A program made the translations under genes and the position numbers. From Thioalbus denitrificans (GTDB taxonomy: Bacteria; Pseudomonadota; Gammaproteobacteria; DSM-26407), in assembly GCF_003337735.1 (NCBI RefSeq), contig NZ_QPJY01000009.1, positions 1-64,000 of the forward strand: a stretch of 64,000 nt of DNA, given 5' to 3'. The notes beneath the pieces were generated by a model. It was not told the origin of the DNA. It was given only the letters and a program-made list of their open reading frames with translations, and made no database searches. Below are positions 1 to 64,000 of the stretch, piece by piece (position 1 is the stretch's first letter; each line of letters begins with the position of its first letter).

Positions 1-95
1 ACGGAACACGGAACACGGAACACGGAACACGGAACACGGAACACGGAACACGGAACACGGAACACGGAACACGGAACACGGAACACGGAACACGG
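1..95. repeat. 7-bp tandem repeat (GGAACAC)n
   Basis: Perfect head-to-tail copies of the heptamer GGAACAC, about 13.5 units, run from the window edge to base 95 where the period breaks. The array therefore probably extends to the left of the window. It ends eight bases before the stop codon of the CYTH-CHAD gene on the minus strand. A 7-bp unit would shift frame, so it is best read as a non-coding variable-number tandem repeat; no function is visible. Confidence 0.95.
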
Positions 96-102
96 GAAAC
101 CG

Positions 103-1617
103 CTACCTCTGCCAGAACCGTTCCTGCCCGCGCTGGTCGCGCCAGGCGCGCTCGGCGGCGTCCAGCCAGGTGCGCCGGTGGAAGGCGAGGTTCTCCTCCA
201 GCAGCGGGCGCAGGTCCTCTTCCAGGTAGGCGGGCAGCTCGTCCAGCAGCGCGGTGGCGCGGTCGGTGTCGCGCATCGCCTCCAGGGTCTCCTGCAGCCG
301 TTCCAGCGCGGCCATGTGGTGCAGGCGGGCGGGCACCGGGTAGAGCCCCGCCAGGACGTGGCAGGCATGGCGCAGCCGCGCCGCGTCCAGCCGCAGCGTG
401 CGTCGCTCCTGGGTCTTCAGGTCGCGGACCTGGCGACCGCGCCGGCGCAGCTGCCGGCTGAGCCGCTCCAGGGCCTCGTCCGCGCGCCGTCCGAGGGGCG
501 CCTCCAGCGTCTCCGCGGCGGCCGCCTGCTCCCAACTCCGGGCCGCTATCCAGTGTCCGAGCGTCAGCACCAGCAGGGTCTGGCGCGGAGAGCGCAGCGC
601 CTGGCGCAGCTCCTCCAGGCGCTGGTCGCGCTGCCCGGCGCAGTGGACCGCCAGCCGCTCCAGGCCGGCGCAGTCGGGGCAGGCCCGCACCAGCGGCGCG
701 ATGCCCGTTTCCGTCAGCGCGATCCAGTAATGCACCGGCGCCAGGCGCCGCTCCAGCCACTCGAGGTCCTCCAGCAGGCCGGCGTGCTCCGGGATGAGGG
801 GCTCGAACAGGCCCAGGACCGAGACCAGTCCCTCCATCGCCGCGCGCAGCTGGAGCACCGCGTCCAGGCCGTTGCCGGCCAGGATGGCCGCTTCGTTGGC
901 CTGCAGGTGGGCGAGTCCCGCCTCGAGGGTCGCGGCATGGGCCTCGCCGAGGGGCGTCCCGCGGCCCAGGGCGAGGTTGGGGGCGGACCGGGACGGCTGC
1001 GGCTGGGGGCGGTGGAAGGCGTAGCCGCGCTGGGCCTTGCTGCGGTTCTCGATGGTGAGGGGCAGGTCGCGGACCAGCGCGATGCCGATCTCGTAGAGGC
1101 TGGGCACGGCGCCGGACTTCAGCTCCAGCTCCAGTTCACTGATGGGTGCGCTGCCGTGGCTGGAGCGGACCTCGCCCAGATCCAGCGCCAGCTCCACCCG
1201 GCCCCCGCCCGGCGGCGCCAGGTCCCAGCGCGTGCGCCGGAACTCGGTGACGAACAGCGGCGCGATCCGCCCGCGCAGGTCGGGGTCGGCGAGAAACCCG
1301 GCGGCCTCGGGATCGTCGATGACCGAGTAGTCCGGCTCGGCGCCGGGGATGGGCCACTCCCACTCGCTGCGCCGGTGCAGTCCGCCGCTGACTCCGCCGC
1401 CGCCCTTGAGGGTCTGGATCCAGCGCTCCCCGTCGCGGCGCACCCGCAGGGCCACGCCCTGGCGGAGCAGATCGAGCTCGGGGGTGTCGTAGTAGGTGCT
1501 GTGGAGCACCTGTTCCCGGGGCGCTCCCGAGGCCAGCCGCCGCAGCAGGGGATGATGAACCACCCGGTCGTGCTCACCGGGGGGGAGGGCCAGCTTCAGC
1601 TCCGCTTCCACAGCCAT
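103..1617 (-). CDS. CYTH and CHAD domain-containing protein (inorganic triphosphatase-like)
   Basis: 504 residues. The N-terminus shows the CYTH signature ExExK (residues 4-8, EAELK), then charged strands typical of the triphosphate tunnel fold to about residue 200. The second half (about 220-500) is an alpha-helical, Arg/His-rich CHAD domain, with His-bearing helices such as DAARLRHACH. E. coli YgiF has the same CYTH-CHAD order and hydrolyses inorganic triphosphate with a divalent metal; CHAD domains bind polyphosphate. Triphosphatase activity here is inferred from the fold signature. The gene has no co-directional neighbour close by and ends beside the heptamer repeat. The start ATG is well placed for the CYTH fold, which begins at residue 2. 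Confidence 0.88.
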   Translation of the reverse strand: MAVEAELKLALPPGEHDRVVHHPLLRRLASGAPREQVLHSTYYDTPELDLLRQGVALRVRRDGERWIQTLKGGGGVSGGLHRRSEWEWPIPGAEPDYSVIDDPEAAGFLADPDLRGRIAPLFVTEFRRTRWDLAPPGGGRVELALDLGEVRSSHGSAPISELELELKSGAVPSLYEIGIALVRDLPLTIENRSKAQRGYAFHRPQPQPSRSAPNLALGRGTPLGEAHAATLEAGLAHLQANEAAILAGNGLDAVLQLRAAMEGLVSVLGLFEPLIPEHAGLLEDLEWLERRLAPVHYWIALTETGIAPLVRACPDCAGLERLAVHCAGQRDQRLEELRQALRSPRQTLLVLTLGHWIAARSWEQAAAAETLEAPLGRRADEALERLSRQLRRRGRQVRDLKTQERRTLRLDAARLRHACHVLAGLYPVPARLHHMAALERLQETLEAMRDTDRATALLDELPAYLEEDLRPLLEENLAFHRRTWLDAAERAWRDQRGQERFWQR

Positions 1618-2122
1618 GGGCGTTCCCGCTCCTCAGGATCCTGGCCGGATGATTCCACCCTTGACCGCCCGGATCAATCGGGATCGGGGGAGCGTCGGGT
1701 CGGAGGGTGTCCTGCGCAGCGCCGGGTGAGGCTTTGCCGGGGTTTGGGTTATATTAATGCGGCGAAGAGTGTGCCGCACGTTGGCAATCCGGCCCCGGCA
1801 TCCGGTGGATCCGTGACTGAGGGTACGGGCCGGTGCCCGTGACGCGGTACACTGGCATGCGTGCCCGAATCCCAGGGAGGGGAGTCCTGCAGTGACCCGC
1901 CTCCCCGGCTTTGGCAGCCTGTCGGACTTGAGCGATCGTAGCGAGCCGAGTGGGAGAGCGAGAACAGATGGGGCCGATTTTGAGGCGCATAGTGGTTCTA
2001 TGTAACGAAAAATCGGGTTCATATGGACCGCTCTCCCGCCGGCGCAGTAGATCAGCCTCGAGTCCGACAGGCTGCTGGACCGCACACCCACTCATTGCAA
2101 ACAAACAAGACGACAGGTGCCG
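1618..2122. other. Intergenic region with palindromic element
   Basis: A 505-base divergent gap between the CYTH-CHAD gene (minus) and the SH3 protein gene (plus). It must hold promoters for both. An AT-rich patch near 1746-1760 (GGGTTATATTAATG) is a possible minus-strand promoter region. Its right half is occupied by the nested palindrome annotated separately. A 152-codon minus-strand reading frame crosses the region but has no convincing protein features. Confidence 0.6.
1915..2074. repeat. Nested palindromic element (MITE/REP-like)
   Basis: Three concentric inverted repeats are visible. The outer 18-bp arms at 1915-1932 and 2057-2074 (CAGCCTGTCGGACTTGAG against CTCGAGTCCGACAGGCTG) differ by one base. 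Middle arms are GGGAGAGCG near 1952-1960 and its complement at 2029-2037. Inner arms CCGATTTT (1974-1981) and AAAATCGG (2009-2016) enclose CATAG/CTATG (1988-2002). As RNA this would fold into one long bulged hairpin. The layout fits a non-autonomous transposable element or a large REP-type element; no transposase lies inside. Confidence 0.75.
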
Positions 2123-2791
2123 ATGTTGAAAAGACTGTTGATCATCGCCTGCCTGCTGCTGCCCGCCCTGGCCGGAGCACAGCAGGTCCGCTATATCACC
2201 GATGAGCTGTCGGTGACCATGCGCACGGGTCAGAGCACCCAGCACTCCATCAAACGCATGCTGCAGAGCGGCACGGCGGTGGACGTGATGGAGAACGACC
2301 GCGACACCGGCTACTCGCACGTACGCACCCGCGACGGTACCGAGGGCTGGGTGCTGACCCGCTACCTGATGAGCGAGCCGGCCGCCCGCGAGCGCATCGC
2401 CGCCCAGGCCGATCGCCTGGCCGCCCTGGACGAGGAGAACCGCCAGCTCAAGCAGGAGCTGGCCGCCCTCACCCAGGAGCGCGACACCGTCACCGGCGCC
2501 CGCGGCCAGCTGGAGGACGAGAACGCCCGCCTGTCCCAGGAGCTGGCCAGCATCAAGCGCGCGGCCGCCGACGTGCTCTCCATCGATGCCGAGAACCAGC
2601 AGCTCAAGGGCCGCGTGGCCTCGCTGGAGCGTGAGCTGCTGACCCTGCAGGAGCAGAACACCGCGCTGTCCGATCGCACCGCCCGCGACTGGTTCATGGT
2701 GGGGGCCGGCGTGGTCTTGCTCGGCATCCTCATCGGACTCATCATTCCCAAGATCCGCTGGCGCCGGAAACAGCGCTGGGATGTCCTCTGA
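2123..2791 (+). CDS. Exported SH3 domain / coiled-coil protein with C-terminal membrane anchor
   Basis: 222 residues from ATG 2123; a GTG two codons upstream is in frame, but the ATG has the better spacing to AGG in GACAGGTG. A signal peptide (LLIIACLLLPALAGA) is followed by a bacterial SH3 domain (about 22-90, with the typical RYITDELSVTMRTG start), a heptad-rich coiled coil (about 90-180) and a C-terminal membrane helix (WFMVGAGVVLLGILIGLII) with a basic tail. This is the architecture of the YgiM family (TIGR04211). YgiM-like proteins are envelope proteins of poorly known role. It is the first gene of a co-directional group with CBS, LemA and DUF2207 genes. Confidence 0.88.
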   Translation: MLKRLLIIACLLLPALAGAQQVRYITDELSVTMRTGQSTQHSIKRMLQSGTAVDVMENDRDTGYSHVRTRDGTEGWVLTRYLMSEPAARERIAAQADRLAALDEENRQLKQELAALTQERDTVTGARGQLEDENARLSQELASIKRAAADVLSIDAENQQLKGRVASLERELLTLQEQNTALSDRTARDWFMVGAGVVLLGILIGLIIPKIRWRRKQRWDVL

Positions 2792-2806
2792 GCCGGGGAG
2801 ACGGTC

Positions 2807-3193
2807 ATGGCGACAGTGCGGGAGATCATGAGCACCCATCTCATCACCATCGGGGTCGGCGACAGCCTCGCCGATGCCCGTGCCCTGATGGACAAGTTCC
2901 AGGTCCGGCACCTGCCGGTGCTGGACGCCGGCAACGCCTTCGCGGGCCTGCTCACCGAGCGTGACCTGCTGGCCGCCACGGGATCGTCCGCCGATGGGGC
3001 CGGCATCCCCGTGGAGACGGCCATGAACCGGGCGGTGACCGGGGTCGATCCGGACGTGGACCTGGCGGAGGCCGGGCGCCACCTGCTGGAGCACAAGCAC
3101 GGCTGCCTGCCGGTGGTGGAGGCCGGCAACCTGGTGGGCCTGGTGACCGAGGCCGATTTCGTGGCGCTGGCCCTGCGGCAGCTGGAAGGGTGA
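2807..3193 (+). CDS. Two-CBS-domain protein
   Basis: 128 residues made of a Bateman pair: CBS1 about residues 6-62 (VREIMSTHLITIGVGDSLADA) and CBS2 about 67-128, ending in GLVTEADFVALA. There is no attached catalytic domain, so it is a stand-alone regulatory module. CBS pairs commonly sense adenine nucleotides; the ligand here cannot be told. The start has a good ribosome site (GCCGGGGAGACGGTC before ATG). It lies 15 bases after the SH3 gene and 7 bases before lemA, which suggests one transcript. Confidence 0.88.
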   Translation: MATVREIMSTHLITIGVGDSLADARALMDKFQVRHLPVLDAGNAFAGLLTERDLLAATGSSADGAGIPVETAMNRAVTGVDPDVDLAEAGRHLLEHKHGCLPVVEAGNLVGLVTEADFVALALRQLEG

Positions 3194-3200
3194 GACGCCC

Positions 3201-3749
3201 GTGAGCGAATTCCTCCTCACCGCGGCGCTCCTGGCCCTGGCGGTGTGGGGGATCGTCCTCTTCAACCGCCTGGTGCGCTGGCGCAACCAGGTGCGGGAGG
3301 CCTGGAGCGGCATCGAGGTGCAGCTCAAGCGCCGCCACAGCCTGATCCCGAACCTGGTGGAGGCGGCGAAGGCCTACGGCGGCTACGAGAGCGGCGTGCT
3401 GGAACGGCTCACCGCCCTGCGCTCCGGCGAGGCGGAGCTGACTCCCGGCGCGGTGGGGGAGGCCGAGAGCCGCCTCACCCGCGATATCCGCCGCCTGGTG
3501 GCCGTGGCCGAGGCCTACCCCGAGCTGAAGGCGAGCGACACCTACCTGCAGCTCATGCAGGGGCTCACCGAGGCGGAGAACCAGATCCAGTACGCCCGCC
3601 GCTACTACAACGGCGCCGTGCGCGAGCTCAACGTGCTGGTGCAGTCCTTCCCCAGCAACCTGGTGGCGGGGCTGTTCCGCTTCCGCCCGGCGGAGTACTT
3701 CGAGGTGGAGCTGGCCGCCGAGCGCCAACCCCCGGAGGTGCGCCTGTGA
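3201..3749 (+). CDS. lemA: LemA family protein
   Basis: 182 residues, GTG start. An N-terminal membrane helix ([21 protein letters not shown]) is followed by the LemA core: [32 protein letters not shown], then [21 protein letters not shown] and a [10 protein letters not shown] stretch, all hallmarks of the family. LemA proteins have a short outside N-terminus and a helical domain; their biochemical role is unsettled. In many bacteria lemA is paired with a DUF2207 or TPM-domain gene, exactly as here, where its stop overlaps the GTG start of the next gene. Translational coupling is likely. Confidence 0.93.
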
Positions 3750-5596
3750 GGTTCCGTCCGCTCCTGTTCGTCGCGCTCCTGCTCGTCCTCTCCCCCGCCC
3801 TCGCGGCCGAGCGCATTCTCGATTTCCACAGCGACATCACCATCGACCCCGACGGGAGCATGGTGGTGCGCGAGACCATCGCCGTGCGCGCCGAGGGGGA
3901 CAATATCCGCCGCGGCATCTACCGCGACTTTCCCACCCGCTACCGCGACCGCTTCGGCCGCGAGACCGTGGTGGACTTCCAGGTGCTCGCCGCCGCCCGC
4001 GACGGGGCCCAGGAGAACTGGCGCACCGAGGCGCTCTCCAACGGCGTGCGCGTCTACCTGGGGCGCAGCGACGTATTCCTGTCCACCGGCGAGTACACCT
4101 ACACCCTGAGCTACCGCACCGATCGGCAGCTGGGGTTCTTCGACGACCATGACGAGCTCTACTGGAACGTCACCGGCAACGGCTGGGACTTCCCCATCGA
4201 TCACGCCAGCGCGCGGGTGACGCTGCCGGGGGGCGCCCCGGCCGGCGAGCTCATCGCCTACACCGGCCCGCAGGGGGCGCAGGGAAGCGACTGGAGCGCC
4301 CGCGCGGACGGCGCGGGGCGGGCGGTGTTCGAGACCACCAGGAGCCTCCGCCCCCGGGAAGGCCTCACCATCGTGGTGACCTGGCCCAAGGGCTACGTGC
4401 GCGAGCCCACCGGCATGGAGCGGGCGGGCTGGTTCCTGCGCGACAACCGCGGCGCCCTGCTGGGGGCGCTGGGGCTGGCGGTCGTGGCGGGCTTCTACCT
4501 CGTCACCTGGTCGCGGGTGGGGCGCGATCCCCTCGGCGGGCCGGTGATCCCGCTCTACGAGCCGCCGGCGGGGGTCTCCGCCGCGGGCGCCCGCTATCTC
4601 GACCGCATGGGCTTCGACAACCGCGCCTTCGCCGCCGCGCTCATCAGCCTGGCGGTGAAGGGCTATCTCTCCATCTCCGAGCCGTCCCGGCACAGCTACG
4701 TGCTGGAGCGCAAGCCCGGCGCCGGCGAGGCGGGACTCTCCCGCGGCGAGCGGGCCCTGGCGAAGAAGCTCTTCGACAAGGGCGAGCGCGTGGCGCTGAA
4801 GAAATCCAACCACCAGATCGTCTCCTCCGCCATCAAGGCCCTGAAGACGGCCCTGGAGGGCGAGCACCAGAAAACCCACTTCAGCAACAACCGCGGCTAC
4901 CTGGTGCCCGGGCTGGCGCTCTCCGCCGCCGCGCTGCTCGGCGCGGGCCTGCCGGTGGCCCAGGACCCCGCCGCGTTCCTCTTCCTCACCGTCTGGCTCA
5001 CCGGCTGGAGCTTCGGGGTCTTCATGCTGGTGGCGCAGCGGATCTGGATCATGGTCGTCGCCTTCGGCTTTTTCGAGGTGATGGCGCTGGGCATGTACGT
5101 GCTGACCACCTCCTGGGCGGTGGCGGTCCTGCTGCTGGGGCTGGTGGGGCTCAATATCCTGTTCCACCACCTGCTCAAGGCGCCGACCCGGGCGGGACGG
5201 CGGCTGATGGACCAGATCGCGGGCTTCCGCATGTACCTGAGCGTGGCGGAGGGTGACCGTCTGCGGACGCTCGAGGGTCCGGAGCGCACGCCCGAGCTCT
5301 ACGAGCGCTACCTGCCCTACGCCATGGCGCTGGGGGTGGAGCAGGCCTGGTCGGAGCGGTTCGCCGATGTCCTGGCCGGCGCCGCCGCGGCGGAACATCC
5401 CTACCGGCCGGGCTGGTACCGGGGCACCGGCTGGGACGGCCTGCATGCCGGCAGCTTCGCCGCCGGCCTGGGCGCCGGCGTGGCTTCAGCCGCGGCCTCC
5501 GCCTCCACCGCCCCGGGCTCCTCGTCGGGTTCCAGCGGCGGCGGTGGCGGCAGCTCCGGCGGCGGCGGCGGTGGCGGCGGCGGCGGCGGGTGGTGA
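3746..5596 (+). CDS. DUF2207 membrane protein with glycine-rich tail
   Basis: 616 residues. The start is GTG 3746, chosen because it opens a clean signal peptide ([20 protein letters not shown]), follows GGAGG at a good distance and overlaps the lemA stop; longer readings upstream are only lemA in another frame. The exported N-terminal beta-rich domain (about 25-210) is the DUF2207 region, followed by a helix near 240 ([20 protein letters not shown]), a cytoplasmic part and further helices near 390-475. The C-terminus is low-complexity Ser then Gly, ending in a long glycine run and Trp, a common feature of this family. Function is unknown; the LemA partnership suggests a shared envelope role. 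Confidence 0.9.
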
Positions 5597-5621
5597 GGGT
5601 TCAGTTACCGGTTGCCGGTAG

Positions 5622-5749
5622 GTGCAGATTCATCTGCACAACAGGGGCCGTGCCCGGCCGGATGAATCCGGCCCTACTAGTGTGCTGCGCCACTCTTGGA
5701 GGTACTTTCAGAGCCCCCCGAAAGTGCCAGGACAAGGCACAGTACACTA
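5622..5749. repeat. Two small palindromic repeats
   Basis: 5622-5639 is a perfect palindrome, GTGCAGAT-TC-ATCTGCAC; nearly the same sequence recurs at 14418-14435 with TT in the centre, so this is a dispersed repeat. Next, 5678-5691 and 5736-5749 form imperfect 14-bp arms (two mismatches) enclosing a second hairpin ACTTTC/GAAAGT (5704-5725). The last arm overlaps the TAG stop of the minus-strand gene at 5747. The convergent position suggests the hairpins may end transcripts, but there is no T-run. Confidence 0.7.
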
Positions 5750-6118
5750 ACCCCCCAGCCCGGCCAGCGCCGCGCGCGGCAGGACGTGGAGGTGGATGCG
5801 GTCGTCGGGCAGGGGGATGACTTCGAGCCCCGGCGCGGCGGGGTCGTCGCTGGCGATCACCAGCCGGGCGCGGTTGAGGCCGCGGCGGTCGCGCTCGCGG
5901 CGCGCCGCGGTGAGCAGTTCCGGCAGCCGGGTCGCCAGGGCCCGCGCGTCGTCGGTGGGCAGGATCTGGATCATGAGTCGGTCGCCGATCACCCAGGACC
6001 GGGTCACGGGGCTGTCCGGGGCGGGCGGAAGTTCGTCGATGTCCCGGAACACCTCCTCGGGGCAGGTGCAGCCGAGGGTGTCGCGGACCAGTGATTCCAG
6101 GCGTGGGTTCCGGCTCAT
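5747..6118 (-). CDS. Hypothetical protein, 123 aa
   Basis: 123 residues, ATG 6118 (MSRNPRLESLVRDTL). I do not recognise the family with confidence. A CTCPEEVFRDI motif near residue 17 and an HLHVLP motif near 110 stand out, as does a mixed alpha/beta pattern with a VIGDRLMIQIL strand. There is no signal peptide or membrane segment, so it is presumably cytoplasmic. It is convergent with DUF2207 and divergent from the YdgA-like gene. The longer reading upstream to 6844 is an antisense shadow of that gene and was dropped. Confidence 0.7.
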   Translation of the reverse strand: MSRNPRLESLVRDTLGCTCPEEVFRDIDELPPAPDSPVTRSWVIGDRLMIQILPTDDARALATRLPELLTAARRERDRRGLNRARLVIASDDPAAPGLEVIPLPDDRIHLHVLPRAALAGLGG

Positions 6119-6237
6119 GGTCCGGATGGTAATACAGGCCCGGGAGCCGACAAAGCCCGGTTCGCGTGTCGAAGGCCGGGAGGCAGGAATGCCCGCGCCG
6201 CCCATCGGCGCTGGGCACACAGGGGGAGGAGCGGGGA

Positions 6238-7707
6238 ATGGGCAGATGGAAGCTGGCGGCAATGGCCGTCTGGGTGCTGGTGGCGGCCGCCACGGCCCTG
6301 GTGCCGTACAACCTGGGGCTGGTGGCCGAGAGCCGCTTCGCGGCGCTGCTGGCGGCCGCCTCGGTGCCCGGCAGCTACCATCTGGAGCCGGAGAGCTACG
6401 CGCGCGGCTGGATCTGCTCCCGGGCCCGGACCCGGCTGGTCCTGGAGGGGGACCTGGCCCGGGCGGCCCGCCTCGCGGCCGATCTCCCGGAGGATGGCGC
6501 GCCGCCGACCCTGCTGCTGGACCAGCGCATCCGCCACGCCCTGCCCCTGCGCCCGGGGCACGGCTGGCAACCGATCCTGGCGCAGGTGGAAACCCGGCTG
6601 GAGCTGCAGCCGCCCTGGGACGAGGCGGCAAGGTTCTACTTCGGCACGGAGGCGCCCCTGCGGGCGGAGACCGTGCTGGCCCTCGACGGGACCTCGACCA
6701 CCCGGCTCGGCTCTCCCGCCTACCAGGGCGGGGTCCGCGGACTGCCCGGCTCGAGCCTGCGCTGGGGGGGGCTGGACGGGACCATCGACCTGTCGGCGGA
6801 CGGCCGCCGCGTGCGCAGCCGTCTGCAGCTGCCTGCCCTGGCACTGGCGGCGGGGGAGGTGGACCTGGCGCTCGAGGGGGTGATCGCCACGGGCGACTAC
6901 CGGCGCGGAACGGGCGGCCTGTGGCTCGGTGAGGGGGAGCTGGGCCTGGAGCTGCTGCAACTGCGGGTGCCGGACGCGGAGTCCGCGCAGCCGGGGGAGG
7001 CGGCCCTGCTGGTGCGCGGCCTGCGGCAGCGGGCCGCCCTGCGCGAAGTGGACGGGCTGCTGACCCTGGGCGCGGACGCGGCGCTGGCGGAGGGGGTGTT
7101 CGGTCCGCTGCGCATGGCTTCCGGCCGCCTGGAACTGCAGCTGCGGCGCCTCGATGCGGCCGCCTATGCCCAGGTGGTGGAGGGAACCCGCCAGCTGCAG
7201 GCCCTGGCCCTCGACGAGGAGCAGCTCATGGCGATGATGAGCGCCATGATCGAGGACGCGCTGCCGCGGCTGCTGGCCCGCTCGCCGGAGATTGAGATTA
7301 CCCGCCTGGAGTTCAGGACGCCCGGGGGCGCGGTCCGCCTGCAGGGCCGCCTGGCCTACACGGCCGCGCCGGGCGGGGCCGTGCCGGACAGCGTCGGGAC
7401 GCTGATCCCCAGGCTGGCGGGAGAGGCGCGGGTCGAGGCGCCGGAGACGGCGCTGCGGGCGGTGCTCGCCGCCACCATCGAGCCGCAGCTGCGGGTCCTG
7501 GCGGAAGCCCAGGAGCCGCCGCCCTCGGCGGAGGAGATCACCCGGGCCGTGGCGCTGCTGGTGGATGAGCAGATCCAGGGGCTGGTGGACGAGGGGGTGG
7601 TGGAGTCGGCGGACGGCGCCTACCGGGCGCACCTGGAACTGGCGGACGGGCGGCTCAGCCTCAACGGCCGGGTGCGCCGCGAGTGGCTCCCGGGCCAGCC
7701 GCTGTAG
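6238..7707 (+). CDS. YdgA/DUF945 family protein
   Basis: 489 residues from ATG 6238, which follows GGGGAGGAGCGGGGA and opens a short membrane helix (WKLAAMAVWVLVAAATALV); the 24 codons upstream are unlikely to be translated. The body has DUF945 features: an early PYNLGLVAESRFAALL region, repeated strands with GLDGTIDLSADG, and a C-terminal part with a helical LLVDEQIQGLVDEG stretch and an AHLELADGRLSLNGR end. E. coli YdgA is an inner-membrane-anchored periplasmic protein of unclear role. Assignment rests on these patterns, not on an alignment. Confidence 0.78.
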   Translation: MGRWKLAAMAVWVLVAAATALVPYNLGLVAESRFAALLAAASVPGSYHLEPESYARGWICSRARTRLVLEGDLARAARLAADLPEDGAPPTLLLDQRIRHALPLRPGHGWQPILAQVETRLELQPPWDEAARFYFGTEAPLRAETVLALDGTSTTRLGSPAYQGGVRGLPGSSLRWGGLDGTIDLSADGRRVRSRLQLPALALAAGEVDLALEGVIATGDYRRGTGGLWLGEGELGLELLQLRVPDAESAQPGEAALLVRGLRQRAALREVDGLLTLGADAALAEGVFGPLRMASGRLELQLRRLDAAAYAQVVEGTRQLQALALDEEQLMAMMSAMIEDALPRLLARSPEIEITRLEFRTPGGAVRLQGRLAYTAAPGGAVPDSVGTLIPRLAGEARVEAPETALRAVLAATIEPQLRVLAEAQEPPPSAEEITRAVALLVDEQIQGLVDEGVVESADGAYRAHLELADGRLSLNGRVRREWLPGQPL

Positions 7708-7750
7708 CCCGGCGCCGGCCGGGATTCAGGCCGCTTCGGGGGCGGGCGGG

Positions 7751-8113
7751 TCAGGCGCGCAGGGGCTGGGGGTCGAGGCCCGGCTTTCCGTTCCAGTCGC
7801 CGGGCCACAGGGACTCGGCCTGGCGCAGGGCCTGCGGCTGGGGCTCGCGGAACACCACCGACAGGTTCCCGGGGGAGGTGTGCACCACCATCGCCTGAAC
7901 CTGGTAGCGCGTCTCCCGCAGGTGGAACTGCAGCTCCACGATGGTGTAGGGGGGCAGGGTGACCGACTCCGCGGCCAGCCCCATGCCGCCCGCCGACAGC
8001 GCGCGGGCGCGGGCCGGGAAGGGGCGGGAGTTGCGGAAGCGGATGTAGACATCGAAATCCACCGGATGCCGGTGTTCGCCGCGGGTCCCCGCGTGGTGCG
8101 CGTCATGCTGCAT
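7751..8113 (-). CDS. PilZ domain protein
   Basis: 120 residues. The start is ATG 8113: GGAGG lies eight bases upstream of it, whereas an in-frame ATG five codons earlier would overlap that site. The PilZ pattern is seen as EHRHPVDFDVYIRF, then RALSAGGMGL (the D/NxSxxG-like element) and the barrel strands ending in VVHTSPGNLSVVF. PilZ domains bind cyclic di-GMP through RxxxR and DxSxxG; here the second Arg of RxxxR and the Asp are not clear, so binding may be weak or lost. A diguanylate cyclase is encoded at 59822-61285. Confidence 0.82.
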   Translation of the reverse strand: MQHDAHHAGTRGEHRHPVDFDVYIRFRNSRPFPARARALSAGGMGLAAESVTLPPYTIVELQFHLRETRYQVQAMVVHTSPGNLSVVFREPQPQALRQAESLWPGDWNGKPGLDPQPLRA

Positions 8114-8436
8114 GGTCGTCTCCTCCATGTCGTCGGGCCACCGGCTCCGCGGAGCCCGGCCCGGTAATCTCTGCTTCGTCTCTTTATTCACACGAACGAG
8201 CATAGACCGGTTGTGTGACCGGTGGGTGACAAAAGGGGACGGGGGACAGGGCGCGGGGGGGGGATGGTGCGCGCGGCGCACCCTACGGGAAAGGATAATC
8301 GCCTGAGCGTAATTCACATGGACAGGGTGCCCCGCGCGCACCGGGAGCGGGCCGCAGCCGGTAGGGTGCGTTGTGCGCACCGGGAGCCCGGCCGCAGCCG
8401 GTAGGGTGCGCCGCGCGCACCGGGAGCCCTTTGGTC
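8114..8436. repeat. Intergenic gap with ~39-bp GC-rich repeat units
   Basis: This 323-base gap upstream of the PilZ gene contains three consecutive units of about 39 bp at roughly 8322-8359, 8360-8399 and 8400-8429. Each has the core GGTAGGGTGCG-(6-8 nt)-CGCACCGGGAGC, itself a short palindrome (GGTGCG/CGCACC). A further divergent arm lies near 8262-8290. Similar GTAGGGTGCG elements are widespread in proteobacterial intergenic DNA. No gene is visible. The stretch next to the PilZ start (8165-8225) is less GC-rich and probably carries its promoter. Confidence 0.65.
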
Positions 8437-9120
8437 TCAGTGGGTCGCGGCTGCGCCGCCGGCTGCTGCCGACTCCATCTGCCGCAGCCGCAGCCAGGCC
8501 TGATCGATGCGCGGGTCCCCGGCCGGCTGCTCCTGCAGCAGGAGGCGGGCCTGGCCGCACAGGGCCTCGATCTGGTCGGCGTCGAACAGGGTGAGGGCGG
8601 CGGCCAGGGCCTCGGCATCGGCGCTGAGCAGGGTGGGCGCCAGCTCCCCGGCGGTGATGGGGGAGTCGGGGCGCAGCAGGTCCGCCACCAGCGGCTGCTC
8701 CAGCAGGGCGTAGTGGGCGGCGCGGGCCTGCTCCTCCTCCTCCAGCTCGGCCTGGGCCCGGGCGTCGTCCCCGGCCCCCTTCCACACCGCCCGCATGACC
8801 ACGGCCACCAGCTGGCGCAGGGCCTGCCTGGCCTGGGCCTGGTCCTCCCGCAGCCCGGCGGCCTGCTCGTAGAGCCGGTCGAGCCGCTCCTTGAGGCGGA
8901 GGATGACCTCGCTCTCCTCGGTGGGCCTGAGGTTCACCGCCTGTTCCACCGCCTCCCGCAGCTCCGCCTGGAACGCCTGCAGCTCGCCCACGTCCTCCTG
9001 GCGGGCCAGGGTGACCTGGTCCTGGCTGACGGCCCGGGCGGCGGGCGGGAAGAGCGGGTTGTCGCACTTGCGCTGGAGGTGGCGCTCGCGGGCGCCGGGT
9101 CGGTCGCTGAATCGGGGCAT
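8437..9120 (-). CDS. Hypothetical coiled-coil protein
   Basis: 227 residues from ATG 9120 (MPRFSDRPGARERHLQ). Family not recognised. It is almost entirely helical and rich in Glu, Gln, Leu and Ala, with heptad-like stretches at about 40-125, and has neither signal peptide nor membrane helix. A single Cys occurs in each half. The ribosome site is weak (GGAAAATCC). It is co-directional with, but 259 bases downstream of, the FNR-like genes, with a dispersed repeat between, so it is probably a separate unit. Confidence 0.7.
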   Translation of the reverse strand: MPRFSDRPGARERHLQRKCDNPLFPPAARAVSQDQVTLARQEDVGELQAFQAELREAVEQAVNLRPTEESEVILRLKERLDRLYEQAAGLREDQAQARQALRQLVAVVMRAVWKGAGDDARAQAELEEEEQARAAHYALLEQPLVADLLRPDSPITAGELAPTLLSADAEALAAALTLFDADQIEALCGQARLLLQEQPAGDPRIDQAWLRLRQMESAAAGGAAATH

Positions 9121-9202
9121 GGATTTTCCGTGTCTCGGGTCGCTGAAGGGTGTGGCGGAGGGGAGATTAAACGCAACCCCGGCGGCAACCGCAAGTCGCT
9201 TT

Positions 9203-9233
9203 GAATGGACAGGATCTACAGGATGGACCGGAT
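9203..9233. repeat. Dispersed ACAGGAT repeat, copy 1
   Basis: A 31-base run of ACAGGAT-type steps in the orientation GAATGGACAGGAT...ACAGGATGG. It is the complement of the TCCTGT repeats at 12370-12403, 14547-14580 and 19220-19254, and matches the orientation of the copy starting at 21044. A GC-rich stretch follows (9234-9300). The remaining gap up to 9379 shows no gene. Confidence 0.75.
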
Positions 9234-9379
9234 TCCGGTCCGGGGGCTCCGGGCGGCGAGGCGGCGGGCCGCCCCCCGCCGGCACTGGCCCGGATCCCTA
9301 TCGCCGCCGCCTCGATGGGCGTTGGCCAAAGGCGCAATCGCCGGGAGTACAGGCCGCCGGTGTGTAACGCCCCGGACTG

Positions 9380-10111
9380 TCAGCGGCTGGCTATCGCCGC
9401 CGCCGCCTCGATGTCGAGGAGTTCCACGGTTCGGCCATGATTGATGACAACCCCCTCGTTCTGGAGGCGCCGGAAGGTGCGGCTGAGGGACTCGGGTGCG
9501 AGGCCGAGATAGTTGGCGATGTCCTCCTTGTGCATGGGCAGCCGCATCCTGCCCGAGGACTCGCCGTGGCGCAGGTTCATGCGCTGGTAGAGGTCGTAGA
9601 GGAAGCTCACCAGCCGGACCTCGGCGCGCTCGTTGCGGTTGAGCATCCAGCCGTACTCGTCATCGCGGATGCGCTGTCCCAGGCGCAGCAGCAGCTCCTT
9701 CTGCAGCTCCCCACAGGCGTTGCACACCTTGAGGAATCGCTCCACGGGCACGGCGCAGCACCAGGTCCGCTCCAGCGCGACGGCGTCGCACGGATGGCGC
9801 CCGCCGCCGATGGTCTCCACGCCCAGCAGCTCGCCCTGGAGGTGGAATCCGCTCACCTGGGCCCGGCCGTCGCGGGTGTTGATCTCCGTCTTCACCGTGC
9901 CGGACTGGATCATGAAGATCACCCGGAAGGAATCGCCCTGGCGGTAGATGCGCTCGCCCTGTTGGTAGGGTCCGCGTGACTTGATCTCCGCTTCCAGCGC
10001 CTGCAGGGACGCCTTGTCGACGGAGCCGGCGAGGCAGAACCTGCGTGCCGCACAGTGTTCCGAGGACTGGCGCGACTGCACCAGCCTGAGTCCGTTGCGT
10101 TTCTTCTCCAT
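9380..10111 (-). CDS. FNR-family transcriptional regulator (downstream paralogue)
   Basis: 243 residues, full length for CRP/FNR. The cyclic-nucleotide-like beta roll spans about 30-150, the dimer helix about 150-180, and the helix-turn-helix about 193-222, with ESLSR at 207-211 matching the FNR recognition helix (ExxSR) that reads TTGAT-N4-ATCAA. Cysteines at 20, 26 and 119 align with three of the four E. coli FNR cluster ligands; one N-terminal Cys is missing. Oxygen or NO sensing through an iron-sulfur cluster is therefore plausible but not assured. It is closely similar to the gene just upstream, so the pair is a tandem duplication. Confidence 0.9.
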   Translation of the reverse strand: MEKKRNGLRLVQSRQSSEHCAARRFCLAGSVDKASLQALEAEIKSRGPYQQGERIYRQGDSFRVIFMIQSGTVKTEINTRDGRAQVSGFHLQGELLGVETIGGGRHPCDAVALERTWCCAVPVERFLKVCNACGELQKELLLRLGQRIRDDEYGWMLNRNERAEVRLVSFLYDLYQRMNLRHGESSGRMRLPMHKEDIANYLGLAPESLSRTFRRLQNEGVVINHGRTVELLDIEAAAAIASR

Positions 10112-10284
10112 GGCTCCCCCTGCAAATCATCTTCTTGTTTTTTTATGTGGCAGATTCAAGCCTAGCACCGGCCAGCCCCCAAGCCCGGCGGCGGGGGGCG
10201 AATGGGGCAAACAGGGCGGGAATTCAACGAAAGTTCACATTCCCGGCGGCCGGGCGCGGGGAATCGTTCCGGGGCCGGCGAAGC

Positions 10285-11016
10285 TCAGGTTTCGTCGGCG
10301 GCGCTCAGGGCGTCCAGGTCGAGCAGCTCGATCGCCCGCAGGCGCGAGTCGATGATCCCGGCCTCCTGCAGCTTGCGCAGGGTCCGGCTGAGGGACTCGG
10401 GCGTCAGCCCCAGGTAGTTGGCGATATCCTCCTTGCGCATGGTGAGCTCCACCACGGTGGTGCGCCTGCCGGTGCGCACCACGCGGCGCTGGTAGAGGTC
10501 GTGGAGGAAGATCATCAGCCGCTGCTCGGCGCGCTCGTTGCGGTTGAGCATCCAGCCGTACTCGTCGGCGCGGATGCGGTCGCCCATGCGCCCCAGGAGC
10601 TGCTCCTGCAGGGCCGGATTGCCCGCGCAGAGATCCAGGAACTGGCGCGCCGGGATGGCGCACAGCCAGGTCTGCTCCAGCACCACGGCGTCGGAGGGAT
10701 AGGTGCGGGCGCCAATGGCGTCGGTGCCGAGCAACTCGCCGGCGAAGTAGAAGCCGCTCACCTGCGCCCGCCCCTCGCGGGTGGCCATTTCGGTCTTCAG
10801 CGAGCCGGTCTGCACCGAGTAGAGCGTGTCGAAGGGCTCGCCGTGACGGTAGATGCGATCGCCCGCGCGGAAGGGGCCGCGGGTGCGGATGATGGCGTTG
10901 AGGAGCTCCGCGTGCCCGGGGTCGAGGGCGGACAGCAGGCAATAGCCCCGTGAGGTGCAGTGCTCGGCGGTCTGGCGCTTCTTCACCAGCCGCAGCGGAC
11001 GGCGCTTCTTGTCCAT
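10285..11016 (-). CDS. FNR-family transcriptional regulator (upstream paralogue)
   Basis: 243 residues, the same length as its neighbour and similar along its whole length (shared DEYGWMLNRNERAE and KEDIANYLGL segments). Cysteines at 20, 26 and 119 are conserved in the same places, and the recognition helix again reads ESLSR. The 173-base gap between the two genes is AT-richer near 10125-10145 and could hold a promoter for the downstream copy. I found no clear TTGAT-N4-ATCAA site nearby, so the targets are unknown. Divergence outside the core suggests different signals or targets for the two copies. Confidence 0.9.
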   Translation of the reverse strand: MDKKRRPLRLVKKRQTAEHCTSRGYCLLSALDPGHAELLNAIIRTRGPFRAGDRIYRHGEPFDTLYSVQTGSLKTEMATREGRAQVSGFYFAGELLGTDAIGARTYPSDAVVLEQTWLCAIPARQFLDLCAGNPALQEQLLGRMGDRIRADEYGWMLNRNERAEQRLMIFLHDLYQRRVVRTGRRTTVVELTMRKEDIANYLGLTPESLSRTLRKLQEAGIIDSRLRAIELLDLDALSAADET

Positions 11017-11076
11017 GGCGACTCTTCCGTCGGTTGTTATTGTTCGTTCTTGTCGCGGCTGCGGATTCGGCGGGGC

Positions 11077-12036
11077 TCAGCGGATGACGCGCGCCGCCTC
11101 CGCCACCACCGCCTCGGGCACGGTAACGCCCATGCGCTCCGCGGAGCGCAGGTTGAGGTGCAGCTCGGTCTTCTCCACCGCCGCCACGGGGATGTCGCCC
11201 GGCGCCTCGCCGGCGAGGATGCGCGCCACCATGGCCCCGGTCTGGCGGCCCACGTCGTAGTAGTTGAAGCCCACCGCCGCCAGCGCCCCGCGCTCCACCG
11301 AGTCGGTATCGGCGGTATAGACCGGGAGCCGGGCGTCGTAGCCGGTCTTCACCACCCCCTCCAGCGCCGCCACCACGGTGTTGTCGGTGGGCACGTAGAG
11401 GGCGTCCACCCGGCCCACCAGGGAACGGGCTGCGGCCAGCACGTCGGCGGTGCGCGGCGCGGCGCCCTCGACGATGGTCAGTCCGCGGTCCGGGGCCAGC
11501 GCCTTGAGCCGCTCCACCGTCGCCACCGAGTTGACCTCGCCGGGGTTGTAGAGCACGCCGATGCGCTTCGCCGCCGGGCTGATGCGGGCGATGAGGTCGA
11601 GGTGGCGCTCCAGGGGCAGGGCATCGGTGGTGCCGGTGATGTTGCCGCCCGGGTGCTCCAGGTTCGCCACCAGCTTCGCCTCCAGCGGATCGGTGACGGC
11701 GCTGAACACCAGGGGGATGTCATGGGTGGCGGCCGCCACCGCCTGGGCCGAGGGGGTGGAGATGGCCACGATCACGTCCGGCGCCTGGCCCACGAACTTG
11801 CGCGCCACCTGCACCGCCGTGACGGGATTGCTCTGGGCGCTCTCGTAGGACCAGTCCAGGTTCTCCCCAACCTTCCAGCCCGCCTCGGCCAGCCCGTCCT
11901 CCACCCCCTGGCGGCAGGCATCCAGCGAGGGATGCTCCACGATCTGGGTGATGGCCACCGACTTCGCCTCCTGGGCACCGGCGGCCAGGGGCAGGATCAG
12001 GCACAGCAGCGACAGCAGTGACATCGGGCGGGACAT
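11077..12036 (-). CDS. ABC transporter substrate-binding protein (TrpX/COG2984 type)
   Basis: 319 residues from ATG 12036, behind GAGGAG, opening a signal peptide (LLSLLCLILPLAAGAQ). It has the two-lobe pattern of the COG2984 family: AITQIVEHPSLDACRQGVEDGL at the start, then NLDWSYESAQSNP, PLVFSAVTDP and GVLYNPGEVNS. Family members bind amino acids or related small molecules in the periplasm, and usually sit beside a permease and ATPase of COG4120/COG1101 type. Here those partners are at 19344-21037 on the other strand, 7 kb away. The ligand cannot be told from the sequence. Confidence 0.88.
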   Translation of the reverse strand: MSRPMSLLSLLCLILPLAAGAQEAKSVAITQIVEHPSLDACRQGVEDGLAEAGWKVGENLDWSYESAQSNPVTAVQVARKFVGQAPDVIVAISTPSAQAVAAATHDIPLVFSAVTDPLEAKLVANLEHPGGNITGTTDALPLERHLDLIARISPAAKRIGVLYNPGEVNSVATVERLKALAPDRGLTIVEGAAPRTADVLAAARSLVGRVDALYVPTDNTVVAALEGVVKTGYDARLPVYTADTDSVERGALAAVGFNYYDVGRQTGAMVARILAGEAPGDIPVAAVEKTELHLNLRSAERMGVTVPEAVVAEAARVIR

Positions 12037-12429
12037 GGCGGCTCCTCGGCGCGGAAGGGATGCGCCGCCCATCATACCCGCGGCGGAGGCGGGGATTCAT
12101 CCTTGCCGCGCGTGGGGTATGCGCCGGTTGCGGATGCCATCGCGCCGGAGACGTTTGATGACAACAGGTGGCATCCTGCCGGGGAATGTGGAATCACCGC
12201 GACCCTGCCAGTACCCGACTTCCATCGCGGCGAGGGCGCTCCTCCCACAAGGGTAGCCGCCCACCCGGGTCCGGCCGAAGCCTGTGGGAGGCCCGCCCCG
12301 GGGCGATGGGACCCGGCCCAATGCCGGTGCGGGCGGCCTGCCGCCTCGCCACCCGGAGCCACCCAATAAAATCCTGTCTATCCTGTGAATCCTGTCCATT
12401 CAAAACAGCCACGGTGTGGATCAGGGCGA
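12037..12429. repeat. Intergenic gap with dispersed repeat, copy 2
   Basis: A 393-base gap between two minus-strand genes. From 12281 it carries a GTGGGAGGCCCGCCCCGGGGCGATGGG-like block of the repeat family, and at 12370-12403 the TCCTGT steps ending in CCATTCAA. The part between 12037 and 12280 must contain the promoter of the substrate-binding protein; no protein gene is visible in it. Confidence 0.65.
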
Positions 12430-13425
<996 letters not shown>

Positions 13426-13571
13426 GGTAGTCAGTCCCGCTGCTGGGGGCGGTCTGCGCCGCCGCTGGTTCAATCCGGGTAATCCCCGCCTTTGTACCGC
13501 ATACCGCGCGACATCCGCACGGGTTTCCCGGGGGAAATCTTGTGTGGACATCAGTCTGGAAGCGGGGCTTG

Positions 13572-13588
13572 TATTTGTCAAACAAATA
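13572..13588. promoter_or_regulatory. Probable FadR-subfamily GntR operator
   Basis: A perfect 17-bp palindrome TATTTGT-CAA-ACAAATA. Its core TTGTCAAACAA fits the TNGTNNNACNA consensus of FadR-type GntR regulators. It sits in an AT-rich island 38 bases upstream of the gntR start and about 150 bases upstream of acuI, with a second half-site pair (GTATTTGT at 13571, ACAAATAC near 13606-13613). This suggests self-repression and shared control of acuI. Confidence 0.75.
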
Positions 13589-13626
13589 TTGTTTTATGTC
13601 TTTTTACAAATACAGGCTGCGGAACC

Positions 13627-14385
13627 ATGTCCCTCGACTACCAACCGCTGGAATCCCAGAGCCTGGCCAAGCAGATCGCCGACAACATCCGCGACGCCAT
13701 CCTGGAGGGCCGCCTGCGGGCGGACGACCGGCTGCCCACCGAGACGGAGCTGGCGGAGCGCTTCGGCGTCTCCCGTCCCACCATCCGCGAGGCGCTCAAG
13801 CGGCTGGCGGCGCAGAACCTGGTGCGTTCGCGCCGGGGGCCCGCGGGGGGCACCTTCGTCAACCGCCCGGGACGCGATGAGCTGAGCGGGGCGCTGGCCA
13901 CCGCCGCCACCCTGATGGTGAGCCTGGGGGAGTTCGAGCTGCCCCAGATCGCCGAGGCGCGGGAGTCGCTGGAGCTGCTCTGCTGTCGCCTGGCGGCGGA
14001 GCGGCGCACCGCCGCGGAGCTGGAGGTCATGGCCGAGGAGCTGGAACGGCAGCGGGCCGGGGCGCTCACCGACGAGGAGTTCTGCGCCTCGGACGTGCGC
14101 TTCCACCGCGCCCTGGTGACCGCCGCCCGCAACCCGGTGCTGGAGTTCGTGATGTACGCCGTGATCGAGGCCCTGCAGCCGGTCATGAACCTGGTGGTCT
14201 ACCGCTTCCGCGACCGCGCCGAGGTGCTGTCCCAGCACGGGCGCATCCTCTCCGCCCTGCGGGAGGGCAACGGCGAGGCGGCCTGCGCCGCCCTCTCGGC
14301 CCAGATGGCCTCCCTGCGCGAACAGTACGCCCGCGCCCAGGCCTGGCGCGAGGAGCGGGAGGCGGCGCGGTCGCGGGAGGGCTGA
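13627..14385 (+). CDS. GntR/FadR-family transcriptional regulator
   Basis: 252 residues from ATG 13627 (MSLDYQPLESQSLAKQI); the longer frame upstream runs through the operator region and was rejected. The N-terminal winged helix is clear (about 10-75: ILEGRLRADDRLPTETELAERFGVSRPTIREALKRL). The C-terminal all-helical FCD domain follows, with the metal/ligand-type residues expected around ASDVRFHRAL and SQHGRILSAL. FCD regulators bind small carboxylates or acyl-CoA-like effectors. Position opposite an acuI-like gene suggests that it responds to an acrylate, 3-hydroxypropionate or related metabolite, but this is inference. Confidence 0.9.
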   Translation: MSLDYQPLESQSLAKQIADNIRDAILEGRLRADDRLPTETELAERFGVSRPTIREALKRLAAQNLVRSRRGPAGGTFVNRPGRDELSGALATAATLMVSLGEFELPQIAEARESLELLCCRLAAERRTAAELEVMAEELERQRAGALTDEEFCASDVRFHRALVTAARNPVLEFVMYAVIEALQPVMNLVVYRFRDRAEVLSQHGRILSALREGNGEAACAALSAQMASLREQYARAQAWREEREAARSREG

Positions 14386-14417
14386 GCCCCGTCGCGGCGG
14401 GGCGCGCCTCCCGGTGG

Positions 14418-14580
14418 GTGCAGATTTATCTGCACACCCCGGCGGCCCGAGCGGAGCCTGTGGGAGGCCCGCCCCCGGGGCGATGGGGCCGTGGCCGGGG
14501 CCCATGGGCTCACCAACACCCGGCCCTGCCCAAAGCCCCCACACAGAATCCCGTCACTCCTGTAAATCCTGTCCATTCAA
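14418..14580. repeat. Dispersed repeat, copy 3, with hairpin
   Basis: In the gap between two converging genes. 14418-14435 is the palindrome GTGCAGAT-TT-ATCTGCAC, also seen at 5622. 14457-14580 is the fullest form of the long repeat: a GTGGGAGGCCCGCC block, a CCCATGGGCTCACCAA stretch, CTGCCCAAAGCCCCCACACAG, then TCCTGT steps ending in CCATTCAA. The same order recurs at 19145-19254 and, inverted, at 21044-21172. Confidence 0.8.
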
Positions 14581-14632
14581 AAACCAAGCGCCGCGAGGGC
14601 GCGCCTCCCACAAGGGTTCCCGGGGCCGCCGG

Positions 14633-17281
14633 TCAGGCCGTGGTCCGGGTGATGGTGGCGGGCATCGGGGCGCGGGCCTTGCGCGCCTCCGGCGCCGGCA
14701 GGCCGATGGGCACCTGGGCCGGGAAGGCGTTGGCCATGGACAGCGCCAGGGCCGCCACGTAGGGCAGCGACTGCACCGCCAGCACCGTCGCCCACAGCAG
14801 CGCCTCGGGGTGGTTCGGGCCGTAGACGGCCAGCACCGCGATGCAGCCGCCCCAGAGCAGGCCGAGCATGGTCAGCTCCTCGGCGGCCATGGCCAGGCCG
14901 GCCATGAGCGCCGGCTTGTCCTCGGACTTGGGGGTGCGGAAGAAGGGGGCGTTGTTGGTGAGCAGCCCCTTGATGACGCCGCGGGCGATGGTGTGGGTCA
15001 GCGCCATGCCGGCCACCGCCGCGCCCAGGCGCTGGCGCCGGCTGCAGCGCACCCGGGCCGCGTAGAGCCACAGGGAGTGGAGCACCTTGAAGGCGAACAT
15101 GCCCAGCGTCGGCACCAGGAACGCCGCCAGCGGGAAGTCGAAGTAGCGTGGCAGCAGCACCAGGCCCGCGGTCCAGGCGAGCGCCAGGGTGCTGAACACC
15201 AGGTGCAGGCCGTCGCCGAACCAGGGCAGCCAGCCGGCCGCGAAGTGGTAGCGCTGGGCCAGGGTCAGCCCCCCCTCGTGCCAGGGCAGCAGCTCGTGCC
15301 AGTGGGACTTGAGGATCTGCACCGCGCCGTAGACCCAGCGGAAACGCTGCTTCTTGTAGCCGGTGAAGGAGTCGGGGGTGAGGCCCTTGCCGAAGGGCTC
15401 GTTGACGTAGACCGACTCGTAGCCGTCCTGCATCAGCCGCAGGCCCAGCTCGGCGTCCTCGCAGATGCACCACTCCGACCAGCCCCCGACCCGCTCCAGG
15501 GCCCGGCGGCGGATGAGGGTCATGGTGCCGTGCTGGATGATGGCGTTGCGCTGGGCGCGGTGGACCATGCCGATGTGGAAGAAGCCGGCATACTCCCAGT
15601 TGATCATCTCCTTGAAGCGGTCCAGCTCCCAGGCGCGGTGATCCTGGGGCGCCTGCACGAAGCCCACCTGCGGGCGGCGGAAGTAGGGCGCCAGGCGCCG
15701 CAGCCAGTCGGAGCGCACCTCGTAGTCGCTGTCCACCACCCCGATGACCTCGGCCCGCGGGTCGGTCTGGCCGAGGGCGAAGTTGAGCGCGCCGGCCTTG
15801 AAGCCCTTCCACTGGCCCAGGGTGAAGAAGCGGAAGCGCGGCCCGAGCCGCTCGCAGTGGGCCTTCACCGGCAGCCACACCGCGGCGTCGCGGGTGTTGT
15901 TGTCGATGACCAGCACCTCGAAATCGGGGTAGTTGAGGGCGGCCAGGCTGTCGAGGGTCTGGATCACCAGCTCCGGCGGCTCGTTGTAGATGGCCAGGTG
16001 CAGCGACACCATGGGAAGCTTCTCGGTGCGCCGCAGCTCGCTGTCCGGGAAGCGCAGCTTGAGGCGCTTGCGCCACAGCAGCTCGGTGAGCTCGAAGCCG
16101 TTGATGAGCACCACCAGCATCAGCGCCAGCTGGGCCGGCAGCAGCACGCCCCAGATCAGCAGCCCCAGCTTGCCGATCTCGATGTTGGCGGGCATGAACA
16201 GGGTCCAGATGAGCAGCGAGACCGCCACCTGGATCAGGAGGGTGAAGACCAGCCGGCCGGCGTTGGCGATATTGTGCCAGCGCCACAGGAACCAGATCAT
16301 GGGCAGCAGCGCCAGCAGGGTGGCGAGCAGCGCCTGGAACTGCCAGTGGGGGTACTCCGCCACCGGTCCGGTGAAGGGGAACTTCTGCTCCCGCTCCACA
16401 TCGAGCAGCCCCCAGTGGGCGCCCACCTCGCCTTCCAGGCCCCGCTTCCAGCCCTGGTCGAAGACCTCCATGACGAAGTAGTCGAGGCGCTCCCGCGCGG
16501 CCAGGTTGAGGAAGCCGCGGACGAACTCCGCCTGGTCCACCCGGCTCGGCTCGGCGCCCCCGAAGCGGTGCCCGGCGCTGGGCCAGCCCACCTCGGCGAT
16601 GAGGATGGGCTTGCCGGGGAAGGCCCGGCGCAGGTCGCGGTAGCGCATCATCACGTGGTCCAGGGCGTCGGCGCGGGGCACCCCTTCCCAGTAGGGCAGG
16701 ATGTGCACGGCGATGTAGTCCACCTCGCGCGCCAGCTCGGGGTGATCGTGCCAGACGTGCCACGGCTCGGCGGTGCTCACGGGCACGTTCACGGCGCGCT
16801 TCACCTGCCGCAGGTAGCGGATCAGCTCCGGGACGGTGAGGTCGGCGCGCAGCACCGATTCGTTGCCCACGATGACCCGGTCGATGTTCCTGTAGGTGCG
16901 GGCGTTGCGGATCAGGTTGACGATCTCGCGCTCGTTGCGTTCGCCGCGCTTGTCCAGCCACGCGCCCGCGGTGACCGCCAGGTCGTACTTCTCCGCCAGC
17001 CGCGGAATGTTCTCGAACCCGTCGATGGAGGAGTAGGTGCGCACCTTGCGCACCATGCCGGCGACCCGGGCGAGATCCGCGTCCATCTCCTCGACGCCGG
17101 GATAGCGGCCGGCCTGGGGATCCTGCCCGGGGCGATAGGGGCTGAAGGAGACGCCCTTGATGGGTCCGCTCCAGGCCGGCGCCTGGGCGGGCCAGTTGAT
17201 GGCGGCCCACAGCCCCAGGTTGGCGAACACCACCAGGAGCACCAGGAACAGAGTTGATTTGCGTTTAATCACGTTGCCCAT
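14633..17281 (-). CDS. ndvB: NdvB-like GH17-GT2 beta-glucan glycosyltransferase
   Basis: 882 residues from ATG 17281 (MGNVIKRKSTLFLV). After an N-terminal membrane helix comes an exported GH17-like domain (about 35-310; AEVGWPSAGHRFGG holds a catalytic-type Glu). Then come membrane helices and a family 2 glycosyltransferase domain (about 430-680) with DSDYEV, CEDAELGL and the QRFRW signature of processive synthases. More membrane helices close the protein. Pseudomonas aeruginosa NdvB has the same order and makes cyclic beta-(1,3)-glucans used in biofilm antibiotic tolerance. Product linkage here is inferred. It is a single-gene unit convergent with gntR. Confidence 0.88.
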   Translation of the reverse strand: MGNVIKRKSTLFLVLLVVFANLGLWAAINWPAQAPAWSGPIKGVSFSPYRPGQDPQAGRYPGVEEMDADLARVAGMVRKVRTYSSIDGFENIPRLAEKYDLAVTAGAWLDKRGERNEREIVNLIRNARTYRNIDRVIVGNESVLRADLTVPELIRYLRQVKRAVNVPVSTAEPWHVWHDHPELAREVDYIAVHILPYWEGVPRADALDHVMMRYRDLRRAFPGKPILIAEVGWPSAGHRFGGAEPSRVDQAEFVRGFLNLAARERLDYFVMEVFDQGWKRGLEGEVGAHWGLLDVEREQKFPFTGPVAEYPHWQFQALLATLLALLPMIWFLWRWHNIANAGRLVFTLLIQVAVSLLIWTLFMPANIEIGKLGLLIWGVLLPAQLALMLVVLINGFELTELLWRKRLKLRFPDSELRRTEKLPMVSLHLAIYNEPPELVIQTLDSLAALNYPDFEVLVIDNNTRDAAVWLPVKAHCERLGPRFRFFTLGQWKGFKAGALNFALGQTDPRAEVIGVVDSDYEVRSDWLRRLAPYFRRPQVGFVQAPQDHRAWELDRFKEMINWEYAGFFHIGMVHRAQRNAIIQHGTMTLIRRRALERVGGWSEWCICEDAELGLRLMQDGYESVYVNEPFGKGLTPDSFTGYKKQRFRWVYGAVQILKSHWHELLPWHEGGLTLAQRYHFAAGWLPWFGDGLHLVFSTLALAWTAGLVLLPRYFDFPLAAFLVPTLGMFAFKVLHSLWLYAARVRCSRRQRLGAAVAGMALTHTIARGVIKGLLTNNAPFFRTPKSEDKPALMAGLAMAAEELTMLGLLWGGCIAVLAVYGPNHPEALLWATVLAVQSLPYVAALALSMANAFPAQVPIGLPAPEARKARAPMPATITRTTA

Positions 17282-17609
17282 ACTCGCAAGTATAATGCCG
17301 CGGCCGGGAGGCGCCGGGCCGGCACGGGTCGTGCCGGGCGCCGGGACGCCGATGCTGCGGCGCATGATCCGGATGGAGGGTCTGGCTGGGCTGGAGGCCG
17401 CCTCGGCGGCGGCCTGACGGCCCCCGGGACAGGGACCTCGGACGGATGCTTCCCGCTCGATCGGGTGCCGGGCACACCACGATCACGGCGCGAAATATCA
17501 GGCCAATTCCCACCCCTGTCAAGGGGTCTTCACCATCTTTTGCGATCGACTTCAAACACCTGTTTTTCCACGGGTTGAACCGGTCATCGGCGGCGGGCAC
17601 GATGGCCTC
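17282..17609. other. Divergent intergenic region (ndvB / selO)
   Basis: 328 bases. Directly before the ndvB start, on the minus strand, CATTATACTTGCGAGTATG holds a good -10-like TATACT whose expected start point falls on or next to the ATG, so ndvB may be transcribed with almost no leader. No strong -35 is seen. Toward selO the stretch 17495-17570 is less GC-rich (TTTTGCGATCGACTTC) and probably carries its promoter. No gene is seen. Confidence 0.45.
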
Positions 17610-19097
17610 ATGCAAACCCTCGAATCACTGCGCTTCCACAACACCTTCGCCCGCCTGCCGGAGGGCTTCCACCGCCCGGTGGACCCCGATCCGGTCGGGC
17701 GGCCGTACCTGGTCCATTTCAACCCGGCCGCCGCCGGGCTCATCGACCTGGACCCGCGCGAGGCGCGGCGCCCCGACTTCGCCGAGCACTTCGGCGGCGC
17801 GCGGCTGCCGGCGGGGGCCGAGCCGATCGCCGCCCTCTACGCCGGCCACCAGTTCGGCCACTACGTCCCCCAGCTCGGCGACGGCCGCGCCCTGCTGCTG
17901 GGCGAGGTGGTCAACGGCCGCGGCGAGCGCTGGGACGTGCAGCTCAAGGGCGGCGGACGCACTCCCTACTCCCGCGACGGCGACGGCCGCGCGGTGCTGC
18001 GCTCGTCCATCCGCGAGTACCTGGCCTCGGAGGCCCTGCACGGGCTCGGCATCCCCACCACCCGCGCGCTGTGCCTGGTGGGTACCGACGACGAGGTCTA
18101 CCGCGAGCAGATCGAGACCGGCGCCACCCTGGTGCGCCTGGCCCCCAGCCACGTGCGCTTCGGATCCTTCGAGGTCCACTACCACCGCGGTCGCTTCGAC
18201 GCCCTGCGGGTGCTGGCCGACCACGTCATCGGCCACCACTTCCCCGAACTGGAGGGCGAGCCGGACCGCTACCCCCGCCTGCTGGAGACGGTCATCGAGC
18301 GCACCGCCGCGCTCATCGCCCGCTGGCAGCTGGCGGGCTTCGCCCACGGGGTCATGAACACCGACAACATGTCCATCCTCGGCCTGACCCTCGACTACGG
18401 CCCCTACGGCTTCCTCGACGCCTACGCCCCGGGATTCATCTGCAACCACTCCGATCACTGGGGCCGCTACGCCTTCGACCGCCAGCCCGCCATCGGGCTG
18501 TGGAACCTGGGCTGCCTGGCCCAGGCCTTCCTGCCCCTCATCGACGCCGATGCGCCCGAGGCCGCCGCCGAACGCGCCAGGGCGCTGCTGGAGGCCTACC
18601 AGCCCGCCTTCTACCGCCACTACGGCAACGGCATGCAGGCCAAGCTCGGGCTGCGGGAGCTGCGCCGCGAGGACGCGGAGCTGAGCGCCGGGCTGCTGCG
18701 GCTGATGGCGGCCGCGGGGGCCGATTATACCCTTACTTTCCGTGAGCTTTCCGAGGTGCGCGGCAGCGACACCGACCGTCACCCGAAGGTGAGGGACCGC
18801 TTCGCCGACCGGGCCGCCTTCGACGCCTGGCTCGCCGGCTACCGGGCGCGGCTGCGCGCGGAGGCGGTCGGCGACAGCGCCCGCCGCGCGGCGATGGAGG
18901 CCGTCAACCCGCTCTACGTCCTGCGCAACCACCTGGCCCAGCACGCCATCGAGCGGGCCCGCACGGGGGATTTCGCGGAAATCGATCGCCTCATGGAGGT
19001 GCTCGCCGATCCCTGGACCGGGCGCCCGGGCCTGGAAGCCTATGCCGCCCCGCCCCCGGCGGGCGCGCCGCAGGTCGTCGTCAGCTGCTCCTCCTGA
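17610..19097 (+). CDS. selO: Protein adenylyltransferase SelO (YdiU)
   Basis: 495 residues, typical of bacterial SelO. The pseudokinase fold is visible: an N-terminal AGHQFGHYVPQLGDGRALLLGEV, then VQLKGGGRTPYSR, GVMNTDNMSILGLTLDYGPYGFLD (active-site Asn/Asp and the DYG metal motif) and SDHWGRYAFDRQP. SelO transfers AMP from ATP to Ser, Thr and Tyr of target proteins and takes part in oxidative stress responses. The extreme C-terminus is CSS, with Cys in the place where many animal SelO proteins carry selenocysteine. It stands alone between ndvB and the ABC genes. Confidence 0.95.
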   Translation: MQTLESLRFHNTFARLPEGFHRPVDPDPVGRPYLVHFNPAAAGLIDLDPREARRPDFAEHFGGARLPAGAEPIAALYAGHQFGHYVPQLGDGRALLLGEVVNGRGERWDVQLKGGGRTPYSRDGDGRAVLRSSIREYLASEALHGLGIPTTRALCLVGTDDEVYREQIETGATLVRLAPSHVRFGSFEVHYHRGRFDALRVLADHVIGHHFPELEGEPDRYPRLLETVIERTAALIARWQLAGFAHGVMNTDNMSILGLTLDYGPYGFLDAYAPGFICNHSDHWGRYAFDRQPAIGLWNLGCLAQAFLPLIDADAPEAAAERARALLEAYQPAFYRHYGNGMQAKLGLRELRREDAELSAGLLRLMAAAGADYTLTFRELSEVRGSDTDRHPKVRDRFADRAAFDAWLAGYRARLRAEAVGDSARRAAMEAVNPLYVLRNHLAQHAIERARTGDFAEIDRLMEVLADPWTGRPGLEAYAAPPPAGAPQVVVSCSS

Positions 19098-19144
19098 GAG
19101 AACGCCCCGCCCCGGCGATCCCATCCCGGCGGCCCGGCCGCGGC

Positions 19145-19254
19145 CGGTGGGAGGCCCGCCCCGGGGCGATGGGGCCCATGGGCTCACCAATACCTGACCC
19201 TGCCCAAAGCCCCCACACAGAATCCTGTCCATCCTGTAAATCCTGTCCATTCAA
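19145..19254. repeat. Dispersed repeat, copy 4
   Basis: Same block order and direction as 14457-14580 (GTGGGAGGCCCGCCCCGGGGCGATGGGG, CCCATGGGCTCACCAA, CTGCCCAAAGCCCCCACACAG, TCCTGT steps, CCATTCAA) but about 14 bases shorter through loss of the GC-rich spacer. It lies between selO and the ABC permease gene. Confidence 0.8.
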
Positions 19255-19343
19255 ATCACTCCGCCCGCCCGGTTACACTGCCCGTGGCCGGCGCCGGCGG
19301 CACTCCGCGCCGTACGAGACACCACTCCCGGAGTCATCCGCAC

Positions 19344-20246
19344 ATGAGCCTCATCGCCCTGCTGGGCGCCGTCGAGACCGGGCTGCTGTTCGGCCTGGTG
19401 GCGCTGGGCATCTTCCTCTCCTTCCGGGTGCTGCAGTTCCCGGACCTGACCGTGGACGGCAGCTTTCCCCTGGGGGCGGCGGTGGCCGCCACCCTCATCG
19501 TCTCGGGCTGGAATCCCTGGCTCGCCACCCTGGCCGCGCTCCTGGCCGGGGCCGCCGCCGGGCTGGTTACCGCCTGGATGAACGTGCGCCTGGGCATCCT
19601 CCACCTGCTGGCCAGCATCCTCACCATGATCGCGCTGTACTCGGTGAACCTGCGCATCATGGGCCGGCCCAATATCTCCCTGCTGATGGAGCCCACCGTC
19701 TTCACCCCGCTGGAGGCGCTGCCCCTGCCCGGCTACGTGCGCCTGCCGCTGGTGCTGCTGGGGGGGGTGCTGCTGGTCAAGTGGCTGCTGGACCGCTTCC
19801 TCGCCTCGGAGCGGGGGCTGGCCATGCGCGCCACCGGCATGAACCCGCGCATGGCCCGCGCCCAGGGCATCGGGACCGGCGCGGCGGTGCTGGCGGGCAT
19901 GGCCCTCAGCAACGCCCTGGTGGGGCTGTCCGGGGCGCTCTTTGCCCAGAGCCAGGGCAGCGCGGACGTGACCATGGGGGTGGGGGTGATCGTGGTGGGG
20001 CTGGCGGCGGTCATCGGCGGCGAGGCGCTGCTGCCGCCCCGCACCCTGTTCTGGGCCACCCTCGGCTGCCTGGCGGGCTCGGTGGTCTACCGGCTGGCGG
20101 TGGCCCTGGCGCTGAACGCCGACTTCATCGGCCTCAAGGCCCAGGACCTGAACCTCATCACCGCGGTGCTGGTGGTGGCGGCCCTGCTGCTGCCGGGCAT
20201 GCGCCGCTCGACCAGGGCGCTGTTCAGCCGGGGAGGCGGGGAATGA
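19344..20246 (+). CDS. ABC transporter permease (COG4120 type)
   Basis: 300 residues from ATG 19344 (MSLIALLGAVETGLLFG). Eight or more membrane helices are visible. The early motif FRVLQFPDLTVDGSFPLGAAV and the later NLRIMGRPNISLL and GLAMRATGMNPRMAR segments are typical of the COG4120 permease that works with COG2984 binding proteins. Its stop overlaps the start of the ATPase gene (ATGA), so the two are translated together. The matching binding-protein gene is not adjacent but at 11077-12036 on the opposite strand. Confidence 0.9.
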   Translation: MSLIALLGAVETGLLFGLVALGIFLSFRVLQFPDLTVDGSFPLGAAVAATLIVSGWNPWLATLAALLAGAAAGLVTAWMNVRLGILHLLASILTMIALYSVNLRIMGRPNISLLMEPTVFTPLEALPLPGYVRLPLVLLGGVLLVKWLLDRFLASERGLAMRATGMNPRMARAQGIGTGAAVLAGMALSNALVGLSGALFAQSQGSADVTMGVGVIVVGLAAVIGGEALLPPRTLFWATLGCLAGSVVYRLAVALALNADFIGLKAQDLNLITAVLVVAALLLPGMRRSTRALFSRGGGE

Positions 20247-21037
20247 TCCGGCTCGAGGGGCTGCAGGTCACCTTCGCCCGCGGCACGCCGCTGGAGACCC
20301 CGGCGCTGCGGGGGCTGGACCTCACCATCGGCGCCGGGGAGTTCGTCACCGTCATCGGCTCCAACGGCGCGGGCAAGAGCACCCTGCTCAACGCCGTCTC
20401 CGGGGAGGTGATACCCGACGCCGGGCGGGTGCTGGTGGACGAGACCGACGTCACCCGCTGGCCCGCCGCCCGCCGCGCCGGGCGGGTGGCGCGGGTGTTC
20501 CAGGACCCGGTGGCGGGCAGCTGCGCCGAGCTGACCCTGGAGGAGAACCTGGCCCTGGCCCACGCCCGGGGTCGGCGTCGCGGCCTGCGCCGGGCGCTGG
20601 GCGGCGCCCGCCGGGACCTGTTCCGGGAGCGGCTGGCGGAGCTGGGGCTGGGGCTGGAGGCGCGCCTGTCCGAGCGCATGGACCGCCTCTCCGGCGGCCA
20701 GCGCCAGGCGGTGAGCCTGCTCATGGCCACCCTGCAGCCGAGCCGGGTGCTGCTGCTGGACGAGCACACCGCGGCGCTCGACCCGCGCACGGCGGAGATG
20801 GTGCTGGAGCTCACCCGGCGGGTGGTGGCGGAGCACCGCCTCACCACCCTGATGGTGACCCACTCCATGCGCCAGGCGCTGGCGGCGGGCAGCCGCACCC
20901 TGATGCTGCACGAGGGGCGCATCGCCCTGGACGTCAGCGGCGGGGAGCGGGCCGGGCTGGCGGTGCCGGACCTGGTGGCGCTGTTCGCACAGGCGCGCCA
21001 CCAGGCCCTGGACGACGACAGCCTGCTGCTGGGGTAG
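20243..21037 (+). CDS. ABC transporter ATP-binding protein (COG1101 type)
   Basis: 264 residues with all nucleotide-binding motifs: Walker A GSNGAGKST (39-47), signature LSGGQRQAVS, Walker B LLLDEHTAALD, and a switch His in MVTHSM. The EHTAALDP form (instead of EPTxGLD) and the VTRWPAARRAGRVARVFQDP stretch are characteristic of the COG1101 group. It powers uptake together with the overlapping permease gene upstream. The C-terminal FAQARHQALDDDSLLLG tail is also family-typical. Confidence 0.92.
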   Translation: MIRLEGLQVTFARGTPLETPALRGLDLTIGAGEFVTVIGSNGAGKSTLLNAVSGEVIPDAGRVLVDETDVTRWPAARRAGRVARVFQDPVAGSCAELTLEENLALAHARGRRRGLRRALGGARRDLFRERLAELGLGLEARLSERMDRLSGGQRQAVSLLMATLQPSRVLLLDEHTAALDPRTAEMVLELTRRVVAEHRLTTLMVTHSMRQALAAGSRTLMLHEGRIALDVSGGERAGLAVPDLVALFAQARHQALDDDSLLLG

Positions 21038-21043
21038 TGCGGG

Positions 21044-21277
21044 TTGAATAGACAGGATTAACAGGATGGACAGGATCCTGTGTGGGGGCTTTGGGCAGGG
21101 CCGGGTGTTGGTGAGCCCATGGGCCCCGGCCAGTGCCCCATCGCCCCGGGGGCGGGCCTCCCACAGGCTCCGCTCGGGCCGACGGGGCCGGAGAACCCTG
21201 CGGTTTGTCCCTCACCCCATTCCGCCTGTCGAACATCCTGTAAATCCTGAAAAATCCTGTCAATCCTGTCTATTCAG
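21044..21277. repeat. Dispersed repeat, copies 5 and 6 (inverted)
   Basis: 21044-21172 is an inverted copy of the long repeat: TTGAATAGACAGGATTAACAGG, then the CTGTGTGGGGGCTTTGGGCAG and GGTGAGCCCATGGG blocks and the CGGGCCTCCCACAG end. 21235-21277 is a separate run of TCCTGT/TCCTGA steps in the forward direction, ending in CTATTCAG. The two face each other across 60 bases between the convergent ATPase and oxidoreductase genes and could pair as a long hairpin, perhaps ending both transcripts. Confidence 0.75.
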
Positions 21278-21289
21278 AATCAACCATGC

Positions 21290-22267
21290 TCAGACCGTCA
21301 GCACCGAGGATCCGGTGGTGCGCCGCGCCTCCAGCGCCCGGTGGGCCTCGGCGGCGTCCCGCAGGGGGAAGTGCTGGTTCACCTCGATCTTCACGTGTCC
21401 CGCGCCCACCACCTCGAACAGCTCCCGGGCGGTGGCCTGCAGGTCCTCCGGCTTCGCCGTGTAGGTGAACAGCGTCGGGCGGGTGAGGTAGAGGGAGCCG
21501 CGGGCGCTCAGGATGCCGGGGTCGAGCGGGGCCACCGCGCCGGAGGACTGGCCGAAGCTCACCAGCATGCCGCGCGGCGACAGGCACTCCAGCGACTTCA
21601 TGAAGGTGTCCTTGCCCACCGAGTCGTAGACCACCGGCACGCCGCGGCCCTCGGTGATCTCCCGCACCCGGGCGACGAAGTCCTCGCTCTTGTAGTTGAT
21701 GGTGTGGTCGCAGCCGTGGGCGCGGGCGAGTTCCGCCTTGGCCTCGCTGCCCACCGTGCCGATGACCGTGGCGCCGAGGTGCTTGGCCCACTGGCAGGCG
21801 ATGAGCCCCACGCCGCCGGCGACGGCGTGGAACAGGATGGTCTGGCCGGCCTGCACCGGGTAGGTCTGGCGCAGCAGGTACTGGGCGGTCATGCCCTGCA
21901 GCATCATCGCCGCGGCGGTGTTGTCGTCCACGCTGTCGGGCACCTTCACCAGCCGGTCGGCGGCCATCACCCGCGCCTCGGCGTAGGCGCCCAGGGGCTG
22001 GGTGGCGTAGGCCACGCGGTCGCCCACCGCCAGGGTGTCGACCCCCGCGCCCACCGCCTCCACCACGCCGGCGCCCTCCAGCCCGGGGATGAAGGGCAGG
22101 GCGGGGGCCTTGTAGAGGCCGGTGCGGAAGTAGACGTCGATGAAGTTGAGCCCCACGGCGGTCTGGCGCAGGCGCACCTCGCCGGGGCCGGGCTCGCCCA
22201 CGGTGATCTCTTCCCAGCTCAGGACCTCGGGGCCGCCCAGTTCATGGATGCGTATGGCGTTCGGCAT
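21290..22267 (-). CDS. qor: NADPH:quinone oxidoreductase (zeta-crystallin type)
   Basis: 325 residues. The GroES-like domain starts with AIRIHELGGPEVLSWEEITVGEPGPGEVRLRQ in pieces typical of Qor, with NFIDVYFRTGLY and FIPGLEGAGVV. The Rossmann motif is HAVAGGVGLIACQWAKHLGA near 143-162, with NADPH recognition further on (INYKSEDF). Qor enzymes reduce quinones by one electron or act on small enones and need no zinc; none of the zinc ligands is seen here. It is divergent from the FKBP gene across about 100 bases. Confidence 0.93.
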   Translation of the reverse strand: MPNAIRIHELGGPEVLSWEEITVGEPGPGEVRLRQTAVGLNFIDVYFRTGLYKAPALPFIPGLEGAGVVEAVGAGVDTLAVGDRVAYATQPLGAYAEARVMAADRLVKVPDSVDDNTAAAMMLQGMTAQYLLRQTYPVQAGQTILFHAVAGGVGLIACQWAKHLGATVIGTVGSEAKAELARAHGCDHTINYKSEDFVARVREITEGRGVPVVYDSVGKDTFMKSLECLSPRGMLVSFGQSSGAVAPLDPGILSARGSLYLTRPTLFTYTAKPEDLQATARELFEVVGAGHVKIEVNQHFPLRDAAEAHRALEARRTTGSSVLTV

Positions 22268-22371
22268 TGGCAGTTCCGTCGTTGTGGGTTAGCGTTGTCA
22301 GGGCACGATCCTAGTACAAATCAGACCGCATGGCTCGGGAATGAGCCAAACTCCGGCGGGAGGCCGGCCCC

Positions 22372-22914
22372 ATGACAGGCGAGACCGTCCACTTCGTCAG
22401 CAAGCCCAAGTACACCGCCGTGCGCAGGGACAAGGTGGTGCGGCTGCGCTACGCCCTGTTCGACGACGGCAGCAACCGCACCCTGGAGTACCGCGACGAC
22501 CTCTACTACCTCCACGGCGGCTACGGCGGCGCCTTCCCCAAGGTGGAGGCGGCGCTGGAGGGGCTGGAGGTGGGCATGAAGGCGGAGCTGACCCTCGACC
22601 CCGGCGAGGCCTTCGGCGCCTGGGAGCCGGACCTGGTGCTGAGCGTTCCCGCCGCCGAGCTGCCGCCCGAGGGGCGGCGGGTGGGGGTGGAGGTGGACGG
22701 CGAGGCCCCCGACGGCCACGTGGTGAAGTTCCGCGTCACCGGGGTGGAGGGGGAGACCCTCACCCTCGACGGCAACCACCCCTACGCCGGGCTGCGCCTG
22801 CGCTTCCACCTGGAGGTGCTGGACATCCGCGACGCCACTCCCCGGGAGCTGGAGCTGGGCCACGCCGTGCGCGACCCGGCGGCCCTCGAGGCCGAAGGCG
22901 GGGACACCGAGTGA
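22372..22914 (+). CDS. SlyD-like FKBP-type peptidyl-prolyl isomerase
   Basis: 180 residues. The pattern of a short FKBP domain split by an insert-in-flap chaperone domain is visible: KVVRLRYALFDDGSNRTLEY at the front, LHGGYGGAFPKVEAALEGLEVG, then the insert (about 85-135) with GHVVKFRVTGVEGETLTLDGNHPYAGLRLRFHLEVLDIRDAT, which ends as in SlyD. These act as prolyl isomerases and folding helpers in the cytoplasm. The His-rich metal tail of E. coli SlyD is absent. It leads an operon-like run with DUF389, M48 and GH100 genes. Confidence 0.88.
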   Translation: MTGETVHFVSKPKYTAVRRDKVVRLRYALFDDGSNRTLEYRDDLYYLHGGYGGAFPKVEAALEGLEVGMKAELTLDPGEAFGAWEPDLVLSVPAAELPPEGRRVGVEVDGEAPDGHVVKFRVTGVEGETLTLDGNHPYAGLRLRFHLEVLDIRDATPRELELGHAVRDPAALEAEGGDTE

Positions 22915-22936
22915 GCGCCGGCGCGGGGGAGAGGCG

Positions 22937-23914
22937 GTGAAACTGGTCGAAGTTGTCGCCGAGAGCGGCTACCGCGACACCATCCAGGGCATCGCCGAGC
23001 AGCAGCTGGCGGCCGACTGGTGGGACGTGGGGTCCGGCGAACAGGGGCGCGCGGTGGTGCGCCTGCTGCTGGCCCCGGAACAGCTGCAGGCGGCGCTCGA
23101 CAGCCTCCAGGGGGCCCTCGGCGGAGGGGAGTTCCGGATCGTGGTGATGGACATCGAGGCGGTGCTGCCGCGCCCGGAGGAGCCGGCCGTGGAGCCGGAG
23201 AACCCGGTGACCGCCTCCCGGGAGGAGCTCTACGAGCGCATCGAGGCGGGCACGCGGCTGGACAGCAACTACCTGCTGCTGGTGGTCCTCTCCACCGTGG
23301 TGGCCGCCATCGGGCTCATCGAGGACAACGTGGGCGTGGTCATCGGGGCCATGGTGATCGCGCCCCTGCTGGGGCCGAACCTGGCCCTGGCCCTGGGCAC
23401 GGCGCTGGGCGACCAGGCCCTCATCTGGCGGGCCGTGAAGGCCAACCTCGCGGGGCTCGCCATCGCCTTCGCCCTCTCGCTGGCCATCGGCTTCCTCTGG
23501 CCCCTGGAGCTCGCCAGCCACGAGCTGCTCTCCCGCACCGACGTGGGGCTCGACTCGCTGGCGCTGGCCCTGGCCTCCGGCGCCGCCGCCGTCATCTCCC
23601 TCACCGGCAGCCTGGCCAGTGTCCTGGTGGGGGTGATGGTGGCCGTCGCCCTGCTGCCGCCGACGGCCACCTTCGGCATGATGCTCGGCGCGGGGCAGCT
23701 GCAGATGGCCACGGGCGCCGGCCTGCTCCTGCTCGCCAACGTGGTCTGCGTGAACCTGGCGGCGAAGCTGGTGCTGCTGGCCAAGCACGTCCGGCCCCGG
23801 ACCTGGCTCGAGAAGCGCAAGGCCCAGCAGTCCATGCGCAGCTACCTGCTGCTGTGGGCGGTGTCGCTGGGGCTGCTGATCCTGGTGATCCTGCTGCGGG
23901 AGGCCCGCCCATGA
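22937..23914 (+). CDS. DUF389 (TIGR00341) membrane protein
   Basis: 325 residues, GTG-type ribosome context with start at 22937. An N-terminal soluble domain (about 1-100; KLVEVVAESGYRDTIQGIAEQ) resembles the ferredoxin-like part of TIGR00341 proteins. The DUF389 membrane core follows, with the conserved SNYLLLVVLSTVVAAIGLIEDNVGVVIGAMVIAPLLGPNLA in pieces, and six to eight helices. Function is unknown. The stop overlaps the start of the M48 protease gene by four bases, so a functional pairing of the two membrane-associated products is likely. Confidence 0.9.
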   Translation: MKLVEVVAESGYRDTIQGIAEQQLAADWWDVGSGEQGRAVVRLLLAPEQLQAALDSLQGALGGGEFRIVVMDIEAVLPRPEEPAVEPENPVTASREELYERIEAGTRLDSNYLLLVVLSTVVAAIGLIEDNVGVVIGAMVIAPLLGPNLALALGTALGDQALIWRAVKANLAGLAIAFALSLAIGFLWPLELASHELLSRTDVGLDSLALALASGAAAVISLTGSLASVLVGVMVAVALLPPTATFGMMLGAGQLQMATGAGLLLLANVVCVNLAAKLVLLAKHVRPRTWLEKRKAQQSMRSYLLLWAVSLGLLILVILLREARP

Positions 23915-25068
23915 CCCCGGTCGCACACTTCGCCGGCGCGTTCGCCACGGCCCGGCGCCTCTCCGCGCTGTTCGCCCTGGCGCTGCTGCTGGCCGGCTGC
24001 GCCGCGCCGACGACCCGCCGCGCCGACCTCGACGACGCCCTGGTGCGGGAGGAGGCCGCCCGGCAGCGGGAGATCGCCCTGTCCAGCCAGGTGGAGGCCC
24101 AGGGCCGCCTGTCCCGGGTGGCCTACCCCCTCATCACCGCCGCCGTCCCCTTCTGCGGCGACAAGACCACCGCCACCCTGGGCGTCTCCTTCATCAACCG
24201 CGACTCCTTCACCAAGGAGTTCCGCGACGCCGGCGTGAAGCTGCTCGGCGTGGGGGAGGCCCCCCGGGCCATCTTCCTGGTGCCGGAGGGGCCCGCCGCG
24301 CGGGCGGGCATGGCGGAGGGCGACGTGCTGCTGCAGGTGGCCGGGCGCGACGCGCCCACCGGCGAGGGGGCCGGAAAGGCGCTGGGCAAGCTGCTGGACG
24401 AGGCGCTGGAGCCGGGCGTCCCGGCGGTGTTCAAAGTCCGCCGCGACGGCGCCGAGCGGCTCCTCGACGTGACCCCTGACGCCGGCTGCGACAGCCCCGT
24501 GGCGCTGGTGGGGGGGGACGCGGTGAACGCCTACGCCGACGGCGAGAACGTCTTCGTCACCCGCGGCATGCTGCGCTTCGTGGACAGCGACCGGGAGCTG
24601 GCGCTGGTCATCGCCCACGAGATCGCCCACAACGCCATGCTGCACGTTGAGTCCCAGCGCCGCAACGCCATGTTCGGCTCCATCTTCGACATCCTGGCGG
24701 CGGTCTACGGCGTCAACACCTCGGGGCTGTTCGGCAACCTGGCCGCCCAGACCTACTCCAAGGAGTTCGAGGCCGAGGCCGACTACATCGCCCTCTACAT
24801 CATGGCCCGCGCCGGGGTGCCGGCCGACAACGCCGCCAACTTCTGGCGCCGCATGGCCGCCGAGCACCCCTCCAGCATCCGCGGCGGGCTCATGGCCAGC
24901 CACCCCGCCAGCCCCGAGCGCTTCCTCGCCATCGAAAAGACCCTGGAGGAGATCGCGGCCAAGCGGGCCGCCGGCCGGCCGCTGGAGCCCGAGTACAAGC
25001 CGGACGCCATCCTGCGGCGGGAGCCCGCCGCCGACGGGCCGCGCACCCTCAACCCGAGCCCACGCTGA
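23911..25068 (+). CDS. M48-family metalloprotease lipoprotein with PDZ-like domain
   Basis: 385 residues. A lipoprotein signal ends in LLLAGC (Cys30). Residues about 110-190 look like a PDZ domain (IFLVPEGPAARAGMAEGDVLLQVAGRD in pieces). The zinc protease core has HEIAH at 236-240 and a third ligand in FEAEADYIAL near 290, the M48 pattern. Such proteins act in the periplasm, probably anchored to a membrane, in turnover of misfolded envelope proteins, as BepA and LoiP do. It overlaps the DUF389 gene by four bases and precedes the GH100 gene by four. Confidence 0.92.
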   Translation: MTPVAHFAGAFATARRLSALFALALLLAGCAAPTTRRADLDDALVREEAARQREIALSSQVEAQGRLSRVAYPLITAAVPFCGDKTTATLGVSFINRDSFTKEFRDAGVKLLGVGEAPRAIFLVPEGPAARAGMAEGDVLLQVAGRDAPTGEGAGKALGKLLDEALEPGVPAVFKVRRDGAERLLDVTPDAGCDSPVALVGGDAVNAYADGENVFVTRGMLRFVDSDRELALVIAHEIAHNAMLHVESQRRNAMFGSIFDILAAVYGVNTSGLFGNLAAQTYSKEFEAEADYIALYIMARAGVPADNAANFWRRMAAEHPSSIRGGLMASHPASPERFLAIEKTLEEIAAKRAAGRPLEPEYKPDAILRREPAADGPRTLNPSPR

Positions 25069-25072
25069 GCCC

Positions 25073-26467
25073 ATGGACCAGAACGCACTCATCAACGGCG
25101 CCGAGGCGCTGCTGGACCACTCCATCCTCCGCTACCGGGGCGAGCCGGTGGGCACCGCCGCGGCCTGCGACGCCAACCCCGAGGCGGCCAACTACCACGA
25201 GTGCTTCGTGCGCGACTTCGTGCCCTCGGCCCTCTACTACCTGCTGAAGGGCGAGCCGGCCATCGTGCGCAACTTCCTGGTCACGGTGATGGAGCTGCGC
25301 GGCCAGCAGCCGGTGCTGGCGGGCCACCCCCGCTCCATGGGCCTCATGCCCGCCAGTTTCCGGGTGGTGGAGGAAGGGGGCGATGAGCAGATCATCGCCG
25401 ACTTCGGCGAGCGGGCCATCGGCCGGGTCATCCCGGTGGACTCGGCCATGTGGTGGGTGTTCCTGCTGCGCGCCTACACCATCGCCACCGGCGACTGCAC
25501 CCTGGTGCACTCCGCCGAGGTGCAGCGCTGCCTGCGCCAGGTGCTGGACCTCTACCTGCGCGAGACCTTCGAGTCCACCCCCACCCTGCTGGTGCCCGAC
25601 GGGGCGTTCATGATCGACCGGCGCATGGGGGTCTACGGCCATCCCATCGAGATCCAGGCCCTCTACTACGGCATGCTGCTCACCGCCCGCGAGCTGTTGC
25701 GCGACAGCGGCCCCGAGGCCCGCAACGCCCCCACCGAGGAGGCGCTCACGGTGCGCATCCGCGCCCTGCGCGGCTACGTGCGCCGCCACTACTGGGTGGA
25801 CCGCGAGCGGCTTAACGAGATCCACCGCTTCCGCGGCGAGGAGGCCGGCCCCGAGGCGGTCAATATCCTCAACGTCTACCCCGAGAGCATCCCCGAGTGG
25901 ATGGACGGCTGGCTGAACGACCGCAGCGGCTACCTGGTGGGCAACCAGGGCCCGGGCCGGGTGGACTTCCGCTTCTTCGCCCAGGGCAACCTGCTGGCCA
26001 TCATCTTCGGGCTCGCCACCCGCGAGGAGTCCCACGGCATCATGAACCTCTACGCCCAGCACTGGGACGACCTGGTGGGCGAGATACCGCTGAAGATCTG
26101 CTACCCGGCGGTCACCGGCGACGAGTGGTCCTTCCTCACCGGCAGCGACCCCAAGAACAGCGCCTGGTCCTACCACAACGGCGGCAACTGGCCGGTGCTC
26201 ATCTGGCCCTTCGTCGCCGCCGCCGTGCGCACCGGCCGGCTCAACCTCGCCGAGCAGGCCGTGGAGCTGCTGGGGCGGCGCATCGAGCGCGACGGCTGGC
26301 CCGAGTACTACGACGGCCGCCGCGGCAGCCTCATCGGCCGCCGCGCCAACTTCCACCAGACCTGGTCCGCCACCGGCCTGCTGGTGGCCCACGAGCTGAT
26401 GGAAAACCAGTCCAGCCGGGAGCTGTTCGACCGCTTCAGCTTCTCGGGGGAGGGGCCGGTACTGTGA
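25073..26467 (+). CDS. Neutral/alkaline invertase-like glycoside hydrolase (GH100)
   Basis: 464 residues from ATG 25073 (MDQNALINGAEALLDHSILRYRG). GH100 hallmarks are visible: NYHECFVRDFVPSALYYLLKG, PVDSAMWWVFLLRAYT, FMIDRRMGVYGHPIEIQALYY and the late YPAVTGDEWSFLTGSDPKNSAWSYHNGG in pieces. These enzymes split sucrose to glucose and fructose in the cytoplasm of plants and cyanobacteria and, more rarely, of proteobacteria. There is no signal peptide, as expected. Sucrose may be made as an osmolyte by such bacteria; no sucrose synthesis gene is in the window. The link to a protease operon is unexplained. Confidence 0.9.
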   Translation: MDQNALINGAEALLDHSILRYRGEPVGTAAACDANPEAANYHECFVRDFVPSALYYLLKGEPAIVRNFLVTVMELRGQQPVLAGHPRSMGLMPASFRVVEEGGDEQIIADFGERAIGRVIPVDSAMWWVFLLRAYTIATGDCTLVHSAEVQRCLRQVLDLYLRETFESTPTLLVPDGAFMIDRRMGVYGHPIEIQALYYGMLLTARELLRDSGPEARNAPTEEALTVRIRALRGYVRRHYWVDRERLNEIHRFRGEEAGPEAVNILNVYPESIPEWMDGWLNDRSGYLVGNQGPGRVDFRFFAQGNLLAIIFGLATREESHGIMNLYAQHWDDLVGEIPLKICYPAVTGDEWSFLTGSDPKNSAWSYHNGGNWPVLIWPFVAAAVRTGRLNLAEQAVELLGRRIERDGWPEYYDGRRGSLIGRRANFHQTWSATGLLVAHELMENQSSRELFDRFSFSGEGPVL

Positions 26468-26504
26468 CGGGCTTCACAAATGACCGGGACTGCATGCGGC
26501 GCCT

Positions 26505-26533
26505 TTGCAACGGCAGGGAAAAAAGTCTATAGA
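26505..26533 (+). promoter_or_regulatory. Sigma70-type promoter for the DUF4124 gene
   Basis: TTGCAA at 26505-26510 and TATAGA at 26528-26533 are separated by 17 bases, an optimal spacing. The predicted transcript start near 26540 gives a leader of about 27 bases before the ATG at 26567. Confidence 0.65.
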
Positions 26534-26566
26534 TTAACGACTTGAACCAACAGGGACGTACCTCTC

Positions 26567-26956
26567 ATGCACAGGGTCGTGATTGCCGCACTCCTCTCCA
26601 TCCTCACCTGCCCTGCCCAGGCCGTGACCCTCTACCGCTGCCCGGGCCCCGACGGCACCATCATCTTCTCCGACCACCTCTGCGGCCCGGTCCACGAGCG
26701 CATCGACGTGCAGGACACCTACACCCCCGGCTCCGGCCTGCGCGAGAGCGAGCGGCGCATGCTCCAGCAGATCGAGCAGCGCGAGGCCTACCGCAGCCAG
26801 CGCCAGGACTTCCGCGAGGATCGCGATCGCCTGTACGAGGAGCGGGAGCGGGCCGACAACCTCGCCGCCTGCCGGAACCTGGACCGGCTGAAGGCTCTCG
26901 GGCGGATCAGGCCGGCGGATTACACGTATCAGAGGCGGGGGTTGGGGTGTTTGTAG
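26567..26956 (+). CDS. DUF4124 domain exported protein
   Basis: 129 residues. A signal peptide (VVIAALLSILTCPAQA) is followed by the DUF4124 pattern, VTLYRCPGPDGTIIFSDHLCG, i.e. the common Y+C..DG...FSD.PC form with two Cys likely joined in a disulfide. The rest is a charged helix (about 60-110: ERRMLQQIEQREAYRSQRQD in part) ending in a short Cys-containing tail. DUF4124 proteins are periplasmic and of unknown role. It has its own promoter and marks the last GC-rich gene before the AT-rich accessory region. Confidence 0.85.
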   Translation: MHRVVIAALLSILTCPAQAVTLYRCPGPDGTIIFSDHLCGPVHERIDVQDTYTPGSGLRESERRMLQQIEQREAYRSQRQDFREDRDRLYEERERADNLAACRNLDRLKALGRIRPADYTYQRRGLGCL

Positions 26957-27315
26957 GGGGGGTGTGCGGTTATGGTGAAAAGCGGTCTGGCGGGTGAAGG
27001 TTGGGAGGCGTCTGTTGTTGATATATGGCGGGCTGCCGGATATCAACCTGTCAGGCATGAGGTTGTCGTGACTGAGCAGTCCGTCTAACGATTCTGAATC
27101 AGCATGAGAACCAGTGTGTCCGAGAAGTATATGCGTGCCCACGCTCCATGGGGAAATATGGCAACTTTCCATTTATTGTTGATAGATGGAAAGTTTCCAT
27201 TGATTTGAACTGTTATGCGTAGAAAGCGCTGAATAATAGCACACAGAAGAGTAGGCCGTGAAACCCCTGATATTGAGTCTAACTGCCTCTTAATAAAACA
27301 ACGGATTTAATAATT
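26957..27315. other. Left border of the AT-rich accessory region
   Basis: 359 bases over which GC content falls sharply. The first 180 bases show no gene. At 27163-27172 and 27186-27195 lies a perfect 10-bp inverted repeat, AACTTTCCAT and ATGGAAAGTT, with a 13-base loop, and a further GTTTCCAT copy at 27193-27200. This could be a regulator site or an RNA hairpin ahead of the Hachiman genes. Several AT-rich boxes around 27225-27300 may be promoters. No transposon end or tRNA gene marks the border. Confidence 0.6.
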
Positions 27316-28227
27316 ATGGTACATGAAATGCTTTCAAACGACCAATTACAAGAGCTACTAGCAGACACCAGCGCATTTATACAACACGTCCACTATTTTG
27401 TTCACGATTTGCCACCACCTCCAGGTGCAAGTGCCCGTGGCATAGCAATCAATACTGTAGACTTAGCTGAGAAAAAAGATGATTTTCTCCGAGAGCTTCG
27501 CAATACTGTATGCAATTGGGTCTATTCTAAGTCGCGCTATAAAGAGTTGTTCGACAGGGAACTTGAGGCTCGCGGATATGACATACAAAATGCCGCATCT
27601 CATATAGATTCGCTCGCTCGAACTAAATTTCGCAGAGGCTTCCCACAGGGGCAATTTGGTGAACTCCTGCTATTCAATTTTCTTCAATTCTTTTTTAATG
27701 CACCGCCAATCTTACGCAAGATGCCGATTACAACAAATACGGCTATTGAACGACATGGATCAGATGCCATACATTATACGTATGCTGACGGTAGCAATAT
27801 TATATTATTGGGCGAAGCTAAAACGTATAAATCAAAATACAAGTTCAATTCTGCATTTTCCGATGCTCTGACAAGCATCCTGAGTACCTATCACAATATA
27901 GATGATGAATTATTTCTATATGTCTATGATGAGTTTATTGAAGAGCCGTTAAGAGATATTGCTAGACAACTAAAAGATGGGCAACTTCCAAATACTAGAT
28001 ATGAATTGGTTTGCATAATATCTTACGAGGAAACCAATAAGAAAGACTCCCATAATGAAGCCGCTATTAAGCAGAGCATTGAGAAAATCGTAAAAGAAAG
28101 GTTTAACAATGCTGATGCTAGCATGCTAAACGAAGAGAACCCTGCACTAATACAAAGGATCCACTACATAGTGTTTCCATTTTGGGGGCTAGAAAAAATA
28201 CTATCTGATTTTGACGCAAACCATTGA
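27316..28227 (+). CDS. hamA: Hachiman anti-phage system nuclease subunit HamA (DUF1837)
   Basis: 303 residues. The DUF1837 nuclease pattern is visible: Glu116 in GQFGELLLFNFLQ, Asp150 in RHGSDAIHY and GEAKTYKSKY at 166-175, which together give a PD-(D/E)xK-like E/D/ExK site. In Hachiman, HamA is a DNA-degrading effector held in check by the HamB helicase until phage DNA or DNA damage is sensed, leading to loss of cellular DNA. Codon use is strongly AT-rich, unlike the flanking genes, which indicates transfer. The ribosome site is weak; an in-frame ATG at 27328 is an alternative start. Its end overlaps or nearly touches hamB. Confidence 0.9.
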   Translation: MVHEMLSNDQLQELLADTSAFIQHVHYFVHDLPPPPGASARGIAINTVDLAEKKDDFLRELRNTVCNWVYSKSRYKELFDRELEARGYDIQNAASHIDSLARTKFRRGFPQGQFGELLLFNFLQFFFNAPPILRKMPITTNTAIERHGSDAIHYTYADGSNIILLGEAKTYKSKYKFNSAFSDALTSILSTYHNIDDELFLYVYDEFIEEPLRDIARQLKDGQLPNTRYELVCIISYEETNKKDSHNEAAIKQSIEKIVKERFNNADASMLNEENPALIQRIHYIVFPFWGLEKILSDFDANH

Positions 28228-28241
28228 CCAAGGAAGAGCTA

Positions 28242-30758
28242 GTGAGTATTAAGGAAATAGCGCGGGAACTTCTAAGACTGGAGCATTGGAATTATGCGCT
28301 TCAACTCGGGATGATCGAAGGCGAAATTCGCCAATTAGATGCAGCGCTTCTTAAGAAAGCAATTTACGCTATCGACGAGTTGAGATGGCAAGACGAAGCT
28401 TTCTCTCACCGATTAGCAACTCAGTTAATTGCCATAACATGGGAACACTCGTCTCTTGAACAAAAACAAGCCTTGCGTGAGTACTTTATTGTCACGCTCT
28501 CCCGTCTCGGTATAGCGCCTTCTACAGGCATGATCGATCCAGAATATGCCGAATCAGGCATATATAGCCCCGTATCAAGCTTCTTTACTGAACTACAAAC
28601 AATAACTCTTCAATCTCCGCATGAGATAAATATAGGTCAATCACGTATTTTGCTTACGCAGTTTCAATTAGATGTTTTAAACGCTATCAAATCACACCGA
28701 CTAATTGGTATATCGGCACCGACTTCTGCTGGCAAATCATTCGCCATCTACTTAGCAATAACGAGTCACATCGCATATAGCACGGCATCGGTTATCTACA
28801 TTGTTCCAACACTAAGTCTGGTAAGCCAAGTATCCAGAGACATTAGGGCCATGTTGAAGAGCACAGGCTCTAAAGTACTTCCGGTTTATACCACTTATCA
28901 TCCTGCTGCGGAGCAATCAATATTTGTTCTAACCCAAGAAAGGGCAATGGGTGCAATCGAGGAGGACAGCCTTCCAGAAAAGGGCTTTCTTGTTGTGGAC
29001 GAGGTACAAAATCTCGAACGTGTTGCACAGGAAGATGACCACAGGTCAAAAGTTCTTTTTGACCTTCTTAAGGATTTAAAAGACAGTGGTCGACTTGAAA
29101 AGATAGTTCTAAGCGGACCTCGCCTAAGCAACATCGGCAACGTTGGATTTGAGATATTTGGGGAGCCTTCTGATGAGCAGGAAAGCCAGATTTCTCCTGT
29201 TGTGAATATCACTTACGCTATCGAACATCACAAAGATAGCTATTGGCTCAATCAGTATGTCGATACTCTAGAAAGCCCAAATACATTGGCTATCACGAAT
29301 AAAGATGTAATTGCGGGATACGGTCAGTCTCTTTACACTGATAAGTTTTTGGACTACCTAACACATCTGCTTAATAGTCTAGGGCCATCTTCAAGAAACA
29401 TAATTTTCTCCCCAACAGCACCCCAAGCAAGAAATACGGCATACAGTCTTTCGGAGAAGCGGCCTTCAATATCGAGTGACCCACGGGCTGCATCACTTGC
29501 TGAGTATTTAAGAAGAACAGTTCACCCGTCATATACCTTGGCCGGTGCAATACAAAAATCCGTTGGTTACCATACTGGAAGAGTACCGATGCATGCTCGC
29601 GCAGCAATTGAAGAAGCGTTCAAGTCCGGCGTAATCAAAGACTTAGTATGCACTACTACTCTCATGCAGGGTGTTAACCTTCCTGCCACTACAGTGATCG
29701 TGCGTAATCCCAATCTTTTCGTTCGAAAAGGAAAAATGGGAGCAGCACGTCTTTCACCATATGAATTTGCCAATTTACGAGGACGTGCAGGCAGGCTGCT
29801 CAAAGACTTTATAGGACGAACCGTCGTTCTTGATGCAAGTTCTTTCGCTGAAGAAGAAAGCCAGGAAGACCTTTTCAGGGATGAATACAAAGACCTTTAT
29901 CCTGGATACTACGATGCCTTCGAAGCAAACCGATATGAGGTTATTCAGGAGCTAGATTCGCCAACATCTGCATCAGTTGGTCCGCATAAATACTTGGTAA
30001 CCTATATCCGTCAGACGCTTCTTCGTATGGGTAGTACAGGTATTCACAGATTGCGTGATGTTGGCATATACCTATCAGATCAAGAGCTCGCTCAAACTAT
30101 AAAGGCGTTAGAGGCTCTAACAATTCCGCATAACCTAGCGCTGCGCCATCGGTATTGGGATCCTTTTGATCTGGAGCTACTGTATTTAGAAGTGCAAAGA
30201 AGAGGCTTGGATCCTCTTCCAAGTAATTCCTGGGAAAGTGACATCGGTAAGTTACTTCACAGAATTGTGAGTTTTCATGCTGAGCACCTCAAATACTATT
30301 ACGATCGTAGTATTGGAGACAGTACAGACGAAAAATATATTTGGGCAGTCTGTCTATCAGCAGAGCAGTGGGCTCGTGAGGCACCGCTCCGAGAAATCTT
30401 AGACAGACGGAATTTTCAAGATAAAGTAGCTGATAAAATCGACGACCAGATCCAGCTGCTAATGACTAAAGTTGTTTATGGACTACCTACGCTATTAAAG
30501 CCGTATGCCGATATAACCAGCCAAGGATCGGCTTTGTTGGCCTCAATAGAATGGGGCGCATTCCACCCTGTTACAAGACTATTGATTGAGCGAGGTGTTG
30601 CACGTGATACGGCCATAGTCACTCGCCTCACTTTGTTCGGAGACTTGACGGGGAAAGAAGAAGGATTAGATAACCTCATTTCCTCACGATTTGCAGACAA
30701 ACTCAATGAACTTGGCTATTGGGAGCGAAAACAAATAGCCGATGCATTTTTAAACTAA
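28242..30758 (+). CDS. hamB: Hachiman anti-phage system helicase HamB
   Basis: About 838 residues from GTG 28242, which has GGAAGAG five bases upstream; a TTG at 28224 overlapping the hamA stop would add six residues but has no ribosome site. It is an SF2 helicase of the Ski2-like type: APTSAGKS (Walker A, near 160), VVDEVQN (motif II, near 253), LSGPR (motif III), TTLMQGVNLPA (motif V) and NLRGRAGR (motif VI, near 512). The remaining ~300 residues are helical. HamB senses DNA and controls HamA. Low GC matches hamA, so the pair moved together. Confidence 0.92.
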   Translation: MSIKEIARELLRLEHWNYALQLGMIEGEIRQLDAALLKKAIYAIDELRWQDEAFSHRLATQLIAITWEHSSLEQKQALREYFIVTLSRLGIAPSTGMIDPEYAESGIYSPVSSFFTELQTITLQSPHEINIGQSRILLTQFQLDVLNAIKSHRLIGISAPTSAGKSFAIYLAITSHIAYSTASVIYIVPTLSLVSQVSRDIRAMLKSTGSKVLPVYTTYHPAAEQSIFVLTQERAMGAIEEDSLPEKGFLVVDEVQNLERVAQEDDHRSKVLFDLLKDLKDSGRLEKIVLSGPRLSNIGNVGFEIFGEPSDEQESQISPVVNITYAIEHHKDSYWLNQYVDTLESPNTLAITNKDVIAGYGQSLYTDKFLDYLTHLLNSLGPSSRNIIFSPTAPQARNTAYSLSEKRPSISSDPRAASLAEYLRRTVHPSYTLAGAIQKSVGYHTGRVPMHARAAIEEAFKSGVIKDLVCTTTLMQGVNLPATTVIVRNPNLFVRKGKMGAARLSPYEFANLRGRAGRLLKDFIGRTVVLDASSFAEEESQEDLFRDEYKDLYPGYYDAFEANRYEVIQELDSPTSASVGPHKYLVTYIRQTLLRMGSTGIHRLRDVGIYLSDQELAQTIKALEALTIPHNLALRHRYWDPFDLELLYLEVQRRGLDPLPSNSWESDIGKLLHRIVSFHAEHLKYYYDRSIGDSTDEKYIWAVCLSAEQWAREAPLREILDRRNFQDKVADKIDDQIQLLMTKVVYGLPTLLKPYADITSQGSALLASIEWGAFHPVTRLLIERGVARDTAIVTRLTLFGDLTGKEEGLDNLISSRFADKLNELGYWERKQIADAFLN

Positions 30759-30828
30759 ACTGCGCAAAACTGCGTAAAGTGCGTAAAAGGGGTCGCCCAT
30801 TAGCCGCCTCCGTGCAACAGCGCGTAAA

Positions 30829-31416
30829 AGGGGTCGGTGACAAATGCGTTCCATTCGCATTGCCGGCGTGCGTAAAAGGGATTGGTAACAAATACGTTAT
30901 GCAGGGAGTATTAGTGTTAATACCCTGCCGTCTGCCAAGACGTAAAATTGGTAACACAATAACAAAGGAGGATGAGTTATGAGGAAGTTGATTGTTGCGC
31001 TAACCTTGGTCTTCGCAAGTAGTATGGTGTTGGCTCACGGGGGTGGTTGCCGGAAAGATTCACCTCCAGGACAGTGCTGTCATAAAGATCACAGCACCGG
31101 GATCGTTCATTGTCACTAGGGCGAGTGTGGCCCGGTGTCAGGGCAAACATTACAACAAGGATGACCCTGAGCCTGGTTGGGCCGCTATAGCTTCGGTTTG
31201 ATTTTCCCCCGGTCCCCGCGTCATGCAGCAGTGATTGCGGGGACCGGGCGTCTCCGGCGCTCCCGCGGGGTGCGCTCATCCGGAACCTGTTGAAAAGACT
31301 GGGATTGAGTGGTGGTTCTGGTGTAAGGTGACCGCATCCGGTTCAGGGAAGAGCCCGCACAGATGATCAAGCCATCCCTGTATTGCCTTCCCTCCGTAGC
31401 GCGGTACCCCGCCCAG
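30829..31416. repeat. Tandem duplication, unit A (~590 bp)
   Basis: Nearly identical to 31427-32015, at an offset of 598-599 bases. The unit starts with a REP-like AGGGGTCGGTGACAAATGCG, continues with a degenerate second REP-like box (GGGATTGGTAACAAATACG), a hairpin GCAGGG-ag-TATTA/TAATACCCTGC (30900-30927), the 46-codon gene and about 300 bases of non-coding DNA ending at GCGGTACCCCG. Between hamB and this unit (30759-30828) only further partial REP-like boxes are seen. Confidence 0.88.
30979..31119 (+). CDS. 46-aa exported Cys/His-rich peptide, copy A
   Basis: A very short gene with an excellent ribosome site (AAAGGAGGATGAGTT before ATG). A signal peptide (MRKLIVALTLVFASSMVLA) is followed by a mature 27-residue part, HGGGCRKDSPPGQCCHKDHS then TGIVHCH, with four Cys and five His. 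The HGGG...CH...G..HCH layout recalls the small YHYH/Excalibur-like tails of exported proteins, suggesting metal binding or disulfides. Copy B differs only at two third-codon positions, so the encoded peptide is identical. Function unknown; it sits right behind the Hachiman genes. Confidence 0.75.
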   Translation: MRKLIVALTLVFASSMVLAHGGGCRKDSPPGQCCHKDHSTGIVHCH

Positions 31417-31426
31417 TGCGTGTTTA

Positions 31427-32015
31427 AGGGGTCGGTGACAAATGCGTTCCATTCGCATTGCCGGTGTGCGTAACAGGGATTGGTAACAAATGCGTTATGC
31501 AGGGAGTATTAGTGTTAATACCCTGCCGTCTGCCAAGACGTAAAATTGGTAACACAATAACAAAGGAGGATGAGTTATGAGGAAGTTGATTGTTGCGCTA
31601 ACCTTGGTCTTCGCAAGTAGCATGGTGTTGGCTCACGGGGGTGGTTGCCGGAAAGATTCACCTCCAGGACAGTGCTGTCATAAAGATCACAGCACCGGGA
31701 TTGTTCATTGTCACTAGGGCGAGTGTGGCCCGGTGTCAGGGCAAACATTACAACAGGGATGACCCTGTGCCCGGTCGGGCCGCTATAGCTTCGGTTTGAT
31801 TTTTTCGCCGGTCCCCGCGTCATGCAGCAGTGATTGCGGGGGCCGGGCGTCTCCGGCGCTCCCGCGGAATGCGCCCATCCAGAACCTGTTGAAAAGACTG
31901 GGATTGAGCAGTGGTTCTGGTGTAAGGTGACCGCATCCGGTTCAGGGAAGAGCCCGCACAGATGATCAAGCCATCCCTGTATTGCCTTCCCTCCGTAGCG
32001 CGGTACCCCGTCCAG
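31427..32015. repeat. Tandem duplication, unit B (~590 bp)
   Basis: Second copy of the unit at 30829, starting at the same AGGGGTCGGTGACAAATGCG box and ending at GCGGTACCCCG. Scattered substitutions and at least one short indel separate the copies. The part downstream of the small gene (31718-32015) has no recognised gene; on the minus strand both units keep an open stretch (PRYGGKAIQGWLDHLCGLFP) that might be a relic. Confidence 0.88.
31577..31717 (+). CDS. 46-aa exported Cys/His-rich peptide, copy B
   Basis: Same peptide, ribosome site and upstream hairpin as copy A. The two silent differences (AGT to AGC and ATC to ATT) and the otherwise intact frame suggest that the protein sequence has been kept under selection or that the duplication is recent. 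A signal peptide is followed by the GGGCRKDSPPGQCCHKDH core. No hint of a membrane anchor after processing. Confidence 0.75.
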   Translation: MRKLIVALTLVFASSMVLAHGGGCRKDSPPGQCCHKDHSTGIVHCH

Positions 32016-32162
32016 CGTCGCATCCAGCGCGGCGCCGGCTTCTCCACTTGTCGGCACTGCCAGTCCTCCCCGGACCGGTTGGTGCGGGCGGGAACCGTGG
32101 TCTTTTCCCCGGCACCGGCGAAGTGCCGGCAATTCAGCGTTCGAACATTGGGGGGCAGAAAA
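32016..32162. other. Gap between duplication unit B and the lipoprotein gene
   Basis: GC-rich again. CCCCGGCACCGGCGAAGTGCCGG near 32108-32129 contains a small hairpin (CCGGCAC/GTGCCGG). It probably carries the promoter of the lipoprotein gene. No gene is visible, although a reading frame of the following gene extends upstream through it. Confidence 0.4.
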
Positions 32163-32882
32163 GTGAAAGCAGCTATCCGTAACCTTTCAATCATCATCTG
32201 TGCCGTTGTCCTGACCGCGTGCGCGTCGACGCCCAAGGTGGCGCTGAGTCCGGAAGCGAAGCAGGGGCTGAAGCGCATCGCGGTCGTACAGACCACCGAG
32301 CCGGAGAAATACTTCGTCTACCCCGGACAGCTGCCGGGGGGCTTCGTCTTCTACATGTTCGGCGCGATCGGCGGCGCTGTCATCGGTGGGATCGAAGCGA
32401 GCCGGATCGAATCGGCAACCACACGGTTCACGACCGCGGTCTCCCCGCTGCAGCCCGATCTCAGCGGCACGCTCCTCTCCGGGGTGGAGGAAGGGCTCCG
32501 CGCCAAGGGTTACGAGATCCATCGCGTTCCGGCTCCTCCCATGCTCCCCGACGGCAAGGCATATGACCTCTCCAGGGTCGACGGCCAGTTCGACGCGGTC
32601 CTGGTCACGGAACTGAGAGGCGGATATGTCGCGGAGGGTAAAGGGGTCGCGCCGAGCGTCACCGTTTCAGCCTCGCTGATGAGCAAGTCAGGTAGTGACA
32701 GGATCTTCGCCACGACCTACACCTACAGCCCGGAGGGGCGGGGCGAGGTCGTCCAGATCGAGCCCGACGAGAAGTTCGTGGTGGCTTCGGTGGATGCCAT
32801 CTATGACGATGTGAACGTGGCTGTCGAAGGGCTGCGGACCGGTGCCAGAAAGGTCGCCGAACGGATGGTCGCGGACTTGTAG
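32163..32882 (+). CDS. Hypothetical lipoprotein
   Basis: 239 residues from GTG 32163, which opens a lipoprotein signal (NLSIIICAVVLTACAS, lipobox LTAC). The longer upstream frame enters the duplicated repeat and was rejected. A hydrophobic stretch (GGFVFYMFGAIGGAVIGGIEA) lies near 60, then an alpha/beta domain with FDAVLVTELRGGYVAEG and repeated strands; the end is helical. The pattern recalls small outer-membrane lipoproteins of unknown role; I do not recognise a family. The base composition is again GC-rich. A hairpin GGACC-AGG-GGTCC follows the stop. Confidence 0.72.
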   Translation: MKAAIRNLSIIICAVVLTACASTPKVALSPEAKQGLKRIAVVQTTEPEKYFVYPGQLPGGFVFYMFGAIGGAVIGGIEASRIESATTRFTTAVSPLQPDLSGTLLSGVEEGLRAKGYEIHRVPAPPMLPDGKAYDLSRVDGQFDAVLVTELRGGYVAEGKGVAPSVTVSASLMSKSGSDRIFATTYTYSPEGRGEVVQIEPDEKFVVASVDAIYDDVNVAVEGLRTGARKVAERMVADL

Positions 32883-33127
32883 CGGACCAGGGGTCCGGTC
32901 CGGCATCCCGGCATTCGAGGGTGTCGATTCACCGCAGGGCCCAGTGGCCGGTAGCTGTATATGGAGACGCCCGGAAGGGAACCTCTTCCGGGGCTTGCGC
33001 CGGCTCAGCGGTTTGCCTGCGCAGCGCTTCGGTCGACGTCATTCTCCGGTCGGCATCCATGTCCGGGGCGGGCGCGAGGCTGTAGGTCCCCGTCACTGCA
33101 CCACGCCTGCATGCGGAGGGAGTTGCC

Positions 33128-33679
33128 ATGGCACAGGTCTATGCGGTCGTATACGACGAGAACGGGCGCGTCCTGATGGCCTTCAAGAAGGCGAAGGGCG
33201 AGTATTTCCATGGCGAGAAAACGACGCCCACGACTCTCAACTCGGCGGGCCAGCTCGTTGTCCCGGGCGGCGGGCTGGAGTTCGGAGAGAGCATCGCCGA
33301 CGGCTCGCGGCGGGAGTTTCGCGAGGAGACCGGCGTGGACATCCTGAAGTACGCGGACCTGGTGGCCACGAAGAAGTTCTCCAAGGGCGCCTTCGGAGTG
33401 GGCTATTACAAGGTGAGCGCGGATTACGAGTGGGCGCTGGAGAATGACATAAACGGTAACATTCTGAACCGCCACAACAGCGACGACGAGCTTCACCAGG
33501 TGGGTTGGCTATCACACTCCCAGGCCGTGAAGACGCTGAAAAGCGGCTTCTCGGACAAGTTCGTGGGCAAGGACGACATCATGGCGCTCAAGAAAAGGAG
33601 CAAGTACGCCTTCGATTTGAGCTGGTACGTGATCGCTATCGAGAATTATCCATACGGCAAGCAAACGATGAATCTGTAA
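33128..33679 (+). CDS. Nudix hydrolase
   Basis: 183 residues with a complete Nudix box, GGLEFGESIADGSRREFREE followed by TGV (the GX5EX7REUXEEXGU signature), near 57-79. These enzymes cut nucleoside diphosphates linked to another group, with magnesium at the Glu residues. The N-terminal QVYAVVYDENGRVLMAFKKA strand is typical; the long C-terminal part (about 120-183) is unusual for MutT and the substrate is unknown. The start has GGAGGG upstream. Position in the accessory region raises the question of a role in nucleotide signalling or defence, but nothing in the sequence proves it. Confidence 0.88.
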   Translation: MAQVYAVVYDENGRVLMAFKKAKGEYFHGEKTTPTTLNSAGQLVVPGGGLEFGESIADGSRREFREETGVDILKYADLVATKKFSKGAFGVGYYKVSADYEWALENDINGNILNRHNSDDELHQVGWLSHSQAVKTLKSGFSDKFVGKDDIMALKKRSKYAFDLSWYVIAIENYPYGKQTMNL

Positions 33680-33937
33680 TCGAATCTCGTTCGGAGGTTG
33701 CTGGTGAAGGCGATTGGCAATGGATGAGTTTAGTGAAAAAGGGAGGGATGACAACGGGGAATGGTTGCGGGTGCAGGTTGTCAGCGATCTTTTAAAATTC
33801 CTGCACATGCCATGCGTTTGTGAGGAAAGCCGTACCTCGTCGAGGTCTTCCCCGGCGGCGTGCATCAGCGGTTGTAATCATGGCGCATCGAGAGTGACAA
33901 GCGTTGCGCCTGACTGTCGCATGAGGAATGTTCACCA

Positions 33938-34501
33938 ATGAAGGCTATGGTGGTGCTTGTTGCGCTTGTGCTGAGCATAGCGTGCGCGAAGGCCGATACC
34001 GATGCCATGTTCGATGCCATCCGTCACGGAGATGTTGCTGCCGTGAAGCAGTTGGTGGCTGAAGGAGAGCCGGTTAATCCGACGGGCAGGGAGTCCATGT
34101 TCCCGATCCTCTGGGCGGCAACCTTCGGTGACGTCGCGATCGCGAAATACCTGCTCGAGAACGGGGCGATGCCAGACCCGCTGCAAGACAATGCACCTTT
34201 GCAGTCTGCATGCATGAACGGATACGTGGACATTGCCGCTGCACTCATCAGGCACGGCGCGGATCCGAACCGGGTAGACCCCGATTCCCGTGACGGCATG
34301 ACCTGTCTCATGCGTGCTGTCAGTGCCGGAAGTCCGGAGCTTGTGAGGGTTCTGTTGACGAATGGAGCGGATGTTAGCATGCGTGACAAGCAGGGAAGAA
34401 CCGCTATGGACATCAGCAGCGATCTCCGAAATCGGCAAGAGCAGATTGGAGCGATCCTCGATTCTGAAGTCCAGCACAACGTCGGCGCGCCTCGCAGGTG
34501 A
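33938..34501 (+). CDS. Exported ankyrin-repeat protein
   Basis: 187 residues. A signal peptide (VVLVALVLSIACAKA) precedes about four ankyrin repeats: DAMFDAIRHGDVAAVKQLVA, PILWAATFGDVAIAKYLLEN, APLQSACMNGYVDIAAALIR and LMRAVSAGSPELVRVLLTNG. Ankyrin proteins bind other proteins; small periplasmic ones are common in proteobacteria, sometimes tied to catalase or immunity roles. No enzyme domain is attached. AGGA ten bases upstream supports the start. The 258-base gap before it contains no recognised gene. Confidence 0.88.
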   Translation: MKAMVVLVALVLSIACAKADTDAMFDAIRHGDVAAVKQLVAEGEPVNPTGRESMFPILWAATFGDVAIAKYLLENGAMPDPLQDNAPLQSACMNGYVDIAAALIRHGADPNRVDPDSRDGMTCLMRAVSAGSPELVRVLLTNGADVSMRDKQGRTAMDISSDLRNRQEQIGAILDSEVQHNVGAPRR

Positions 34502-34526
34502 GCGGATCAATAAGGGTGTTGCGCGT

Positions 34527-34608
34527 TAAAGGGGTCGGCGCCCTGTCCGGGTGCGCGTTAAATGGGGTCGGTGACAAATGCGCGTTAAATGGGGTCGGTG
34601 ACAAATGC
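34527..34608. repeat. REP-like boxes upstream of the RAYT gene
   Basis: Three boxes in direct order: TTAAAGGGGTCGGCGCCCTG at 34527, then two exact copies of TTAAATGGGGTCGGTGACAA followed by ATGCG, 27 bases apart (34558 and 34585). The same motif heads both units of the 30.8-32.0 kb duplication and recurs inverted at 35374-35396; a diverged box (GGGGTCGGCGCCCTGTCCGG) lies near 36093. These are the expected targets of the adjacent transposase. Confidence 0.8.
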
Positions 34609-34680
34609 GATCCATTCGCATTGCCCTTCCGGCTTCTATAAACTCAAGCCAACTACAACACGCAAGCGAAAGGACTCGCT

Positions 34681-35370
34681 ATGCCCCGGAAGCCACGGAT
34701 GTATTTACCGGGCGTTCCCTGTCATGTCGTCCAGAGAGGCAACAACAGGGATGCCTGCTTCTTCGCGGAAGAGGACTACCGCTTCTATCTTGAGTGCCTC
34801 GGTTCGGCGGCGAGGCGATACCGGGTTGCCGTGCACGCCTATGTGCTCATGACCAACCATGTGCACATCCTCATGAGTCCGGAGGAAGAGGCGGGCGTGT
34901 CGCGGGTCGTTCAGTCTGTCGGACGCCGCTACGTTCAGTACGTCAACCGCACATACAGGCGTTCGGGCACCCTCTGGGAGGGAAGGCATAAGTCGAGCCT
35001 GGTCCAGGTGGAAGCCTACTTTTTGTCCTGCCAGCGATATATCGAACTGAATCCGGTTCGGGCCGGGATGGTCCGGCATCCGGGTGACTACCGCTGGAGC
35101 AGCTACCATCACAACGCCTTGGGGCATCACGATTCGCTCATCAGACCCCATTTGCTGTACCAGGGCCTGGGCTGTAACAAGGGTACTCGGCACGTTGCCT
35201 ATCGCGAACTCTTCGATATCGAACTGCCGCCTGAGGATATCCACCGCATCCGCAAAGCGGCCACATTTTCGATGCCACTCGGCGACAACCGTTTTCGGGA
35301 GCAGGTTGAGTCGGCGCTCAATCGGCGCATCGGACAGACATACAGGGGTCGCCCCCGCAAGGGAGAATGA
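34681..35370 (+). CDS. REP-associated tyrosine transposase (RAYT, Y1_Tnp family)
   Basis: 229 residues. The HUH-type single-strand transposase core is complete: PRKPRMYLPGVPCHVVQRGN at the start, His60-Val-His62 (TNHVHILM) as the metal-binding HUH motif, and Tyr120 in SCQRYIELNPVRAGMV as the nucleophile. RAYTs cut and join REP palindromes as single-stranded DNA and spread them through a genome. The flanking REP-like boxes, direct on the left and inverted on the right, fit this. The gene looks intact and active. Confidence 0.93.
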   Translation: MPRKPRMYLPGVPCHVVQRGNNRDACFFAEEDYRFYLECLGSAARRYRVAVHAYVLMTNHVHILMSPEEEAGVSRVVQSVGRRYVQYVNRTYRRSGTLWEGRHKSSLVQVEAYFLSCQRYIELNPVRAGMVRHPGDYRWSSYHHNALGHHDSLIRPHLLYQGLGCNKGTRHVAYRELFDIELPPEDIHRIRKAATFSMPLGDNRFREQVESALNRRIGQTYRGRPRKGE

Positions 35371-35373
35371 TTA

Positions 35374-35396
35374 GCATTTGTCACCGACCCCTTTAA
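35374..35396. repeat. REP-like box, inverted
   Basis: GCATTTGTCACCGACCCCTTTAA is the reverse complement of the boxes at 34558-34608, so the RAYT gene lies between inverted REP-like sequences. It starts three bases after the transposase stop. Confidence 0.85.
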
Positions 35397-35408
35397 GAGA
35401 AGGTGCTC

Positions 35409-35936
35409 ATGACGGACTTGCGGCAGCATGCCGGGCCGGTGTTTCCTGTCATCCGCCCGGCGGAGGCGGCGGATTTCGATTCCATTCTCGCCCTGAACGC
35501 CCGCGTGGTGGTGGAGACCAGCCCCATGGACCGGGAGCGGCTGGGGCTGCTGGATGGGATGGCGGACTATCACCGGGTGGCCACCGTGGCGGGGCGGGTG
35601 GCGGGGTTTCTCCTGGCCATGCGGGAGGATGCCCCCTACGAAAACGACAACCACCGCTGGTTCGCCGCGCGCTTGCCCCGCTTTCTCTACGTGGACCGGA
35701 TCGTGGTGGGCGCGGAGTTCGCCGGGCGGGGCATCGGCAGCCGGCTCTACCGGGATCTCTTCGACCATGCCCGCGCCGGCGGTGTGCCCCTCATCGCCTG
35801 TGAGTACAACATCGAGCCCCTGAATGCCGCTTCCCGTGCCTTTCACGACCGGTTCGGGTTCCGGGAGGCGGGCCGACAGCACGTGGCTGACGGCGCCAAG
35901 CTCGTGTCACTGCAGACGGCGGAGGTCGGCCGCTGA
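35409..35936 (+). CDS. GNAT-family N-acetyltransferase
   Basis: 175 residues from ATG 35409 (AGAAGG upstream; a GTG two codons earlier is also possible). The GNAT fold is seen in VIRPAEAADFDSILALNARVV, the beta-bulge strand FLYVDRIVVGAEFAGRGIGSRLY, where RGIG is the acetyl-CoA pyrophosphate-binding Q/RxxGxG/A motif, and LNAASRAFHDRFGFREAG at the end. The substrate is unknown. A 9-bp stem hairpin begins at its stop codon. Confidence 0.9.
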   Translation: MTDLRQHAGPVFPVIRPAEAADFDSILALNARVVVETSPMDRERLGLLDGMADYHRVATVAGRVAGFLLAMREDAPYENDNHRWFAARLPRFLYVDRIVVGAEFAGRGIGSRLYRDLFDHARAGGVPLIACEYNIEPLNAASRAFHDRFGFREAGRQHVADGAKLVSLQTAEVGR

Positions 35937-35969
35937 TGGCGAGGGGGCCGGGGCGGGCCGCCTCGCCAT
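35936..35969 (+). terminator. Hairpin at the end of the GNAT gene
   Basis: ATGGCGAGG (35936-35944) pairs perfectly with CCTCGCCAT (35961-35969), with a GGCC/GGCC-rich inside. No T-run follows, so it is a stem that may pause or protect the transcript rather than a textbook terminator. Confidence 0.5.
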
Positions 35970-36179
35970 CCTCTCCGGGTTGCCCGGAGCGAACCCGTGA
36001 ATGCCACCCCTGGCGGGGGCAGCGGATCGTTGCGACGACGGCGGGCCGACGATCGGTCGCGTGCCTCGCCAGGTTGTTGGCTACACTGAACGGGGTCGGC
36101 GCCCTGTCCGGCTGAACGTCCGGCATTCCGCCGGGATGGCCGCAACGGTGCCCGCCCACGGGCTGAGGGGGGATTCGGC

Positions 36180-36908
36180 TTGACGGTTCAAGGGACAACC
36201 GGGCCCTCCCGGCGCACCCTGGCGAGAACGACCGGACTGCTCTACCTGGTCATCATCGTCTGCGGCATCTCCAGCGAGGTGCTGGTCCGCTCCTTGCTCA
36301 TCGTGGCGGGGGACGCCGCCGCCACCGCCGCCAACATCCAGGCCGCCCCTGGGCTGTTCCGCCTCGGCTTTGCCTTCGATGCCCTCATGCTGCTGTGCGA
36401 CGTGGCTGTCGCCGTGCTTTTCTACGTGCTGCTCAGGCCGGCCGGCAGGACGCTCGCACTGATGGCGGCCGCCTTCCGCCTCACCCAGGCCGCCGTGCTG
36501 GGGCTCAACCTGCTCCACTACCACGCCGCCGTGCTGCTCCTGGAGGGCGCCGCCTACACGGCGGCATTGCCGCCGCTCCAGGGAAATGCCCTGGCGCTTT
36601 TCCTGCTGGATCTCCACAGCCACGGCTACGACCTCGGGCTGATCTTCTTCGGCCTCTCCTGCCTCGCCCTCGGGCGGCTGGTGGTGCGCTCGGGCGATTT
36701 TCCCGTAGCGTTCGGGCACGGGCTTGTGGCGGCGGGCGCGGTCTACCTGGTGGGCAGCTTCTCCCGGTTCCTCTTCCCGGACCTGGCGCCCGCCCTCGCG
36801 CCCCTCTACATCGTGCCCCTGGTGGTGGAGACCGCCTTCGCCCTGTGGCTCGCCATCCGGGGTGTGCGCAGCTGCCCTGCGGGCGCGCCATCGGCGGACC
36901 GGGGGTGA
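36180..36908 (+). CDS. DUF4386 family membrane protein
   Basis: 242 residues with a TTG start after GGGGGG. Six or seven membrane helices are visible, beginning ARTTGLLYLVIIVCGISSEV, with further ones near 60-80, 100-120 (with LLHYHAAVLLL), 140-165, 185-205 and 215-235. The TTGLLYLxII start and the GLIFFGLSCLALGRLVVRSG segment are typical of DUF4386. Function unknown. The 243-base gap before it contains a diverged REP-like box near 36093. Confidence 0.85.
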   Translation: MTVQGTTGPSRRTLARTTGLLYLVIIVCGISSEVLVRSLLIVAGDAAATAANIQAAPGLFRLGFAFDALMLLCDVAVAVLFYVLLRPAGRTLALMAAAFRLTQAAVLGLNLLHYHAAVLLLEGAAYTAALPPLQGNALALFLLDLHSHGYDLGLIFFGLSCLALGRLVVRSGDFPVAFGHGLVAAGAVYLVGSFSRFLFPDLAPALAPLYIVPLVVETAFALWLAIRGVRSCPAGAPSADRG

Positions 36909-36994
36909 GCGCCCTGGAGCGACGGGATGCAGGCACTCCACCGAAGCCGCCGCGGATACGAGCGGATTGCCATTCCCGGAGCGAGGACCCGTCC

Positions 36995-37360
36995 ATGAGC
37001 AAGACCACCGCCACCTACTGGAACACCCTGGACCCGGACGCACGGGAGCGCTGGGCGCCCGTCAGGGGCCTGGAGGGCATGGCCGAGGAGCTGACCCTGA
37101 GCCTCGATCCGGAGACGGGCGAATACACGCGGTTGACCCGTTTTCTGCCGGGGGCGGACACCGCGGCCTTCGGCGGCAAGAGCCATCCCTACCCCGAGGA
37201 GGTGTTCGTCGTCAGCGGGCGCCTCCACGACGCGGCCTTCGATCTGTGGCTGGAAGCGGGCCACTACGCGAGCCGGCCGCCGGGAGAGCCGCACGGGCCG
37301 TTCCGGACCGACACCGGCTGCGTCGTGCTGGAGATCTCCTTCCCGGGCCGCACCGGATGA
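36995..37360 (+). CDS. Cupin-domain protein (anti-ECF sigma ChrR-like cupin)
   Basis: 121 residues from ATG 36995. A single small beta-barrel is expected: YTRLTRFLPGADTAAFGGKSHPYPEEVFVVSGRLHDAAF in pieces, with a late GHYASRPPGEPHGPF turn; this is the cupin pattern with possible metal ligands His and Glu (SHPYPEEVF) and a further His (EPHGPF). Such cupins may bind metal or a small ligand. Its stop overlaps the start of the SnoaL-like gene (ATGA), so the two are probably made together. Confidence 0.8.
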   Translation: MSKTTATYWNTLDPDARERWAPVRGLEGMAEELTLSLDPETGEYTRLTRFLPGADTAAFGGKSHPYPEEVFVVSGRLHDAAFDLWLEAGHYASRPPGEPHGPFRTDTGCVVLEISFPGRTG

Positions 37361-37779
37361 GCGCGGACCTGGAGCGGATGAAGGTGCAGGTTCGCCGCTT
37401 CTACGCGGTGCTGTGGGACGCCCGCGACAAGGCGGCCATCCCCTCGGTGCTGCACGAGGACTGCGCCTTCCGCGGCTCCCTGGGGGACGAGAAGCGGGGC
37501 CACGCCGGGTTCGCCGAGTACGTGGACCGGGTGCACGCGGCGCTGGGCGAGTACCGTTGCAGCATCCGCGACCTGGTGGCGGAGGGCGACCGGGTGTTCG
37601 CCCGGATGCGCTTCGCGGGCATCCACCGCGGCGAGTTCCTGGGCTACCCGCCCACCGGCGAGCGGATCGCCTGGGACGGCTGCGCCCTGTTCACCTTCCG
37701 CGGCGAGCGCATCGCCGAGGTCTGGGTGCTGGGCGACCTGAAGGGCCTCGAGCGCCGGCTCGAGGCCGCCCGGCGCTGA
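37357..37779 (+). CDS. SnoaL/NTF2-like protein
   Basis: 140 residues. The cone-shaped NTF2/SnoaL fold is suggested by VRRFYAVLWDARDKAAIPSVLHEDCAFRGS, then HAGFAEYVDRVHAALGEYRC and the paired strands FARMRFAGIHRGEFLGYPPTG and IAWDGCALFTFRGERIAEVW. Members include polyketide cyclases and many enzymes of unknown role. The ATGA overlap with the cupin gene suggests joint function on a small organic molecule. Confidence 0.85.
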   Translation: MSADLERMKVQVRRFYAVLWDARDKAAIPSVLHEDCAFRGSLGDEKRGHAGFAEYVDRVHAALGEYRCSIRDLVAEGDRVFARMRFAGIHRGEFLGYPPTGERIAWDGCALFTFRGERIAEVWVLGDLKGLERRLEAARR

Positions 37780-37848
37780 GCCCGGCCCGGGCTTGACTTG
37801 CCCCGGCCGCCGCCGGTACGGTTTTTGATACTTTCCATCGGAGCAGAC

Positions 37849-37929
37849 ATGGCCATCCACCGCGCGCAGCGATTTAGCCGCTCCCGGGTTCCTGTTCACA
37901 GGGACGCGGCGGCGTGCGCGCGCAGATAA
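37849..37929 (+). CDS. Putative leader peptide upstream of the PheS-like gene
   Basis: A 26-codon frame, MAIHRAQRFSRSRVPVHRDA ending AACARR, with GGAG six bases before the ATG. Upstream are TTGACT (37793) and TACGGT (37817) as a possible promoter. It contains one Phe codon and many Arg codons. It ends about 35 bases before a strong terminator, which is the layout of a transcription attenuator. The leader also carries the 10-mer CCCGGGTTCC, identical to the left arm of that terminator, so alternative pairing with the right arm is possible. Confidence 0.5.
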   Translation: MAIHRAQRFSRSRVPVHRDAAACARR

Positions 37930-37963
37930 CGGCCAACTGCGCTCTCCTGGCTTTCAGCCTTGC

Positions 37964-38003
37964 AACGCCCCCGGGTTCCGGAACCCGGGGGCGTTTTGCT
38001 TTT
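37964..38003 (+). terminator. Intrinsic terminator / attenuator before the PheS-like gene
   Basis: A perfect 14-bp palindrome (CGCCCCCGGGTTCC with its complement, 37966-37993), extended by AA/TT, followed by TTTTGCTTTT. It lies downstream of the leader frame and 40 bases upstream of the ATG at 38037, so unless it is bypassed it would block the ligase-like gene. Confidence 0.85.
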
Positions 38004-38036
38004 CAGCCATGGCCATTCCGGCTCCAGGAGAGAGAC

Positions 38037-39155
38037 ATGACTTCCTATATCGACCACGCGGCCCTGCTCCGGGCCCTGCGCCTGCGCGACCTGACCGACC
38101 CCCTGCACGGCCCCCACGCCATGCAGCACCTGGTGGCGGACATCCACATCTGCCTCGGCAAGGAGTGGGGCTGTCCGCGCCTCATCCACCGGCACACCCC
38201 CGTGGTGGCGGTGGGCGACAACTACGACCGCCTCGGCTACCCGGCCGGGGCGGCCGCGCGCGACGCGCGCTATACCCGCTATCTCGGCGAGGGCTACATG
38301 CTCCGATCCCACATGTCCGCCCAGATTCCCGGCATCCTGCGAGGCCTGGCGTCGGATCCGCCCGGGGATCTCCTGCTGGTCTGCCCGGGGCTGGTCTACC
38401 GGCGCGACACCATCGATCGCCTGCACGTGGGCGAGCCGCACCAGCTCGATCTCTGGCGCATCGCCCGCCGGACCCGCCTGACCCGGAACCACCTGGCGGA
38501 GATGGTGCGCCTGGCCATGCAGGCGGCGCTGCCCGGCTACCGCTACCGGACACTGGCGGCGAGCCACCCCTACACCACCGACGGGCTCCAGATCGATGCG
38601 GAGGTGGATGGCGCCTGGGTGGAGGTCGGCGAATGCGGTCTGGTGGCCCCGTCCGTGCTCGCCCTCGCCGGCATGGACCCGGAGCGGGTCAGCGGGCTGG
38701 CCATGGGGCTGGGGCTGGACCGCCTGCTCATGGTGCGCAAGGGCATCGACGACATCCGCCTGCTGCGCACGGAGGACCCGCGTGTCGCCCGGCAGATGCA
38801 GGACCTCGCCCCCTACCGCCCGGTCTCGAACCAGCCGGCCATCCGCCGGGATCTCTCGGTGGCGGTGCCGGAGGCGCAGACCGCGGAGGAACTGGGCGAT
38901 CGCGTCCGGGAGGCGATGGACGGCTGCCTGGACCAGCTGGAGAGCCTGGATATCCTGGAGGAGACGGCCTGGGCGGACCTGCCGCCGGCGGCGCGGGAGC
39001 GCATGGGGATGCGGGCCGGACAGAAGAACGTGCTGCTGCGCCTCACCATCCGCCACCCGGTGCGCACGCTCACCTCCAGCGAGGCCAACGGGCTGCGCAA
39101 CCGGGTCTACGCCATCCTGCACGAGGGCGGCAGGATGGAGTGGGCCCCGGGCTGA
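38037..39155 (+). CDS. PheS-like ligase fused to an FDX-ACB domain
   Basis: 372 residues from ATG 38037 (AGGAG upstream). The first 270 residues follow the class II PheS core: GDNYDRLGYPAGAAARDARY, LRSHMSAQIPGIL (PheS RTHTSxxQ), LVYRRDTIDRLHVGEPHQLD (PheS YRRDxxDxxHxxxFHQ), EVGECGLVAPSVLALAG and the motif 3-like GLAMGLGLDRLLMVRKGIDD. The last ~95 residues are an anticodon-binding FDX-ACB domain (RRDLSVAVPEAQTAEEL, RTLTSSEANGLRNRV). This single-chain order resembles mitochondrial PheRS. Altered motif 2 residues suggest a relative, known informally as a PheS-related mystery ligase, rather than the housekeeping enzyme. Confidence 0.85.
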   Translation: MTSYIDHAALLRALRLRDLTDPLHGPHAMQHLVADIHICLGKEWGCPRLIHRHTPVVAVGDNYDRLGYPAGAAARDARYTRYLGEGYMLRSHMSAQIPGILRGLASDPPGDLLLVCPGLVYRRDTIDRLHVGEPHQLDLWRIARRTRLTRNHLAEMVRLAMQAALPGYRYRTLAASHPYTTDGLQIDAEVDGAWVEVGECGLVAPSVLALAGMDPERVSGLAMGLGLDRLLMVRKGIDDIRLLRTEDPRVARQMQDLAPYRPVSNQPAIRRDLSVAVPEAQTAEELGDRVREAMDGCLDQLESLDILEETAWADLPPAARERMGMRAGQKNVLLRLTIRHPVRTLTSSEANGLRNRVYAILHEGGRMEWAPG

Positions 39156-39381
39156 GGCGGCGACGCAGGGCCAATCGCCGCAATCGTCGCTCCGGCCGCT
39201 GCCGGGGGAGCCCGCCGCTTCCCTGGCAGCGGCCGGAGGCGGTTCGCCGGGGGCTCCCGCCCGCCCCGCCGTGTCTTGACCGACTCTTCACGCAACCAGG
39301 CCCGAACCTGTTTACTATCGGCACCGCGCCCCGCAACGGAGGCGCGCGACAGGGACCTTCCGCATGACAAGGAGACGTTGC

Positions 39382-40116
39382 ATGAAACGAACCGTGATCA
39401 CCGCCTGCATGGCGCTGGCGGCCGGCGCCGCCCTGGCCGACGGCAGCCCCCACTGGGGATACACCGGCGACGGGGGGCCGGCCCACTGGGGCGAGCTCGC
39501 TCCCGAGTACGCCGTCTGCGGCTCCGGGAAGAACCAGTCGCCCGTGGACCTCGCCGGCCGCACCGAGGCGGAGCTCGAGCCGATCGCCTTCCATTACCGG
39601 GCCGGGGCCGGAACGATCCTCAACAACGGCCATGCCATCCAGCTGGACCAGGCCGCGGGCAGCGCCATCGCCGTGAACGGCCACGAGTACGCGCTGAAGC
39701 AGTTCCACTTCCACGCCCCCGGCGAGAACCGCATCGACGGCCGCACCTACCCGATGGAGGCCCACCTGGTCCATGCCGATCGGGATGGCAATCTGGCGGT
39801 GATCGCGGTGATGTTCGAGGAGGGCGCCCCGAACTCCGCCCTCGAGCAGGCCTGGGCGGAGTTGCCCGGCCGGGCCGGCGAGAGCCGCACCCTGCCCGCC
39901 GCCGTGGATGTCCGGGCCCTGCTGCCCGCGAGCCGCGACTACTACCGCTACAGCGGCTCCCTCACCACGCCGCCCTGCACCGAGGGGGTCCTGTGGCTGG
40001 TGATGAAGCAGCCGGTGACGGTCTCCAGGGCCCAGGTCGAGGCGTTCGCCCACGTGATGCACCACCCCAACAACCGCCCGCTCCAGGCGCTCAACGCGCG
40101 CGCCGTGCTGCAGTGA
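39382..40116 (+). CDS. Alpha-class carbonic anhydrase, periplasmic
   Basis: 244 residues from ATG 39382 (AAGGAGA upstream). A signal peptide ([15 protein letters not shown]) is followed by the full alpha-CA pattern: [28 protein letters not shown], the zinc ligands His109 and His111 ([10 protein letters not shown]) and His128 (EAHLVH), and the substrate-pocket [16 protein letters not shown]. Cys46 and the later Cys can form the usual disulfide. It interconverts CO2 and bicarbonate in the periplasm, useful for carbon supply in an autotroph or for pH control. Confidence 0.96.
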
Positions 40117-40264
40117 CCGGGGGGGATGCGCGGGGCGGCGAGGGGCGCAGGGCCGGTCGGGAGCCGGCTTTCCCGCGCGCCGCCCCGGTGATGGGCATGC
40201 CGCAAGGGGCGCCGTTGCCCTATAGTTGAGCGGGAACGATACCCGCCACGGGGGACTGCCGCGT

Positions 40265-41011
40265 ATGGACAGGGTGATGGTCATAACCGGCGCGAGCCGG
40301 GGCATCGGCGCCGCGACCGCGCGGCTTGCCGCCGCCCGCGGCTACGCCGTCTGCCTGAACTACCTGCACAGCGCCGGTGCCGCCACGTCCCTGGCCGGGG
40401 AGATCCGCGCGGCCGGCGGCCGCGCGCTCGCCGTCGCCGCCGACGTTGCGGTGGAGGCGGAGGTGGCCGAGCTGTTCCGGCGGGTGGACGGGGAGCTGGG
40501 CGCCGTCACCGCGCTGGTCAACAACGTCGGGGTGCTGGAGACGCAGATGCGCGTCGACCAGATGGACGCCGCCCGCCTGAACCGGATCTTCGCCACCAAC
40601 ATCACCAGCGCCTTTCTCTGCGCGCGGGAGGCGGTGCGGCGCATGTCGACCCGCCACGGCGGCCGGGGCGGCGCCATCGTCAACGTCTCCTCGGCGGCGT
40701 CGCGGCTCGGCTCGGCGGGCGAGTACGTGGACTACGCCGCCTCCAAGGGGGCCATGGACACCCTCACCCTCGGCCTGTCGCGGGAGGTGGCCGCCGAGGG
40801 CATCCGCGTCAACGCCGTGCGCCCCGCCTTCATCCATACCGACATCCACGCCAGCGGCGGCGAGCCCGGGCGGGTGGAGCGCATCCGGGACTCCATCCCG
40901 ATGGGGCGGGGCGGGGAGCCCGGCGAGGTGGCCAACGCCATCCTGTGGCTGCTCTCGGACGAAGCCTCCTACGCGACCGGGACCTTCATCGAACTCGCGG
41001 GCGGGAAGTGA
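40265..41011 (+). CDS. SDR-family oxidoreductase
   Basis: 248 residues from ATG 40265. All classical short-chain dehydrogenase motifs are present: TGASRGIGAA (cofactor), NNVG near 88, active-site Ser in VNVSSAAS, and YVDYAASKG with the Tyr-xxx-Lys pair near 155-159. The C-terminal ASYATGTFIELAGGK is the common SDR end. The Arg/Ser after the glycine motif favours NADP(H). Substrate unknown; many relatives are annotated as sugar or acyl-carrier ketoreductases. Confidence 0.92.
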   Translation: MDRVMVITGASRGIGAATARLAAARGYAVCLNYLHSAGAATSLAGEIRAAGGRALAVAADVAVEAEVAELFRRVDGELGAVTALVNNVGVLETQMRVDQMDAARLNRIFATNITSAFLCAREAVRRMSTRHGGRGGAIVNVSSAASRLGSAGEYVDYAASKGAMDTLTLGLSREVAAEGIRVNAVRPAFIHTDIHASGGEPGRVERIRDSIPMGRGGEPGEVANAILWLLSDEASYATGTFIELAGGK

Positions 41012-41404
41012 GCGGAGTCAACGGCTTGGGGCGGTGACAGCGGCGGCGCAATACCGCTATGATTGCCTGTGAACCCGGATGTCGCCCGGCATCCGGATTC
41101 CCAGGCCGGCGCAAGGACCCGCAATGCCGCAGATGACAAGGATGCCGTCACCCAGCGTACCCCTGCACGCCGGTCCGCCCGCTGCCACCGGCAACGCCCC
41201 CGCTTCCCCGCGGGCAGGCAGCCGCTCCGCTCCGGGCATCTCTCTCCTCCCGTCGCAGCACCTCCCCGCGCACGCCGGATCCCTGCGGATGGCACGGATC
41301 CGCCCCGCGCCGGCGGCAGGTGACGGGAGCACGCAGGGAGTCCGAGGGCTCAACCGCTCAATGAAATGAATAAGAACATTCCGATACGAGGGGAGGAAAC
41401 AACC
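41012..41404. other. Intergenic gap without a clear gene
   Basis: 393 bases. GGATGTCGCCCGGCATCC at 41077-41094 is a small hairpin just beyond the SDR gene. The middle is GC-rich with no Shine-Dalgarno-supported frame; short frames on both strands lack protein-like character. The last 40 bases (ATGAATAAGAACATTCCGATA) are AT-richer and lead into the lipoprotein gene. Confidence 0.5.
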
Positions 41405-41920
41405 ATGGACATGGGCAAAGGCCATTCATATCTGTCGTTGGGCGGTCTCGTGCTCGTCGCGCTCCTGTTCCTGTCCGGCTGCGCCACGACCCGGAACGTC
41501 TACGTTTTCCCGGATGCTGCCGCGAGCGGGACGGCGACCATCATCAGCAGCTGGACCCGCAACGGCCTGACCGACTGGGAGGGCTACAGCATCGAGTCCA
41601 TTGACGGCAAGTACGTCTCCTACGGGATGAGCGACCGGGACTGGGTCACCATCCCCATCACCGCCGGCGTCCACCAGCTGGTGGTTTTCGGGCAGTTCAA
41701 CCGGACCTTCGGCGGCAGCTGCCCCTGCCAGACCTACGCGGAGCTGACGTTCGAGGCCGAGTCTGGCGTGAACTACAAGCTCCTCGGCGAGGTCAAGGGG
41801 GTGAACATCAACTTCTGGGTCATCGACAAGGAGACGGGGGAGGTGAAATCCGATGTATCCGGCGCCTCCTATGCCCGCTCACCCCAGGACAGCTACGTGC
41901 CGATCTATATCCCCATGTGA
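41405..41920 (+). CDS. Hypothetical lipoprotein
   Basis: 171 residues from ATG 41405, behind GGGGAGGAAA; an in-frame ATG 13 codons upstream has a poorer site. The signal (LSLGGLVLVALLFLSGCATT) has a good lipobox, LSGC. The mature part is mostly strands: ATIISSWTRNGLTDWEGYSI, DRDWVTIPITAGVHQLVV, YAELTFEAESGVNYKLLGEV. This pattern of a small beta-sandwich with a vGkH.i.v...... element recalls DUF-type envelope lipoproteins, but no family is claimed. Confidence 0.78.
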   Translation: MDMGKGHSYLSLGGLVLVALLFLSGCATTRNVYVFPDAAASGTATIISSWTRNGLTDWEGYSIESIDGKYVSYGMSDRDWVTIPITAGVHQLVVFGQFNRTFGGSCPCQTYAELTFEAESGVNYKLLGEVKGVNINFWVIDKETGEVKSDVSGASYARSPQDSYVPIYIPM

Positions 41921-42061
41921 TTGCCCGGCGGCGGACGGCTTTCGGCACCGCCGGGTTGCAATCCCCCCCGGGCCCCGCCCCCCCCCGGCGCCTCCCTGTG
42001 GCCCGCTGCGGCCGGGGATGCTATACCCCTGACAGGGAAGCGGAAATCGGGAGGGAACGAC

Positions 42062-43390
42062 ATGCCCGGGGAGCGGGAGGGAACGGCACGCGGCGGACTC
42101 TGGACCCGGGCGGGGTCCCTGGCCGCGCAGGCACCCGCGCGGCGCAACCGCTACGTGGACTTCCTGCGCGCGGTCTCCATCACCGTGGTGGTGCTGGGCC
42201 ACTGGCTGATGGCGGCGCCCTACTACGCGGAGGGGGCCCTGCAGATCGGCGACCTGCTGCGGGTGGTGCCCTGGACCCGCTGGCTCACCTGGGCCTTCCA
42301 GGTGATGCCCGTCTTCTTCATGGTGGGCGGCTACGCCAACGCCGCCTCCTGGTCCTCGGCCCGGCGCTCGGGCCGGACCTACGCCGAGTGGGTGGCGGTG
42401 CGGCTGCGGCGGCTGGTGGCGCCGCTGGTCCTGCTGTTGCTGTTCTGGACGCTGCTGGCGGCGGCGGGTAACCAGGCCGGCGTGCAGCCGGTCAACATCC
42501 GGGTCGGCTCCCAGGCCGCGCTCATCCCCGTGTGGTTCCTCTCGGTCTACGTGCTGGTGGTGGTGGCGGTCCCCGTCACCCACCGGGCCTGGCGCCGGTT
42601 CGGGCTCGCCTCCTTCTGGGGGCTGGCACTGGGCGCCGTGGTGGTGGACCTGGTGGGCTTCACGGTCTTCCCCCTGCTGCGCTGGGTCAACTACGGCTTC
42701 ATCTGGCTGGCCATGCACCAGCTCGGCTACCACTGGCAGGCGGGCGGATTCGCCACCCCCGCCCGGTCGCTGCCCTGGGCGGCGCTGGGCCTGGCGGTGC
42801 TGGCGGCGCTGGTCGCCGTGGCCGGCTATCCGGTCAGCATGGTGGGGGTGCCGGGGGAGGAGGTCTCCAACAGCCAGCCGCCCACCCTGGCGCTGCTGGC
42901 GCTGGGGCTGTTCCACGCCGGGCTGCTGCTCGGCCTGCAGGGGCCCATGCGCCGCTGGCTGGAGCGCTCCGGCCCCTGGACCTTCACCGTGCTGGTGAAC
43001 GGCTACATCATGACCCTCTACCTGTGGCACCTCACCGCCATGGTGCTGGTCATCGGCGCGGCCAACCTGCTCGGCGGCGCGGGGCTGGGGCTGTTTCCCG
43101 GCAGCGGCCCCTGGTGGGCGACCCGGCCGCTGTGGGATCTCCTCCTCGGGCTGGTGCTGTGGCCCTTCCTGGCGGTCTTCGCCCGCTTCGAGCAGGGGGC
43201 GCGGGGGAGCGCCGCGGCGCCGCTGGCGCCGTGGCGGGCCGTGGCCGGCTCGATCCTCCTCTGCTACGGGCTGGCCAGCCTGGCGCGCGGCGGCATCGGC
43301 GGCGACGGGCCGCTGGGCCTGCGCCTGTGGGTGGTGATCCTGGCCCTGGCGGGCGCGGCGCTGGTGCTGGCCCGCCGGCGCCCCGCCTGA
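42062..43390 (+). CDS. Acyltransferase family 3 membrane protein
   Basis: 442 residues from ATG 42062. After a polar N-terminus the family start RNRYVDFLRAVSITVVVLGHW is clear (Arg/His catalytic-type residues), then about ten membrane helices, WFLSVYVLVVVAVPVTHRAW, and a late YIMTLYLWHLTAMVL, where the His is also conserved. Acyltransferase 3 proteins move acyl groups to sugars or lipids at the inner membrane, for example on O-antigen. The substrate is unknown and no polysaccharide gene is adjacent. Confidence 0.9.
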   Translation: MPGEREGTARGGLWTRAGSLAAQAPARRNRYVDFLRAVSITVVVLGHWLMAAPYYAEGALQIGDLLRVVPWTRWLTWAFQVMPVFFMVGGYANAASWSSARRSGRTYAEWVAVRLRRLVAPLVLLLLFWTLLAAAGNQAGVQPVNIRVGSQAALIPVWFLSVYVLVVVAVPVTHRAWRRFGLASFWGLALGAVVVDLVGFTVFPLLRWVNYGFIWLAMHQLGYHWQAGGFATPARSLPWAALGLAVLAALVAVAGYPVSMVGVPGEEVSNSQPPTLALLALGLFHAGLLLGLQGPMRRWLERSGPWTFTVLVNGYIMTLYLWHLTAMVLVIGAANLLGGAGLGLFPGSGPWWATRPLWDLLLGLVLWPFLAVFARFEQGARGSAAAPLAPWRAVAGSILLCYGLASLARGGIGGDGPLGLRLWVVILALAGAALVLARRRPA

Positions 43391-43414
43391 GCGGCGGGCA
43401 TCGCCCGGCGATGC

Positions 43415-45223
43415 TCAGCCGTGGTCCGCGTAGAGGCCGCGGATGGCCTCCTCGAAGCGCTCCTCCAGCACGTGGCGCTTCAGCTTCAGGGTGGGCGTGA
43501 GCAGGCCCGCCTCCACCGTCCACGGCTCCAGCGACAGGTGCACCGCCCGCACCCGGGCGTAGCCGGGCAGGTCCTGGAGCCGGGCGTTGACCCGCCGCAG
43601 GACCGCCTGGGTCACCGGCCTGGCCCGCAGCGCGGCCGGGTCGTCGGGCGCCAGGCCCAGCTCCCCGGCGAGGGCGCGCCACTGCTCCGGGTCGAGCACC
43701 GTCAGCAGGGCCACGTAGGGGCGCGCCTCGCCGATGGCCAGCACCTGGGTGAAGAGGGGATCGCGCAGCACCGCCGCCTCCAGGTCGGGACGGGGTATCT
43801 TCTCACCCGTGGAGGTCACCAGGATGTCCTTGATGCGCCCGCGCAGGAAGATCCGGCCGTCGCGCAGCTCCGCCACGTCGCCGGTGTGGAGCCAGCCCTC
43901 GCCGTCGATGGCCTCCCGGGTCGCCTCGGCGCGTCCCCAGTAGCCCTGCATCACACTGGGGCCGCGCACCAGCAGCTCGCCCGCGGCGCCGGTGCGCACC
44001 TCCAGCCCGGGCAGCGGGAATCCCACCGAGAACGGGTCGTTGTCGTCGATGGCGTTGGCGGTGATGACCGGGGAGGTCTCCGTCAGCCCGTAGCCCTGGA
44101 GCAGGTGCAGCCCCAGCCCCAGGAAGAAGCGGGCGATGGACTCGTCCAGCGGCCCGCCGCCGCTGATGGCCACCCGCAGCCGCCCGCCGAGGCGCTCCAG
44201 CACCGGGGCCGCCGCCAGCCGGCGCAGCAGGGGCCACAGGAGCCGGTCCAGCGCTCCCGGCGCCGGCCCGCGGCCCTGGCCGTGCTGGTAGCGCCGCCAG
44301 CCCACCGCCACCGCCCGGTCCAGCAGCCGCTCGGCGAACGGGCCCCGCTCGCGCACTTTGGCCCGCACCGCCCGGTGGAAGCGCTCGTAGATGCGCGGCA
44401 CCGAGATCATCACCGTGGGGCGGATGGTGCGCAGGTCCTCGGCCAGGGTGTTGACCGAGCGGGCGTAGGCCACCTGGCTGCCGCACAGCATGGGCAGGTA
44501 GTAGCCCAGGGTGCGCTCCAGGGTGTGGGACAGGGGCAGGAAGGAGAGGAAGACGTCGTCGTGGTAGGTGGGGATGATGCGCCCCGCCGCCTCGGCGTTC
44601 CAGAGCAGGTTGCGGTGGGAGAGCATCACCCCCTTGGGCGGGCCGGTGGTGCCGGAGGTGTAGACCAGGGTGGCCAGGGCGTCGGGATCGGGGGGTGCGG
44701 TCCGCGGCACCGCCGCCTCCGCCGGCAGCCAGGCGCTGGCCGGCCGGACCTGCACCGGCCGGGATGCGGCCTCCAGCTCCTCCAGGCAGACCACCGTGCG
44801 CAGATCCGGGAAACGCTCCCGCAGGGGGGCGAGGTCGGCCCACAGGGCGGATTTTCCCGCCAGCAGGAAGCGCGCGCCGCTGTCGGCGAGCAGGTAGGCG
44901 ATATTGCCGGGGTTGTCGGCCACGTACAGGGGCACCACCACCAGCCCCAGGCCCAGCGCCGCCTGCTCGCAGGCGACCCACGCCACCCCGTTGGACGCCA
45001 GGATGGCCACCCGGTCGCCCGGCTCCAGCGTCTCCGCGGCGAGGGCCTGCTGCCAGCGGCCCACCAGGGCGCCCATCTCCCCCCAGGTCCACGTGCGCCA
45101 CCCGCCCTGCCGGGCGTCGTACTCCCGGTAGGCGGCGAGGTCCGGCGTGCGTGCCATCCGGCACTGCAGCAATCCGGGCAGGGTGATGGCCTCCGTGCAG
45201 CTGATCAGGTCGGGTTCACGCAT
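43415..45223 (-). CDS. Long-chain acyl-CoA synthetase (AMP-forming)
   Basis: 602 residues. Adenylate-forming motifs are clear: A3 YTSGTTGPPKGVMLSH, A5-like QGYGLTETSPVITAN, A7-like GEGWLHTGDVAEL and A8 RIFLRGRIKDILVTSTGEKI, and a late PTLKLKR with the catalytic Lys. Size and the presence of PRIYERFHRAVRAKVRERG place it with the FAA/FadD15-type ligases that join long fatty acids to CoA using ATP. The residues after GEKI are PRPDLE instead of the common SPxxIE. It is convergent with the acyltransferase gene; the two stops are 24 bases apart, with a small hairpin between. Confidence 0.93.
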   Translation of the reverse strand: MREPDLISCTEAITLPGLLQCRMARTPDLAAYREYDARQGGWRTWTWGEMGALVGRWQQALAAETLEPGDRVAILASNGVAWVACEQAALGLGLVVVPLYVADNPGNIAYLLADSGARFLLAGKSALWADLAPLRERFPDLRTVVCLEELEAASRPVQVRPASAWLPAEAAVPRTAPPDPDALATLVYTSGTTGPPKGVMLSHRNLLWNAEAAGRIIPTYHDDVFLSFLPLSHTLERTLGYYLPMLCGSQVAYARSVNTLAEDLRTIRPTVMISVPRIYERFHRAVRAKVRERGPFAERLLDRAVAVGWRRYQHGQGRGPAPGALDRLLWPLLRRLAAAPVLERLGGRLRVAISGGGPLDESIARFFLGLGLHLLQGYGLTETSPVITANAIDDNDPFSVGFPLPGLEVRTGAAGELLVRGPSVMQGYWGRAEATREAIDGEGWLHTGDVAELRDGRIFLRGRIKDILVTSTGEKIPRPDLEAAVLRDPLFTQVLAIGEARPYVALLTVLDPEQWRALAGELGLAPDDPAALRARPVTQAVLRRVNARLQDLPGYARVRAVHLSLEPWTVEAGLLTPTLKLKRHVLEERFEEAIRGLYADHG

Positions 45224-45346
45224 GGGCGGCCTGCTATGCTGGAAAACCGGTGCTTACCATAACCATAGCCAAACACGGAGTGGACGGAGCCGGGAAGCGG
45301 CCGCGGCGTTCCCGCGCCGGGCCGATGCGGGAGGGGAAACGGGGGC

Positions 45347-46051
45347 ATGAAAGGTTCGGAAAGGCCATCGCCGTCGACGGGCAGGGGCGCGATCGACCTG
45401 CCCGCCCGCGTTCACCGCTGGGTCGTGGCCGTGCTGCAGCTCGTCATGGCGGTGGAACTGGTCCTGGTTCTCCGCGACCGGCAGTGGATCACCGCGGTCC
45501 TGGTGCTGTCCATCATGGCCCTGACGCTGGTGCCGGCCGCCATCGGCCGCCGCTTCCGGGTGTACGTCCCGTCCGAATTCCAGGTGCTCGCCGTCGTGTT
45601 CGTCTTCGCGGCGTTGTTCCTCGGGGAGATCCGCAGCTACTACGAGCGCATCTGGTGGTGGGACATCGCCCTGCACGCCAGCTCCGGCCTGCTGCTGGGC
45701 ATCGTCGGCTTCCTGCTCGTCTACGTGCTGAACGAGAGCCGGCGGGTGGACCTGCACCTGCGCCCGCGCTTCGTCGCCCTGTTCGCGTTCCTGTTCGCCG
45801 TCTCGGCGGGCGTGCTGTGGGAGATTTTCGAGTTCGCCATGGATCGGATTGCCGGCACCGGGATGCAGAAGCCGATGCTGGGCGATCCTTCCGGCCTGAC
45901 CGACACCATGTGGGACCTGATCGTTGATTCCCTGGGCGCCCTGTCCGTCAGCGTCTTCGGCTGGTGGTACATGGTGCGCCGGGAGCACTCGTTCATCGAG
46001 GCCTGGATCCGGAAGTTCATCGAGCGCAACCCGCGGCTGTTCCGCTCCTGA
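45347..46051 (+). CDS. DUF2238-like membrane protein
   Basis: 234 residues. Six membrane helices are visible (starts near 25, 45, 75, 105, 140 and 195). The motifs RIWWWDIALHASSGLLLGIVGF and WEIFEFAMDRI...DTMWDLIVDSLGA match the DUF2238/YjdF type, in which His, Glu and Asp residues in membrane helices are conserved. Function unknown. It is divergent from the acyl-CoA synthetase and convergent with the Tat nitrilase-like gene. Confidence 0.8.
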   Translation: MKGSERPSPSTGRGAIDLPARVHRWVVAVLQLVMAVELVLVLRDRQWITAVLVLSIMALTLVPAAIGRRFRVYVPSEFQVLAVVFVFAALFLGEIRSYYERIWWWDIALHASSGLLLGIVGFLLVYVLNESRRVDLHLRPRFVALFAFLFAVSAGVLWEIFEFAMDRIAGTGMQKPMLGDPSGLTDTMWDLIVDSLGALSVSVFGWWYMVRREHSFIEAWIRKFIERNPRLFRS

Positions 46052-46063
46052 GCCCCGTTTGGC

Positions 46064-47149
46064 TCAGAGCAGGTACTCCGGGACGTATTCGTTGACCTCA
46101 CCGGTCCGGAGGAAGGGCTCGGTGACCGCGGCGTAGTAGTGTCCGCCCTTGCCGAACCAGCGCTCCCAGGACGCCTTCCAGGGCTCGGGCATCTCCTCCG
46201 GGATCCAGAACCGGTCCGGGACCGGCTCCAGGGGCGCGGCCGCCGCGGGCAGGTCGACATCCGCCACCACCACCCCCGCGCCGTCGGCGGCCGGCCGCCG
46301 GGCGAGGACATCGCCCCGGGCGTCGACGATCATCGCCTCGCCCAGGTAGGTGGAGTCGTAGGCCACGTCGGGCAGCTCGGGGCTGTAGAAGCCGTTGAAG
46401 GGACCGGCGTGGGCGCCGTGGACGACCGGCACGCCGAGCATCCGCGCCAGCCGCGGCGCGGCGGTCCGGGCCATGGCCAGGTTCGCCGCCCGGAATGGGC
46501 TGTCGCCGTTGTCCCCGTCCGGCAGGGTCCACCAGCAGGAGCCGCCCACCACCAGCCGCACGCGGCCCAGCAGGCGCCGCGCGGTTCCGGTGCGGATGAG
46601 CTCCCAGCACAGGGCGGAGCCGACGTCGCCCAGCGGCGTCTCCAGCACCCCGTCGTCCTCGCCGCCCCGGTAGTAGCAGTTCTCCCAGTAGGTGGGGTAG
46701 TCCTTGTCGTGCCGCTGTGCCGACCCGTCGGGGAAGACGAGCAGGAAGGTGTTGTGGACCGAGTCGCCGTGGCGGGCCAGGAACGAGCCGCCGACCACGG
46801 CGTCGAGCTCCCGGGCCAGGCGCTGCAGCAGCCGCGCGGGCGCGCCGTCCACGGGCCGGATGGCGGCGAGCATGTCGGGGTGGAAGGCCGCCGCGGTGGT
46901 GAACATCTCCGGCAGGATGATCCACTCCGCGCCCTGTTGCCGGGCCGCGCGCACCAGCTGCTCGGCCTGGGCCAGGTTCGCCTCCACGTCGGCGAGCTTC
47001 GGTGTCATCTGGATGGCGGCGGCGCGCAGCCGCACGGGCGGGGCCGGCTTGACGGCGCCGGCCAGGGCCAGCTCCGGGCAGGCGCCCGCCAGCAGGCCGC
47101 CGGCGAGCCAGCGGGTGAAGCCGCGCCGGCTGATGTCGTGAGTCGCCAT
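46064..47149 (-). CDS. Tat-exported carbon-nitrogen hydrolase (nitrilase superfamily)
   Basis: 361 residues from ATG 47149 (GGAGAACC upstream). A twin-arginine signal SRRGFTRWLAGGLLAG leads a nitrilase-superfamily domain with the full Glu-Lys-Cys triad: Glu81 (ILPEMF), Lys149 (RHDKDYP) and Cys181 (SALCWELIRT). The enzyme should therefore hydrolyse an amide, nitrile or carbamoyl bond outside the cytoplasm, which is unusual for this superfamily. It is the last gene of an operon with a cytoplasmic nitrilase and a methyltransferase. An apparent 981-codon frame spanning all three is only a shadow. Confidence 0.88.
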   Translation of the reverse strand: MATHDISRRGFTRWLAGGLLAGACPELALAGAVKPAPPVRLRAAAIQMTPKLADVEANLAQAEQLVRAARQQGAEWIILPEMFTTAAAFHPDMLAAIRPVDGAPARLLQRLARELDAVVGGSFLARHGDSVHNTFLLVFPDGSAQRHDKDYPTYWENCYYRGGEDDGVLETPLGDVGSALCWELIRTGTARRLLGRVRLVVGGSCWWTLPDGDNGDSPFRAANLAMARTAAPRLARMLGVPVVHGAHAGPFNGFYSPELPDVAYDSTYLGEAMIVDARGDVLARRPAADGAGVVVADVDLPAAAAPLEPVPDRFWIPEEMPEPWKASWERWFGKGGHYYAAVTEPFLRTGEVNEYVPEYLL

Positions 47150-47181
47150 TTCGGTTCTCCTGTCGCGGGCGTGGCCGCCGC

Positions 47182-48126
47182 TCAGCCTTCGCCGCCGAGG
47201 TCCACCGGGCTCTGCGGCCGGGTGTCCACCTTCAGGGTGAAGATGTCGGGACGGGCGTAGTGGCCCACCACGTCGAGGGTGCGCCGGGCGATGCCCACGC
47301 GCCCGGGGTCGATGTCGGCCTGGAGGATGCCCTCCTCGCTGCGCAGCGGGCCGGCGACGATCGCCCCGCCCGGGGCGATGACGACCGAGTCGCCCGGGTT
47401 GATCCAGTCCTCCCCCTCGGGGTAGAGCCCGGCCCGCTCGGGGAAGTCGCCGGGCAGGTCGCGCACCCGCAGGACCGTGCCGCTGCCCAGCACCCAGCAG
47501 CACCCCTCCCGGGCGATGTGGCGCAGGGTTTCGATCCAGTCGTCGCCGCTGTCGTAGGTGGGGGCGATGTAGAGCTCGATGCCCTGGGCGTAGAGGGCGT
47601 AGCGGGCCAGGGGCATGTAGTTCTCCCAGCACAGCAGCGTCCCCACCCGGCCGGCGGGGGTCTCCACCACCTTCAGCCCCGAGGCGTCCCCGAAGCCCCA
47701 GACCATCCGCTCCGGGTTGGTGGGCATCAGCTTGCGGTGGCGGTTGATCACCGCGCCGTCCGGGCCGATGACGACGATGGTGTTGTAGAGGGTCGCCCGG
47801 CCGAGCCGGCCGTCGCGCTCGTTCAGCCCGCAGACGACGCTGACCCGGTGGCGCCGGGCGGCCTCCTGGAGCGGGGCCAGGTCGCCCCGCTCCAGGTCCA
47901 CGGCGTTGTCCAGCAGCCGCCCATGCAGCGCCTCGCTCAGGGTCCAGTCGCCGCCGGGCCGCAGCCGCCAGATCCAGGCCGGGTAGCCGGGGATGAAGGC
48001 TTCCGGAAAGATGACCAGCTCCGCGCCGCCGGCCACGGCCTCGTCCACCAGGCCGGCGGCCTTGCCGATGGTCCGCTCCCGGTCCAGGAACACCGGCGGA
48101 ACCTGCACAATCGCCACTCGGGTCAT
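47182..48126 (-). CDS. Nitrilase
   Basis: 314 residues, the normal nitrilase length. The triad is Glu42 (IFPEAFIPGYP), Lys132 (NRHRKLMPTNPER) and Cys166 (GTLLCWENYMPL). The FIPGYP, RKLxPT and CWENYMPLAR versions are those of true nitrilases that turn nitriles (R-CN) into carboxylate and ammonia, in the group with aliphatic and cyanide-active enzymes. The substrate cannot be read from sequence. It lies 32 bases upstream of the Tat homologue and 75 bases downstream of the methyltransferase. Confidence 0.93.
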   Translation of the reverse strand: MTRVAIVQVPPVFLDRERTIGKAAGLVDEAVAGGAELVIFPEAFIPGYPAWIWRLRPGGDWTLSEALHGRLLDNAVDLERGDLAPLQEAARRHRVSVVCGLNERDGRLGRATLYNTIVVIGPDGAVINRHRKLMPTNPERMVWGFGDASGLKVVETPAGRVGTLLCWENYMPLARYALYAQGIELYIAPTYDSGDDWIETLRHIAREGCCWVLGSGTVLRVRDLPGDFPERAGLYPEGEDWINPGDSVVIAPGGAIVAGPLRSEEGILQADIDPGRVGIARRTLDVVGHYARPDIFTLKVDTRPQSPVDLGGEG

Positions 48127-48201
48127 GATCGTTTCTCCTGGCTGCCTGATGTCGGTTACGTTCCCCTCCGCCGCGCGCCGGGCGGGCCGCCGCGGCGGCG
48201 C

Positions 48202-49068
48202 TCAGCGGGTGCCGACGGCGAGAACCAGCTCGCAGGGGCCAACGAAACTGCCGTCGCGCTCGAACTCCCCCAGCGCCTGCTCGATCTCCTCCCAGGCCGC
48301 CTCCTGCTCCCCGTCGTCGAGACCGGAGAGCATCTGGTGCAGCGCGCCGAAGGACTCCTTCTCGAAGCGCAGGCACTCGCCGGCGGAGTCGAGCTCGATG
48401 GGGGCGTCGAGGGTCTCCACCCGCAGGTCCCTGAAGCCGGCGTCGGCGAAGGCCCGCTCCAGCACGCCCGGGGCGCCGAGGCTGAAGGGCCCGGGCTGTC
48501 CGGGCAGGGGCGGGGGGAGGTTGGCCCGGCGGCGGATGATGGAGACCGGGACCGAGAAGAAGGGGTTGCGCTCGGCGGTGGAGTAGACGATGGCCGCCAC
48601 CCTGCCGCCCGGCTTCACGGCGTGCTTCATGCCGCCGAGGGCCTTCTGCTGGTTCGGGAAGTAGATCATGCCCACGCGGGAGATGACCGCGTCGAACGCC
48701 CCGGCCTCCAGCTCCGTCAGGTTCTCTCCGTCCAGCTCCCGGGTGGTGACGTTGCCGTGGCCCTCGGCCCGGGCCGAGGATTCCGCGTAGGCGAGGATCG
48801 CCGGCGAGATGTCGGTGGCCAGGACCCGGCCCCCGGCGCCGACGCGCCGGGCCACGGCCAGGGTCTGCTCGCCGGCGCCGGCGGCCACGTCGAGCACGCG
48901 GGCGCCTTCCCCGATGCCCGCCAGGTCGAGCATGCGCTCGGTGGCGGGACCGAGCCAGCGGTGCAGGAGCGGTCCCCAGCGGTACCAGGCCTCGGCGGCC
49001 CGCTCCCACTGCTCCCGGGTGGTCTGCTTGTAGCGGATGGGATCGAAGATGGGCTGGTTGCCGGTCAT
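48202..49068 (-). CDS. Class I SAM-dependent methyltransferase
   Basis: 288 residues from ATG 49068 (GGAGGGACATC upstream); the longer frame has no site. The SAM-binding motif VLDVAAGAGEQTLAVARRVG (near 58-77) is followed by ATDISPAI and the post-I LDGEN and FDAVISRVGMIYFPNQ motifs, as in UbiE-type enzymes. The methyl acceptor is unknown. It is the first gene of the nitrilase operon and is divergent from the CadC-like regulator, with an AT-rich region between them. Confidence 0.9.
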   Translation of the reverse strand: MTGNQPIFDPIRYKQTTREQWERAAEAWYRWGPLLHRWLGPATERMLDLAGIGEGARVLDVAAGAGEQTLAVARRVGAGGRVLATDISPAILAYAESSARAEGHGNVTTRELDGENLTELEAGAFDAVISRVGMIYFPNQQKALGGMKHAVKPGGRVAAIVYSTAERNPFFSVPVSIIRRRANLPPPLPGQPGPFSLGAPGVLERAFADAGFRDLRVETLDAPIELDSAGECLRFEKESFGALHQMLSGLDDGEQEAAWEEIEQALGEFERDGSFVGPCELVLAVGTR

Positions 49069-49246
49069 GATGTCCCTCCAGGCGCCGGTCGCGGCGCGAG
49101 ATGGTGATGGAATAAGTGCGGCCCGTTCGGGACCAGGAATAGGCCGGCGCGCTGGATAAAACCCGAGAAACGGACTAAGATTTTCCGAAGGAAGTAAAAA
49201 AATCATAAAAACAACAAGTTATAGCTTCCGTTCAGGAGCGATCAAA
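49069..49246. promoter_or_regulatory. Divergent control region of the nitrilase operon
   Basis: 178 bases, markedly AT-rich from 49175 to 49225. GGAAG (49189-49193) and CTTCC (49226-49230) form inverted half-sites, and TTCC-GAA-GGAA at 49181-49191 is a tighter small palindrome. This is a fitting place for the winged-helix regulator to bind, but no consensus is known for it. Confidence 0.45.
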
Positions 49247-50950
49247 ATGATCCCCAAAACGGATGTGGAACAGGATTCCCTGCGGGACGGGACCCGGATC
49301 GGCGACTGGCGGCTCTATCCGAGCCTCCATGAGATACGCCGCGACGGCGAAGTGGTCCGGCTCGAGCCCAAGGCGGTCGCCCTCCTGGTGCGGCTGGCGG
49401 AGCGGGCCGGTCGGATGGTGAGCCGGGAGGAGCTGCTGGACCGGGTCTGGCCCGGGGTGGTGGTGGGGGACGACTCCCTGACCCAGGTGGTGATCAAGCT
49501 GCGCAAGGCCCTGGGCGATCAGCCGCGCCATCCGGACTATATCCAGACCATCCCCAAGCAGGGTTACCGCCTGATCGCGGCGGTCGAGGCGCCGGCGTCC
49601 GGACCGGATGGGGCGGCGCCGGGGGCGCCCCATCCCCGCCGCGCCGGCACGGCGCTGGTCGCGGGTGGGGTGATCCTGGCCGTGCTGCTCCTCGGCTACC
49701 TCGCTCTGCCCGGGAACCGGGAGGCGGAGGTGGCGACCGGCGGCGGCGCCGATGCCGCCGGCGCGGCGAGCGCGATCGGGGAGGAGCCCCTGACCATCGC
49801 GGTGCTGCCCTTCGAGCCCCTGCGGGAGGGGGCGGAGCAAAACAACCTGGCGCGGGGCATCACCGCGGACCTGGTCACCGATCTCTCCCGGCTGTCGGGC
49901 CTGTGGGTCATCAGCACCCACTCGGTCTTCGGCCACGACGACGGGGAGGGCGCGGCGGCGGCGGCCTCGGCCCGCTACTACGTCTCCGGCAGCGTGCAGC
50001 GCACCCCCGGGCGGCTGGAGGCCCATATCCGGCTCATCGATTCGGGCAGCGGGCGCCAGCTCTGGTCGGAGCGCTTCGATCGTCCCATCGGCGATCTCTT
50101 CGACGTGCAGGCGGAGATCAGCCGCCAGGTGGTGCGGATCCTGGAGGTCAGGCTGACCCGGGCCGAGCATTGGCGGCTGGCGCAGCGCTACACCCGCAAC
50201 CTCGAGGCCTACGAGCTGTTCCTGCAGGGGCAGGCGGCGCTGCTGGTGCGCCAGGAGCGGGAGAACCTCAATGCCCGCCGGCTCTACCAGCGCGCCATCG
50301 AGCTCGACCCCACCTTCGCGCGGGCCTACGCGGGGCTGGCGCTGAGCTACGTGGCGGACTACCGCAACCAGTGGGGCGAGGACGGGGAGGCCGCCCTGGC
50401 GCGGGCCTCGGAGATGGCGCAGACGGCGCTGGAGATCGACCCGGGCATTCCCGAGGTCTACTGGGTGCTGGGGTACATCGAGACCCAGCGCCGCCACCAC
50501 GGGCAGGCCATCGCCCACCTGGAGACGGCGCTCGGGCTGGACCAGTCCTTCGCCGACGCCTACGCCCTGATGGGCGGCATCAACACCTACGACGGCCATC
50601 CCCATCGGACCGTGAAGCTCATCCGCCAGGCCATGCGCCTCAATCCCGAGGCCGGCTACCTCTACTTCCTGCTGCTGGGGCGGGCCTACTTCTTCATCGA
50701 CGATCCCGAGCAGGCGATGATCAACCTGCGCGAGGCGCTGGCGCGCAACCCGGCCAACCTGGAGGCCCACGTCTACCTGGCGGCGGCCGCCACCGCCCGC
50801 GATGATGTGGAAACCGGGGAGTGGGAGGTGGACGAGATCCTGGCGCTGCAGCCGGGGTTCGACACGGAGGCGTGGCTGGCCACCTACCCGATGACCGATG
50901 CCGGCCAGATCCGGAAGCTGAGCGCGGCGCTGGCGTCGCTCGGGCTGTAG
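49247..50950 (+). CDS. CadC-like winged-helix regulator with TPR domain
   Basis: 567 residues. The N-terminal OmpR/PhoB-type DNA-binding domain spans about 15-110 (WRLYPSLHEIRRDGEVVRLEPKAVALLVRL, YIQTIPKQGYRLIA). A single membrane helix follows (ALVAGGVILAVLLLGYLAL, near 130-150), then a periplasmic LTIAVLPFEPL domain of the FlgO/adenylate-cyclase-associated type, then several TPR units (about 310-540). Such one-component membrane regulators sense an outside signal and act on nearby promoters. It is divergent from the methyltransferase-nitrilase operon, its most likely target. Confidence 0.9.
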   Translation: MIPKTDVEQDSLRDGTRIGDWRLYPSLHEIRRDGEVVRLEPKAVALLVRLAERAGRMVSREELLDRVWPGVVVGDDSLTQVVIKLRKALGDQPRHPDYIQTIPKQGYRLIAAVEAPASGPDGAAPGAPHPRRAGTALVAGGVILAVLLLGYLALPGNREAEVATGGGADAAGAASAIGEEPLTIAVLPFEPLREGAEQNNLARGITADLVTDLSRLSGLWVISTHSVFGHDDGEGAAAAASARYYVSGSVQRTPGRLEAHIRLIDSGSGRQLWSERFDRPIGDLFDVQAEISRQVVRILEVRLTRAEHWRLAQRYTRNLEAYELFLQGQAALLVRQERENLNARRLYQRAIELDPTFARAYAGLALSYVADYRNQWGEDGEAALARASEMAQTALEIDPGIPEVYWVLGYIETQRRHHGQAIAHLETALGLDQSFADAYALMGGINTYDGHPHRTVKLIRQAMRLNPEAGYLYFLLLGRAYFFIDDPEQAMINLREALARNPANLEAHVYLAAAATARDDVETGEWEVDEILALQPGFDTEAWLATYPMTDAGQIRKLSAALASLGL

Positions 50951-51215
50951 GCGGGACGGGTCCCGGCGCGCTCGGCGCGTTCCGCCCGGCGGTTGCATCC
51001 GCCGTCGCGCCCGATACCATCTGCGGCGGGAATCCGGCCCGCCCCATCCGGCAGCGCTTCCCCGACGCGGTGGTACAGGCGCTGCTGGAGATGCGGCGGC
51101 GGGGCTGGAGCATCGACAGGATCACCCGCAGCCCGGAGCATCCCGCGGCCGCCGAAACGGTGGCGCCGCGGGCGGCGCGGCAGGGGTTGCGGAGCGCACA
51201 CGCGGGAATCGGTTC

Positions 51216-51416
51216 ATGACTGGATTGCAGAAACTGGGCTTCATCCTCGCCGGCCTCGGCTTCCTCGCCCTGGGCGGCCTGCTCGCCTTCCTGGGCTATC
51301 GGCACGGCTCCATCGTCCTGCTGGGCATCGGGCCGCTGTTGATCCTCACCGGGGTGCTCTGGCTCGGGCTGGTGGCCCGGGCCCTGCGCCGCCGGCAGAG
51401 CGCCGGCGGCGCCTGA
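51216..51416 (+). CDS. Small membrane protein, 66 aa
   Basis: 66 residues with two membrane helices (LGFILAGLGFLALGGLLAFLGY and IVLLGIGPLLILTGVLWLGLVARAL in pieces) and a basic tail. ATG 51216 has GGGAATCGG upstream. No family recognised. The 265-base gap before it shows no clear gene; a frame with the RRRGWSIDRITRS segment crosses it but cannot be supported. Confidence 0.65.
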   Translation: MTGLQKLGFILAGLGFLALGGLLAFLGYRHGSIVLLGIGPLLILTGVLWLGLVARALRRRQSAGGA

Positions 51417-51434
51417 GCCGGAGCCATCCGGCGT

Positions 51435-51475
51435 CCCGGCCGCTCCCACCCCTTTGGGAGGCGGGGGCGGCCGGG
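51435..51475. terminator. Bidirectional hairpin between convergent genes
   Basis: CCCGGCCGC (51435-51443) pairs with GCGGCCGGG (51467-51475), with an inner TCCC/GGGA stem. It lies between the stops of the small membrane protein (plus) and the cupredoxin (minus). No T-run, so confidence as a terminator is moderate. Confidence 0.55.
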
Positions 51476-51480
51476 CGGTG

Positions 51481-51948
51481 TCACTCTTCCATCGGCACCC
51501 GGCTGACCATCCCGGCGTCGTAGTGTCCGGGTATCTGGCAGGCGAGGACGATGTCGCCCTCCACCTTGCGGTCGAACCGCCAGGTCACCTCCCGGGTCTC
51601 CCCCGGCTGCAGGGTCACGGCGTTGCCCTCGCTCCCGTCGTGATGCATGTCGGGCATCTTGCGCATCATCAGGGCATGGGCGCGCTGGCTGGGGGCGTCG
51701 CCGATGGAGAACTCGTGCACCAGCGCGCCGGCGTTGGTCACGACGAAACGCAGGGTCTCCCCCGGCCGGATGGTGATCGGCTCGTGGCGGATGGCCATGG
51801 TGTCGTCGAGCGTGACCGGCACGGTCCGTTCCGCCGCGGCCGGGTCGCCGGGACTGCCGAAGGGGGTGGCGCCGTGGCCGGCATCGGCGAGGGCCGCGCC
51901 GCAGCCGAGGGCCAGTCCGAGAGCGAGGCTGAATCGTGGTTTCCGCAT
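51481..51948 (-). CDS. Cupredoxin-like periplasmic copper protein
   Basis: 155 residues. A signal peptide (SLALGLALGCGAALA) precedes a single cupredoxin domain with a complete type 1 copper set: His78 (VHEFSIG), Cys137, His142 and Met147 (ACQIPGHYDAGM). Strands such as PGETLRFVVTNAGAL and PGETREVTWRFD fit. Additional Met and His residues near 94-104 (MMRKMPDMHHD) could bind further copper. It is the last gene of the copper operon and probably carries copper or electrons to or from the multicopper oxidase. Confidence 0.92.
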   Translation of the reverse strand: MRKPRFSLALGLALGCGAALADAGHGATPFGSPGDPAAAERTVPVTLDDTMAIRHEPITIRPGETLRFVVTNAGALVHEFSIGDAPSQRAHALMMRKMPDMHHDGSEGNAVTLQPGETREVTWRFDRKVEGDIVLACQIPGHYDAGMVSRVPMEE

Positions 51949-51967
51949 GGGTTGTTCTCCTTTCCTG

Positions 51968-53278
51968 TCACAGTTCGAGGGAGGGAATCCGGTCCTCGTC
52001 GACCGGGTGGGCGACCGTGCCGGCCGGGTGCCGGTACCAGCCGGGATCGTCGTAGCTGTCGCGCGGCAGGTCGTCGCGGACCTTGAGCACCGTGAACATG
52101 CCGCCCATCTCGATGGGGCCGAAGGGTCCCTCGCCGGTCATCATCGGCAGGGTGTTCTCGGGCAGCGGCATCATCGCCTGCATGGCGGCCATGTCCTGCA
52201 TCTCCGCCATTCCCGTCTCGCCCATGGACATGTAGTGGCCGCCGGGCAGCAGGGACTGGATGAGGGGGGTGGCGTCGCCCTGGTCGACCCCCAGCAGGTT
52301 CGGCACCGCGTGTCCCATGGGGCCCATGGTGTGGTGGGACTTGTGGCAGTGGAAGGCCCAGTCGCCGGCGGCGTCGGCCACGAACTCCACGCAGCGCATC
52401 GCCCCCACCGGCACGTCCACCGTCACCTCCGGCCACTGGGCCGCGGCGGGGATCCAGCCGCCGTCGGTGCCCGTCACCCGAAAGCTGAAGCCGTGCAGGT
52501 GGATGGGGTGGTTGGTCATGGTGAGGTTGCCGATGCGGATGCGCACCCGCTCTCCGGTGCGGGCCACCAGGGGGTCGATGGCGGGGAAGACGCGCCCGTT
52601 GATGACCCAGGTGTTGAACTCGGTCATGGTGGCGGTGCGGGGCGTGTAGGTCCCGGGATCGATGTCGTAGGCGGACAGCATCAGGGCGTAGTCGCGGTCC
52701 ACCCGGTGCTGCTCCGGGTCGCGGGGATGGACGATGAACAGCCCCATCATGCCCATGGCCATCTGCACCATCTCGTCGGCGTGGGGGTGGTACATGAAGG
52801 TGCCGCTCTGGCGCAGGGCGAACTCGTACACGAAGGTTTTACCCGGCGGGATCTGCGGCTGGGTGAGACCGCCCACGCCGTCCATGCCGCTGGGCAGGAA
52901 CAGCCCGTGCCAGTGGACCGTGGTGTGCTCGGGCAGCCGGTTGGTGACGTAGATGCGCACCCGGTCACCCTCCACCGCCTCGATGGTGGGGCCGGGCGAG
53001 CCGCCGTTGTAGCCCCACAGGTTCGCCGCCATGCCCGGGGCCAGCTCCCGGCGCACCGGTTCGGCCACCAGGTGGAACTCCTTCACCCCGTTGTTCAGCC
53101 GCCAGGGGAGGCTGCGGCCGTTGAGGGTCACCACCGGGCGGTAGGGGCGGCCGGCGCCGGGCCGGGCTGGCGGCCGGGTCTGTTCGGCCGGGGCGGCGCC
53201 GGCGGCGTCCATCCGCCCGAGCAGGGCGATGCCCCCCAGGGCCGCGGCGCCGGTGCTGAGAAAATGTCGACGGTTCAT
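51968..53278 (-). CDS. Multicopper oxidase, CopA/CumA type, Tat-exported
   Basis: 436 residues from ATG 53278 (AAGGAGAGC upstream). The N-terminus MNRRHFLSTGAAALGGIALL is a Tat signal. All four copper-binding motifs are present: HWHG, HPHADEM, HPIHLHG and HCHKSHHTMGPM with the type 1 Cys and Met. A Met-rich stretch (MSMGETGMAEMQDMAAMQAM, about 365-385) is typical of periplasmic copper oxidases that oxidise Cu(I) to Cu(II). It sits between the TolC-like and cupredoxin genes. Confidence 0.94.
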   Translation of the reverse strand: MNRRHFLSTGAAALGGIALLGRMDAAGAAPAEQTRPPARPGAGRPYRPVVTLNGRSLPWRLNNGVKEFHLVAEPVRRELAPGMAANLWGYNGGSPGPTIEAVEGDRVRIYVTNRLPEHTTVHWHGLFLPSGMDGVGGLTQPQIPPGKTFVYEFALRQSGTFMYHPHADEMVQMAMGMMGLFIVHPRDPEQHRVDRDYALMLSAYDIDPGTYTPRTATMTEFNTWVINGRVFPAIDPLVARTGERVRIRIGNLTMTNHPIHLHGFSFRVTGTDGGWIPAAAQWPEVTVDVPVGAMRCVEFVADAAGDWAFHCHKSHHTMGPMGHAVPNLLGVDQGDATPLIQSLLPGGHYMSMGETGMAEMQDMAAMQAMMPLPENTLPMMTGEGPFGPIEMGGMFTVLKVRDDLPRDSYDDPGWYRHPAGTVAHPVDEDRIPSLEL

Positions 53279-53298
53279 CGGTTGCTCTCCTTGCTCGT

Positions 53299-54576
53299 TC
53301 AGTGCGCGTGGGTGGCCGCGGCCGGGGCGGTGGGCGTCGCGGGCTGCGCCGCGGGCGCGGCGGCGGTGGCCGGGGGCAGCAGGCCGCCCGCGGCGTGCTC
53401 CAGCCGCAGCAGGGCCACGCCGTAGTCGTGGGCGGCCGCGTGCCACGCCCGGCGCGCCTCCAGCTCCCGGCTCCGCGCCTCCAGCAGGTCGTAGGGGCCG
53501 ATCAGCATGCCGTTGTAGTGCTTCAGGGCCTCGCCGGTGACCGCCGCGCGGGCGGGCAGCAGGGTGGTGCGGATGCGCTCGGCCCGGTCGTGGGCGAGCC
53601 GCAGCCGGGACAGCCCGGCAACGATCTCCTCCCCCACCTGCCGGCGCAGGCTGAACAACTCCAGCTCGGCCTCGCTGACGGCGGGCTCCTGGCGCAGGCG
53701 GTTGCCCCGGTCCAGCAGCGGCAGGCGCAGGGGCGGGTTGGGGCCCCCGCGGACGAGGGGGCGGGGCCCGGCGGCGAGCCGGAAGCGGGACTCGGCCTGG
53801 CGCGCGTCGAGCCGGTTGCGCCAGGCGTGGCCCTCCAGGTCGTCCCAGGCCGGCAGCGCCGCCGGCGGCGCCGGCAGGCCGGCGGTGCGCAGCGACTGCC
53901 CGTCGCCGGGCGACAGCCCCGCCAGGCGGGCGAGGCGGGCCCGGGCGCTCTCCAGCTCCTCCTGCACGGCATCCCGTTCGGCCTCGGCCTGCACCCGGTC
54001 GGCGGTATGGGCGGCCGCCTCCAGGGCGCTGAGGGTGCCCGCTGAGCGCTGGGCCCGGGCCAGCCGTTCCGCCGCCAGGGCGGCGTCGGCCAGCTGTCCG
54101 GCCGTTTCCCGGTCGGCCTCCAGGCGGGCCAGCCCGTACCAGGCCTCGCCCACCTCGAGCGCGGCGTCAAGCACCCGCCCGGCCAGGGCGGCGCGCTGCT
54201 CGCCGGGATGGGGCGCGGGGCTGTCCGCCGTGCCCGCGGCCAGGCCGAGGAGGTCGCGGCGCAGGTTGAACCCCGGCGGCTGCTCCAGCAGCCCGGCGCG
54301 GAGCAGGTCGGCGGGCGTCACGCCGAAGGCGCGGTAGGCGTGGAGCAGCTCCGGGCTTCCCAGCAGCGCCAGGCGCAGGGTGGCGTCGAGGGTCAGCGGC
54401 TGCGCGGCCAGCGCGGTGGTGGCCGCCCCGACGCCGGCGCCCTGGGCGCCGGCATGGATATTGGGCGGCGGGAGGGAAGACCCGGTATCCGCCGCTGCGG
54501 TGACCGCGTCGGTGGCGGTGGTGGACAGGAATGCGGCCAGGACCAGGCCGGGCGCATTCGGGATGCGTCTTGGCAT
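53299..54576 (-). CDS. TolC-family outer membrane protein
   Basis: 425 residues from ATG 54576. A signal peptide (GLVLAAFLSTTATDAVTAAA) is followed by the TolC-type helical pattern with two repeats: LDATLRLALLGSPELLHAYR, then long Ala/Leu/Arg/Glu-rich helices (about 110-200 and 290-400) and the ARAAVTGEALKHYNGMLIGPYDLLEARSRE segment in pieces, common to CusC-like proteins. The C-terminal 25 residues are Ala/Pro-rich and end in His-Ala-His. No inner-membrane pump is next to it, so its partner must be elsewhere, or it serves the copper enzymes directly. Confidence 0.85.
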   Translation of the reverse strand: MPRRIPNAPGLVLAAFLSTTATDAVTAAADTGSSLPPPNIHAGAQGAGVGAATTALAAQPLTLDATLRLALLGSPELLHAYRAFGVTPADLLRAGLLEQPPGFNLRRDLLGLAAGTADSPAPHPGEQRAALAGRVLDAALEVGEAWYGLARLEADRETAGQLADAALAAERLARAQRSAGTLSALEAAAHTADRVQAEAERDAVQEELESARARLARLAGLSPGDGQSLRTAGLPAPPAALPAWDDLEGHAWRNRLDARQAESRFRLAAGPRPLVRGGPNPPLRLPLLDRGNRLRQEPAVSEAELELFSLRRQVGEEIVAGLSRLRLAHDRAERIRTTLLPARAAVTGEALKHYNGMLIGPYDLLEARSRELEARRAWHAAAHDYGVALLRLEHAAGGLLPPATAAAPAAQPATPTAPAAATHAH

Positions 54577-54644
54577 CGGTTTCGACTCCGAACTGAGGGC
54601 AACGGGGTTCCGCCGTGGGCGGGACCGGTCACGGGGCAGTCGGG

Positions 54645-55001
54645 TCAGGCGCGGGGGGGACGCAGCAGGGCAGTGGGGGGCGGGGCGGGAGCCCGGGCCA
54701 CGGTGCTGAAGAAAACCGTGGCCGTGGCCGCCGGATATCCGGATTGCGGGCCCCCGGGGAGGGTGGCGAAACAGGCGCCGCAGTGGCTGCAGTCCTGGCA
54801 GATGGGCGTGCCGTCCGCGGTCCGGTCCGTGTCCGGCGCCGGGGCGTGGAAGTCCGGGCCGCCGTGAACAACCGCGGGATCGTGCGCGCTCCGATCGGGT
54901 CCACCGTCGCCGCAGTGATCCATGCCGGCCGCCTGCAGCCATTGGAATGGTTGCAGCACCAGGACCAGCAGCAGGACGAGTTTGCGCAGCCGAACGGACA
55001 C
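54645..55001 (-). CDS. Small exported Cys/His-rich protein (copper operon)
   Basis: 118 residues. A signal peptide (KLVLLLVLVLQPFQWLQAA) leads a mature part rich in His and Asp (about 22-60) and a cluster CQDCSHCGACFATLPGG (near 68-84). This layout recalls DUF2946-type small proteins found at the head of copper-resistance operons; metal binding is likely but unproven. It precedes the TolC-like gene by 68 bases on the same strand. Confidence 0.75.
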   Translation of the reverse strand: MSVRLRKLVLLLVLVLQPFQWLQAAGMDHCGDGGPDRSAHDPAVVHGGPDFHAPAPDTDRTADGTPICQDCSHCGACFATLPGGPQSGYPAATATVFFSTVARAPAPPPTALLRPPRA

Positions 55002-55168
55002 GGACCGGGCTCATGCAGGGATGATTCAGTGTTGACTGTCCCGCAGGCTTTTGGTTCCGGGAGGCGCTGCAATCACGCCGGCGCGCCGCCACTCGGGGCG
55101 GCGGGTGCCAATGGGTCCCGGTGTCCTATCCTTAGAACAGGCAGGGGATATGTGGCGGGAGTGGCGGA

Positions 55169-56179
55169 ATGGGTCCGTACATCCACGATATCGATCCCAT
55201 CATCGGCACGGTCCTGGGCGTCCACCTGTGGTGGTACGGGCTGAGCTACAGCCTCGGCTTTCTGAATGCCCACCTCTTCATCCGCCGCTACCGGGAGCGG
55301 CTCGGAATCTCCCTCCAGGCGGTCTACGGCCTCAGCCTGCTGCTGGCGGTGGGCGTGCTGCTGGGCGGACGGTTCGTGGAGGTGGTCTTCTACGAGTGGC
55401 CCTTCTACGGCGGGCGCCTGACCCTCATTCCCGCCTACTGGCTCGGCGGCATGGCCACCCACGGGCTGCTGGCCGGCGGCCTGCTGGGTATCTGGACCTT
55501 CTCCCGGATTCACGGCATCGCCTTCCTGCGCCTGACCGACGCCCTCTCCATCCCGGCGGCCTTCATCATGGGCGTGGGGCGGCTGGGCAACTTCGTCGAC
55601 GGCCAGATCGTGGGCAGCGTCACCGACGTGTGGTGGGCGGTGAAGTTTCCGGATGCGGAGGGGTTCCGCCACCCGGTGGTGCTCTACGACGGGCTGAAGA
55701 ACCTGCTCATCATCCCGGTGCTGATGCTGGTCTGGCGGCGGCACCTGCCGCCGGGGGTGCGCAGCGGGCTGTTCCTGTTCCTCTACGCGTTCCTGCGCAT
55801 CTTCATCGACCTCTTCCGCGAGTACCCCACCACCCTGATGGGGCTGGCGACCGGGCAGGGGCTGAACATCCTGATGTCCCTGATCGGACTGGTGCTGGTG
55901 GGGGTGGGCTTCCGCATCGGCCGCGCGGAGGCGAAGGCGCCGGCCGGGCCGCCGGTCGCGGCGGGGGGCGGCGGCCTGGCCTGGCGGCGGCTGGCGTTCG
56001 TCCTGGTGCTGCTGTTTCCGCTGGTCATCCCCAGCGACTGGACCCAGGACGTGCCCGCCCGCTACGGGGCGCGCCATCCCGGGTTGACCCACTCGGCGCT
56101 CAACCCGGCCATCGACGCCATCCCCGAGGGGGCCGTCTGGGACACCTGGGACGGCCCGCAACCGCCGTCCGGGGAATGA
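55169..56179 (+). CDS. Lgt-like prolipoprotein diacylglyceryl transferase homologue
   Basis: 336 residues. Seven membrane helices and the Lgt pattern are visible: VHLWWYGLSYSLGFL, GGRFVEVVFYEW, YWLGGMATHGLLAGGLLGIW and GRLGNFVDGQIVGSVTDVWWAVKFP, followed by HPVVLYDGLKNLLI and FREYP. The Lgt signature GRxGNFxNxE appears here as GRLGNFVDGQIVG, so the usual Asn and Glu are changed. Lgt attaches diacylglyceryl to lipoprotein Cys. The extra C-terminal helix and polar tail (about 275-336) are unusual. It may be a second copy with another substrate. Confidence 0.8.
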   Translation: MGPYIHDIDPIIGTVLGVHLWWYGLSYSLGFLNAHLFIRRYRERLGISLQAVYGLSLLLAVGVLLGGRFVEVVFYEWPFYGGRLTLIPAYWLGGMATHGLLAGGLLGIWTFSRIHGIAFLRLTDALSIPAAFIMGVGRLGNFVDGQIVGSVTDVWWAVKFPDAEGFRHPVVLYDGLKNLLIIPVLMLVWRRHLPPGVRSGLFLFLYAFLRIFIDLFREYPTTLMGLATGQGLNILMSLIGLVLVGVGFRIGRAEAKAPAGPPVAAGGGGLAWRRLAFVLVLLFPLVIPSDWTQDVPARYGARHPGLTHSALNPAIDAIPEGAVWDTWDGPQPPSGE

Positions 56180-56200
56180 GGCCGCCGCCGGGGGGCGGGA

Positions 56201-57808
56201 TCACTGGCGGTTGGGGACGCCGCCGGGGCGGTTGCGGTACTGGGACGGATCGATGCCGCAGGTCTTGAGCTTGAGGTGCACCGAGCGGGGCGTGATGCCC
56301 ATCTCCCGGGCCACGGCGCTGACATTGCCGCCATTGCGGAACAGGGCGTCCTTCAGCAGCCGGGTCTCGACCTCCCGGGCCGCGCGCCGCTTCTGGGTGC
56401 GCAGGGCGCCGCCGCCGGCGGCCGGGCCGTCGGCTTTCACGGCGACGTCCAGATCCTCGATGACCGACCCGCGGGCGAACAGGTAGGCCCGCTCGAGCAC
56501 GTTCTCCAGTTCGCGGACGTTGCCCGGCCAGTCGTACTGCATGGCCTTGCCCCAGGCCTGCTCGCCGAGCACCTTGGGCGGCTGGCGGTACTTGCCGGCC
56601 AGCCGCCGCAGGATCAGGTTCACCAGCCCGGTGATGTCGTCCCGGCGCTCGCGCAGCGGCGGGAGGTGGATGGGGACCACGTGCAGCCGGTAGTAGAGGT
56701 CGCTGCGGAACTCGTTCGTCGCCACCATCTTCTCGATGCGGCGGTTCGAGGCGGCGATGATGCGGACGTCGGCGCGCAGGACCTGGCGCCCGCCGACCCG
56801 TTCGAACTCGCTCTCCTGCAGCACCCGCAGCAGCTTGGCCTGGGCCGGGAGGGGCAGGCTGTCGATCTCGTCCAGGAACAGGGTGCCCTGCTCGGCGCGC
56901 TCGAAGAAGCCCTGGTGGACGTTGCAGGCGCCGGTGAAGGCGCCTTTCTCATGGCCGAACAGCGCGCTCTCGATGAGCTCGTGGGGGATGGCGCCGCAGT
57001 TCACCGCGACGAACTTCCGCTCGCTGCGGTTGCTCAGCGCATGGATGGCGCGGGCGATGATCTCCTTGCCCACGCCGGTCTCGCCGCTGATGAAGACCGA
57101 GGCCTGGGTGGGGGCCACCACCTCCACGGCTTCCAGCGCCGCGCGCATCTCGGGCGACTCGGCGACGATGGCCGGCCGCGGCTGCCGGCCGTCCGGGTGG
57201 GCGCGGGCATCGGTGGGGCACCAGAGGCCCTCCATCCGGCTGGCCACGCGCACGGAGACCTCCGCGTGCTCCGATCGGGACACCAGCGCCTCGCCGTGGT
57301 TGTGGTACTCGTCGCCCCGCACTCCCGCGGCCAGCTCCGGGTCGGTGTGGATGCAGACCTCGCAGCGGTCGTCGCCGGCGGCGATGCGCCGTTTCAGCTC
57401 CACCTTGGCGTAGCCGAAGTTGCGCGCCGCGATGCCGCCGAACACCGAGGAGGTCATGCGGCACAGCTCGGGCGCCTCCCGGACCATGTCGCCGAAGGGG
57501 CAGCGGGTGGCCTCCACCCGGATGACCCGGTCCGGGCCGGAGCTGCGGGAGAAGCTGCCGCCGATGCGGTTCTTGATGTTGACGATCACATCGGCGTATT
57601 CGTCGGGGGTGATGGGGCCGACCAGGCCCAGCTCCTCCCGGGCCGCGGCCTCGAAGCAGCTGCTGGCGGTGAGGCCCAGGAATTCGATGTAGTTGAAGTG
57701 ATCCTCGCAGGCGGAGCAGCCCTTCTGGTTCGCCACCTTGATGCTCTGGGTGACGAAGGTCTGTAGAAAGGAGATCGGATTCAGGTTCCCCGGGCGCCTG
57801 GTTTTCAT
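56201..57808 (-). CDS. Sigma54-dependent activator with cysteine-rich sensor domain
   Basis: 535 residues. The N-terminal sensor (about 1-190) has Cys at 31, 34, 51, 103, 116, 149 and 152, including CSAC, RCPFGD, ELCRM and RCEVC; this pattern recalls the MetOD1/V4R-like sensor domains but the match is from memory. The AAA+ domain follows: GETGVGKE (242-249), GAFTGA (289-294, the sigma54 contact loop), FLDEI (311-315), and a C-terminal Fis-type helix-turn-helix (NVSAVAREMGITPRSVHLKL). It should activate sigma54 promoters in response to a metal, redox or sulfur signal. A sigma54 promoter lies 1.7 kb upstream at 59488. Confidence 0.92.
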   Translation of the reverse strand: MKTRRPGNLNPISFLQTFVTQSIKVANQKGCSACEDHFNYIEFLGLTASSCFEAAAREELGLVGPITPDEYADVIVNIKNRIGGSFSRSSGPDRVIRVEATRCPFGDMVREAPELCRMTSSVFGGIAARNFGYAKVELKRRIAAGDDRCEVCIHTDPELAAGVRGDEYHNHGEALVSRSEHAEVSVRVASRMEGLWCPTDARAHPDGRQPRPAIVAESPEMRAALEAVEVVAPTQASVFISGETGVGKEIIARAIHALSNRSERKFVAVNCGAIPHELIESALFGHEKGAFTGACNVHQGFFERAEQGTLFLDEIDSLPLPAQAKLLRVLQESEFERVGGRQVLRADVRIIAASNRRIEKMVATNEFRSDLYYRLHVVPIHLPPLRERRDDITGLVNLILRRLAGKYRQPPKVLGEQAWGKAMQYDWPGNVRELENVLERAYLFARGSVIEDLDVAVKADGPAAGGGALRTQKRRAAREVETRLLKDALFRNGGNVSAVAREMGITPRSVHLKLKTCGIDPSQYRNRPGGVPNRQ

Positions 57809-57922
57809 GCCAACCCCCTGTCTCGATGTTGTCTCGGGTGGTGCTTCGCGGTACCGGCCGTCCCCGTTGTCCCGCGGGGGCCGACACCCTGGCGGGGCGC
57901 CGGGACGGGGTGTCGCCGGAGG

Positions 57923-57954
57923 CCGGCGGCGTGCCCGCTGCGGGACGCCGCCGG
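57923..57954. terminator. Strong GC hairpin between merC-like and activator genes
   Basis: CCGGCGGCGT (57923-57932) pairs perfectly with ACGCCGCCGG (57945-57954), with an inner CCCG/CGGG stem. It separates the hydrolase-fmdB-merC transcript from the activator gene, which therefore probably has its own promoter in the 185-base gap. No T-run is present. Confidence 0.5.
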
Positions 57955-57993
57955 CGGAGTGACTCGCTTCAGGTCAGGGCTCGGTGCGCCGGC

Positions 57994-58416
57994 TCAGGAG
58001 CCGCAGCACGGTTCCTCGGCGCACACCCGGCAGCGCCTGCAGTAGTAGGCGTTGGTCAGGTGTGCGGTGATGAGCAGCACGCCTCCGGTCACGGTCAGCC
58101 CGGTTTCCAGCGCCTCGCCGGCGAACCCTTCCGGGATGAAGGCCGCAAAGGCAAGCATAGCAAAGCCCGCCAGGGCCGCCATGGCCATGCCGGGACGGTT
58201 GTGCTGACGATAGCCGGGGATGAAGGCCAGCAGCCCGACGAACATCAGCGCCGAGACGAAGCCGATGTGGGTCCCCTTCTCGGTCACGGCCAGCACCGGC
58301 AGCAGCGCCGCCAGGAAGGGGGTGGCGATGCAGTGTCCGATACACAGGAGCGAGCCGATGACTCCGACCCGGTCCCAACGCGTGCCTTGCGGCAGTTCGA
58401 TTCTTGCACTATGCAT
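57994..58416 (-). CDS. MerC-like membrane protein
   Basis: 140 residues from ATG 58416 (GGAGGG upstream). Four membrane helices are visible, with the MerC signature in the first (VIGSLLCIGHCIATPFLAALLP, i.e. CxGHC) and a Cys-rich C-terminus (YYCRRCRVCAEEPCCGS). MerC carries Hg(II) across the inner membrane in mercury resistance, but no merA or merR is near. The two Cys clusters suggest handling of a soft metal or thiol-reactive compound in this operon. Confidence 0.85.
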   Translation of the reverse strand: MHSARIELPQGTRWDRVGVIGSLLCIGHCIATPFLAALLPVLAVTEKGTHIGFVSALMFVGLLAFIPGYRQHNRPGMAMAALAGFAMLAFAAFIPEGFAGEALETGLTVTGGVLLITAHLTNAYYCRRCRVCAEEPCCGS

Positions 58417-58460
58417 GGATAACCCTCCAGGAGCGGGACGAGGGGGCCTGGACCGGCCGG

Positions 58461-58676
58461 TCACGGACAGCAACGGCAGCCCTTGCCGCACTGGGGCAGC
58501 GACCTGGCCGCCTGTTCCCGTCCCTGCGCCATCCCGCCGTGCACCGGGGGTGCGGAGAGCAGAACGCGGACGGCCTCGCCGCCGCAGCCGGGGCAGGGCG
58601 GCTTCGGCGCGGCCAGGGCGTGGAACGCCTCGAAGTCCCGGCCGCAGGCATGGCAGCGGTAGTCGTAGGTCGGCAT
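58461..58676 (-). CDS. FmdB-family zinc ribbon protein
   Basis: 71 residues from ATG 58676 (MPTYDYRCHACG). The FmdB zinc ribbon is clear: CHACGRDFEAF and CPGCGGEAVRVLLS give two CxxC pairs. The C-terminus (QCGKGCRCCP) has four more Cys. FmdB was first named as a putative regulator of amide hydrolase genes, though many family members have no known role. It lies between the hydrolase and the MerC-like gene on the same strand. Confidence 0.9.
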   Translation of the reverse strand: MPTYDYRCHACGRDFEAFHALAAPKPPCPGCGGEAVRVLLSAPPVHGGMAQGREQAARSLPQCGKGCRCCP

Positions 58677-58764
58677 GGCATGACCCCTCTTGTCTGGTAA
58701 CGTGAAATTCCCACAGGCAAGTGGGGCGCCGGGGCGTTGCCGCACCCGGCGCCCGTCAGGCGCC

Positions 58765-59418
58765 TCAGCTCCAGCGCGGCGGCTGCTTGCCCTTCACGTT
58801 CATGGACGCGGCGGTGGCCTGGGTGACCGACCGGGTGGGCGCATTGGGATTGGGCGCCCGCAGGCGGCGGAACTCCGTCTCCCATACCCAGCCGCTGATG
58901 GTGATGTCGTCGGGGATGAGCGGGTGGTTGCGCAGCTGCTCCACGCAGCGGATGCAGGTGGCGTCCACGTCGTCCATCATGCCGATCCACTTGGCGAAGT
59001 TGCCGGGAGCGAGACTCAGCTCGGGCAGGGAGGGATCGATGGGCACGCTGTCCACGTCGATGCCCTTGCCGCGCAGGGCCGCCTCCAGGTCATTGCCGTT
59101 GGCCGAGAGCATGCCGCAGCCCGTGTGCTGGAGGACGATGATCTCCTTGGTGCCGAAGAAGTTGATGGTCAGCATGGCCGAGCGGATGGCGTCGTCGGTG
59201 ACGATGCCGCCGGCGTTGCGGAACAGGTGGGCATCGCCGCCGCCGACCGGGGTATCCGCGCGGATGCCGAGCGCCTCGTCCACGGGCAGGCGCTCATCCA
59301 TGCAGGCAAGTACCCACAGCCGGCGCATGTTGGGGCCATCGGCCCCGAACTGGCGCCGGATGGACCAGTCGTCGTAGCTCTTGACCCGGCTTTCGATTTC
59401 AGCCTTGAGTGTCGTCAT
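58765..59418 (-). CDS. Beta-carbonic anhydrase family enzyme, probable carbonyl sulfide / carbon disulfide hydrolase
   Basis: 217 residues. The zinc site is Cys39, His98 and Cys101 with the Asp41/Arg43 dyad (LACMDERL, HTGCGM). Unlike common beta-carbonic anhydrases it shares, by memory, long features with the CS2 hydrolase of Acidianus and COS hydrolase of Thiobacillus: RRLWVLACMDER, DAHLFRNAGGIVTDDAIRSA, NFFGTKEIIVLQHTGCGML and the C-terminal LRNHPLIPDDITISGWVWET with RRLRAPN. Those enzymes turn COS or CS2 into H2S and CO2. The start at 59418 follows GGAGATGG. A sigma54 promoter lies 70 bases upstream. Confidence 0.85.
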   Translation of the reverse strand: MTTLKAEIESRVKSYDDWSIRRQFGADGPNMRRLWVLACMDERLPVDEALGIRADTPVGGGDAHLFRNAGGIVTDDAIRSAMLTINFFGTKEIIVLQHTGCGMLSANGNDLEAALRGKGIDVDSVPIDPSLPELSLAPGNFAKWIGMMDDVDATCIRCVEQLRNHPLIPDDITISGWVWETEFRRLRAPNPNAPTRSVTQATAASMNVKGKQPPRWS

Positions 59419-59821
59419 TCTCCATCTCCTCGCATATTGTTTTATGGATGTTTCGGGCCGGTTGTGGTCGCCGGCGAAGGAGAATGGAGCAGGACCCGTG
59501 CCATAATTACAATATCATTAAAAACAATAGGATAGGATTTGCCCGATACTCCCGCCGCACCGGCCTGGTTCGCGCCGCCTGCGGCCATGACATGGAAAAT
59601 ATTAAATAAAACAATAAGTAATGTATTTATGAAGCCTGGGTTCGCGGTGCGAAGTCCGGCTTCGCGGTTTTCGCCTCTGCCGTGACCGGGCCGTGCCGGG
59701 CGCCGGTCGGTTGTGGACCTTCCGCCGGCAATGAAACATCATGCACCGGAGGTGCCGGTGCCGTGCCGCAGCCGACTGGGCGGGCCGGCGGGCAGTGCAA
59801 GGACAGGGAGAACTCTGAAAG
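59419..59821. other. Divergent intergenic region (hydrolase / diguanylate cyclase)
   Basis: 403 bases. Besides the sigma54 promoter it contains two AT-rich patches, 59503-59535 and 59590-59630 (with TAAATA/TATTTA half-sites at about 59606 and 59627), separated by GC-rich DNA. These are candidate enhancer-type sites for the activator. 59640-59821 is GC-rich leader DNA before the cyclase gene, with no other gene visible. Confidence 0.55.
59488..59503 (-). promoter_or_regulatory. Sigma54 (-24/-12) promoter of the hydrolase operon
   Basis: On the minus strand TGGCACGGGTCCTGCT matches TGGCACG-N4-TTGCW at all but one position, with the invariant GG and GC ten bases apart. A start near 59477 would give a leader of about 59 bases to ATG 59418. 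The AT-rich stretch beyond (59505-59635, plus coordinates) could hold activator and IHF sites. Confidence 0.8.
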
Positions 59822-61285
59822 ATGTCGTGGGGGAAATCCGCGCTTTCGTTCCGCACGCGGCTGGTGGCCATCGTGGTCATGGTGCTGGCGGTGGGCTTCA
59901 TCACCACCAGCGCCATCAGCTTCAACGTCTCCAGGGAGAGCCTGCGTGAGACCATCGTCGTAAACGAGCTGCCGCTTACCAGCAACAACATCTACTCCGA
60001 CATCCAGGTGGACCTGCTGCGGCCGGTCTTCGTCTCCTCGCTGATGGCCAACGACACCTTCCTCAAGGACTGGGTGCTGGGCGGCGAGCAGGACGAGGAC
60101 AGGATCCGGCGCTACCTGAACGAGATCCGGCTCAAGTACGACGCCTTCACCAGCTTCTTCGTTTCCGAGCGGACCCGCAACTACTACCACTTTTCCGGGG
60201 TGACCCAGGTGGTGGAGGAGGCGGACCCCCGCGACGCCTGGTTCTTCCGCGTCCGCGCCATGGAAACGCCCTACGAGATCAATGTCGACCACAACGCCGA
60301 GCAGGGCGACACCCTGACCATCTTCATCAACTACCGCGTGCTCGATGAGAAGGGACATTTTCTCGGCGCCGCCGGCGTGGGCCTGCAGCTGGACACGGTG
60401 GCCCGGATTCTCACCCAGTACTCCCAGAACTACCGCCGGACCATCTACTTCGTCGATGGCGCGGGGCAGATCATGCTGCGCTCCGAGGGCGCCCGCATCA
60501 CCGTCGACGACATCCACCAGGCCGAGGGCATGGGCGAGGTGGCGGATCGCATCCTGGGGGCCGATCACACCTCCCTGAGCTACCGCAGCGGTGACGAGAC
60601 CGTCCTGCTCAGCTCGCGCTACATCCCCGAGCTGAAATGGTGGGTGCTGGTGGAGCAGAAGGAGGCGCAGGCGACCACGGAGCTGCGCCAGAGCCTCATG
60701 GTCAACTTCCTGGTCAGCCTGGTGGTCATCGGTCTGACCATCCTGATGGTGGTCTACACGGTCAACCACTTCCAGGCCCGGCTGGAGACGCTCGCCACCA
60801 CCGACAAGCTCACCGGCATCGGCAACCGCCAGGTTTTCGATATCAGCCTGGAGCAGAGCCTCAAGGTCATGCAGCGCTACGGCGAGCCCTTCTCGGTGTT
60901 CCTGTTCGACATCAACCGGTTCAAGACCATCAACGACACCTACGGCCACCTGGAGGGGGACCGGGTGCTGCGCATGGTGGCGCGGATGGGCAGCGAGACC
61001 CTGCGCGAGTCGGACCTGATCTGCCGCTGGGGCGGTGACGAGTTCATCGTCATCGCCCGCCAGTGCCGCCTCGAGGACGGTCTCCGGGTGGCGGACAAGC
61101 TGCAGCGGAGCATCGAGTCGACGCCGCTGCTGCGGGACGGCAAGGCGGTGACCATCACCGTGGGCATCACCGAGAGCCGGCCCGGGGACGATGCCGATGC
61201 CGTTCTGGCCCGGGTGGACCAGGCGTTCTACGCCGCCAAGCACGCGGCCCGGAAGGGGCAGGAATCGGTCGCGGAGCCGGGCTGA
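59822..61285 (+). CDS. Membrane diguanylate cyclase with dCache-type sensor
   Basis: 487 residues. Two membrane helices (LVAIVVMVLAVGFITTSAIS near 15-34 and NFLVSLVVIGLTILMVVYTV near 295-315) enclose a periplasmic dCache-like sensor (about 40-290; YRRTIYFVDGAGQIML, YIPELKWWVLVEQ). The cytoplasmic GGDEF domain begins at LATTDKLTGIGNRQVFD and has an intact GGDEF (404-408) with the RESD inhibitory site five residues before. It should make cyclic di-GMP from GTP under control of an outside ligand, with product inhibition. PilZ and glucan-synthase genes elsewhere in the window are possible outputs. Confidence 0.95.
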   Translation: MSWGKSALSFRTRLVAIVVMVLAVGFITTSAISFNVSRESLRETIVVNELPLTSNNIYSDIQVDLLRPVFVSSLMANDTFLKDWVLGGEQDEDRIRRYLNEIRLKYDAFTSFFVSERTRNYYHFSGVTQVVEEADPRDAWFFRVRAMETPYEINVDHNAEQGDTLTIFINYRVLDEKGHFLGAAGVGLQLDTVARILTQYSQNYRRTIYFVDGAGQIMLRSEGARITVDDIHQAEGMGEVADRILGADHTSLSYRSGDETVLLSSRYIPELKWWVLVEQKEAQATTELRQSLMVNFLVSLVVIGLTILMVVYTVNHFQARLETLATTDKLTGIGNRQVFDISLEQSLKVMQRYGEPFSVFLFDINRFKTINDTYGHLEGDRVLRMVARMGSETLRESDLICRWGGDEFIVIARQCRLEDGLRVADKLQRSIESTPLLRDGKAVTITVGITESRPGDDADAVLARVDQAFYAAKHAARKGQESVAEPG

Positions 61286-61359
61286 GGTCCGTCGGAGGCC
61301 ATGTCCGGAGCGCCGTGGACCGCGCCCTGGAGCAGTGAGCCGCGGGTCCGGCGCGGAAC

Positions 61360-61396
61360 AAAAAAAACGCCGCGTTCCGGGGGGAGGACCGCGGCG
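61360..61396 (-). terminator. Intrinsic terminator on the minus strand
   Basis: Read on the minus strand: CGCCGCG (61396-61390), a 15-base loop, CGCGGCG (61374-61368), then eight T (61367-61360). This is a textbook terminator for a leftward transcript, but no minus-strand protein gene lies to its right until the partial gene at 63896. It may end a small RNA from 61400-61711 or shield the cyclase gene from antisense transcripts. Confidence 0.75.
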
Positions 61397-61711
61397 CCAA
61401 GGGAGGGGTCGAACAAGCGCAATGACCGGAAGGCGGAACCGCGGTGGCGACCCGGTTGGCTCCGGGATCCGAGGGGGGTGCCGCCCCGCCTTCCAGTGAC
61501 CGCAAGATTGGACCGCCAATGGGCAAGCAGTGTGCATGAACCGGGGAAGTCGCCGCCGCCCGGTTGAACCGGCAGCGCGCGGGCGGGTCTTTCTGGTACG
61601 CTGTAACCGTTCCCGAACCCCGTCCCGCCCCAGCCGTCGTTCCGGGCCGGGGCATTTCAGCCTTGTTCCGTTACCGGTCCCCTGCGCCGGACGCACCCCC
61701 AAAGAGTTGCC
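61397..61711. other. Gap upstream of the MFS gene
   Basis: 315 bases with no supported protein gene. The part 61400-61580 could be a minus-strand small RNA ending at the terminator above. TTTCTGGTACGCTGTAACC near 61590-61608 may hold the -10 of a rightward promoter (TACGCT), though no good -35 is seen. Confidence 0.4.
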
Positions 61712-62914
61712 ATGGCAATCACTCCCTCCGTCCTCTTCACCCTGGGCCTGCTGGCGGGCCTGACCCCCTTCGCCATCGATCTCTACCTGCCCAGCATCCC
61801 CACCATCGCCCGGGACCTGGGCGCCTCGGTGGAGATGGCCCAGCTCAGCCTGACCGTGTACCTGGGAGTGTTCGCCGTGGGCCAGCTGTTCCTGGGGCCG
61901 GTCTCGGACGTGCTGGGGCGGCGCCGGACCATCCAGGGCGGGCTGGCGGTCTTCTTCCTCGCCAGCCTGGCCTGCGTGGCCGTGCCCTCCATGGAGTGGA
62001 TGCTGGCGGCGCGCGCGGTCCAGGCCGCGGGCGGCGCGGCGGTGGCGGTCACGGTGCCGGCCCTGGTGCGGGACCTGTTCGACAAGGACGAGTATGCCCG
62101 GGTCATGGGGCTGGTGATGATTGTGATGGCCATGGCGCCGCTGGTGGCGCCGATGCTCGGCAGCGCCATCGTCGCCACCGCCCACTGGCGCTGGGTGTTC
62201 GTGGCCCTGGCGGCCATCACCACCGCGGCCGCCGTCCTGTTCCAGGCACGGGTCCCGGAGACGCTGGCCGCCGCCCGGCGCCAGCGCTTCGACCTGGGGC
62301 AGATCAGCCGCAACTACCTGCGCCTGCTGACCCACGCCGCGGGGCTGGGCTACATGCTGACCGGGGGGCTGGCCTTCGCGGGCATGATGACCTTCATCGT
62401 CTCCTCGCCCTACGTCTACATGGAGCTCTACCACGTCCCGGCGCGCTACTACGGTTTCCTCTTCTCCCTGCACATCCTGGCGGCCGTCCTGGCGGGCTTC
62501 GTCAACACCCGCATCGTGCGCCGCCTCGGGGCCGAGCGGCTGCTGCGGATCGGTCTCGGCGTGCAGGCGACGGCCGCGCTGCTGCTGCTCGGGCTGGCGC
62601 TGGGCGGGGAGCCGCCCCTGTGGGTGGTGGCCGGCGCCTCGATGCTGTTCATCGGCACCAACGGCCTGGTGCTGGGCAACTCGCTGGCCGGGTTCATGGC
62701 CTATTTCCCGCAGCTGGCGGGGACCGCCTCGGCGTTCGCGGGAACCCTGCGCTTCGGCCTGGGGGCGCTCATCGGCACCGTGGTCAGCCTGGTGCACGAC
62801 GGCACCGCCGCGCCCATGCAGGTGGCGATGGGCCTGTGCGGGCTGCTCGCCGTGACGGTCTACCTGCTGCTCTGCCTGCCGGCCCAGCGGCGGCAGGCGC
62901 GCGCGGGTGCCTGA
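61712..62914 (+). CDS. Bcr/CflA-family MFS drug resistance transporter
   Basis: 400 residues with twelve membrane helices. Bcr/CflA marks are clear: LTPFAIDLYLPSIPTIARDLG at the first helix, QLSLTVYLGVFAVGQLFLGPVSDVLGRRRTIQGG (motif A) and the APMLGSAIVATAHWRWVFVALA region. These proton-driven exporters remove bicyclomycin, chloramphenicol, sulfonamides or other small molecules. It is followed closely by a P-loop ATPase gene on the same strand (41 bases), which may be in the same transcript. Confidence 0.95.
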   Translation: MAITPSVLFTLGLLAGLTPFAIDLYLPSIPTIARDLGASVEMAQLSLTVYLGVFAVGQLFLGPVSDVLGRRRTIQGGLAVFFLASLACVAVPSMEWMLAARAVQAAGGAAVAVTVPALVRDLFDKDEYARVMGLVMIVMAMAPLVAPMLGSAIVATAHWRWVFVALAAITTAAAVLFQARVPETLAAARRQRFDLGQISRNYLRLLTHAAGLGYMLTGGLAFAGMMTFIVSSPYVYMELYHVPARYYGFLFSLHILAAVLAGFVNTRIVRRLGAERLLRIGLGVQATAALLLLGLALGGEPPLWVVAGASMLFIGTNGLVLGNSLAGFMAYFPQLAGTASAFAGTLRFGLGALIGTVVSLVHDGTAAPMQVAMGLCGLLAVTVYLLLCLPAQRRQARAGA

Positions 62915-62955
62915 TTCCCTATAATCGGACCATCCGAATCCCCGGGGGAGAGTGT

Positions 62956-63810
62956 GTGAAGCTGACCGTCGAAGAGTTCCGCGCCTGGCGCAACCGCAGC
63001 GTGACCCTGCTGGGCATGTCCGGGGTGGGCAAGACCCGCCTCTCGTCCCTGCTGCGGCGCCACGACTGGTTCCACTATTCGGGCGACTACCGCATCGGCA
63101 CCCGCTACCTGGACGAGCCGATCCTGGACGTCATCAAGCAGCAGGCCATGCAGGTGCCGTTCCTGCGCGACCTGCTTCGCAACGACTACATCTACATCCG
63201 CAACAACATCACCGTGGACAACCTCGGCTCCGTGCTCAGCTTCGTGGGCAAGCCGGGCGACCCGGCGCGCGGCGGCCTGCCGCTGGCGGAGTTCGCCCGC
63301 CGCCAGGCCCTCTACCGCCAGGCGGAGGTGGACGCCATGCGCGACGTGCCCGAGTTCATCCGCAAGGCCCACGACATCTACGGCTACCCCCACTTCGTCA
63401 ACGACGTGGGCGGCAGCCTGTGCGAGCTGGACGAGCCGGGCATCCTGGATCTGCTGGCCGAGCACACCCTGTTCCTCTACATCCGCGTCACCCCCCGCGA
63501 CGAGGCGGAGCTGTTCCGCCGCGCCGAGGCCGATCCCAAGCCCCTCTACTTCCGGCCCGCCTTCATCGAGGAGGCCATCGGCGTCTACCTGGCGGAGCGG
63601 GAGCTGGATTCGGTGGCCCGGATCGAGCCCGACGACTTCATCCGCTGGGTCTTCCCGCGCCTGTTCCGCTCCCGGGTGCCCCGCTACGAGGCCATCGCCG
63701 CCGAGTACGGCTACACCGTCACCTCCGAGGAGCTGGCGCAGGTGCGCGACGAGCAGGACTTCATCGGGCTGCTGGAGACCGCCATCGCCCGCACGCCCGC
63801 GGCGGCGTGA
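62956..63810 (+). CDS. P-loop ATPase-like hypothetical protein
   Basis: 284 residues from GTG 62956 (GGGGGAGA upstream); the longer frame runs back through the MFS gene in another frame. A Walker A motif GMSGVGKTRLSSLL (near 19-32) opens a kinase-like fold, followed by FHYSGDYRIGTRYL, and VNDVGGSLCELDEPGILDLLAEHT near 160, where the Asp may serve as Walker B. I know this as a conserved proteobacterial ATPase without an assigned role. No membrane helix is seen. Confidence 0.82.
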   Translation: MKLTVEEFRAWRNRSVTLLGMSGVGKTRLSSLLRRHDWFHYSGDYRIGTRYLDEPILDVIKQQAMQVPFLRDLLRNDYIYIRNNITVDNLGSVLSFVGKPGDPARGGLPLAEFARRQALYRQAEVDAMRDVPEFIRKAHDIYGYPHFVNDVGGSLCELDEPGILDLLAEHTLFLYIRVTPRDEAELFRRAEADPKPLYFRPAFIEEAIGVYLAERELDSVARIEPDDFIRWVFPRLFRSRVPRYEAIAAEYGYTVTSEELAQVRDEQDFIGLLETAIARTPAAA

Positions 63811-63864
63811 CGCCGGGGGCTGACCGCCGTCCATCGCGGCGCCGGCCGAACGGGCAGTGTCCAG

Positions 63865-63888
63865 GGGGGGGCGGTCTCCCGCCCCCCC
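63865..63888. terminator. Terminator hairpin at the convergent end
   Basis: GGGGGGGCGG (63865-63874) and CCGCCCCCCC (63879-63888) form a perfect 10-bp stem with a TCTC loop, followed by TT. It lies between the ATPase stop and the stop of the minus-strand partial gene, so it may serve both. Confidence 0.75.
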
Positions 63889-63895
63889 TTCGCAC

Positions 63896-64000
63896 TCAGG
63901 CCGCCCTGATCTCCCGCCCGGAGTCCTCGCGGATCACCACCGTGCTGGCCACCGGCGTGATCTCGTCGGCCGGCATTTCCGCACGGCGGGCATGCTCCCG
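63896..64000 (-). CDS. 3' end of a protein gene cut by the window edge
   Basis: On the minus strand an open frame enters from the right edge and stops with TGA at 63896. The last 34 residues include AEMPADEITPVASTVVIRED and end SGREIRAA. The composition is protein-like, and the terminator hairpin directly behind supports a real gene end. Too little is present to name the family. Confidence 0.6.
   Translation of the reverse strand, partial: REHARRAEMPADEITPVASTVVIREDSGREIRAA

Follow-up and report, generated by a model that had tools for sequence, protein, structure and literature searches.

A short gene set in Thioalbus denitrificans raises the question of what an enzyme of the carbonic anhydrase fold does when it has a sigma54 promoter, two cysteine-rich partners and a dedicated activator at its side. 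The DNA analysed, called the window here, is a stretch of 64,000 nucleotides (contig NZ_QPJY01000009.1, positions 1 to 64,000). The initial annotation proposed that a hydrolase of carbonyl sulfide (COS) or carbon disulfide (CS2) is followed by FmdB, MerC and activator genes and preceded by a near-consensus -24/-12 promoter. All four genes are found in that order on the minus strand, and the MerC and activator genes stand at the places claimed for them although they lie beyond the interval 58461-59503 that had been singled out. The features are as follows.

59648-59666, minus strand: upstream dyad 1, CGCGAAG-CCGGA-CTTCGCA, a candidate activator binding site
59629-59645, minus strand: upstream dyad 2, GCGAAC-CCAGG-CTTCAT, a degenerate copy in tandem with dyad 1, read from the sequence
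59489-59503, minus strand: -24/-12 sigma54 promoter TGGCACGGGTCCTGC, of the form TGGCACG-N4-CTGC, about 70 nt before the ATG
58765-59418, minus strand: predicted CS2 hydrolase of beta-carbonic-anhydrase fold, 217 aa (Pfam Pro_CA)
58461-58676, minus strand: FmdB-type zinc ribbon protein, 71 aa (Zn_ribbon_8 / TIGR02605, 1.2e-15), with the start codon set at the methionine of MPTYDY
57994-58416, minus strand: MerC-like small membrane protein, 140 aa, accessory (PF03203, 1.9e-23)
56201-57808, minus strand: sigma54-dependent activator, 535 aa (PF00158, HTH_8 and a MetOD1 sensor)

The surroundings of these genes help to delimit the system. The adjoining GGDEF gene (59822-61285, plus strand) is placed outside it because this gene has no conserved place beside the enzyme gene in most loci. 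A terminator or riboswitch in the 185-nt gap between the MerC and activator genes was rejected, as the fold is no better than that of shuffled sequences (z -0.54). A tRNA scan and an Rfam scan gave no matches. Genes for a multicopper oxidase and an outer membrane efflux protein (window 51968-55092, minus strand) lie near the operon and form a possible copper-handling cluster. The Thioalbus genome contains dsrA (584 bits), soxZ, an SQR-like gene and an FccB-like gene, and the host is therefore very probably a sulfur oxidiser.

The identity of the enzyme is central to the question. Its closest solved structure is the CS2 hydrolase of Acidianus A1-3 (PDB 3ten/3teo), with 3ten matched at an E value of 6.6e-51 and aligned at 54% identity. 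The zinc ligands C39, H98 and C101, shared with 3ten, and the D41/R43 pair are invariant across 38 aligned sequences. A Phe-Phe motif, F87-F88 in the window enzyme and likewise present in 3ten, is shared by the whole CS2 hydrolase clade and missing from every COS hydrolase and carbonic anhydrase examined; it has been named as characteristic of CS2 hydrolase (PMC6382920). The clade that includes the window enzyme and 3ten has a support of 99 in a 108-row tree. With the longest branches left out, a 38-row tree recovers the same clade with a support of 100/99 and in 100% of 200 bootstrap trees, and places the COS hydrolase and the carbonic anhydrases in groups apart from it. In an AlphaFold model of the enzyme, 3ten is again the top structural match, the model being mediocre (pLDDT 72, TM about 0.5) and used only for the rank order of the matches. 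The COS hydrolase of Thiobacillus thioparus THI115 (3vqj) has the clade D beta-carbonic-anhydrase fold and zinc site in common with the window enzyme, but it is less similar (6e-18), has LL in place of FF, and pairs with a different paralog from a Thiobacillus locus. The window enzyme does not group with the clade-D carbonic anhydrases either, and the host genome's own clade-D carbonic anhydrase is a separate gene. The tree thus bears out the initial annotation in putting the enzyme outside the carbonic anhydrases. Of the COS and CS2 hydrolase features claimed there, those of CS2 hydrolase stand, and membership of the COS hydrolases falls with the tree and with FF against LL. Judged by its sequence, the enzyme is a CS2 hydrolase (EC 3.13.1.5), neither a COS hydrolase nor an ordinary carbonic anhydrase. 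Enzymes of this class hydrolyse CS2, show little or no CO2 hydration, and assemble as an octamer or catenane. Known CS2 hydrolases are those of Acidianus, which is the characterised reference, and of Acidithiobacillus thiooxidans; Acidithiobacillus supplies the nearest bacterial enzymes assayed by others and is absent by name from the sequences compared. The window enzyme differs by an insert containing GGG and by a conserved QPPRW tail at its C-terminus, and its gene lies together with that of FmdB (and MerC) in an operon under sigma54 control. The QPPRW tail is common to most bacterial members of the clade.

The gene set is conserved far beyond Thioalbus. A search of 84,980 species genomes yielded 167 relatives, the best 80 of which were kept for locus counts. 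Carriers include Nitrosomonas, Nitrosospira, Nitrosovibrio, Methylomonas, Methylobacter, Thiocapsa and Thiohalocapsa, as well as Thiohalobacter, Sulfuricella, Thiobacillus and Thiodiazotropha symbionts. An FmdB gene lies within 500 nt downstream of the enzyme gene on the same strand in 78 of the 80 loci, at a median distance of 93 nt. A full activator is present in the same locus in 73 of 80, and most of the seven without a full match end at a contig boundary, as L052, L062 and L112 do, or contain a disrupted activator, as in L060. The activator gene is co-directional and downstream in 45 loci, and divergent and upstream in 24, mainly in Nitrosomonadaceae. Since both orientations occur, the association of enzyme and activator has outlived rearrangement. 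The pairwise divergences of enzyme, FmdB and activator correlate (r 0.52-0.75, against permutation maxima of 0.12-0.28), shared host ancestry contributing to these values. The neighbourhood conservation that had been predicted thus holds for enzyme, FmdB and activator, and the proposed four-gene co-occurrence fails for MerC, which is found in 17 of 80 loci, all in the clade around the window.

Some clade members have neither FmdB nor activator beside the gene, namely those on Mycobacterium and haloarchaeal plasmids and in genus g121 (L012, L013), and the two proteins are therefore not needed for catalysis. Homologs of the CS2 hydrolase with 44-66% identity are seen on Halopiger and Halobellus plasmids (L119, L120), on a Mycobacterium paragordonae plasmid (L118) and in Pseudonocardia asaccharolytica (L112), with no FmdB or activator seen alongside (L112 is cut by a contig end); the plasmid copies are annotated as carbonic anhydrase. 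A mobile form of the cassette occurs on a plasmid of Methylobacter sp. YRD-M1 (NZ_CP091425.1; L117, 4068-11378), where CS2 hydrolase, FmdB, ZIP, activator and cupin genes lie between IS3 and IS1 transposase genes.

The control region is conserved together with the genes. The pattern TGGCACR-N4-YTGC has one exact match in the 64-kb window, and this match is the operon promoter claimed in the initial annotation. A -24/-12 site scoring at least 15 of 18, its GG and GC elements correctly spaced, is conserved ahead of the enzyme gene: of 86 distinct loci 79 have it, compared with 6.0 in shuffled sequences, and this recurrence in homologous loci makes the promoter more than a chance match. Further upstream is an inverted repeat that the initial annotation had missed. 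Its consensus is TGYGAAG-N5-CTTCRCA, and it stands about 250 nt from the start codon, with most copies at 190-280 nt. The dyad is often in tandem, and many related loci show a second copy with much the same spacing. A dyad scoring at least 12 of 14 is found in 37 of 86 loci (0.7 expected) and one scoring at least 13 in 15 loci (0.02 expected). The pattern was derived from these same loci, which biases the counts upward, and the clustering in position and the gap to the shuffles are still large. The tandem dyad is probably the binding site of the activator.

The activator has an AAA+ domain with the GAFTGA motif and a Fis-type helix-turn-helix. Its N-terminal domain is assigned to Pfam MetOD1 in 41 of 41 activators scanned, and cysteines C103, C116 and C149 of this sensor are invariant in the alignment, which agrees with the Cys-rich sigma54 activator first described at this place. 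No convincing solved structure was found for the sensor by sequence search. A model of the sensor (pLDDT 78) matches TRAPP/Bet3, H-NOX and the V4R sensors of DmpR, MopR and PoxR at moderate quality (TM about 0.4-0.5). These phenol-sensing regulators likewise carry the AAA+ domain and helix-turn-helix, but their sensor is V4R in Pfam, as opposed to MetOD1. From the model, the activator probably works like a bEBP that senses a small molecule.

Among 369 genomes of the class, 10 of the 12 that carry the enzyme also carry the activator. The only other strong activator matches in this set, in G136, G248 and G249, all lie beside another clade-D carbonic anhydrase. Sigma54 and dyad-like sites are present at these three loci and the three sensor cysteines are kept, and two examined copies of that second carbonic anhydrase without an adjacent activator have no such sites. 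In L150 (3845-7084), L151 (3140-5538) and L152 (4524-6950), an activator of the same MetOD1-sigma54 type diverges from a clade-D beta-carbonic anhydrase of another kind, one that has no FF motif; sigma54 and dyad-like sites are present there, and this arrangement is a candidate second COS-type hydrolase system.

The FmdB proteins of all loci have in common, beyond the zinc ribbon model, a segment APAxHGxMARGRExAxRSL and a Cys-rich end that reads CGKGCRCCP, as in the window, or HGPGCxCC. These features set them apart as a subfamily of their own, potentially useful as a marker. FmdB may handle zinc for the zinc enzyme or act on the activator. MerC is recognised by its family profile and an LCxxHC motif. 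In 17 of 17 loci its context is a CS2 hydrolase operon, and no merA or other mer gene is found among the annotated neighbours, the annotation of the neighbours being partial. In two Methylomonas loci and on one Methylobacter plasmid, a ZIP metal transporter gene follows FmdB and MerC is absent. MerC had been proposed as a partner and possible transporter. Its family assignment is sound, although it does not belong to the core; because it is confined to one clade and ZIP adjoins FmdB in some methanotrophs, metal is a better guess for its cargo than CS2.

Taken together, these features make it likely that the locus is an inducible operon for CS2 hydrolysis, and the gene set of the window very probably degrades this toxic gas. 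The activator would bind at the tandem dyad, some 125-175 bp ahead of the -24/-12 promoter. Its MetOD1 (V4R-like) sensor would perceive CS2 or a derived molecule such as COS, sulfide or a dithiocarbamate, and sensing would cause the activator to open the sigma54 promoter. The zinc enzyme would then hydrolyse CS2 via COS to CO2 and 2 H2S. For FmdB and MerC, as for ZIP in some methanotrophs, the most likely role is the handling of zinc or thiols on behalf of the zinc enzyme under sulfide or dithiocarbamate stress. In the window's host, with its dsrA, soxZ and sulfide-dehydrogenase-like genes, oxidation of the sulfide could yield energy; where the host oxidises ammonia or methane, the cassette would more likely protect a sensitive metabolism. 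The balance between catabolism and detoxification thus probably differs by host. Because little CS2 occurs in nature, another compound may be the natural inducer. The initial annotation had suggested an inducible system for COS, CS2 or products of thiocyanate. The clade upholds CS2 and the promoter and activator agree with inducible control, but no thiocyanate genes occur in the neighbourhoods examined, and the presence of the operon in ammonia oxidisers and methanotrophs also counts against a role in thiocyanate use.

An unlikely alternative is that the operon belongs to a metal or sulfide stress response, with the enzyme as one target of several and an activator that responds to sulfide, persulfide or a lack of zinc. 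The Cys-rich FmdB, the MerC or ZIP protein and the three invariant sensor cysteines would suit such a response, as would neighbouring genes of sulfide oxidation. Downstream of the cassette, Nitrosomonadaceae have a Blh-SQR fusion, a Blh-type persulfide dioxygenase and a TauE/SafE exporter, the SQR and dioxygenase matches falling below the NCBIfam equivalog cut-offs, and SQR-like genes lie nearby in Thiobacillus- and Thiogranum-like loci. The same genes make up known Blh/SQR/persulfide dioxygenase operons for sulfide detoxification, but in the ammonia oxidisers they stand downstream of the cassette, where CS2 hydrolysis apparently feeds them and the regulator alongside is of another, sigma54 type; in that position they also count in favour of the CS2 reading. 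A wider regulon in the host genome was considered and rejected. Part of the dyad-pattern matches elsewhere in that genome were checked, and these fall within reading frames or a tRNA, which leaves this operon as the whole of the known regulon. The enzyme is the one constant partner. Two further observations concern these neighbourhoods. In four loci of Nitrosomonadaceae type (L094, L098, L100, L077), a Blh domain is fused to a sulfide:quinone reductase-like protein and adjoins TauE, and in L077 a persulfide dioxygenase also adjoins the fusion. An OmpW-type outer-membrane protein is encoded in eight loci.

It is more doubtful still that the enzyme mainly hydrolyses COS, in thiocyanate or COS metabolism, and that its action on CS2 is incidental. 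Characterised CS2 hydrolases reportedly also convert COS. The operon occurs in the thiocyanate user Thiohalobacter thiocyanaticus, but this organism takes a thiocyanate dehydrogenase route in which no COS is formed (PMC6934394), and many other hosts are ammonia or methane oxidisers. The position of the enzyme outside the COS hydrolase clade and its FF motif also weigh against this reading. Moreover, in two Thiobacillus-like loci a true COS hydrolase paralog (RCLIISHHLLNTNE, which groups with 3vqj) is encoded directly upstream of the CS2 hydrolase (L087, 5703-6212; L104, 5702-6211), which suggests separate jobs for the two enzymes. An ordinary carbonic anhydrase operon, as Pfam Pro_CA and automatic annotation would have it, is highly improbable given the tree and the Phe-Phe motif.

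The CS2 hydrolase class is already known, and the operon, its regulation and its spread are apparently undescribed. In agreement with the initial annotation, the open literature, with subscription journals outside the scope of the search, yielded no description of the operon, regulator, promoter, dyad, or spread in nitrifiers and methanotrophs. A broader reading is possible, though somewhat short of probable: the MetOD1-sigma54 activator would be the first example of a sensor devoted to gases of the CS2/COS type. The cassette would then be mobile and widespread, a defence where the host oxidises ammonia or methane and a catabolic operon where it oxidises sulfur. CS2 ranks as a major precursor of COS in the atmosphere. 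Since enzymes of this clade are automatically annotated merely as carbonic anhydrase, organisms that remove CS2 have been overlooked. Conserved as they are, the promoter, dyad and activator form a signature by which inducible CS2 consumers can be recognised in genomes, and they open a way to a CS2 biosensor. In one family, which its position in the tree makes most likely to be Nitrosomonadaceae, about 28% of the genomes (35 of 125) carry the enzyme, so that the tolerance of nitrifiers to CS2 can be tested directly. Ammonia monooxygenase is classically inhibited by CS2 (Hyman 1990, as cited in PMC7170481). If the broader reading is true, the defence cassette would shield ammonia and methane oxidisers from a gas that inhibits their monooxygenases.
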